Virus record (IMG/VR): IMGVR_UViG_3300027608_000007
Coordinates: 1-29,256 of that record
Source of the DNA: a virus
Length of the DNA: 29,256 nucleotides
Reading direction: 5' to 3' (one strand)
Shown: piece by piece, positions 1 to 29,256 of the stretch
Position numbering within the stretch: the first letter of the stretch is position 1
Layout: the number at the start of each line of letters is the position of its first letter
Translations under genes and position numbers: made by a program
The notes under the pieces: model-generated
What the model was told of the DNA's origin: nothing
What the model saw: only the letters and a program-made list of their open reading frames with translations
Database searches by the model: none

Positions 1-50
1 ACGAAAAGATTAACGCTATCACTGTGACAATCGTGAAGCCTACCGAGTAA
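1..50 (+). CDS. terminase small subunit, 3' fragment created by the window cut
   Basis: Bases 3-50 encode the last 15 residues (ending ...VKPTE) and the TAA stop of the small terminase subunit, whose full copy is at 28757-29179. It is partial only because the circular genome was opened here. The stop codon is directly followed by the ATG of the large subunit. Confidence 0.9.
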   Translation, partial: EKINAITVTIVKPTE

Positions 51-127
51 ATGAATATTAAAAGCACTGTTATCTTCGAAAAGAACTTTGAGGCCATAGC
101 AGGTGACAAGCGATTTATAATAAACGA
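1..127. repeat. 127-bp terminal direct repeat (first copy)
   Basis: Bases 1-127 are identical to 29130-29256. The repeat spans the end of the terminase small subunit gene and the start of the large subunit gene, so joining the ends restores both genes in frame. The length equals a k-mer size commonly used by assemblers, so this is most likely the overlap of a circular or circularly permuted genome rather than a biological terminal repeat. That last point is inference. Confidence 0.95.
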
Positions 128-1199
128 GGGAGGGTCTAGAAGCTCTAAGACTTATTCGCTTTGTCAGTTAATGATTATATATTGCTTACAAAATAATAAC
201 AAGGTGGTGTCAGTTATTCGTAAGACATTCCCGGCATTGAGAGCCACAGTACTCCGTGACTTTATAGAGATACTTAAAGACATTGGACTATACAAGCAAG
301 AAGCTCACAACAAGAGTGAACACATCTACACGTTTGCAAATGGGTCAATGATTGAATTTTTTAGTGTAGATGATGAGCAGAAGATAAGAGGTAGGAAAAG
401 GGATATAGCCTGGTGCAATGAGGCAAACGAATTATTTTTCGATGACTACACTCAGCTCAATATGAGAACGGAGGACAAGCTAATCTTCGACTACAATCCA
501 TCTGACTCTGCCTCTTGGTTATACGAGCTACCAAAAGACGAAAGTATATTAATCAAATCAACGTACAGGGACAATCCATTCTTACCGGAAAGCATTAAGC
601 TACAAATAGAAGACCTCAAGCGTACAGACGAAGCCTTATACCAAATCTATGCATTGGGTGAAAAGGCAACAAGCAAGAGCAACATATATAGCAATTGGTC
701 ATTCGTTACTCATAGACCTGCTAAGTTTGTTAAGTACGTATACGGAATTGATTTTGGGTATAACCATCCCACCGCATTGATAAGAGTTTACTATTGTGAC
801 AATGACATCTATATCGAGCCTGTCATATACGAGAGTTACTTAACTACTACTATGCTAATCGAAAAGCTAAACACATTAGGGATAGAGCAAACAGTTACCA
901 TACTAGCTGACTACTCAAGACCTGAGATAATACAAGAGATGAATATCGCAGGCTATGATGTGCAAAACGCTAACAAGGTAGTGAAGAAAGGAATAGACAA
1001 TGTTAAGACCTTTGGAGTGATATGTCAAGACGATAAAGCTATTAAGCGAGAGTATGAGAATTATAAATGGAAGAAGATAGCCGATTTCATAACTGACGAA
1101 CCGGTCAAGCTATTCGACGATGCTATGGATGCTATCAGATATGCAACTACTCACATAAGACAAGAGTATTATACTGACGACTCGTACTATGCATTCTGA
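51..1199 (+). CDS. terL: terminase large subunit (PBSX/Terminase_3-like)
   Basis: This is the packaging motor: an N-terminal ATPase that pumps DNA into the prohead and a C-terminal RNase H-fold nuclease that cuts the concatemer. I see a Walker A-like loop GGSRSSKTYS (residues 27-36), an acidic ATPase strand RDIAWCNEANE (117-127), and nuclease aspartates in YGIDFGYNHP (D234), ILADYSRP (D287) and FDDAMDAIRYA (D357/D360). At 382 residues it is slightly short but has both domains. The ATG abuts the stop of the small subunit gene, so the two are translationally linked. The family assignment rests on motif order and on recall of XtmB-like sequences. Confidence 0.93.
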   Translation: MNIKSTVIFEKNFEAIAGDKRFIINEGGSRSSKTYSLCQLMIIYCLQNNNKVVSVIRKTFPALRATVLRDFIEILKDIGLYKQEAHNKSEHIYTFANGSMIEFFSVDDEQKIRGRKRDIAWCNEANELFFDDYTQLNMRTEDKLIFDYNPSDSASWLYELPKDESILIKSTYRDNPFLPESIKLQIEDLKRTDEALYQIYALGEKATSKSNIYSNWSFVTHRPAKFVKYVYGIDFGYNHPTALIRVYYCDNDIYIEPVIYESYLTTTMLIEKLNTLGIEQTVTILADYSRPEIIQEMNIAGYDVQNANKVVKKGIDNVKTFGVICQDDKAIKREYENYKWKKIADFITDEPVKLFDDAMDAIRYATTHIRQEYYTDDSYYAF

Positions 1200-1365
1200 T
1201 ATACTCCATAAAATTCAAGTCGTTCAAGCTTACATACACCACAAGACAGGTAAGCAAGTGAGGATAGTATTCAATCGACCGGATAGAATGCAACAACATT
1301 TAGCCTTACTTGATCAAGCGTATATGATAGCTATGAATGAGTTTAAAAACACGAATGCGAAATAA
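1189..1365 (+). CDS. small hypothetical protein after terminase
   Basis: This is a 58-residue ORF (starts MHSDILHKIQ, ends EFKNTNAK) whose ATG lies inside the last codons of the terminase gene, an 11-base overlap in another frame. It fills almost the whole gap between terL and the promoter-like motif at 1344, and the -35-like half of that motif lies in its last codons. No domain is recognised. The overlap and the clean fit in the gap support it as a real gene; the function is unknown. Confidence 0.6.
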   Translation: MHSDILHKIQVVQAYIHHKTGKQVRIVFNRPDRMQQHLALLDQAYMIAMNEFKNTNAK

Positions 1366-1378
1366 ATTAATATAGGTA
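1344..1378 (+). promoter_or_regulatory. putative phage late promoter, copy 1
   Basis: TAAAAAC (1344-1350), 17 bases, then TAATATAGGTA (1368-1378). It is one of five copies of TNWAAAC-N17-TAATATAGGTA in the genome. Unlike the other four, the ATG of the next gene (1389) lies 11 bases beyond the motif, so its transcript would have a leader of about a dozen bases. Promoter function is inferred. Confidence 0.7.
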
Positions 1379-1388
1379 AAGACAATCA

Positions 1389-2858
1389 ATGGCACTAGTA
1401 GCACAAGCAACACCTCAAGTAATCGTTCCTGCATATAACCCTATTAAGTACATCTACAGCTCAAGTAATGTAGCTTTGCAAGGTTTCAAGTTTATATATG
1501 ATATTTATCAAAGCGGTACAGCTAACAAGATAGCAGAGTATAGAGTTATGCCTACATATGCTACAGGCTTTGGCGAGATAGACCTAAGCAAGTTACTACA
1601 AGCAAAGGTAAGCTATGACTTGAACTTAACGAATACATCGGTATATAACGCACCTAACAGCCATTACAAATATGACGTAAAGGTAGGCGAGGAATATCTT
1701 ACTACCACCTTATATACATTTGCACTCACTCAATATATACCTGCTCCGTACAACGGAAGAGTACAAATAAACGTAGCTAACACTTTTCTAGTAGGTGACC
1801 AAATACAAATCACTCAAGGCGTAGGTGGTTCTGCGAATCCAAATCTTGAAGGCTTGTTTACTGTGCTAGTAGCAAACCCATTGTATATAGTAGTAAATAG
1901 TTTATGGACTTTGATAGGTAACCCCAATGTTGATGGAGCTATTACATATGCAGATGGTCGTAAGACAGTCACTCGTAATATGGCTTTAGTGTTAAACAGG
2001 TATGTCTTTAACGGAGCTATAAGGTGGAGCGAATGGCCTAGCTATAATTATCAAGACTATATGCTAAATGGTATCTTTGATAGATTCCTTACTACGCTTC
2101 CGCCTAATAACTTTTACGCTACCTTGTCACAAGATTTATGGCTTAACGCTATAGCTAACGGCTCACCTACTCCACCGGATACTTTATACATTGTTACTAG
2201 CGATGGCGATGTCTTTGAAAAGAATGTAACAGCTGCAGACCACGTTAGTGGAATAAGTGCAGGCCCTAATAACTATGGTTTACTATCTGTTGTCTCAGGC
2301 TCATTGCCAATGATCAAACCTAGCACGGAATGGTACAACGTAAGCTATGTAAGGAATGGTGTACAATCTTCTAGAAGATACTATGTTTATCTAGACAGGC
2401 GAATAAGAACAACTGAATATTCTATCTTATTTCTTGATCGTATGGGTTCGTGGGGAAGCTTTGCATTTACTTTGAATAGTTACGAAAAAGGTAACGTAAC
2501 ACGAGAACAATTTAATCAAGATGTTAAAGGATATATCAATGGGTCAAACCATTGGGACTATGAGTTAACTGATAGAGGAATGACAAACACATATGTAAGT
2601 ACTCAAACAACTATAGATTTAGCTACCAACTTTATGAATATAGAAACGGCTAACTATTTTACTGAGCTTATCTCGTCGCCTGTGACTTTTGTAAAGCAAA
2701 GCGACTACTCGCTAGATTGTGAGCTACCGGAAAGTACTCCATACATTAGCTGTAATATCTTGACAAGTGACTACCAAGTATATAACCAACGTAACAAGAA
2801 TCTAATCAAGCAAAACATAACTATTAAATTAGCTAACAACAATATAGTAAATGGTTAA
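1389..2858 (+). CDS. putative tail structural protein (489 aa)
   Basis: This is a 489-residue protein rich in Tyr, Asn, Thr and Ser with no signal peptide or membrane segment, typical of beta-rich virion proteins. It is the first gene behind the putative late promoter at 1344 and overlaps the next large gene by 8 bases, so the pair is probably co-translated. Its place between terminase and the 958-residue protein plus tape measure suggests a distal tail, tail-tip or baseplate component. I do not recognise a specific family, and a head or adsorption role cannot be excluded. Confidence 0.6.
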   Translation: MALVAQATPQVIVPAYNPIKYIYSSSNVALQGFKFIYDIYQSGTANKIAEYRVMPTYATGFGEIDLSKLLQAKVSYDLNLTNTSVYNAPNSHYKYDVKVGEEYLTTTLYTFALTQYIPAPYNGRVQINVANTFLVGDQIQITQGVGGSANPNLEGLFTVLVANPLYIVVNSLWTLIGNPNVDGAITYADGRKTVTRNMALVLNRYVFNGAIRWSEWPSYNYQDYMLNGIFDRFLTTLPPNNFYATLSQDLWLNAIANGSPTPPDTLYIVTSDGDVFEKNVTAADHVSGISAGPNNYGLLSVVSGSLPMIKPSTEWYNVSYVRNGVQSSRRYYVYLDRRIRTTEYSILFLDRMGSWGSFAFTLNSYEKGNVTREQFNQDVKGYINGSNHWDYELTDRGMTNTYVSTQTTIDLATNFMNIETANYFTELISSPVTFVKQSDYSLDCELPESTPYISCNILTSDYQVYNQRNKNLIKQNITIKLANNNIVNG

Positions 2859-5727
2859 GATACAATTAAGTACAGGTTTTCTAGATGTCAAAGAAGGCAC
2901 TGCCTTTCCTCTTAACTTTCAAGTAGGAGACATACGAGATATTAGTCAGCGAAAGGGAAACTTTTCAAAGACCATTACCTTAACAGGTAGCAAGAATAAC
3001 AACAACTTGTTAAATCATTACTATGATGTAAATATAATTGAAGGCACGTTTAACATTAACGCTATAACTACTTGTACTGTAATTCAAGATGGAATACCTG
3101 TAATGGAAGATTGTTCTTTGCAGTTAACTTCTATACTAAAGACACAGCTCACAGATGGTTACGAGGAACACGTTACATACGAGGTGTTAATTAAAGACTC
3201 AAAGGCAGATTTCTTTACAGCAATCACGAATAAAGAATTAACTGATATAGATTTTAGTGACTTCAACCACACGTATAATGCTCTTAATGTGGTTAATAGA
3301 TTTAGTAACACAGTGGTGGATGGCTTTAAGTATTTCTTACCTGCATCAGATGACGCTATCTATAACACTCAAGAATTTAAGCCTGCAATTTTTGCTAAGG
3401 TGTACTTTGATAGAATCTTTCAAGACGCAGGGTTTACCTACGATTGGCCATCTATGGGTTATGATAGATTTGAAAAGCTATTTATTCCATACAATGGTGG
3501 CGTAGACAACTTTGACTATAATGATTATTTAGTCAAGGCAGAAAAGACATTGCCTACCACAATCAATGGCGCTAACAACATACCGGGGTTTTCTAACATT
3601 GCTAATAGTGGCAATAGTTTTACACCTGCTACTAAGATAAACATTACCGGATGGACTGAACTCGAAGACCCTCAAAATATCTTTAATGATGTAACAGGTG
3701 TGTATTCTATACCTTTTAATATTAGTGCGTTAAATGGTCAATACTATGACTATAGCGTTACTATAACTTATCAACTTAATCTAGTTAATAGTTCAGGAGG
3801 TACTTTGTATGGCAATGTTGGTGGTGTAGCTGCATCTGTATTCTATAAGCCAATGATAGGTGTACAAATAGCAGGTCAAAACATTGCTTTTAGTAATTTA
3901 TATGTAAATGGCTTACCTCCTGCAGGTTATACAAATGCAGGTAACGCCGTGCAATGCCCTCTGACTATACCTGTAGGAACAACTAATATTTTAAATCAAA
4001 CTGTTCAAACTAATATACCATTAAGTGGTGCTTCACTTACTACAGCTAATACAGCCACTGTAGGTATAAATGTATCTCAGCATACGTTAATAACAACTAA
4101 CAACACAAGTTCTGTAAGAGGGTGGAGAAGGATATCACCATCCGGGCCTACACCTGCTTCCGGGCAATTAGTTATACAAGCTGTCATTACTAATATACAA
4201 CTAAGCATTGTACCATCTTCTACAATATATACTATTGGTGGTACGATAGATGTTAATGATTATGTTCCTAAAAAGATTAAGCAAAGCGATTTTATCAAGA
4301 GTATTTTCAATATGTATAATCTTTACGCTACCATTGACAACACTCAGCCAAACAAGATTAATTTAATTCATCGAGATGCTTTTTACGATAGTGGTGTGGA
4401 GGTAGATTGGACATACAAACTAGCAAAAGATCAAGAGCAAGAGTTATCTTTTTTACCTGAACTGACAAGTAAGAAAATAATCTTAACATATGCAGACGAT
4501 AAGGATAACCCAAACACTATATATACAAATGCGACTAGTAATATTTATGGTCAAGCGGAGGTCATTTTTGACAATGAATTTGTTAAAGAGGTAAACACGA
4601 AAAAATTATTATTCTCACCTACTCCTGTAATTAAAACAGTCTTTGGAGCTTTCGTTCCAATGATAGCAGGAGCAGCACCTGAAACTAACATACGTATCTT
4701 ATACGATAAGACTACTGTAGGTCAACCTCTTGCCACTTGTGGACAATTTTACATCTATGATATCGGAAGTGTTGGTCAAATCAACTTAACAAACTATCCT
4801 TTAGTTGGTCACTTCGATGACCCATTGACTCCCACGTTTGACATTAACTATGCTATCTGTGATTTCTACTATTATCAACCATCTAGTCTAACCGATAACA
4901 ATCTTTATAACAGGTATTGGAGGCGTACAATGGGACAAATCAATAATGGTAAGATGCTTACTGCTATGTTCAACTTGAAAGAACCGGACATACAAGCAAT
5001 GAAGTTGAATGATAAAATAAGAATAGATAACTCGTGGTGGAATATTAACAAGGTAATCGATTATGATGCTAACTCAAATAAGCTTACAAAAGTAGAATTA
5101 ATCAGCATAGACAACGAGATTAACTTCTCACCATTTATGGGGCCAAGTGGGCCTATCATACCTAATCCTCCTGCAGCCATTGGAGCTATGCAGATGTTAG
5201 CGATGAGCAACGTAAACACGACTAGAATGATTACCACTAATGTATTTGGCAATCAAGCCAATGCTCAGGTAATGGGGAGAGGAAACATAATAGTTGGAGG
5301 CACGAGGTCAGTAGTAGTAGGTGATGATTACATAGTAAGTGAAAACGAATTAGCAGGTAACAACATAAGAGCTTCAACTTTTAACGGAGTTCCGGTAGGT
5401 ATTACTCCTTTAGTTTATACTGCTAACTTAACTCAATTTGGAATAGGTGACCCAATGGCTCAAGTGATTAATGATACAATAGGTGGTATCACTTGGACAA
5501 GGTCAAACGTAGGTGAGTACGTAGGATATTTAGATGGGTATAACATAGGTGATATTATAGTCCCATTTTTTACTGTTATGATTAATAATGTTTTCTACGA
5601 CGGAATAGTATCTACAACTTATCTAGGTGCATCTAATGAAGTCTATATAACTACTTCGCAAATAGGTACAGGATACATAGATGGCTACTTAATTAATACA
5701 ACAATAGAAATTAAATATTACATATAA
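2851..5727 (+). CDS. putative tail tip / baseplate protein (958 aa)
   Basis: This is the largest protein in the genome. The N-terminal part contains GTAFPLNFQVGDIRDISQ and GNFSKTITLTG, a pattern I associate with Bacteroidota phage tail proteins. The middle is long, Asn/Thr-rich and beta-like. Near residues 770-780 is a short Gly/Pro stretch (GPSGPIIPNPP), followed by a C-terminal region with repeated short Gly/Val turns (RGNIIVGGTRSVVVGDD) resembling fibre-type folds. It is followed by the tape measure gene after one base. A tail hub or central fibre role is inferred from size and position; no catalytic motif is seen. Confidence 0.6.
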   Translation: MVKIQLSTGFLDVKEGTAFPLNFQVGDIRDISQRKGNFSKTITLTGSKNNNNLLNHYYDVNIIEGTFNINAITTCTVIQDGIPVMEDCSLQLTSILKTQLTDGYEEHVTYEVLIKDSKADFFTAITNKELTDIDFSDFNHTYNALNVVNRFSNTVVDGFKYFLPASDDAIYNTQEFKPAIFAKVYFDRIFQDAGFTYDWPSMGYDRFEKLFIPYNGGVDNFDYNDYLVKAEKTLPTTINGANNIPGFSNIANSGNSFTPATKINITGWTELEDPQNIFNDVTGVYSIPFNISALNGQYYDYSVTITYQLNLVNSSGGTLYGNVGGVAASVFYKPMIGVQIAGQNIAFSNLYVNGLPPAGYTNAGNAVQCPLTIPVGTTNILNQTVQTNIPLSGASLTTANTATVGINVSQHTLITTNNTSSVRGWRRISPSGPTPASGQLVIQAVITNIQLSIVPSSTIYTIGGTIDVNDYVPKKIKQSDFIKSIFNMYNLYATIDNTQPNKINLIHRDAFYDSGVEVDWTYKLAKDQEQELSFLPELTSKKIILTYADDKDNPNTIYTNATSNIYGQAEVIFDNEFVKEVNTKKLLFSPTPVIKTVFGAFVPMIAGAAPETNIRILYDKTTVGQPLATCGQFYIYDIGSVGQINLTNYPLVGHFDDPLTPTFDINYAICDFYYYQPSSLTDNNLYNRYWRRTMGQINNGKMLTAMFNLKEPDIQAMKLNDKIRIDNSWWNINKVIDYDANSNKLTKVELISIDNEINFSPFMGPSGPIIPNPPAAIGAMQMLAMSNVNTTRMITTNVFGNQANAQVMGRGNIIVGGTRSVVVGDDYIVSENELAGNNIRASTFNGVPVGITPLVYTANLTQFGIGDPMAQVINDTIGGITWTRSNVGEYVGYLDGYNIGDIIVPFFTVMINNVFYDGIVSTTYLGASNEVYITTSQIGTGYIDGYLINTTIEIKYYI

Positions 5728-5728
5728 A

Positions 5729-7957
5729 ATGAACGAGGTAACAATCCCCATAAAATTAGTAGGCCTTGGCGAGATGAAGGCTGAGCTGAAGCAAATTAAA
5801 AATGATTTAGTTTCTGCAACTGACCCGGCTGAAATAGAAAGATTGTCGACTCGCGCAGGTGAACTCAATCAGAAACTTAAAGAAACTAATAAGACGATTA
5901 AGAACTTTAGTACAGGCTCTACTGTGCAACAGGTAGGTAATCAAGTAAGTGGTATTAAGGATAGTCTAATGAATTTAGATTTTAAAAAGGCTTCCACACA
6001 AGTTACTGCCTTTACAGGTACTCTCGCTAAATTCAAGCCTGCTGATTTAACAAAAGGCTTAGGTACACTTACAAGTGCTGTGGGTAAGTTAGGCGCTCAG
6101 TTACTTAAGATGGGATTACAATTGCTGACTAATCCTATATTTTTGTTAGTCGTGGTCATAGTGGCTATAGTTTTAGCTTTCACTGTTTGGGAGGATAAAC
6201 TAGGAAAATTTGGTACAGCCTTGAAAATTGCGTTCTTTGGAATATACATACTCGTTGAAGCCGTTAAACTTTTAATTGAAGGCTTTAAGAAACTTACTGA
6301 TTGGTTAGGATTAACTTCATTTGCGGCAGATGATAATGCTGAGAGAGTTAAGGTAGCAGCTGAAAAAAGCACAGAGGCTAGTAAAAAAAGAACGGAGCAA
6401 ATATCTCAGTATTATGACCAAGAGATAGCTATGGCTAGAGCTGCAGGAAAAGATACAGTTGTTCTAGAAATACAAAAATCAAAAGAACTTGAAGCCCAAG
6501 CAAAAGTTAGATTGGGAGATGCTCAGGCAACATTAGCGTCGATGGCTCATATGGTAGGCACAGCTGCTGAAGAGGAGAAACAAAAATTAAGGGATAAGAT
6601 TATAGAAGAGAATGAAATCATTAGGGGTGCCGATAATGCAAGGGAGGTGATGTATGCTGCTAATGTCAAAAAAGTAGCAGACAATGCAAAGAAGGTAGCC
6701 GATAATGCTAGGGCTGTGGGGAAGGCTATTAATGATAAGCGCATAGCAGACCAAAAAACTTTTGATACAAACAGATTAAATGCTGAAAGGCAAATTGAAG
6801 ATTTACGAATAGCTGCGATAAAAGATGATGCAAAAAGAGAAGCAGAGGCACTTAAAGAAAAGTACGAAAGGCTACGAGCTGACTTACTTAAAGATGCTAC
6901 TAAAAATGCTACTGAAAAAGCAACATTGCTAAAAGCATTTAATTTAGCAGAAACAAACGAGCAGGCTAAAATTGATCAGGCAAAAAAGCAAAAAGAAAAC
7001 GAAGCCTTTCAAGCTCTAAACGCATTGAAGATAGCCAATATGGTGGAAGGTGAGGCTAAGATAGCAGAACAGCAAAAGGTAGCCTATAACCAATCTATTA
7101 ATGCAGCCAAAGAAAAATATGGGGCAGACTCTGCACTATTTATTGAAATTCGAGATGAGTTAGCAAAAGCAGATGCAGCTACCACAAAAGCTAGAGGAGA
7201 TAAAAAGATAGCTGACCAACAGGCTCTATTGAACTCACTCAATGAATTAGGATTAACTGATGACCAACGGAAAATATTAGCCATTGAAGCTCAGTATCTA
7301 AAAGAGCAAGAACTTGCTAATGGTAATGCTGAGACTTTACTAGCTTTGGAAAATAAGCATAAAGCAGATATTGAAAAAGTTGAGAATGATGCTGCTATTG
7401 CTAGAATAGAAAAAGAAAAACAAGTCAGAGATTCTAAACTAGCTTTTGCTAAAGACACAGTTGATGGCTTGAGTAACTTAGGGGGAATGCTTATCAAAGA
7501 CCAAAAGAAACTTGAGAAATTTAACAAGGCAAGTGCTTTAATTCAAATAGGTATAGACACGGCTAAGGCTATCTCGTCTTTGGTGGCTGCCGCTAATATG
7601 AACCCATTTAATGCTGTGACAGCAGGAGGAGCAGGTATTGCTCAATTCGCTGCAGGTATTATTCAAATTGCTACTAACGTCGCCAAAGCAAAACAAATAC
7701 TTTCGTCACCCGGTACAGCACCTAGTGCAGGTGGTGGTGGCGGTGGTGGTGGTGGTGATACAGGAGGAACTTCTGCAGCTACAGTTTTACCTCAAGCAGC
7801 CCAATTATTTGGTCAAGGTAATAATTCTAATAGCTTTAATGCAGGAGGAGAAAGTACTAGTGATAATAATATGACAGTGACAGCTGTGGTTAGTGAAACT
7901 CAAATAACCAATGTACAAAATAAAATAAATATGATAAATAAAAACGCCGAACTATGA
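5729..7957 (+). CDS. tail tape measure protein
   Basis: This is a 742-residue protein with the hallmarks of a tape measure, which sets tail length and is ejected at infection. It has an N-terminal coiled coil (about residues 14-58), two hydrophobic helices (about 136-154 and 166-182), and a very long Ala/Lys/Glu-rich coiled coil (about 200-600). A second apolar segment at about 610-660 is followed by a run of nine glycines near residue 670. The start codon is one base after the preceding stop. A modest length for a siphovirus suggests a relatively short tail. The repetitive heptads make shadow ORFs on the other strand. Confidence 0.88.
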   Translation: MNEVTIPIKLVGLGEMKAELKQIKNDLVSATDPAEIERLSTRAGELNQKLKETNKTIKNFSTGSTVQQVGNQVSGIKDSLMNLDFKKASTQVTAFTGTLAKFKPADLTKGLGTLTSAVGKLGAQLLKMGLQLLTNPIFLLVVVIVAIVLAFTVWEDKLGKFGTALKIAFFGIYILVEAVKLLIEGFKKLTDWLGLTSFAADDNAERVKVAAEKSTEASKKRTEQISQYYDQEIAMARAAGKDTVVLEIQKSKELEAQAKVRLGDAQATLASMAHMVGTAAEEEKQKLRDKIIEENEIIRGADNAREVMYAANVKKVADNAKKVADNARAVGKAINDKRIADQKTFDTNRLNAERQIEDLRIAAIKDDAKREAEALKEKYERLRADLLKDATKNATEKATLLKAFNLAETNEQAKIDQAKKQKENEAFQALNALKIANMVEGEAKIAEQQKVAYNQSINAAKEKYGADSALFIEIRDELAKADAATTKARGDKKIADQQALLNSLNELGLTDDQRKILAIEAQYLKEQELANGNAETLLALENKHKADIEKVENDAAIARIEKEKQVRDSKLAFAKDTVDGLSNLGGMLIKDQKKLEKFNKASALIQIGIDTAKAISSLVAAANMNPFNAVTAGGAGIAQFAAGIIQIATNVAKAKQILSSPGTAPSAGGGGGGGGGDTGGTSAATVLPQAAQLFGQGNNSNSFNAGGESTSDNNMTVTAVVSETQITNVQNKINMINKNAEL

Positions 7958-8388
7958 ACAGCCTTCAAGCAATAACCAATCACATCATTGCATTTTACAC
8001 AGCTCATAAGCAAGTGTTCAAAGTAGGTAGTGATTTTAAAGAGCAACTTTATAACTTTGCTACTCAAGATGAGAAGTATCCGCTCGTTTATATTGTGCCT
8101 AGTGGAGTTATTCCAACTGAGAACACAACAGAGTTCAACTTTGATATATATTGTTACGATATAATTCAAAAAGATAGAGCGAATATCATAACCATTTTAA
8201 GCGACACTCAGCAGATACTCAGCGATCTAAACGTGTACTTTACGGATAGTAGTGACTATTCGTTTGATGTGGTAGGCGTTCCTACATTCACACCTATAAA
8301 TAATGAATTGCTAGATTACGCTGCCGGTTACCAAATGAGTATAACACTAACAGTAAACGATTGGACTGATTGTGCCGTACCAATCTAA
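7954..8388 (+). CDS. putative tail terminator/completion protein
   Basis: This is a 144-residue soluble protein whose ATG overlaps the stop of the tape measure gene. The pattern of an N-terminal helix (residues 3-20), a central strand region with YPLVYIVPSG and FNFDIYCYD, and a C-terminal strand with YQMSITLTVND resembles small head-tail joining or tail terminator proteins. These usually carry strands that form a hexameric ring. Assignment rests on size, fold pattern and place; confidence is moderate. Confidence 0.45.
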   Translation: MNSLQAITNHIIAFYTAHKQVFKVGSDFKEQLYNFATQDEKYPLVYIVPSGVIPTENTTEFNFDIYCYDIIQKDRANIITILSDTQQILSDLNVYFTDSSDYSFDVVGVPTFTPINNELLDYAAGYQMSITLTVNDWTDCAVPI

Positions 8389-8418
8389 ACAAATCACTTT
8401 ACTAAACTAATATAGGTA
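8384..8418 (+). promoter_or_regulatory. putative phage late promoter, copy 2
   Basis: TCTAAAC (8384-8390), 17 bases, then TAATATAGGTA (8408-8418). The final A is the first base of the ATG of the next gene (8418), so a start a few bases beyond the -10-like element would give a leaderless or nearly leaderless mRNA. The -35-like half overlaps the last codons of the preceding gene. Promoter function is inferred. Confidence 0.72.
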
Positions 8419-8675
8419 TGGCAAACAATACACTACAACAAATAGCAGATAACTTAGGGGTAACAGGATATGATAATACTAGCTTACTCATTGGCATAGC
8501 TGAATACTATGGAGTTAATCCTAATCATTCTAAGTGCTTAATGTTTGATATCTTAGATGCTCAGGGTGGTGATGCTGCTAACTCTAAGAATTATATGGAG
8601 GATCTAGTGATAGCATTATCAGGTACTCCTAATAGTTTGAATGTTATAGAAGCTTGGGAAAACGCAACAATTTAA
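8418..8675 (+). CDS. small virion-associated protein (85 aa, hypothetical)
   Basis: This is an 85-residue acidic protein beginning MANNTLQQIADNLG, with no cysteine pairs, signal or membrane segment. It directly follows the putative late promoter and is separated by three bases from a fibre-like gene. The sequence LLIGIAEYYGVNP, rich in small residues, hints at a small helical protein. Co-expression with fibre and connector genes suggests a structural or assembly role. No family recognised. Confidence 0.6.
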   Translation: MANNTLQQIADNLGVTGYDNTSLLIGIAEYYGVNPNHSKCLMFDILDAQGGDAANSKNYMEDLVIALSGTPNSLNVIEAWENATI

Positions 8676-8678
8676 GCT

Positions 8679-9449
8679 ATGGGATGGTGGGGTAATTGGA
8701 GGGTCACAGCTCCTACACATATCGGCGACTTACAACCAACAGATTTGCTTGATTGCACTTCTATAATTGGTGGTGTAGAAGTAAATAACACTATCACAGG
8801 AGCTCAGATTATCGCAGCTGCTAGTGGTGGCACTGCAACTTGGGGAAGTATCACAGGTTTACTACCTGCTCAAACTGATTTGCAAAGTGCATTAAATGCT
8901 AAGCAAGACACGCTAGTAAGTGGAACAAACATAAAGACCATTAATTCAACATCATTGCTAGGTAGTGGAGATATTGTTATTGCAGGTTCAAGCCCTTACA
9001 CTACAATTGGAAATGCTACCGGAACATTAGTAAACAACTCTACTACCAATACTATTAGTGCATCTATCCTTATCCCTGCTAATACCTTAGTAGCTACAAA
9101 AGTACTACAGCTAAGGTCTCAAGTTCGTAAGGTAGGAGGCTCGGGTACAGCTAACATAAGGTTTTACATTAACACGATTAATAGTTTAGTAGGCGCTACA
9201 CAGATAGCTCAAGGTGCAAATATGACAGGCTCGGGACAAATGCAGAGGGTCGCTAGAGATTTTTACATTACTAATAATACAATTCAATGCTATCTACCAA
9301 CTAACCCTATAAGTACAGATTTATCTAGTGGAGCTATGACTAGCGTAGCTTATATACTTGCCACACCTTACTATCTGATAGCATCAGTACAAAATTCAAC
9401 TCTATTAGAAGATGGAACAATAACAAGATTAAATTTAATGATTTACTAA
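8679..9449 (+). CDS. tail fibre-like / receptor-binding protein
   Basis: This is a 256-residue protein. The part ATWGSITGLLPAQTDLQSAL followed by NAKQDTLVSGTNIKTIN and SLLGSGDIVI (about residues 50-105) is a motif I know from many phage tail fibres, where it forms the shaft before a trimeric knob. The C-terminal about 150 residues (AGSSPYTTIG onwards) are beta-rich and likely form the receptor-binding head. Start is three bases after the previous stop. The function, adsorption to the host surface, is inferred from the fibre motif. Confidence 0.65.
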   Translation: MGWWGNWRVTAPTHIGDLQPTDLLDCTSIIGGVEVNNTITGAQIIAAASGGTATWGSITGLLPAQTDLQSALNAKQDTLVSGTNIKTINSTSLLGSGDIVIAGSSPYTTIGNATGTLVNNSTTNTISASILIPANTLVATKVLQLRSQVRKVGGSGTANIRFYINTINSLVGATQIAQGANMTGSGQMQRVARDFYITNNTIQCYLPTNPISTDLSSGAMTSVAYILATPYYLIASVQNSTLLEDGTITRLNLMIY

Positions 9450-9450
9450 A

Positions 9451-9903
9451 ATGGCGAATTATCCTGTATCTGCAACTTTCAATGTTCTCTATCCTACTAG
9501 AAGAAGAATGGCAGCCATATTAAAGAGAATAATTATGGCAAATGGTCTATTTCAAGAGGGGACACTTGTAGATAGTATCAGGATAAATGCTAAAGTACCT
9601 GCTTTGGGTAACATAGAAATTGAAATAATAGCGATGTATTACTTTATGTATCTTAACAATGGTGCTACTTTATGGAATGGTGGAGTAATAGAGCCTTATG
9701 ATTTGGTGAGACAATTCACACAAGAATTAGATGCTTCCGGTATTACTACTGAAATATATCAACAGTACACTGAATGGCTTACGCAAAAATATCCTATAAT
9801 GGACATTGCTAAAATTTATGAAGGTCAAAAGGCTATCGTATATTCATTCTTTCCGATAGAAGCTCCTGCAACGTGGGTTGATGGCTATCCTCTAGATGTC
9901 TAA
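9451..9903 (+). CDS. putative neck/connector protein (HK97 gp10-like?)
   Basis: This is a 150-residue protein containing RRRMAAILKRIIMANGL, then GTLVDSIRINAKVP, then YYFMYLNNGATLWNGG. The order (helix, a 'solubilise, S-I-R-V' strand, then a 'Y-x-xL-N/E-x-G' segment) resembles HK97 gp10-type tail completion proteins, where the last segment is often 'YAxxxExGT'. The gene begins one base after the previous stop. Its 3' end overlaps by 12 bases the 3' end of a convergent minus-strand gene. Family call is tentative. Confidence 0.45.
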   Translation: MANYPVSATFNVLYPTRRRMAAILKRIIMANGLFQEGTLVDSIRINAKVPALGNIEIEIIAMYYFMYLNNGATLWNGGVIEPYDLVRQFTQELDASGITTEIYQQYTEWLTQKYPIMDIAKIYEGQKAIVYSFFPIEAPATWVDGYPLDV

Positions 9904-10629
9904 TTCTTTTTTCATTCCCAACATATTGAACACATAAGTAAGTGGTAATGCTCCGATTGCTTCAGATTTAGTCAAATCATTATTACACAGGCCGTATATC
10001 ATTCTCTCCCAACTCCATTTTGATTCTTTCTTAATATCTTCTTCTTCTTTCAATTCTTCAGTTGTAAGTTCTTCTTTCTCTTCTTCTGATAATTCCGATA
10101 ACTCTTCGCCATTAAATAAATTTTTATATGTGTTTAGAAAATTATCACGAAACTTTAGGAACTCATTAATAAGGCCATATACTTCTGTAATTGGAAGGTC
10201 TAAGAACTTATCTGCTCTTATTGTACAATCGTAATCATAAGGTTCAATTATTTCTTCACCCCACTCATTTACCTTAGTTTGCCTGTAAAGGATAGCACAA
10301 ATCTTATCTAAGTTAGTTATGTAATTATTGGTAAAATAATAGTCAAGGTCAATATACTCGTATAAGCAAAGTTTACTAAATGGCTTGACTTTCATTCCTA
10401 GAAGATTATGGTTATATTGTTTCGATGGTTCTGTATTTGACCACTTCATATCAGCAATCATTTTTACCATATCATCTAAATCAAGCTCATCTACTTCTTC
10501 ATAGCTCATATCAGTAACGATAGAAATCAATTCACTATTATAGCTATTAGCTCCTTGACTTTTGTCTATCTCATTTATCTCAATAAACTGTTCAAGCGTT
10601 ATTTCACTCCACTTCTTCGGCAAGTACAT
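9892..10629 (-). CDS. minus-strand accessory/assembly protein B (paralogue of its neighbour)
   Basis: This is a 245-residue, strongly acidic protein starting MYLPKKWSEITLEQFIEINEID. Its N-terminal region shares a layout with the neighbouring minus-strand protein: a short strand, LTxxQF, a helix, then a 'D-x-D-D/A' helix (ELDLDDMVKMIADMKW). Residues about 185-210 are almost all Glu/Leu/Ser/Lys. It overlaps the upstream minus gene by 26 bases, so the two form one operon. The 'xLPKxWxEITLxQF' opening is one I associate with uncharacterised Bacteroidota phage proteins near tail genes, possibly tail assembly chaperones. This is inference; function unknown. Confidence 0.7.
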   Translation of the reverse strand: MYLPKKWSEITLEQFIEINEIDKSQGANSYNSELISIVTDMSYEEVDELDLDDMVKMIADMKWSNTEPSKQYNHNLLGMKVKPFSKLCLYEYIDLDYYFTNNYITNLDKICAILYRQTKVNEWGEEIIEPYDYDCTIRADKFLDLPITEVYGLINEFLKFRDNFLNTYKNLFNGEELSELSEEEKEELTTEELKEEEDIKKESKWSWERMIYGLCNNDLTKSEAIGALPLTYVFNMLGMKKELDI

Positions 10630-11149
10630 CTTCTACTTTATCTACTTGTTTGATTAGCTTGTTCGTAATAAATAGCAAGTAAGGAATAGCTATGTTTGCT
10701 TTAAGTTCTTTAATTAATTTAGCTTTTAATTTTAAGTGGGCTTCAGCGTAATGCTCTGCAGGTGTTAGGTCATCTCTTTTAAAGAAAATTGCTAGTATAT
10801 CTGATATGTATCCTTTTGGTTTAGATATGGCTATCTTTTCAATTAACTTAGTATCTCGAACTGTAAGCTTTAACTCAGCTGTATAGCTATAACCTGCTAA
10901 CTCTATATTAGAGATAGTAGGGTACTCAATCTCAGGTATAGTGTTGAACTGATTTGTATACTCGATAAAGTCAGCCACATCGACATCGTAAAACTCACTT
11001 TCAGCTAAGCCTAAGCTACCAAAAATCTGCAGGTGCCTATCTACAGCATCAAGTTCCTTATTGTTGCTAAGTTCGGTTATTACTTCAAATTGGTCTATTG
11101 TCAATTCGTCAAGTTGGTTTGGAATTTCTTTTCCTAAAATAGTTATCAT
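10604..11149 (-). CDS. minus-strand accessory/assembly protein A
   Basis: This is a 181-residue protein starting MITILGKEIPNQLDELTIDQF. I chose the ATG at 11149 because the longer frame would need a TTG inside the opposite late promoter and gene. It shares the LTIDQF / DVDVADFIEYTNQFN pattern with the next minus gene, so the two look like an old duplication. Transcription would start from a host-type -7 element (TATATTTG, 11173-11166 on the minus strand), unlike the surrounding late genes. It could be a tail chaperone or an early regulator; no known domain recognised. Confidence 0.7.
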   Translation of the reverse strand: MITILGKEIPNQLDELTIDQFEVITELSNNKELDAVDRHLQIFGSLGLAESEFYDVDVADFIEYTNQFNTIPEIEYPTISNIELAGYSYTAELKLTVRDTKLIEKIAISKPKGYISDILAIFFKRDDLTPAEHYAEAHLKLKAKLIKELKANIAIPYLLFITNKLIKQVDKVEDVLAEEVE

Positions 11150-11159
11150 AATTGTTTTT

Positions 11160-11194
11160 TTTTTACAAATATATAAATAATTATAATATAGGTA
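11160..11194 (+). promoter_or_regulatory. putative phage late promoter, copy 3
   Basis: TTTTTAC (11160-11166), 17 bases, then TAATATAGGTA (11184-11194), whose last A starts the ATG at 11194. This lies in the only space between two divergent genes, so the protease/capsid operon needs a promoter here. The TATAAT at 11182-11187 is a good -10-like hexamer placed 6 bases before the ATG. Promoter function is inferred from position and from the five-fold recurrence. Confidence 0.75.
11166..11173 (-). promoter_or_regulatory. host-type -7 element for the minus-strand pair
   Basis: Read on the minus strand the bases are TATATTTG, a match to the Bacteroidota housekeeping -7 element TAnnTTTG, 16 bases before the ATG at 11149. 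No good TTG -33 box is seen at the usual 19-20 base distance (a TTG occurs at 24). It lies inside the spacer of the plus-strand late promoter 11160-11194, so the two promoters overlap face to face. Confidence 0.5.
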
Positions 11195-12141
11195 TGGCAA
11201 AAGATAATCTTCCTGTTTATAAAATCACAATTGACCCTGAATACTCTGAAAACGGAGAAGATTTAGGGATTGAACAAATCGCCTTCACATCAACTCCTGC
11301 CATAAGGGTGATGGGCCTAGCCTTCAATTCTCAGGCTAAACCAATGATTTTTACCGATGACATAAAATATCGAATAGTTGCACCTGCCCTCATACCTATG
11401 GAGATTTATCGTAAAGATGACGAAGATGGTAAGGAGTACTATGTTTCATTTTCAGTAGAGGAAATTGAAAAGATTCACGCAAAATTTATGCGTGATATGT
11501 CTAACAAAGACTTATTCAATTTAGAACACGATACCGATAAGACAGTACCTGCTTATGTACTCGAAGCTTGGATTGTGGATACTCCTAGAGAGGACAAAGC
11601 ATACTCAAGTTTTGGCATAGAAGTTCCGGAAGGCACACTAATGGTGACGGCACAGGTAACAGATAAAGAATACTATGCACAATTAGTAGCAGATGGTCAA
11701 GTTGGATTTTCAATCGAAGGCTATCTAGGAATGAAGTTAAAAGAAGAGAAACAATATAAACTAAATAATATGAATAAATTACCGGATGGTGAACACTTAA
11801 TTGACGGCAAAATCTACGTTGTTGTTGGTGGTGAGATCACTGAAATTAGAGAAGAAGAAGTAGTTGAGGCTCAACTAGCTGATACTGTAGTTGAAGAAGA
11901 AGAAGTGGTAGAAGAGGAAACAATGGCTGTTGACCCTGCAATGGATGCTGAGGCTATACTAGAGATAGTTCGGCCATTAATTACAGAGCAAGTAGATGCC
12001 CTTGTTGCTATGATAGCTGACCTTAAAAATCAGTTAGAAGAATCACTTGTAGTAGAAACAGAAGAAGAGGTGGTTGAGGAGGCTGTAGCTTTAAGCGTGC
12101 AGCAAAGACTTAGTATATTCAATAAATTTAACAACAAATAA
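11194..12141 (+). CDS. prohead serine protease (XkdF-like) with scaffold-like C-terminus
   Basis: This is a 315-residue protein. Residues 8-180 match the XkdF / Peptidase_S78_2 pattern: DLFNLEHDTDK (His112), YVLEAWIVDTP, a 'G-T-x-M-V-T-A-Q-V-T-D-K-E-Y' strand, and VGFSIEGYLG with the likely nucleophile Ser173. From about 193 on comes an acidic, Glu/Val-rich region ending in a predicted coiled coil (about 250-290), like a scaffolding domain. Expected roles are shaping and maturing the capsid. The ATG at 11194 is preferred over an upstream TTG because it coincides with the recurring late-promoter motif. The major capsid gene follows after 13 bases. Confidence 0.82.
   Translation: MAKDNLPVYKITIDPEYSENGEDLGIEQIAFTSTPAIRVMGLAFNSQAKPMIFTDDIKYRIVAPALIPMEIYRKDDEDGKEYYVSFSVEEIEKIHAKFMRDMSNKDLFNLEHDTDKTVPAYVLEAWIVDTPREDKAYSSFGIEVPEGTLMVTAQVTDKEYYAQLVADGQVGFSIEGYLGMKLKEEKQYKLNNMNKLPDGEHLIDGKIYVVVGGEITEIREEEVVEAQLADTVVEEEEVVEEETMAVDPAMDAEAILEIVRPLITEQVDALVAMIADLKNQLEESLVVETEEEVVEEAVALSVQQRLSIFNKFNNK
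11770..12141 (+). CDS. possible nested scaffolding protein (internal start)
   Basis: An in-frame ATG at 11770 opens a 123-residue product, MNKLPDGEHLIDGKIYVVVG..., exactly at the border between the protease domain and the acidic coiled-coil tail. The upstream bases are A-rich (AATATAAACTAAATAAT), like other starts in this genome. The lambda C/Nu3 and other phages express scaffolds in this nested manner. This is an inference from position only; a fused product is equally possible. Confidence 0.3.
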   Translation: MNKLPDGEHLIDGKIYVVVGGEITEIREEEVVEAQLADTVVEEEEVVEEETMAVDPAMDAEAILEIVRPLITEQVDALVAMIADLKNQLEESLVVETEEEVVEEAVALSVQQRLSIFNKFNNK

Positions 12142-12154
12142 AAAACAACAAACA

Positions 12155-13090
12155 ATGAGAAAATTAAAATTTGATTTATTAAATGGTGCAGGGGCAACTC
12201 TTACACCAAACGCTGAGAGCTTTTACGCTCAAGCTTACTTGGGTTCAAGTGACATAGTAGATAACTTTAGAACTTTGCCGGGTGTAAAATATGAAGTTAA
12301 AATTGGAACAGTAACTTTTGGAGACATTCTTCAACCATCTACCTGTGCTTTCACTGCACCACAAGATGAGCTTACAGCTAAATTGATGTCGGTATGTGCC
12401 TTGAGCAGTATGGCGCAGATCTGCCAATTTGATCTGGAGCAATCATTCGTATCTTTACAAATGGCTGCAGGTTCAAACGGAGATTTCTCTGTTGCATCTT
12501 TTATGTCTTTTTATTGGTCAGAAATGGCTAATTCAATTAATGGTTCTATTGAGTCATTGAGATGGCAAGGTGATAGCTCTTTACCAAGTGGCCCACTTTC
12601 TTTGTGTGATGGTTATGAAGTTAAATTGACTGCAGGTTTAACTGCTCCTACTGATACAGTTATCAATGGTGGTACAGGTGCTATTCTTACTTTTGCTACT
12701 TTGTTGACTAAATTAGATGCTGCTTACGCTTTAGTACCTGCTTCTATCGCATCTAGAACAGCTGATTTACGTTTCTATTTACCAACTCAATTGGTAAACA
12801 TTTATCGTCGAGGTGTGGCTGCAGGTAACACTCAAGCTTTTATTACTCAAGATTTGGCTTTAACTTACTTAGGTATCAAAATAGTTCTTTGTCCGGGTAT
12901 GTCAAACAACACTTTTGTAATGACGTTGAAAGACAATTTAGTTTATCTTTTTGATGGTGAAGGTGACCCAAGCGACTTGAGAGCAGTTAACTTATCTGAT
13001 ACAGTTGCTGAGCCTTACATCCGTACTCGTGCGAATATGAAAATTGGCTTTGACTATGTAAATGGTAAGGACATCGTTTTCTACTCTTAA
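12155..13090 (+). CDS. major capsid protein (inferred)
   Basis: This is a 311-residue protein following the protease/scaffold by 13 bases and followed by a hairpin, the usual context of the major head protein. An N-terminal arm (MRKLKFDLLNGAGATLTPNA) is followed by mixed alpha/beta sequence and a C-terminal strand block (YIRTRANMKIGFDYVNGKD), consistent with an HK97 fold. Codons are regular and T-ending (GGT, GCT), as in highly expressed genes. I do not recognise a catalogued family with certainty; the call rests mainly on neighbours and length. Confidence 0.72.
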   Translation: MRKLKFDLLNGAGATLTPNAESFYAQAYLGSSDIVDNFRTLPGVKYEVKIGTVTFGDILQPSTCAFTAPQDELTAKLMSVCALSSMAQICQFDLEQSFVSLQMAAGSNGDFSVASFMSFYWSEMANSINGSIESLRWQGDSSLPSGPLSLCDGYEVKLTAGLTAPTDTVINGGTGAILTFATLLTKLDAAYALVPASIASRTADLRFYLPTQLVNIYRRGVAAGNTQAFITQDLALTYLGIKIVLCPGMSNNTFVMTLKDNLVYLFDGEGDPSDLRAVNLSDTVAEPYIRTRANMKIGFDYVNGKDIVFYS

Positions 13091-13113
13091 TTATTCTTAA
13101 TATTCACTCATAG

Positions 13114-13129
13114 AGGGAGGCAACTCCCT
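13114..13129 (+). terminator. GNRA-capped hairpin after the capsid gene
   Basis: AGGGAG-GCAA-CTCCCT forms a 6-bp stem with a GNRA tetraloop, 23 bases past the capsid stop. It is followed by TTATATAAAA rather than a clean U-run, so it is either a weak, partial terminator or an mRNA 3'-end stabiliser that sets the ratio of capsid to the next protein. Confidence 0.55.
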
Positions 13130-13149
13130 TTATATAAAACTAAAAAATT

Positions 13150-13692
13150 ATGCCAACTTGTCAAGCCTTAGAGGCGATTTTAAAGAGTTGCGATTCAAAT
13201 AGTGGGGGTATCTACGGAATATGGATAAACCAACAAGATGAAATCGCATCTATAACACCTGTAGACCCATCTGCCGTTGCAGGATGGTCTATCACAGCTA
13301 TAACTTTACAAGCTCCGCCTGTATTGTTTGAAAACTTATACATTCGTAGAAATACATCTAGCTACACGGAAGATGCTGCAATTGATTTAATCAATGGTAG
13401 TTCATTTGTTACTGCTACGATCAACTTAATGTTCCAACGAAGAGAAGCAGATAAGTCTAGAGCTATCAAAATTCTTGGTTCAGGACAACAATATTTGACT
13501 GCAGTTATCTTAGATGCTAATGGTATCTATTGGTACTTCCCATATTTACAAGTAACAGCTGTTGCTGAAGGCTCGGGCCAAGCTCGTGCTGATGGTTCTA
13601 AATACCAAGTTACACTTGTTTCTGAAAATGAATACCTGGCCTATGAGGTCAATATGCTACCTGCTGCTTTAGCTAATATCGGAATTTCTTAA
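13150..13692 (+). CDS. putative major tail tube protein
   Basis: This is a 180-residue protein (MPTCQALEAILKSCDSNSGG...) lying alone between a hairpin and a strong terminator directly behind the capsid gene. That is the setting of an abundant virion protein made in fixed ratio to capsid. The body has alternating strands (IYGIWINQQDEI, ATINLMFQRRE, YLTAVILDANGIYWYFPYLQV, KYQVTLVSENEYL), a beta-sandwich pattern as in siphovirus tube proteins. Two Cys near the N-terminus. Assignment by pattern and place; a head decoration or neck protein would be the alternative. Confidence 0.5.
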   Translation: MPTCQALEAILKSCDSNSGGIYGIWINQQDEIASITPVDPSAVAGWSITAITLQAPPVLFENLYIRRNTSSYTEDAAIDLINGSSFVTATINLMFQRREADKSRAIKILGSGQQYLTAVILDANGIYWYFPYLQVTAVAEGSGQARADGSKYQVTLVSENEYLAYEVNMLPAALANIGIS

Positions 13693-13714
13693 CACGAATA
13701 AAACGCTTAAAATC

Positions 13715-13741
13715 AGCCCTACAATTGTGGGGCTTTTTTTA
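13715..13741 (+). terminator. rho-independent terminator
   Basis: AGCCCTACA-AT-TGTGGGGCT is a stem of nine pairs (one T-G wobble; the innermost A-T pair may open to an AATT loop) directly followed by seven to eight T residues. It would end transcripts of the protease-capsid-tube operon, making a new promoter necessary for the portal operon; such a promoter-like motif follows at 13744. Confidence 0.88.
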
Positions 13742-13743
13742 TT

Positions 13744-13778
13744 TATAAACATTTGAAAGTAAAGATATAATATAGGTA
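13744..13778 (+). promoter_or_regulatory. putative phage late promoter, copy 4
   Basis: TATAAAC (13744-13750), 17 bases, then TAATATAGGTA (13768-13778), the last A being the first base of the next ATG. It begins three bases past the T-run of the preceding terminator. TATAAT occupies 13766-13771. Promoter function is inferred; the location right after a terminator is strong support. Confidence 0.78.
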
Positions 13779-14128
13779 TGATATACATTGAGCAGGGCGT
13801 AATAAATCAAATAGTGCTAACCTTAACGGAGGTCACTACTGTACCCACTCCACATTATCTATTTGCTTTTACAAATGAGATGAATACTACTAGCAGTACT
13901 AAATTATTTACAACTGCTGACACAAGCTTATGGCCCGAAAGATACAATCTTTTTGTCTTAAATGAACCGGTAGACATTCCATTAAAGCAAGGACAATTCA
14001 CATATCAGATTTATCAAAGCTCAACACCATACGTTTTACCTTTAACCATTGCACAATCAACAGGAGTAGTGATAGAAGAAGGTCGAATGGTAGTTAGTGG
14101 GCCTGTAGGAACTTCAATATACGACTAA
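13778..14128 (+). CDS. hypothetical virion protein upstream of portal
   Basis: This is a 116-residue beta-rich protein (MIYIEQGVINQIVLTLTE...). Strands and turns (HYLFAFTNEM, ERYNLFVLNE, GQFTYQIYQS, VIEEGRMVVSG) look like an immunoglobulin-type or jelly-roll domain. Similar short proteins are common beside portal or fibre genes in Bacteroidota phages as far as I recall, but I know no assigned role. It is the first gene behind late promoter copy 4 and precedes the portal gene by three bases. Head decoration is a guess. Confidence 0.55.
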   Translation: MIYIEQGVINQIVLTLTEVTTVPTPHYLFAFTNEMNTTSSTKLFTTADTSLWPERYNLFVLNEPVDIPLKQGQFTYQIYQSSTPYVLPLTIAQSTGVVIEEGRMVVSGPVGTSIYD

Positions 14129-14131
14129 ATT

Positions 14132-15427
14132 ATGGCTTGGTACAATATCTTTAAGAAAGAAAATAAAACAATGGAAACGCTTGAGGGTTATCAATCTTTT
14201 AGCACTCCATTTTTACCTGTAGGTAAAGGCAATTTAACACTACCTTATGTCAATGGAAGGTATAGCACTAATATGTGGGTTAGATTTGGAAATGACAATT
14301 TATATCCTGAACTCCTTAATCAAATGTATTATGCTAGTCCTTTGCACGGAGCAATTTGTGACTATAAAACAAATGCAGTTATTGGTGGTGGGTTTGCTTT
14401 AGCTACTGATAAGTTGACAACTCCTGAGAAATTGGAATTATATATGTTTGAACGAAAAATTAAAATCAAACAAACAGTTAAAGCAGTTACAAAACAACTT
14501 ATTGTTCATAATAGAATATACTTTAAGTTATGTTTTGACAATAATAAAAAACTTATTAAGATTGAAAATATTTCACCTGAAAAAGTAAGGATATCTAGGT
14601 TTAAAGAAATGTATTACTTATGTGATGATTGGAGTACCAATATAGAAATTACAAGTATTAAACCTTATCACGTTTCTTGTTCAGATTACGAACAACTATA
14701 TTGTTACGAAATTAAGTCTTTGGGTCAAGATTTTTATAGTTTGCCTCAATACAGTTCTTGTCTAAATTTTGCATTTTTGAGTGGAGAGCTTTCGTACTTT
14801 GCTAAGAGTAACATCCAAAACTCAGTATTTCCATCTTTTGCTATGATGTTTCCAAAACGCCCACAAAGCGAGGAAGAAAAGCATATGATTAAAGAAACCA
14901 TTGATCGGTTAAAAGGAGCAGCCAACGCAGGAAAAGCTGTGGCCTTTTTTGCCAATTCTGCTGAGCAATTACCAAAGATTGAGGCATTACCAAATAACAA
15001 TAATGACAAGCTATTTCAAGAGGCATCTCAACTAAACACGGAACAAATATGTTTTGCTCATACGATTGACCCTATTTTAATGGGAGTAAGAACTACCGGT
15101 AGCTTAGGAGGTGGTGCAGATATTAAACAAGCGTATGTTATTTTTGAGAAAAACGTAGTAATGGAGCTTAGAAATTGCGTTCAACATATATTCAACGAGT
15201 TATTAACCATCGCTAAGATACCTGCTGAGTTTACTATCAATAACTTTCAAATAATAGATGAGTCAATCGTAGAACTTGAAGGTGATGCTTCGAGAATAAA
15301 CAACTTAATAAGTGCAATGCATCCTACTGTTGCTCAGAAAATTTTAGATAATATGACTGCTAATGAAATAAGAGCTTTAGCTGATTTACCTCCAATTGAA
15401 ACAACTCCAATAACACCCATCGTATAA
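14132..15427 (+). CDS. portal protein
   Basis: This is a 431-residue protein whose order of elements fits a portal: RFGNDNLYPELLNQMYYASPLHGAI (N-terminal wing), a stem-like helix region, and a central 'S-P-E-K-V-R-I' strand. A long helix follows (KHMIKETIDRLKGAANAGKA), then DPILMGVRTTGSLGGGADIKQ (about 310-330), the diagnostic C-terminal region of portals, which also selects gp-like turns before the crown. Twelve copies would form the DNA channel at the head vertex. Its stop overlaps the next start (TAATG). Its location downstream of the capsid gene is unusual. Confidence 0.82.
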   Translation: MAWYNIFKKENKTMETLEGYQSFSTPFLPVGKGNLTLPYVNGRYSTNMWVRFGNDNLYPELLNQMYYASPLHGAICDYKTNAVIGGGFALATDKLTTPEKLELYMFERKIKIKQTVKAVTKQLIVHNRIYFKLCFDNNKKLIKIENISPEKVRISRFKEMYYLCDDWSTNIEITSIKPYHVSCSDYEQLYCYEIKSLGQDFYSLPQYSSCLNFAFLSGELSYFAKSNIQNSVFPSFAMMFPKRPQSEEEKHMIKETIDRLKGAANAGKAVAFFANSAEQLPKIEALPNNNNDKLFQEASQLNTEQICFAHTIDPILMGVRTTGSLGGGADIKQAYVIFEKNVVMELRNCVQHIFNELLTIAKIPAEFTINNFQIIDESIVELEGDASRINNLISAMHPTVAQKILDNMTANEIRALADLPPIETTPITPIV

Positions 15428-15993
15428 TGCTATATTTTATAACTGAAACTTATTTAAAAGTTAATACACCTATTACAGCCAATGTAGATGTAACAGATGT
15501 AACACCATATATTGCTACTCAAGCTGCTTTAAGAATACAACCAATCTTAGGCACTACTTTCTATAACTATTTATTAGGACAATATAATAATACCTTATTG
15601 ACCCCTGACGAGATTGACCTAGTTGAATTTATTCAGCCGGTAATTGCTTGGAGAAGCGCCGAAGATGCTGTCTTTGGCTTAACCTACCAATTAAAAAACA
15701 AAGGTTTACAAACACAAAACGGAGATTACTCTGCAAGTGTATCTAGAAATGAAGTTGCTTTCGGAATGGAACACTACGCACAAAAAGCATCATTCTTTGA
15801 GCAAAGGCTTATAAGATGGCTACTTACAAACAAAAATTTATTTCCACTATTTATTTCAGCTACTAATACCGATACTGATTTACGCCCAATGTTTAACCAT
15901 TGCAACTGTATAACACCTTATCAACTTACCTGCACAGGTTTATGTGGTAATTTCTTAGAGAACGGCTATAACAACTCTATACTTATCTTATGA
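15427..15993 (+). CDS. head-tail connector (adaptor) protein
   Basis: This is a 188-residue protein starting MLYFITETYLKVNTPITANVDV. It is followed by helices around PYIATQAALRIQPILGTTFYNYLL and VEFIQPVIAWRSAEDAVFGL, a helical adaptor pattern typical of the gene next to portal in Bacteroidota phages. The C-terminus has a compact cysteine cluster (NHCNCITPYQLTCTGLCGN, about residues 157-175), unusual for this protein type. Start overlaps the portal stop and its own stop overlaps the holin start, so all three are coupled. Confidence 0.6.
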   Translation: MLYFITETYLKVNTPITANVDVTDVTPYIATQAALRIQPILGTTFYNYLLGQYNNTLLTPDEIDLVEFIQPVIAWRSAEDAVFGLTYQLKNKGLQTQNGDYSASVSRNEVAFGMEHYAQKASFFEQRLIRWLLTNKNLFPLFISATNTDTDLRPMFNHCNCITPYQLTCTGLCGNFLENGYNNSILIL

Positions 15994-16481
15994 GAATGCA
16001 ATTAGCTATCTTACTAACTTCAATTAAACAATCAATGGTTCAACTATTAGCCGTTATAGGTGCTTTCTTTTTACCTATATCCGGTATATTATTTTTAATT
16101 GGTTTTGCTATTGTCTTAGATACGCTAACAGGTATATGGAAAGCTAAGAAGTTAGGTATTCCCATTACATCAAGAAAACTTTCGGCAATTGTATCTAAAT
16201 TGTTTCTTTACGAGGTGGCAGTAATTGGTTTCTATCTTATAGATTATTGGATACTAAACGATATCATTCTAGTTTTTTTCAGTATACCATTAATGCTCAC
16301 AAAAATTCTATCTCTGGTGCTTTGTAGTATCGAATGCATCTCCATTAATGAGAACATAAAAGCAGTAAAAGGCCTTGACATATGGTCTGCCTTTAAGCAG
16401 TTACTACAGCGTTCAAAAGAAATTAAAAACGACATAGATGGAGTTAGATATAAACAAGATAGTTCAACACCGACTATCTGA
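15990..16481 (+). CDS. holin
   Basis: This is a 163-residue membrane protein with hydrophobic segments at about residues 17-45, 67-88 and 90-115, a conserved-looking loop DTLTGIWKAKKLG, and a charged C-terminal tail. The D-x-x-T-G-x-x-x-A-x-K pattern after the first segment is characteristic of a widespread phage holin family (phage_holin_4 type, toxin secretion/lysis). It would open the inner membrane to let the amidase reach the cell wall. It overlaps the connector gene by four bases and the amidase by 44. Confidence 0.8.
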   Translation: MRMQLAILLTSIKQSMVQLLAVIGAFFLPISGILFLIGFAIVLDTLTGIWKAKKLGIPITSRKLSAIVSKLFLYEVAVIGFYLIDYWILNDIILVFFSIPLMLTKILSLVLCSIECISINENIKAVKGLDIWSAFKQLLQRSKEIKNDIDGVRYKQDSSTPTI

Positions 16482-17085
16482 AAATCAATATTTTCAAGAG
16501 CTTACTGACAAAAAACAAATCTATTTGCACCATACCGCAGGTGGGCCATCAGCTGTTAATGTAGCTAAATTTTTCAATAGTCAACAGGGCAAGGTAGCAA
16601 CTGCTTTTATTATTGATAATAATGGTACAATCGTACAATGTTTTAGCTCTAAAAATTGGGCGTACCATTTGGGGTTAAAACAAGAGATATTCACAGAGTC
16701 AGGAGTACCATATAAAAGCCTAGACAAAATCTCAGTAGGTATTGAAATTTGTAACTATGGGCCATTGACTAAGAAGAACGGATACTACTATAATTATGTA
16801 GGGGGCAAAGTAGATTATACTGACATTACTATACTAGATAAAAAGTATAAAGGGCATATCTATTGGCAGAAATACACCGACGAACAAATAGAGTCTACAA
16901 GACAACTTTTAGTATACTTATGTGATCAGTACAAAATACCTCGCACTTACTTTGCTACCATCTTTAATATTGATAAACGTGCATTAAAAGGGGAAAGTGG
17001 TATATTTACTCACAATTCAGTAAGAAAAGACAAGAGTGACATCTATCCTTGTCCACGAATGATACAAATGCTAGAGAATTTATGA
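16438..17085 (+). CDS. endolysin: N-acetylmuramoyl-L-alanine amidase (Amidase_2)
   Basis: This is a 215-residue enzyme cutting the bond between MurNAc and L-Ala of peptidoglycan. It shows QIYLHHTAGGPS (zinc ligand at H31/H32), ATAFIIDNNGTIVQCF, NWAYHLGL, SVGIEICNYG, and the C-terminal THNSVRKDKSDIYP with H192 and K199/D201 as the second zinc-site/catalytic group. These are standard Amidase_2 landmarks in order. No signal peptide, so it depends on the holin. The stop overlaps the spanin start as ATGA. Confidence 0.92.
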   Translation: MELDINKIVQHRLSENQYFQELTDKKQIYLHHTAGGPSAVNVAKFFNSQQGKVATAFIIDNNGTIVQCFSSKNWAYHLGLKQEIFTESGVPYKSLDKISVGIEICNYGPLTKKNGYYYNYVGGKVDYTDITILDKKYKGHIYWQKYTDEQIESTRQLLVYLCDQYKIPRTYFATIFNIDKRALKGESGIFTHNSVRKDKSDIYPCPRMIQMLENL

Positions 17086-17549
17086 AAAAACTAATAGCCT
17101 TTTTAAGCGTTCTAACGCTACTTAGCTGCTCAAGTGAACGCTTGGCTCAATACCACTACAAAAAAGCTCTTAAACACGGCTTAAAATTGATACAGGACAG
17201 CGACACAATAAGAATTACAACTATAGATTCTATTCCTATAATAGTAAACGATACAATTGTTTGGGAAAAAGTAGTTACGACTAAGGACTCGGTTATTTTT
17301 TTTAGAAATGTTTACCTGCCAAAAACGAAATTTCAAACTAGGCTAGAATATCGTTATAAGACTAAGATACTTAAACAAGATGTACTAAAATACAAGTATA
17401 TATATAAGGATAGTAAAGAAAAACGAAAAGAAGTTCAACAAGAAAAAAGAAAAACAAATTGGAACTTGTTTTTTTGGGGTTTTGGTGTAGGTATTTTTAC
17501 CTTGTTTCTGATAAAACTTATAATTAAAATCTATCTACCATTTAAATGA
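17082..17549 (+). CDS. unimolecular spanin (lipoprotein with C-terminal TM)
   Basis: From the ATG at 17082 the product is 155 residues. It has a lipoprotein signal with lipobox LLSC (Cys16), a periplasmic part rich in beta and charged coil (KTKFQTRLEYRYKTKILKQD, then a Lys/Glu helix), and a C-terminal transmembrane segment (WNLFFWGFGVGIFTLFLIKL). An outer-membrane lipid anchor plus inner-membrane helix in one chain is the definition of a u-spanin, which fuses the two membranes in the last step of lysis. The upstream TTG start is rejected because it would bury the signal peptide. Overlaps amidase by four bases. Confidence 0.8.
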   Translation: MKKLIAFLSVLTLLSCSSERLAQYHYKKALKHGLKLIQDSDTIRITTIDSIPIIVNDTIVWEKVVTTKDSVIFFRNVYLPKTKFQTRLEYRYKTKILKQDVLKYKYIYKDSKEKRKEVQQEKRKTNWNLFFWGFGVGIFTLFLIKLIIKIYLPFK

Positions 17550-18322
17550 TAAGAAAAAGATTGTTTTTTGACATCGAAACTAGTTTTAATGTTGGAATAT
17601 TTTGGCGAAGTGGTTATAACTTGACCATTAACCCCGGTGACATCATTCACGAAAGAGCCATTATATGCATTTGCTATAAATGGGAAGGTGAAGACGAAGT
17701 ACATAGCTTAGAATGGGATAGTAAGCAGTCTGACAAGGCAATGCTAAAGAAGTTTTTAAAGGTTATGGCTCAAGCTAACGAGATTGTGGCTCATAATGGC
17801 GATCGTTTTGATATGAAGTGGTTAAGGACTAGATGCATCTTTCACAATTTAGCAATGCCTCCAATACATAACACCATTGACACATTAAAAGAGGCAAAGA
17901 GGTACTTTAACTTTAATTCTAATAAACTAGACTACATAGCTAAATTTTTAGGAGTAGGTAAAAAGATGGAAACCGGAGGTCTTGATCTATGGAAAGACAT
18001 CGTGTTTAATAAATCACCGGAAGCGATGGCTAAGATGGTGGCATATTGTCAAATGGATGTAAACCTATTACAGGCCGTCTTTGATAAGCTTAACTCATAC
18101 ACACAATCAAAGGTCAACTATGCTGTATTAACAGGTGGAGATAAATACGAATGTCCTCAATGTAGCACGAATAACGTAAGATATAATAAGAAGGTCACGA
18201 CCTCAGCAGGTACAATTCATCATTGGCTAGTATGTAACCCTTGTAACAAATATTTTAAGGTGAATAATAAAACTTATGAAGATTGGGTAAAGTATAGAAT
18301 AATAAAGAAAAATATTTCATAA
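17546..18322 (+). CDS. DnaQ-like 3'-5' exonuclease with zinc ribbon
   Basis: This is a 258-residue protein. Residues 1-185 form a DEDD-type exonuclease: FFDIET (Asp9, Glu11), VAHNGDRFDMKWL (Asp89), then IDTLKEAKRYF, and AYCQMDVNLLQ (Asp171). It resembles RNase_H_2/YprB-type predicted exonucleases and DNA polymerase B proofreading domains. Residues 203-233 add a zinc ribbon CPQC...CNPC. Its start overlaps the spanin stop, so it is the last late gene before the terminator, an odd place for a DNA-metabolism enzyme. Substrate unknown; degradation of host DNA or end-trimming are possibilities. Confidence 0.78.
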   Translation: MIRKRLFFDIETSFNVGIFWRSGYNLTINPGDIIHERAIICICYKWEGEDEVHSLEWDSKQSDKAMLKKFLKVMAQANEIVAHNGDRFDMKWLRTRCIFHNLAMPPIHNTIDTLKEAKRYFNFNSNKLDYIAKFLGVGKKMETGGLDLWKDIVFNKSPEAMAKMVAYCQMDVNLLQAVFDKLNSYTQSKVNYAVLTGGDKYECPQCSTNNVRYNKKVTTSAGTIHHWLVCNPCNKYFKVNNKTYEDWVKYRIIKKNIS

Positions 18323-18349
18323 CTTAGCGACAAGTTTATTGGTTAGTTA

Positions 18350-18389
18350 AACCCCTGCATCTTTGGTTAGTTTGGCAGGGGTTTTTTTT
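18350..18389 (+). terminator. strong rho-independent terminator ending the late operon
   Basis: AACCCCTGC pairs with GCAGGGGTT across a 16-base loop and is followed by a run of T's to 18389. It separates the late genes from the early control region. Two copies of TTGGTTAGTT lie at 18339-18348 and 18363-18372, the second in the loop; their reverse complement AACTAACCAA recurs before several early genes. Confidence 0.9.
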
Positions 18390-18422
18390 GTCACAAATCT
18401 TTGTAGAATTTTCCACTATAAA

Positions 18423-18438
18423 GTTAGTTTTAACTAAC
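18423..18438. promoter_or_regulatory. inverted repeat GTTAGTT-TT-AACTAAC
   Basis: A perfect 7-bp dyad with a 2-base centre. Each arm matches the core of the TTGGTTAGTT/AACTAACCAA element found at the terminator and in the leaders of early genes, so it may be a two-sided version of the same protein-binding site. Confidence 0.45.
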
Positions 18439-18507
18439 ATAATAGCTAGAATAGTCTATTAATGTAAGATATAACTTACATAAAGCACCCTTTTTGTAAA
18501 GTATATT

Positions 18508-18556
18508 TAAGGTTATTACCTTACTATACGAGAACTTTCATAAGGTTATAGCCTTA
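18508..18556. promoter_or_regulatory. pair of related 16-bp dyads 33 bp apart
   Basis: TAAGGTTATTACCTTA (18508-18523) and TAAGGTTATAGCCTTA (18541-18556) share 14 of 16 bases. Both are dyads, and their starts are 33 bp apart, close to three helical turns. This is the arrangement of paired operators for a dimeric regulator. A cognate protein is not identified. Confidence 0.5.
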
Positions 18557-18627
18557 TTTCTTATGTTCAAATTTTCGGTTTTCTATACACGAGGACAAAA
18601 TATGTCCATTTTTTACCTTCGTTCCTT

Positions 18628-18646
18628 ATTTAGAATCATTCTAAAT
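18628..18646. promoter_or_regulatory. perfect 19-bp palindrome ATTTAGAAT-C-ATTCTAAAT
   Basis: Nine-base perfect arms around a single C, 34 bases before the -33 box of the early promoter. Length and symmetry are typical of a dimeric HTH operator. There is no T-run after it, so it is not a terminator. Confidence 0.55.
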
Positions 18647-18679
18647 TTGTTAATTTGTTAAAAATAATTGTTAAAATGT

Positions 18680-18710
18680 TTGGTCAGTAAAATAATACGC
18701 TTTAGATTTG
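18680..18710 (+). promoter_or_regulatory. early promoter, Bacteroidota housekeeping type
   Basis: TTG (18680-18682), a 20-base spacer, then TAGATTTG (18703-18710), which fits the TTG/TAnnTTTG consensus of Bacteroidota sigma-A promoters. The 23 bases from 18707 to 18729 are identical to 24664-24686, where a second such promoter lies. The leader ends in AACTAACCAA just before the ATG at 18748. Confidence 0.75.
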
Positions 18711-18747
18711 TATATAATTATTTACTAACTATTTAAAACTAACCAAA

Positions 18748-18927
18748 ATGAAAGAACTAACTAAAAAAGACGAACGATTAGCTAAAAAATGTTTAAAACA
18801 TTTAGAAGATTGGACAAAAGAACAATTACTTGAGGATATGGAGCAATTGCTTTTGGCTTTAGCCGAAAAAGGAAGCGACTTAACAAACCTTGAATTTTAT
18901 TACTCAAACCACAAACAAAGCAATTAA
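18748..18927 (+). CDS. small early protein (59 aa)
   Basis: This is a 59-residue charged helical protein (MKELTKKDERLAKKCLKHLE...), the first gene behind the early promoter and therefore probably the first phage protein made. Two amphipathic helices are expected (residues 5-20 and 24-42). Small charged early proteins of phages often bind and reprogramme host enzymes, but nothing specific is recognisable. The A-rich leader ACTAACCAAA precedes the ATG. Confidence 0.65.
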   Translation: MKELTKKDERLAKKCLKHLEDWTKEQLLEDMEQLLLALAEKGSDLTNLEFYYSNHKQSN

Positions 18928-18950
18928 TACTAACCTTTAAAAACTAAACG

Positions 18951-19124
18951 ATGAAAAACACAACAAAAGATTACAGGATTGAATTTCAAGACGAAAATCA
19001 AAACGAATTATGGACAAGTATTGTAACAGCAGTAGACCTAAAAGATGCTACGGATTACGCACACAAATTAATGGCAGGAACAAGCCACAATGATTTAACC
19101 ACCTTTATAATAACTGAGCTATGA
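18951..19124 (+). CDS. small early protein (57 aa)
   Basis: 57 residues, starting MKNTTKDYRIEFQDENQN, with a beta-strand/helix pattern (strand YRIEFQ, strand WTSIVTAVD, helix LKDATDYAHKLM). The strand-strand-helix layout with 'A-x-D-L-K-D-A-x-x-Y-A' resembles small proteins that rearrange query-residue-type 'Ala-x-x-A' helices seen in many phages and integrases' arm domains, without a defined role. Its stop overlaps the next start as ATGA, so it belongs to a tight early operon. Confidence 0.6.
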   Translation: MKNTTKDYRIEFQDENQNELWTSIVTAVDLKDATDYAHKLMAGTSHNDLTTFIITEL

Positions 19125-19297
19125 CAACAGAACAAATGACAGCTACTATCCTCCTTTATTCAATAGAGTTGAGAGACGAGTACAATGAAATGGCCGGAGC
19201 ATTCGGACATACTGACCCTGCGACTCAAAGACTACAAACAAAATATGTAACGCTTTTAATATTAATCGAAAAACTAGGACTAGATGAAAATTATTGA
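19121..19297 (+). CDS. small early protein (58 aa)
   Basis: 58 residues (MTTEQMTATILLYSIELRDE...), mostly helical, with a central loop GAFGHTDPATQR. No recognised domain. Overlaps the preceding gene by ATGA and the next tiny gene by 14 bases. It was inferred from the continuous chain of overlapping small frames, which argues that these are real genes. Confidence 0.55.
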   Translation: MTTEQMTATILLYSIELRDEYNEMAGAFGHTDPATQRLQTKYVTLLILIEKLGLDENY

Positions 19298-19364
19298 AAT
19301 AATACAAGGATTAACAGCCTTGACACTCTTTTTAGTATCAATCTATTTATCCTGTTCGCTATGA
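19284..19364 (+). CDS. tiny membrane peptide (26 aa)
   Basis: The 26-residue ORF MKIIEIIQGLTALTLFLVSI... is almost entirely one hydrophobic helix ending YLSCSL. Both ends overlap neighbouring frames (ATGA at 19361), the same chaining seen throughout this operon. It could be a single-pass membrane peptide acting on the host envelope. It is short, so it may also be a translational link between neighbours. Confidence 0.4.
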   Translation: MKIIEIIQGLTALTLFLVSIYLSCSL

Positions 19365-19612
19365 GTTACGAGATAGATTACGTAAAAAAAGGCTACCTTA
19401 ACGTATGGTGGGCCTCTGATGATGGAGGTATCGTATACACTGCTGAGTTTAGATGTTATTTCGTTGAGGAAGGCGTTTATGAGGCATTGCTAGTTGATAG
19501 TTATCAAAGAGGTAAAAATTACATAATATTTACTCCCTTAACTAGCAGAGAGCTAGAAGAGACAACCCAACTTGTAGAAGAATGGGCCTATAACAATCCG
19601 GAAAATATATAA
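19361..19612 (+). CDS. hypothetical early protein (83 aa)
   Basis: 83 residues, acidic, starting MSYEIDYVKKGYLNVWWASD, with strands in the first half (GGIVYTAEFRCYFVEE, YEALLVDSY) and a C-terminal helix (SRELEETTQLVEEWAYNN). It looks like a small alpha/beta domain. Linked by ATGA to the upstream peptide. No family recognised. Confidence 0.6.
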   Translation: MSYEIDYVKKGYLNVWWASDDGGIVYTAEFRCYFVEEGVYEALLVDSYQRGKNYIIFTPLTSRELEETTQLVEEWAYNNPENI

Positions 19613-19614
19613 AT

Positions 19615-19785
19615 ATGGAAACTAACGAAAATGAATTTACACAAACAACTTTCAGCCTTAAACGGAAGATGCTATGGTGGCGAGAGCAAAGTGTGGAAGG
19701 AGATAAAGGTGGAAGTTTTAACTTAGAACTTTACCTAGACTATCTAAGCGAACAAGATTTTAACGAAATAAAACAAGACAAATGA
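19615..19785 (+). CDS. small early protein (56 aa)
   Basis: 56 residues (METNENEFTQTTFSLKRKML...), with a basic, Trp-rich centre (KRKMLWWREQ) and an acidic helical end (LDYLSEQDFNEIKQDK). Starts two bases after the previous stop and overlaps the next gene by ATGA. No family recognised. Confidence 0.55.
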   Translation: METNENEFTQTTFSLKRKMLWWREQSVEGDKGGSFNLELYLDYLSEQDFNEIKQDK

Positions 19786-20048
19786 AAGAAGTAAAATGGT
19801 GGAAATTATTAATTGTATTTTTTTCCGCAATAGTTTTAGAAGCAAATAGTATTGCAGGCTTCAGATTTTTAATGGATGAGCATTGGATGGGGATGGTTAT
19901 GATGGCTGCAATTAACCCTTTTTTATGCTTACCAATGAACCATTACACGATTGAAGTTAAGACATTCAAGGGAAGAGCAATTATTGCTTTGGCATTTAGC
20001 ATTGGCTTTGTAGTAGGAATATTAACAATCCGACCTTTTTTTATATGA
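19782..20048 (+). CDS. early membrane protein (88 aa)
   Basis: 88 residues with three hydrophobic segments: LLIVFFSAIVLEANSIAGF (about 9-27), WMGMVMMAAINPFLCLP (about 35-51) and AIIALAFSIGFVVGILTI (about 66-83). The pattern is that of a small polytopic inner-membrane protein expressed early, perhaps altering the host envelope or blocking superinfection. That role is a guess. Coupled by ATGA at both ends. Confidence 0.6.
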   Translation: MKEVKWWKLLIVFFSAIVLEANSIAGFRFLMDEHWMGMVMMAAINPFLCLPMNHYTIEVKTFKGRAIIALAFSIGFVVGILTIRPFFI

Positions 20049-20200
20049 AACATTATAAAATAACTTACGTGTTTTATTTAGATAGCAGATGCACTAAAAA
20101 AACAATTGGTTATCGTGTTTTGAAAGCACTTGATCAAGACCACGCTATAATGCGTATGGCAATGCAAAGAAAATTAATATTGAAAGTTGAAACAATATGA
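20045..20200 (+). CDS. small early protein (51 aa)
   Basis: 51 residues, basic (MKHYKITYVFYLDSRCTKKT...): two strands followed by a helix with QDHAIMRMAMQRKL. It resembles in layout the 57-residue protein at 18951 (strand-strand-'A-L-D-x-D-H-A' helix), so the two may be distant relatives. Coupled by four-base overlaps to its neighbours. Confidence 0.5.
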   Translation: MKHYKITYVFYLDSRCTKKTIGYRVLKALDQDHAIMRMAMQRKLILKVETI

Positions 20201-20262
20201 AAAAACTAATTGAATACATTTACTTACGCTTAATTACTTATACATATGGAAACCTTGATTAA
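20197..20262 (+). CDS. very short ORF (21 aa) linking to the replication gene
   Basis: The frame MKKLIEYIYLRLITYTYGNLD starts in the preceding stop (ATGA) and ends 17 bases inside the next gene. It might be a leader peptide that couples translation to the DnaA-C-like gene. With 21 codons, chance is a real alternative. Confidence 0.25.
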   Translation: MKKLIEYIYLRLITYTYGNLD

Positions 20263-20626
20263 ACGAATACACGAAATAATTGAAATAGAAAATTTGCGAG
20301 AACGAACAAAGAAGCCAACTAAAGTACATAGGCGATGGTTCATATTTGCTTACCTGAGAAAAAATAATTTTATTCTACGTGAAATTGCTGAACTTTTTGG
20401 AATGAATCACGCTACTATTATTCACGGAATTACACAGGCTGCATTGTTTGAAAGAGTAAAAGACGAAATGTACCTAATAGATACGATTGATTTATTTGAG
20501 GAATTTAACAACACTACGATTAAAATAAAAGAGCGTAATTTAATAGATGACATAATGGAAGGAAAAAACTACCACGATTTGGCTAAAATTAAAAAGCGTT
20601 TACAAAACAATGTTTATAAAAATTAA
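20246..20626 (+). CDS. DnaA C-terminal-domain-like DNA-binding protein
   Basis: 126 residues. The segment FAYLRKNNFILREIAELFGM + NHATIIHGI (residues 34-62) follows the DnaA domain IV signature, where a helix-turn-helix and the 'D/N-H-A/S-T-I-I-H-G/A' motif read the DnaA box. No AAA+ domain is present, so the protein is a stand-alone origin-binding module. It may compete with host DnaA or mark the phage origin. The C-terminal half (about 65-126) is a charged helix. It is next to the initiator and helicase genes. Confidence 0.72.
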   Translation: METLIKRIHEIIEIENLRERTKKPTKVHRRWFIFAYLRKNNFILREIAELFGMNHATIIHGITQAALFERVKDEMYLIDTIDLFEEFNNTTIKIKERNLIDDIMEGKNYHDLAKIKKRLQNNVYKN

Positions 20627-20630
20627 GATT

Positions 20631-21245
20631 ATGAGTGGATGGATTAAAATGCATAGGCAGATTTTAGAATGGGAATGGTACTCAGATACAAATACCTTTC
20701 GTGTTTTTTTACACCTGCTTCTTAAAGCAAACCATAAAGAAAAAAGATATAGAGGAATGGATTTAAAAGTTGGAACGATAATAACGTCAAGAGATATTTT
20801 AGCACTTGAAACAGGTCTTAGTGTAAGACAAGTACGAACTTCTTTAGACAAGCTAAAAACGACCAACGAAGTGACCATCAAAACAAGTTCACAAGGTACT
20901 ATAATTGAGGTAGTTAACTACGCTAAATATCAACTAACGACCAACGAAACGACCAACGAGCGACCAACAAACGACCAACAAACGACCACTAACAAGAATG
21001 ATAAGAAAGAAAAGAATGAAAGAAGTATATTTATTGAACCTACTTATAATGATATTCTTGAGTATTGTATAGAACGAAAAAACGGAGTTGATGTAAACAA
21101 ATTTTTAAATTTCTACTCATCTAAAGGATGGATGGTTGGTAAGAACAAAATGATAGATTGGAAAGCTTGTGTACGAACTTGGGAAAAACCAATTGAAATT
21201 AAAGAAGTAAACGAACCTAATAAATGGAAAGCGCCGTGGAGTTAA
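20631..21245 (+). CDS. replication initiator / replisome organiser (winged helix, DnaD-like)
   Basis: 204 residues from the ATG at 20631, four bases after the preceding stop; an in-frame upstream ATG (20610) exists, but related proteins as I recall begin MSGWIKxHR. Residues 1-100 form a winged-helix DNA-binding domain (WEWYSDTNTFRVFLHLLLKA, TIITSRDILALETGLSVRQV, IIEVVNYAKYQ). A Thr/Asn/Gln-rich linker (103-130), encoded by tandem iterons, is followed by a DnaD/organiser-type C-terminal region (DILEYCIERKNG ... FYSSKGWMVGKNKMIDWKAC, 140-187). It likely binds the origin and loads the helicase encoded next. Confidence 0.82.
   Translation: MSGWIKMHRQILEWEWYSDTNTFRVFLHLLLKANHKEKRYRGMDLKVGTIITSRDILALETGLSVRQVRTSLDKLKTTNEVTIKTSSQGTIIEVVNYAKYQLTTNETTNERPTNDQQTTTNKNDKKEKNERSIFIEPTYNDILEYCIERKNGVDVNKFLNFYSSKGWMVGKNKMIDWKACVRTWEKPIEIKEVNEPNKWKAPWS
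20938..20990. repeat. iterons inside the initiator gene (candidate origin)
   Basis: CGACCAAC occurs at 20938, 20950, 20961 and 20972, and as CGACCACT at 20983, at steps of 12, 11, 11 and 11 bp, so all face one side of the helix. Another copy is at 20860. They encode the linker between the two initiator domains, as the lambda O iterons do, and an AT-rich stretch follows. Origin function is inferred. Confidence 0.65.
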
Positions 21246-22144
21246 ATGGGTTTAAGATTACAGAACCCGGTGATGTTATTACCGAACTGTTCAGATATAG
21301 AGATAATTACAATCAAAAAGGAAAGTATCTAGGTTTTGCAAAGTTACACGAACATTACTCAATGAGCTTAGGCAATTGCACCGATTGGACAGGTTTTCCT
21401 ATGAGTGGAAAGACTCAAGTACTAATGGAATGTTTGATGAATACATCTAAGTTTTACGGATGGAAACATTTAGTTTACTTTCCGGATGTTGGTTCTAATG
21501 TCGAAATCATAGCAGATTTGATAAACAAAAAGACAGGCAAGAGTTTTAACCCATTAGCTAGAAATGTCATACAAGATAGAGAAATAACACAGGCTATTGA
21601 TTGGGTCTTAAACCATTTTAAAGTGCTTACTCGTGAAGACGTAAAAGCTAAACTTACACCTGTACAATTTTGGGATATGGCTGTTGAGATAAAAAAAAAA
21701 GAAGAATTACATACAGCATCGATTGACTCTTGGAAGGATATGAATCACCCATATAATGATTATGGTGGATACGCTCAATATCTTGAATATGTTTTACCTT
21801 ACCGAAATCAAATAGCCGAGGACAATAATTTGCACCTTCATACGATCATACACCCAAAATTAACTGAAAAAGAAAACGGAAAACGAAACGCTCCTGTTCC
21901 ATATGACTTGAAAGGTGGTAGCGAATGGTTTAATTCAGGCAAATGTATGATAACCGTACACCGGCAAGACCCAACTTTTAATCTAGCTGAAATACATTTT
22001 AATAAAATTAAGCCACGTTCAAATGGTAATATTGGAATGATAGAAATATGGTTTGACAAGGAACGATTGAGCTATTTTGAACAAAGTAACCCATCGCCAA
22101 ATGTATATGAGAAAGCATACGCAGCTAAACAAATAATAAAATAA
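21224..22144 (+). CDS. DnaB/Twinkle-type replicative helicase core (SF4 ATPase)
   Basis: 306 residues. Walker A GFPMSGKTQ (57-65), Walker B-like SIDSW (166-170) followed by NHPYNDYGGYAQYLEYV, a histidine sensor strand LHTIIHPKL (205-213), and DLKGGSEWFNSGKCMITVHR (228-247) match the RecA-fold helicase domain of the T7 gp4/Twinkle type, which has 'D-I-x-G-S-A-x-W-x-N-x-A-D'. There is no primase or TOPRIM domain, so priming must come from the host. It overlaps the initiator gene by 22 bases, consistent with loader/helicase co-production. Confidence 0.8.
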   Translation: MESAVELNGFKITEPGDVITELFRYRDNYNQKGKYLGFAKLHEHYSMSLGNCTDWTGFPMSGKTQVLMECLMNTSKFYGWKHLVYFPDVGSNVEIIADLINKKTGKSFNPLARNVIQDREITQAIDWVLNHFKVLTREDVKAKLTPVQFWDMAVEIKKKEELHTASIDSWKDMNHPYNDYGGYAQYLEYVLPYRNQIAEDNNLHLHTIIHPKLTEKENGKRNAPVPYDLKGGSEWFNSGKCMITVHRQDPTFNLAEIHFNKIKPRSNGNIGMIEIWFDKERLSYFEQSNPSPNVYEKAYAAKQIIK

Positions 22145-22147
22145 TAA

Positions 22148-22432
22148 ATGGAACTAGAACTTTTAAAAGCAAGAACGATTTTACGAAAAACTTTATTAAA
22201 ATTAAAAGTAAGTAGGGAAGAAATCGAAGAGAAAAACGAACATAGAAAAGATTTAATTAATTCTATGCTAGAAACAGAAAACGAGTTAAGCGAAGTATTG
22301 ACAACTTTTTTGATCTTAGAGAAACAAGCTCGTGAATTTTCACAAAGTGCTTATAGACTTGAAAGATTAAATTTAGATTTAAAATTTAAAATTAAAGATT
22401 TAGAGAATCAAATAGAAGTAAATAATTTTTAA
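22148..22432 (+). CDS. coiled-coil protein (94 aa)
   Basis: 94 residues, Lys/Glu/Leu-rich, almost continuous heptads (LLKARTILRKTLLKLKV, then REEIEEKNEH to the end ENQIEVNNF). It starts three bases after the helicase stop. Such small coiled-coil proteins next to replication genes could serve as adaptors, but no family is recognised. Confidence 0.6.
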   Translation: MELELLKARTILRKTLLKLKVSREEIEEKNEHRKDLINSMLETENELSEVLTTFLILEKQAREFSQSAYRLERLNLDLKFKIKDLENQIEVNNF

Positions 22433-22462
22433 TATAATTACTAACCAATAAAACCAATTAAA

Positions 22463-22861
22463 ATGAAACAATTAAATTTATTCGGCAAAGAATTTTCGCC
22501 AAATCAAGATGAACAAAAATATTCGTCAAAGATTGAAGCACCTATTTATGAGCCAAAAAACGCAAAACCTCACTTAATGGAACTTTGTGATAAAAGTAAA
22601 ACACATAGATTAATTAGGGAAATTGATATGTCTACTTTGTCTATTGAAGAAAAGACATTTTTAATTGATGCTGCAAGAAGGCACAATGTATTTAACTATG
22701 AAAAAATAGCTGACTATTATTCCCATTCAAATAAAGAAATGCAAAATTTAATGGAACGCTCTGCGCTAGTTATAATTGATTTTGAAAAAGCTATTCAATT
22801 AGGGTATGTAAAAATGTGTAATGAAATAAGAAATCAATATCTTGAAGAATATGGAGAATAA
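22463..22861 (+). CDS. conserved partner of the glycosyltransferase (132 aa)
   Basis: 132 residues: an N-terminal LNLFGKEF peptide, then SKTHRLIREIDMSTLSIEEK and a helical C-terminus with RRHNVFNYEKIADYYSHSNK and ALVIIDFEKAIQLGYVKM. I recall this second half as a conserved domain that accompanies phage DNA-modifying enzymes (methyltransferases or glycosyltransferases). The N-terminal 'LNLFG' could be a clamp-binding (QLxLF-type) motif: Q3-L-N-L-F fits QxxLF. It overlaps the glycosyltransferase gene by 11 bases. Its biochemical role is unknown. Confidence 0.55.
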   Translation: MKQLNLFGKEFSPNQDEQKYSSKIEAPIYEPKNAKPHLMELCDKSKTHRLIREIDMSTLSIEEKTFLIDAARRHNVFNYEKIADYYSHSNKEMQNLMERSALVIIDFEKAIQLGYVKMCNEIRNQYLEEYGE

Positions 22862-23678
22862 AGATTTTGCAGTGTTTATATTAACACACGGAAGACCGGA
22901 CAATGTAAAAACATTAAGCACATTAAAAAAGTGTGGATATACAGGTAAGATTTATTTTATTGTAGATAATGAAGATAAAACTATTGAGCAATATCAAAAA
23001 AATTACGGAATTGAAAATGTAAAGATATTTGATAAAAAATCAATGGCTAATAGTATAGATGAAGGAAATAATTTTGACAATAGGAAAGTAATTATTCACG
23101 CAAGAAACGCTTCTTTTGAAATTGCAAAAGATTTAGGCATAACTTATTTTGTTCAATTTGATGATGATTATTATTATTTTGGTTATAGATATATGACCGG
23201 GGCAAAAATTATAAAAAATATAGATAAGGTATTTGATACAATGTTAAATTTTTATAAATCTACAAATATAAAATCTATATGTTTTTCTCAAGGTGGTGAC
23301 CACATTGGTGGATTTAGTGGTATCAAATTAAAAAGAAAAGCTATGAATTCTTTTTTTTGTTCAACACAAAGACCATTTAAATTTGTAGGAAGTATTAATG
23401 AAGATGTAAATACATATACTTCTTTAGGGTGTAGAGGTGATTTGTTTTTTACGTTTACTAATATTCAATTAGACCAAAAAGATACTCAAAGTAATAAAGG
23501 AGGTATGACAGATGAATATGCATTAACTGGTACTTATATTAAATCATTTCATAGTGTTTTGATGCATCCAAGTGGAGTAAAAGTTTCTATGATGAATTCT
23601 AATAATACAAGATTACACCATTCAATAAAATGGATAAATACAACACCAATGATAATAGATAATAAATATAAAAAATGA
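22851..23678 (+). CDS. TAGT-like glycosyltransferase (probable DNA-base glycosylation)
   Basis: 275 residues from the ATG at 22851 (a TTG three codons upstream is rejected). GT-A type fold: AVFILTHGRPDNVKTL (7-22), GKIYFIVDNED (32-42), a pre-motif HARNASFEIAKDLGI (83-97), then FVQFDDDYYYF with the metal-binding DDD at 104-106, AMNSFFC, and the highly characteristic INEDVNTYTSLGCRGDLFFT (182-201). These blocks match what I recall of the TET-associated glycosyltransferase family, which adds sugars to hydroxymethylated bases in phage DNA. No TET/JBP dioxygenase or DNA methyltransferase is visible elsewhere, so the acceptor is unclear. Confidence 0.75.
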   Translation: MENKDFAVFILTHGRPDNVKTLSTLKKCGYTGKIYFIVDNEDKTIEQYQKNYGIENVKIFDKKSMANSIDEGNNFDNRKVIIHARNASFEIAKDLGITYFVQFDDDYYYFGYRYMTGAKIIKNIDKVFDTMLNFYKSTNIKSICFSQGGDHIGGFSGIKLKRKAMNSFFCSTQRPFKFVGSINEDVNTYTSLGCRGDLFFTFTNIQLDQKDTQSNKGGMTDEYALTGTYIKSFHSVLMHPSGVKVSMMNSNNTRLHHSIKWINTTPMIIDNKYKK

Positions 23679-24187
23679 AAAAATGTAAGAATTGTAAAGA
23701 AGGATTTACACCGGTAAACTTTAATCAAAAATACTGCCTTGAAAAGGAATGTGTTCAGATATGGGTAAAAAGTGAACAAGATAAGCAATGGGTGAAAAAA
23801 AAGAAAGAAATGAAAGAGAATCTTCAAACAGTTCAAGAGCTTATGAAATTAGCTCAAGTATACTTTAATTCATTTATACGGAATAGAGATAGAAATCTAG
23901 GATGTATATCTTGTGACGCTCCACTAGGTAAAAAATTTGATGCCGGACACTATTATTCGAGCGGTGGTCACAAAGTAATTACTTTCGATGAATCCAACGT
24001 ACACGGCCAATGTGTTTACTGCAATCAATACCTACACGGCAACTTGTTAAATTATCAAATAGGTATACAAAAACGAATTGGAGGAGAAAAACTTATAGAG
24101 CTTCAGGGTAAAGCACATCAAGAGAAAAAATACACACGAGAGGAGCTAAAAGAAATAATTGAAATCTATAAAGAAAAAAGTAAATGA
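23675..24187 (+). CDS. ninG: NinG/Rap-like recombination nuclease
   Basis: 170 residues. An N-terminal zinc knuckle (C4, C7, C21, C26) precedes a helix AQVYFNSFIRNRDRN. The core follows: CISCDAPLGKKFDAGHYYSS, then NVHGQCVYCNQYLHGN and IGIQKRIGGEKLIEL. The C-x2-C, A-G-H-Y, C-x2-C-N and H-G-N order is that of the lambda NinG (Rap) HNH-like family, which acts on branched recombination intermediates. It overlaps the glycosyltransferase and the next nuclease by four bases at each end. Confidence 0.85.
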   Translation: MKKCKNCKEGFTPVNFNQKYCLEKECVQIWVKSEQDKQWVKKKKEMKENLQTVQELMKLAQVYFNSFIRNRDRNLGCISCDAPLGKKFDAGHYYSSGGHKVITFDESNVHGQCVYCNQYLHGNLLNYQIGIQKRIGGEKLIELQGKAHQEKKYTREELKEIIEIYKEKSK

Positions 24188-24567
24188 ACGAAAAAATGTT
24201 GTTTGATTATTTAAAAAATAAGTATTGGAATGACTTAAAATTAAGCACCGAAGAATATAGCTCTTGGGATTGCTTTTCATATTCAACTAAAACACGAATA
24301 GAACTTAAATGCAGAAAAACACACTACAAAGAATTAATGATCGAAAAGCAAAAGTATTACTATTTAGTAAAAAAATACATAGAGACAAACGAAATACCAC
24401 TATACATTAATTCAACACCGGATGGTATATTTGCTTTTGATCTAAGAACAATAGACCCAATTTGGATAACGAATAAACAAATGCCGAAAACAACTGAATT
24501 TAATACAATAACCAAAGTTGAAAAAACATACGGCCTAATAAATATTAATCAAGCAAAAAAAATATAA
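24184..24567 (+). CDS. putative PD-(D/E)XK nuclease (Holliday-junction resolvase-like)
   Basis: 127 residues. WDCFSYSTKTRIELKCRKTH gives Asp29 and the E40-x-K42 signature on the next strand, the PD-(D/E)XK core, with EKQKYYYLVKKYIE as the following helix and IPLYINSTPDGIFAFDLR as the later strands. In Bacteroidota phages similar small proteins sit beside recombination genes. Resolution of junctions is the likely role, partner to NinG. The fold assignment comes from motif spacing only. Confidence 0.55.
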   Translation: MNEKMLFDYLKNKYWNDLKLSTEEYSSWDCFSYSTKTRIELKCRKTHYKELMIEKQKYYYLVKKYIETNEIPLYINSTPDGIFAFDLRTIDPIWITNKQMPKTTEFNTITKVEKTYGLININQAKKI

Positions 24568-24589
24568 AAAATAGTTGGTAATTAATTAA

Positions 24590-24631
24590 ATTGTTAATAA
24601 CTTTTTATGAATTGTTAATAACTTTTTATGA
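24590..24631. repeat. two tandem 21-bp repeats before gene 24704
   Basis: Bases 24590-24610 and 24611-24631 are identical 21-mers (core TTGTTAATAACTTTTTATGA), one immediately after the other, so the copies face the same side of DNA (two helical turns). They lie directly upstream of a host-type promoter and look like a regulator binding site. TTGTTAA also recurs in the early control region (18649-18676). Confidence 0.7.
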
Positions 24632-24639
24632 ATAATTAG

Positions 24640-24667
24640 TTTAGAGTATAAATAATGCTTATCTTTG
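24640..24667 (+). promoter_or_regulatory. second host-type promoter (before gene 24704)
   Basis: TATCTTTG (24660-24667) fits TAnnTTTG; a weak TTT at 24640-24642 lies 17 bases upstream as a possible -33 box. The 23 bases 24664-24686 are identical to the early promoter region 18707-18729. The leader carries ACTAACCAAT before the ATG at 24704. Confidence 0.65.
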
Positions 24668-24703
24668 TATATAATTATTTACTAACCAATTAAAAACAAA
24701 AAA

Positions 24704-24997
24704 ATGGAAACAAAAAAATTAGGACATTACAAAAATGGAGTTGAAAAATTAAGTGGTGATTTTAAAATCGCAAAACAAATGTTAATTGATATGGCTAAAT
24801 TTAAAGGTAAACTAGGTGATTACGGTCCTTTATCAAAACTTAAAACATTACCTAAGCATACCGAAATTGATAGATTTATTTCTAATGATTTTGAATTTAT
24901 TGTTATTAATTATGAATCAATGAATTTTAGTTTTAATACTATGACAGTAAGCAAACCGGAATTAGCAACAGCTGTTTATTGGCAAAAAATTAAATAA
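24704..24997 (+). CDS. separately controlled hypothetical protein (97 aa)
   Basis: 97 residues, basic (METKKLGHYKNGVEKLSGDF...), with helices (FKIAKQMLIDMAKFK) followed by strands (FEFIVINYESMNFSFN) and no recognised family. It stands alone with its own promoter, 21-bp tandem repeats upstream and a hairpin terminator downstream, unlike the packed genes around it. Such isolation suggests a dose-sensitive regulator or anti-host protein, but this is inference. Confidence 0.6.
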   Translation: METKKLGHYKNGVEKLSGDFKIAKQMLIDMAKFKGKLGDYGPLSKLKTLPKHTEIDRFISNDFEFIVINYESMNFSFNTMTVSKPELATAVYWQKIK

Positions 24998-25008
24998 TTA
25001 AACAAGGG

Positions 25009-25034
25009 GTGCGACTTGAGTAACGCACATTTTT
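25009..25034 (+). terminator. short hairpin plus T-run after gene 24704
   Basis: GTGCG and CGCAC pair around a 10-base loop, followed by A and five T residues. The 5-bp stem is short, so termination may be partial and let some transcription into the recombination genes. Confidence 0.5.
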
Positions 25035-25055
25035 AACTAACCAAAAAAAAATAAA

Positions 25056-25583
25056 ATGAAACATCTATTTAAAAGCCTAGCAGAATTTCAACAAGAAGTT
25101 CCAACTATTCACAAAGCAACACAAGGGTATGGGTACACCTACGCCGACCTGCCAAAGATTTTTGAAGTAATTAACCCACTATTAAAAAAGCACGGCTTAG
25201 GGTTTACTCAATTGATTAATAATACTGAATTAGTCACGATCGTTTTTCACGTTGAAACAGGCGAAACAATCGAAAGTAAAACAGCTATACCACAAGGTGT
25301 ACAATTGAAAGGTATGAATGACTTCCAAGTTTTGGGGAGTGCGATTTCCTACTTACGTCGTTACTGCTTGAGCAGCATTCTTGGTATAGTTAGTGACAAG
25401 GATACAGACGCAGGAGGTGAGCAAGTTAAGATCGAAGTAAAAAACGAATCAAATAAAGTAGCCATTGATGATAAACGACTAGCTAAAGCACTCAAAGCAA
25501 TAAGCGATGGCGAGTATACAAGAGAAGAGTTACTAAAGACATTTGATTTAACACCGGAACAAACTAAACTTATTACACAATGA
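25056..25583 (+). CDS. erf: ERF-family single-strand annealing protein
   Basis: 175 residues. TQGYGYTYADLPKIFEVINPLLKKHG (about 24-49), then FTQLINN, ETIESKTAIP and GMNDFQVLGSAISYLRRYCLSSILGI with SDKDTDAG (about 88-123) are the ERF-family landmarks. These proteins anneal complementary single strands in phage recombination, here presumably with the exonuclease encoded next (four-base overlap). The C-terminus is a short helical tail. Preceded by leader AACTAACCAA. Confidence 0.9.
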   Translation: MKHLFKSLAEFQQEVPTIHKATQGYGYTYADLPKIFEVINPLLKKHGLGFTQLINNTELVTIVFHVETGETIESKTAIPQGVQLKGMNDFQVLGSAISYLRRYCLSSILGIVSDKDTDAGGEQVKIEVKNESNKVAIDDKRLAKALKAISDGEYTREELLKTFDLTPEQTKLITQ

Positions 25584-26251
25584 AGATAAGATGTTCAGCC
25601 ATAGGTAAAATAATGACTTCCCCTAAATCTAAGGGGGAGTTGTTAAGCCAAACCACTAAGACTTACCTGCACGAGTTAGCTATCGAGGAAGTTTACGGCA
25701 TACGAAAAGAGTTTAGCTCACGTTACACCGACAAAGGAAACGAAGTAGAAGACCTTTCAATTGCCTTATGTAATGATGTCCTAGACATTGGATTCATTTA
25801 TAAGAACGAGGAACACTTTACTAATGATTGGATTTCAGGCACCCCGGATGTTAACACGAACGAGATTCTACTCGATGTGAAATCTAGTTACGATGCGACT
25901 ACTTTCCCATTTTTTGACCTTGAGTTAACAAATAAAATGTACCTTTACCAAATGCACGGATATATGTGGTTAACCGGCAAAGAAGAGTCATTACTTTGCT
26001 ACTGCTTGATTGATACTCCATTGCAAATAGTCGAAGACGAAATAAGACGAGAGCATTGGAAAGCAAGTTTGATTGAGGAAGATTTAGATTTAAGAGCGTT
26101 TGTACAAGCTAAGCATATGTTTGGACATATACCAAAAGAAAAGCGTTTAAAAGTCTTTAAAATAGCAAAAGACGAGAAGATAATAGAAGAGATTAAAACA
26201 CGAATAGAGCAATGCCGAGAATATTACAATGACTTAATACAAAAACTATAA
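25580..26251 (+). CDS. YqaJ/lambda-exonuclease-like recombination exonuclease
   Basis: 223 residues. Start MKIRCSAIGKIMTSPKSKGE, then a helix with Glu near 56, SGTPDVNTNEILLDVKSSYD with Asp90, Asp99 and Lys101 (PD-(D/E)XK core), and NKMYLYQMHGYMWLTG (Gln-containing helix as in YqaJ-type exonucleases). It would chew 5' ends of double-stranded DNA to give single strands for the ERF protein. Overlap with ERF gene by ATGA supports a two-component recombinase. Confidence 0.85.
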   Translation: MKIRCSAIGKIMTSPKSKGELLSQTTKTYLHELAIEEVYGIRKEFSSRYTDKGNEVEDLSIALCNDVLDIGFIYKNEEHFTNDWISGTPDVNTNEILLDVKSSYDATTFPFFDLELTNKMYLYQMHGYMWLTGKEESLLCYCLIDTPLQIVEDEIRREHWKASLIEEDLDLRAFVQAKHMFGHIPKEKRLKVFKIAKDEKIIEEIKTRIEQCREYYNDLIQKL

Positions 26252-26253
26252 TT

Positions 26254-26505
26254 ATGTTAAATAATATTATAGAATGCTATCCGGATGAAAAGATTATAAA
26301 AGCAGATGGATTAGATAGTGCAATAATAGGAATTGAAATTAACTCAATGAGATTGATTTACTCATCAAATAAAATAATAGAAATATTAATTGCAGAAAAT
26401 AATATGCAATTAGAAGATGCATTGGAATTTTATGAATTTAATATAGCAAATGCATATATTGGAGATAAAACTCCTATTTATTGCTATGATATAGATTTAA
26501 ACTAA
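26254..26505 (+). CDS. hypothetical protein (83 aa)
   Basis: 83 residues, acidic, alternating strands and helix (MLNNIIECYPDEKIIKADGL, IIGIEINSMRLIYSSNKIIE). The helix NMQLEDALEFYEFNIANAYIG is followed by DKTPIYCYD; such 'ALEFYEFNI' segments are common in small phage and plasmid proteins. Starts two bases after the exonuclease stop. Function unknown. Confidence 0.6.
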   Translation: MLNNIIECYPDEKIIKADGLDSAIIGIEINSMRLIYSSNKIIEILIAENNMQLEDALEFYEFNIANAYIGDKTPIYCYDIDLN

Positions 26506-26515
26506 AACAAACACT

Positions 26516-26605
26516 ATGATAATACTACTATCAATTTTACTGACCCCTGCTGTGGTGTGGGGGTGGTGGTGTACAATAGCTTATATATTAACTAAAAACA
26601 AATAA
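26516..26605 (+). CDS. tiny membrane peptide (29 aa)
   Basis: 29 residues, MIILLSILLTPAVVWGWWCT + IAYILTKNK: one apolar helix with a Trp-rich centre. It sits alone between two genes with no overlap, and its stop lies three bases before the next ATG. Short length makes it tentative; it could be a membrane peptide. Confidence 0.4.
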   Translation: MIILLSILLTPAVVWGWWCTIAYILTKNK

Positions 26606-26608
26606 CAA

Positions 26609-26938
26609 ATGAAAGTAACAGGTAAAATCCACTTTGTTGGAGCAATGAGAAAAGTAAGCGACAAGTTTAAAAGTAAAGATGTCGTAATATTAACTGATGA
26701 AAAGTATCCGCAGTATATAACCATACAATTTACGCAGGAAAAAACGGAACTAATAAGCCAAAATAATATTGGCGAACAGGTAGAGGTAAGTATTAATCTA
26801 AGAGGCCGGGAATGGAAGTCACCAACAGGAGAGATAAAGTATTTCAATACAATTGAAGGATGGCAAATCAATGAAGTTCAAAATGAATCTAATTTAAAAG
26901 AGCAGCCTTTAGAATGTTCAGACGATTTACCATTTTGA
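26609..26938 (+). CDS. ssb: single-stranded DNA-binding protein (DUF3127, SSB-like)
   Basis: 109 residues. MKVTGKIHFVGAMRKVSDKF, DVVILTDEKYPQYITIQFTQEK, IGEQVEVSINLRGREW and a YFNTIEGWQINEV strand form an OB-fold; the 'YPQYITIQF' strand and 'GREW' turn are what I recall for DUF3127. The end CSDDLPF is the acidic SSB tail that binds host replication and repair proteins. It would coat single strands for helicase and ERF. Confidence 0.82.
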   Translation: MKVTGKIHFVGAMRKVSDKFKSKDVVILTDEKYPQYITIQFTQEKTELISQNNIGEQVEVSINLRGREWKSPTGEIKYFNTIEGWQINEVQNESNLKEQPLECSDDLPF

Positions 26939-26940
26939 TA

Positions 26941-26978
26941 TAGTTTAAGGGGTAAAAATTGCCCCATTACTTAAACTA
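26941..26978 (+). terminator. long stem-loop downstream of ssb
   Basis: TAGTTTAA/TTAAACTA (8 bp) flanks an inner GGGG/CCCC stem with internal asymmetry (ATTAC). It is not followed by a T-run, so it is not a canonical terminator. It may be a transcript-end structure or a regulatory RNA element. Confidence 0.4.
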
Positions 26979-27032
26979 AAATGTGCAGTAAGTATGAAAA
27001 TTAAGTACTAATCTCAACAATTAATTAAAAAT

Positions 27033-27257
27033 ATGAAAGCAACAATCGAGTACAATTTACCGGATGACCAATTTGAATATGAATGTGCAATTAAATCAAT
27101 GAGAATGTGGCACTCACTAATTGAAGTAAAGGCAGAGCTTAGAGCCATTTGGAAATACGAAGAGCTAAAAGAAAATGAGTTTGAAATGATTGAGAGAATA
27201 AGAGAAAAGTTCTTTGAAATCTTAGCAGATAACGAAATAAACCTAGACCTATGCTAA
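27033..27257 (+). CDS. small conserved phage protein (74 aa)
   Basis: 74 residues, acidic; a strand MKATIEYNLPDDQFEYECAI followed by a long helix. The opening 'MKAxxxxNLPDDxxEYxxA' is familiar from small proteins in many unrelated phages, of unknown function. Start chosen at the ATG after A-rich leader ATTAAAAATA. Overlaps the HTH gene by seven bases. Confidence 0.65.
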   Translation: MKATIEYNLPDDQFEYECAIKSMRMWHSLIEVKAELRAIWKYEELKENEFEMIERIREKFFEILADNEINLDLC

Positions 27258-27469
27258 TAGATGACCATAGCTTGAGAGAGTATCTACTTGAGGCGTTAAA
27301 AACACGAACACGAAACCAAATAGTCAAAGAGATACAAGGGAGGGGTGAGACCTTCCATCAGTACAATATAGATAGGTTTCTACAAGGTAAAGACGTAAGT
27401 CTAGAGACAGCCAAGAAACTAGACAAATACATTTATCGAATAAAAATTTACGATTGTAATTTATTTTAG
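27251..27469 (+). CDS. Cro/CI-like small HTH protein
   Basis: 72 residues. EALKTRTRNQIVKEIQGRGE, then TFHQYNIDRFLQGKDVSLETAKKLDKYIYRI, has the layout of a lambda-repressor-type HTH: 'I-D-R-F-L-Q-G-K' as the recognition-helix end and 'S-L-E-T-A-x-x-L' as helix 4. It could bind the palindromes at 18423-18646 or the 21-bp repeats at 24590. No cleavable C-terminal domain exists, so this is more Cro-like than CI-like. Confidence 0.6.
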   Translation: MLIDDHSLREYLLEALKTRTRNQIVKEIQGRGETFHQYNIDRFLQGKDVSLETAKKLDKYIYRIKIYDCNLF

Positions 27470-27477
27470 TACATTTG
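27470..27477 (+). promoter_or_regulatory. host-type -7 element before the sigma-factor block
   Basis: TACATTTG fits TAnnTTTG and ends four bases before the ATG at 27482, so the transcript would begin at or very near the start codon. A convincing -33 TTG at 19-20 bases is not seen. The block driven would contain the membrane protein, the 71-residue protein and the sigma factor. Confidence 0.45.
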
Positions 27478-27481
27478 ACGT

Positions 27482-27730
27482 ATGATATTACTCGCATTAG
27501 TTCCTTTAGCTTGGTGGTTTGTTAATTTTGAGCCACTCCAAGCAACTTTTGATTACTTTTTTAAGTATAGACCTACTAGCACAATAGCCATACATATACA
27601 TTCTGCATTGGGCTGTATAAAATGTGTGGCTTTTTGGTTGACATTACTTTTTACCTTTGATTTTATTTTGGCTTGTCAAGCCTCACTTATTGCTTATATA
27701 CTAGATGAATGTTTGAACAGGCTGAGATAG
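27482..27730 (+). CDS. small membrane protein (82 aa)
   Basis: 82 residues with an N-terminal hydrophobic segment (MILLALVPLAWWFVNFEP) and two further apolar stretches (ALGCIKCVAFWLTLLFTFDF, ILACQASLIAYILDE). Two Cys (GCIKC) lie before the second segment. Similar small membrane proteins with 'C-x-K-C-V-A-F-W' occur in Bacteroidota phages as far as I recall. Overlaps the next gene by 22 bases. Function unknown. Confidence 0.6.
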   Translation: MILLALVPLAWWFVNFEPLQATFDYFFKYRPTSTIAIHIHSALGCIKCVAFWLTLLFTFDFILACQASLIAYILDECLNRLR

Positions 27731-27924
27731 ATTTAATCGCAGAGATAGAAGGATTGTCTGATACTATTAGATACTCTAAGCATTCCTGCGTTAAACTATT
27801 TAGAATACGAACAAAGTATGATGGTATACAGCCTAGAGAATGTTTCTGTGCGTCAGTAAGACGAAGGATATGGTATAAAGATTTTATGATTTGGTATGAA
27901 AAAGCTCTTAGACAATTACATTAG
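27709..27924 (+). CDS. hypothetical protein preceding sigma factor (71 aa)
   Basis: 71 residues, helical, with C-x18-C (SKHSCVKLFRIRT, RECFCASVRRRIWYKDF) and aromatic-rich C-terminus. It overlaps its upstream neighbour by 22 bases and the sigma gene by 29. The tight overlap with sigma makes a regulatory role (for example an anti-sigma or an adaptor) worth testing, but there is no sequence evidence for it. Confidence 0.55.
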   Translation: MFEQAEIDLIAEIEGLSDTIRYSKHSCVKLFRIRTKYDGIQPRECFCASVRRRIWYKDFMIWYEKALRQLH

Positions 27925-28438
27925 TAGGGCTTATCCTGAGGTAAGAGCTTACACGGCTTATTTTCTATCTAAGATGGGGTTATATCTAGACGCTGATACA
28001 GTCATCAACAACTCATACCTGCACGTTCTTACCATTAACGATAATACAAGTGACGAGGACAAGGTAAAGGCGTACTTGTTAAACACAATCAAGTACCAAA
28101 TCTTATGGAGTACATCCAAGAGCCATAAAGACGATAGAATAACATCCATTATAGACAACTCACCGGATAGAATAGATGGCGATGAGCTAAACGATAAGAT
28201 AAAAGAAGACAGGAACTATTCTTTTCAAAAAGGACTACTTGAAATCTACCGGTTAAGCCTAAAAGATAACGTACAAAGAATAGTTTTCGAGGCTTACATC
28301 GACAAGGGGTATATCACCTCAAGATCATTGGCTACTTATTTCGGAATAACTCACACCTCAGCGTACTATCTCATCAAAGACTTAAAACAAAATTTAAACG
28401 AATTACAATATAGGTATGAAAGCGAGTCAATTTATTAG
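27896..28438 (+). CDS. ECF-like sigma factor (probable late-transcription factor)
   Basis: 180 residues in a two-domain sigma-70 family layout. The region-2 part has NNSYLHVLTIND (39-50) and DKVKAYLLNTIKYQILW (55-71), matching the 'A-x-x-Y-L-x-x-I-x-x-N' helix that melts and reads the -10 element. A linker (72-110) is followed by a region-4 HTH, VQRIVFEAYIDKGYITSRSLA + TYFGITHTSAYYLIKDL (126-163). It is encoded just before the terminase and structural genes, and promoter copy 5 lies in its 3' end. The -35-like AAAC of those motifs agrees with the AAC of many ECF promoters. Sigma identity is from pattern, not a search. Confidence 0.7.
   Translation: MKKLLDNYISRAYPEVRAYTAYFLSKMGLYLDADTVINNSYLHVLTINDNTSDEDKVKAYLLNTIKYQILWSTSKSHKDDRITSIIDNSPDRIDGDELNDKIKEDRNYSFQKGLLEIYRLSLKDNVQRIVFEAYIDKGYITSRSLATYFGITHTSAYYLIKDLKQNLNELQYRYESESIY
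28382..28416 (+). promoter_or_regulatory. putative phage late promoter, copy 5
   Basis: TTAAAAC (28382-28388), 17 bases, then CAATATAGGTA (28406-28416), the last A being the first base of the ATG of the 58-residue gene. It lies wholly inside the end of the sigma-factor gene. One base (C for T) differs from the other four -10-like elements. It would drive the terminase genes. Confidence 0.68.
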
Positions 28439-28592
28439 TATCTTGTCATTACTTACTGCCTTGAGCTGTGGCTTAGCTTTATTCACTCTAGATTATGTAT
28501 GGGCTTCAAGAGCTGCAGGTTTATGGATTGCATTTTATTACACATTTTTAATTTTTCTACAATATGAAGACAAAGACGGAACACCTAGGTAA
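28416..28592 (+). CDS. small membrane protein (58 aa)
   Basis: 58 residues: MKASQFISILSLLTALSCGL, then ALFTLDYVWASRAAGLWIAF and YYTFLIFLQYEDKDGTPR, with two hydrophobic segments and a charged end. It starts exactly at late promoter copy 5, inside the sigma gene, and its end overlaps the next gene by 29 bases. A role in late infection is suggested only by the promoter. Confidence 0.55.
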   Translation: MKASQFISILSLLTALSCGLALFTLDYVWASRAAGLWIAFYYTFLIFLQYEDKDGTPR

Positions 28593-28764
28593 GTATATCA
28601 CTACCTACAACGGAAATTTTGAGACCTCTTTCACTGTAACAGAGGAAACAGCTAAAGACCACAAGTACTATACCTCTATAGGCCTTGGTTATCTATTCGA
28701 GGAATCAACACCTAAGGTAAAATACACAGGAGTCGAAAACACGAAAAAAGATAAAGATGCCTAG
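28564..28764 (+). CDS. hypothetical protein before terminase (66 aa)
   Basis: 66 residues, charged (MKTKTEHLGKYITTYNGNFE...), with two strand segments (YITTYNGNFETSFTV, YYTSIGLGYLFEE) and a Lys-rich end. The 3' end overlaps the terminase small subunit gene by eight bases, so it is in the packaging operon. Similar small genes precede terS in other phages; no function recognised. Confidence 0.55.
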   Translation: MKTKTEHLGKYITTYNGNFETSFTVTEETAKDHKYYTSIGLGYLFEESTPKVKYTGVENTKKDKDA

Positions 28765-29179
28765 AGTAAAGTTAATAGAGACACCTGAGAAGTTAATGCA
28801 AATCTTTGAAGAGTACAAAGCTTACACTCTAGCTAACCCTAGAACAAAGTACGTACTATCTCAAAAGACAGCAGAAATGATAGCAGAACCTCTAAGAGTG
28901 CCTTTAACAAATGAGGGCTTTGAGATATTTTGTTTTAATAACTACTCAGACGTACATAACTATTTCGATAATACCGAGGGTAGATATTCCGAATACAAGA
29001 CAGTCTGTTCGCACATTAAGAAGGAAATCAGAAACGACCAAATCACCGGTGGTATGGTAGGACAATATAACCCTTCGATAACTCAAAGATTGAACGCACT
29101 CAAAGAACAAACAGACGTAACAAGCGACAACGAAAAGATTAACGCTATCACTGTGACAATCGTGAAGCCTACCGAGTAA
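28757..29179 (+). CDS. terS: terminase small subunit
   Basis: 140 residues. A helical N-terminal half (EKLMQIFEEYKAYT) and VPLTNEGFEIFCFNNYSDVHN + YFDN form the oligomerisation and DNA-recognition part. The end GMVGQYNPSITQRLNALKEQTDVTSDNEK + INAITV is the well-known small-terminase C-terminal pattern ('N-P-S-I-x-x-R-L-x-x-L-K-E-Q'). It recognises the packaging site, often within or near its own gene. The stop is followed immediately by terL. Confidence 0.85.
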   Translation: MPRVKLIETPEKLMQIFEEYKAYTLANPRTKYVLSQKTAEMIAEPLRVPLTNEGFEIFCFNNYSDVHNYFDNTEGRYSEYKTVCSHIKKEIRNDQITGGMVGQYNPSITQRLNALKEQTDVTSDNEKINAITVTIVKPTE

Positions 29180-29256
29180 ATGAATATTAAAAGCACTGTT
29201 ATCTTCGAAAAGAACTTTGAGGCCATAGCAGGTGACAAGCGATTTATAATAAACGA
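29130..29256. repeat. 127-bp terminal direct repeat (second copy)
   Basis: Identical to 1-127. This second copy contains the last 50 bases of terS and the first 77 bases of terL. Confidence 0.95.
29180..29256 (+). CDS. terL: terminase large subunit, 5' fragment created by the window cut
   Basis: The first 77 bases (25 codons and two bases) of terL, the same as 51-127. The gene is truncated by the window end and complete at 51-1199. Confidence 0.9.
   Translation, partial: MNIKSTVIFEKNFEAIAGDKRFIIN

Follow-up and report, generated by a model that had tools for sequence, protein, structure and literature searches.

Phage-encoded late sigma factors are already known. In Salmonella phage 7-11, SaPh711_gp47 is the late sigma and reads promoters of the form GTAAtg-(16)-aCTA, the early promoters being read by the host sigma, and in E. 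coli phage phiEco32 the middle/late sigma phi32_gp36 recognises single-element promoters, tAATGTAtA (PMC8948821). The 7-11 promoters had earlier been predicted from the genome sequence (PMC4331800). With phiEco32-like late sigmas proven (PMC8948821) and crAss-like phages carrying annotated ECF-type sigma genes, the original prediction that phages with late sigmas of the ECF type are rarely described has to be tempered. What we describe here is a divergent variant, belonging to a sequence family named by no library and found in small phages with Bacteroidota-type promoters. It is very probable, in our judgement, that a 180-aa protein of these phages is a highly diverged, phage-encoded ECF-like sigma factor which reads the phage's own late promoters.

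Compared with the 7-11 system, the locus shows the same association of a phage sigma, which here would act with host core RNA polymerase, with bipartite late promoters and with early promoters of the host sigma, and the sigma and its promoters differ together between clades as they do between 7-11 gp47 and phiEco32. The 7-11 system is biochemically proven whereas ours is deduced, its consensus and spacer are different, and the phages described here have genomes of ~29 kb, Bacteroidota-type early promoters, a promoter embedded in the sigma gene and start codons that abut the -10 element. In phiEco32, gp36 likewise switches the host core to late promoters, and tAATGTAtA resembles TAATATAGG, but those promoters consist of a single element and gp36 has no region 4 homology, whereas here a clear -35 is accompanied by a sigma4-like domain. 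By sequence consensus, the three features that mark the phiEco32/7-11 type (a phage sigma, its own promoters restricted to late genes, and early promoters of the host sigma) are all found here. Cellular ECF sigmas (SigL 6dv9; RpoE 1or7 and 6jbq; the sigma-like chain of 9n9q) share with the protein a sigma2 and a sigma4 domain in ~180 aa, an AAC-type -35 and a 17-bp spacer; they differ from it in that the phage protein scores below every curated cut-off, is associated with an AT-rich -10, has no identified anti-sigma gene and is encoded by a phage. The ECF-type sigmas annotated in Crassvirales (crAss-like) phages (NC_055894, NC_055889) match RpoE directly at 27-33%, whereas tblastn against the INPHARED phage collection found no relative of the present family.

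The 180-aa protein, its family and its predicted fold

The window, that is the whole stretch of 29,256 nt that was analysed, comes from a lake-type virus of bacteria; it carries identical 127-nt ends (bases 1-127 and 29130-29256) and is a complete genome of ~29.1 kb, circular or terminally redundant. The sigma ORF starts with ATG and is followed, in order of transcription, by two small ORFs (28416 and 28564), the small terminase gene (28757; match to phrog_606, 1.7e-11) and the large terminase gene (51-1199), whose nearest annotated relatives include Parabacteroides, Bacteroides and Flavobacterium phages at 32-33% identity. The expected position ahead of the terminase block is thus borne out, given the circular or terminally redundant genome and the 318 nt that separate the end of the sigma ORF from the small terminase gene. 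The coordinates of the features discussed below are collected in Table 1.

Table 1. Positions of predicted regulatory features and of the genes of the sigma cassette in the window
Feature	Coordinates	Strand	Evidence
Predicted late promoter P1, AAAC-N17-TAATATAGG, before the 1389 gene, just past terL and a small ORF	1347..1376	+	Motif, conservation
Predicted late promoter P2, AAAC-N17-TAATATAGG, start codon 8418	8387..8416	+	Motif, conservation
Predicted late promoter P3, TTAC-N17-TAATATAGG, start codon 11194, XkdF-like protease gene, then structural genes	11163..11192	+	Motif, conservation
Host-type -7 element TATATTTG, divergent minus-strand promoter overlapping the P3 -35	11166..11173	-	CAAAnnTA in 27/27 genomes
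Predicted late promoter P4, AAAC-N17-TAATATAGG, start codon 13778, then portal gene 14132	13747..13776	+	Motif, conservation
Host-type early promoter TTTG-N20-TAGATTTG, head of the early genes	18679..18710	+	Many relatives have one of this kind at 18-19 kb
Second host-type -7 element TATCTTTG, early region, candidate promoter	24660..24667	+	Sequence match
Host-type -7 element TACATTTG, candidate promoter of the sigma cassette 27482-27709-27896	27470..27477	+	In G014 and G048, full TTG/TAnnTTTG promoter at the equivalent position
Putative membrane protein of the sigma cassette, 82 aa, CIKC present	27482..27730	+	27/27 genomes, no family
71-aa protein of the sigma cassette, overlaps the sigma start	27709..27924	+	27/27 genomes, no family
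Predicted divergent ECF-like sigma factor, 180 aa; sigma2-like residues 1-84, linker ~77-93, sigma4-like 95-179, HTH 142-177	27896..28438	+	AF2, Foldseek, VIA, weak NCBIfam ECF matches, conserved in 27/27 genomes
Predicted late promoter P0, sigma gene 3' end; -35 AAAC 28385-28388, N17, -10 CAATATAGG 28406-28414; would serve 28416, 28564, terS 28757 and terL 51	28385..28414	+	Motif count, synonymous constraint

Relatives of the protein are encoded by 233 IMG/VR stretches. Our comparison set consisted of 27 near-complete genomes in six clades (A, A2, B, C, D and E), all of which encode the sigma (27/27, 41-99% identical); the more distant groups have ~64% (A2), ~43% (B), ~51% (C), ~45% (D) and ~55% (E) identity to the window protein. 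Within the family, conservation peaks in the N-terminal half, at the stretches ADxVINN and KSYLLNTIK. Outside the structural block, the window genes present in all or nearly all of the 27 genomes are those for the sigma, the two small proteins at 27482 and 27709, the ERF recombinase and the exonuclease, and the sigma is the sole recognisable candidate for a transcription regulator common to all 27. A 126-aa protein (20246-20626), which we take to resemble the DNA-binding domain IV of DnaA (LFGMNHATIIHGI), is present in most clades, not in all.

Sequence searches of Pfam, PHROGs and the PDB, made with the single 180-aa protein as well as with alignments, yielded no homologue of use; no Pfam sigma domain was matched, the sub-threshold hit being to an HTH only (Mga HTH, 0.014, residues 114-171). 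The GTDB genome set queried with the window protein gave no relative. An hhalign comparison of the sigma family with 11 ECF proteins was insignificant (the short sigma gene of a Prescottella plasmid was omitted from the ECF alignment, and the E. coli RpoE query sequence was a 100% match to the E. coli record). NCBIfam ECF models align weakly and colinearly (TIGR02989 over residues 11-168, TIGR02937 over residues 5-167), with TIGR02985 matching 12 of 30 family members (best 6e-4), at scores far below the curated cut-offs (13.3 vs 42.9 bits for TIGR02937, 15 vs 126.4 bits for TIGR02985). Since the Pfam, PHROG, PDB-sequence and hhalign searches gave nothing usable, the argument for remote homology is built on fold comparison together with the weak NCBIfam matches.

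Two AlphaFold models, from 17 and 30 sequences (mean pLDDT 74 and 81), predict helices at residues 2-27, 33-45, 54-73, (75-84), 95-121, 125-136, 142-149 and 153-177, arranged as a helical N-terminal block, a low-confidence linker (~77-93) and a C-terminal block ending in the HTH; at a pTM of 0.41-0.45 the placement of the two domains relative to each other is uncertain. The layout is that of ECF sigmas, which have sigma2 and sigma4 alone in ~160-200 aa and lack sigma1.1 and sigma3: the protein shows two helix blocks, sigma2-like and sigma4-like, in 180 aa. Against the PDB, Foldseek gave 9n9q_C as best match (E 4.3e-4), then SigL 6dv9_F (E 2.8e-3), and nearly all of the top 50 were sigma factors, mostly ECF/group 4. 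VIA aligned residues 1-81 with sigma2 domains (5uxx, 6jcy and 4nqw, Z 6.6-7.5), this half matching structures of SigH, RpoE and SigK, and residues 102-179 with sigma4 domains (3mzy, Z 8.7, rmsd 2.3 A over 75 residues; 2h27, Z 7.5); for the second model the alignment spans much of the full length (1-180). Because Z values of 7-9 are in a range common for helical models, and modest for helical domains, we give most weight to the correct order in which the two domains match and to the scarcity of matches other than sigma factors. A fold search of BFVD returned numerous phage ECF sigma proteins, the GAP52 sigma (K4F9S8) with a Foldseek E of 0.14 only. The region-2-like and region-4-like helices of the original prediction are accordingly recovered in the AF2 helices, each half matching sigma factors, and structure prediction, proposed as a check, places sigma2 at residues 1-81 and sigma4 at 95-179 in both models. 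The case that these models make for a sigma fold is strong, though not sealed. We call the protein ECF-like and claim no membership of a named ECF group, because its scores fall short of the curated cut-offs and the usual ECF -10 core is missing from its putative sites.

The late motif and its change between clades

Five copies of the motif WWAC-N17-YAATATAGG are present in the window (P0 to P4, Table 1), always on the plus strand, and dinucleotide-preserving shuffles gave at most 1 copy. All five copies would serve the packaging/structural block (gene 11194, the XkdF-like protease, matches PF14550), and no copy was found in the early region from 17.5 to 28.3 kb. The claim that every copy follows the sigma gene in transcription order, one of them within its 3' end, agrees with this distribution. 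As to the proposed left half, AAAC with a 17-bp spacer, the spacing is exact in all five copies, and the tetramer requires a correction at P3, which reads TTAC.

Across the 27 genomes we found ~3-5 copies per genome, located at the same gene starts and with exact 17-bp spacing, and a relaxed pattern gave 113 sites on the sense strand vs 11 on the other. [AG]AAC lies exactly 17 bp before 70 of 146 cores, compared with 9 or fewer at any other tested spacing, and among 108 sites the tetramer at 17 bp is AAAC in 60, GAAC in 13, TAAC in 13 and TTAC in 6, so that the AAC core and 16-17 bp spacer of an ECF-type -35 are found here. The CGT-type -10 core of ECF promoters was not found at these sites, most of which, in all clades, carry YAATATAGK or TAATATATA. 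Outside the sigma gene the -10 reads TAATATAGG in clades A and A2 (with GT at the end of two clade-A P2 sites), TAATATAGT in clade C, TAATATATA in clade E and CAATATAGG in clade D, where the -35 is AATT at P1 and P4 in most genomes; in clade B, P4 carries TAATATAGT in 6/6 genomes and the other sites are looser, varying at the last -10 positions. The change is concerted at P1, P3 and P4 and tracks the sigma clades, in a comparison made by inspection and among genomes which share ancestry within a clade and hence are not independent. Since separate sites change together within a clade, the pattern points to a shared trans-acting reader that changed, and it could also follow the host lineage. The early promoters keep the form TTG-N17-21-TAnnTTTG in all clades while the late motif changes, and in Flavobacterium the primary sigma has TAnnTTTG as its -7 box (PMC9723704).

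In an unbiased scan of IMG/VR with the pattern AAAC-N17-TAATATAGGTATG, the records were subsequently searched for the sigma. Among the matches listed, 26 of 49 longer records encode it, one as a contig-end fragment, and among the listed records of at least 18 kb it is missing only in G020, G001 and G042. G020 most simply lacks it because its contig begins at TerL. G001 and G042 were set aside as unrelated to the group, having one copy each and no sigma, and the match in G042 is a TTGACA/TATAAT-like promoter. In another record, G019, P2 is present twice as a duplication (8269 and 11218 from TerL), and in each copy a similar gene start is preceded by an intact late promoter.

Constraint within the sigma gene and start codons at the motif

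The copy embedded in the sigma gene allowed a synonymous-site test on 96 distinct sigma sequences of clades A and A2. The codons of the -35 are nearly fixed (AAA 96/96, CAA 95/96), as are those of the -10 (CAA 96/96, TAT 96/96, AGG 91/96, TAT 96/96), and several spacer codons and the Glu codon past the motif vary freely. Mean synonymous entropy is 1.06 bits at conserved residues elsewhere vs 0.0-0.3 in the boxes. If the C in CAATATAGG were a T, the reading frame would run into a TAA stop; this would account for the C being confined, in clade A, to this one copy. The sigma of clade B has no C-terminal tail, and there the embedded copy is absent. A promoter buried in the last codons of the sigma gene would be a clean example of DNA-level constraint within a coding sequence.

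At 82 of the 108 sites the start codon lies one nt past the -10 9-mer; the search for start codons allowed at most 12 nt, and the inspected syntenic sites fall within 0-12 nt. Given any usual distance from the -10 to the transcription start, late mRNAs would be expected to have ultrashort leaders or none. We considered whether transcription might start downstream of the annotated ATG and set this aside: in the 13778 gene the first codon is ATG or GTG in 27/27 genomes and most of the variation in codons 2-11 falls at third positions (extra states 10, 7 and 20 at the three positions). Because coding from codon 2 and an ATG or GTG are both kept in the 27 genomes, translation does appear to start at the annotated 13778 start codon. 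The chances are about even that the sigma switch doubles as a translation switch, with late promoters fused to start codons and mRNAs that are leaderless or have leaders of ~10 nt or less and early mRNAs with A-rich leaders of the ordinary kind. In the host group such mRNAs would be a small minority: only 5.5% are leaderless in Flavobacterium psychrophilum (PMC9723704). Leaderless late mRNAs, if true, would link transcriptional and translational control.

Proposed late transcription and its alternatives

We hypothesise that host RNA polymerase with its primary sigma would first transcribe the early genes from TTTG/TAnnTTTG promoters, the last cassette being 27482-27709-27896. The phage sigma could then bind the host core RNA polymerase, its sigma4 part reading the AAC-type -35 and its sigma2 part the YAATATAGG -10 at 17-bp spacing, and transcription would begin at five late promoters feeding the terminase, tail, head-protease and portal blocks, with P0, in the last codons of the sigma gene, feeding the terminase genes. 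We infer core binding, promoter recognition, timing, transcription start sites and host alike. That a phage ECF-like sigma is the reader of the late motif, as first predicted, is supported by the fold, the bipartite motif restricted to late genes, its concerted change by clade, the host-type early promoters and the presence of the protein in 27/27 genomes. Arguing against it are the AT-rich -10 without a CGT-type core, the AATT of clade D at two -35 sites and the variation of clade B at the last -10 positions.

The motif could potentially be read by the host polymerase with a host sigma, either the primary one or an ECF, the phage protein having another role such as inhibiting or redirecting that polymerase. 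TAATAT does resemble a generic -10, and differences between hosts might in principle account for the clade changes; against this, the late motif changes while the early TTTG/TAnnTTTG promoters are constant in all clades, and among the listed motif records of at least 18 kb that belong to this phage group all but one fragment have the sigma. Because canonical early promoters are kept in all clades, reading by the host primary sigma looks constant, and we regard host reading of the late motif as unlikely. Late regulators such as RinA and ArpU have a sigma4-like HTH without a sigma2 domain, and a protein of this kind, or a Mga-like or other HTH activator, would bind the motif and recruit the host holoenzyme, and would not replace the host sigma. 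The RinA model TIGR01636 matches 8 of 30 family members (best 0.002), and the Mga HTH match (0.014) over residues 114-171 points the same way. Despite the weak TIGR01636 matches, the protein departs from the RinA/ArpU type in having a sigma2-like N-terminal half, which matches sigma2 structures and holds the most conserved stretches of the family, and the -35/-10 architecture with a fixed 17 bp has no space for an activator site plus host boxes, making an activator rather less likely still.

There is next to no chance, in our view, that the motif marks the start of translation, or is a fortuitous AT-rich repeat, and is no promoter at all. The start codon that follows the 9-mer by one nt at 82 of 108 sites would suit a start signal, but the AAAC 17 bp upstream is constrained even within a coding sequence whose spacer drifts, and the bipartite motif is kept where the start codon has moved as far as 12 nt from it; chance would produce 0.01 copies. 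We rejected the motif as a start-codon signal on account of the constrained -35 and the movable start codons.

With the phage sigma as reader, a concrete transcription programme can be assigned to these small phages, an abundant but uncharacterised group whose promoters are of the Bacteroidota type. A sigma family invisible to Pfam and PHROGs is then identified, and its six clades, in which sigma and promoter vary naturally, could serve for mapping specificity residues. The 82-aa and 71-aa neighbours of the sigma, conserved in all clades, are candidates for an anti-sigma or co-regulator. Since CAAAnnTA, which on the minus strand reads TAnnTTTG, sits right at the P3 -35, expression of the late operon may exclude that of the minus-strand genes 10604 and 9892, and vice versa. 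In the early region, at 18679-18740 and 24640-24700, a host-type -7 box is followed by an almost identical leader, TATATAATTATTTACTAAC.
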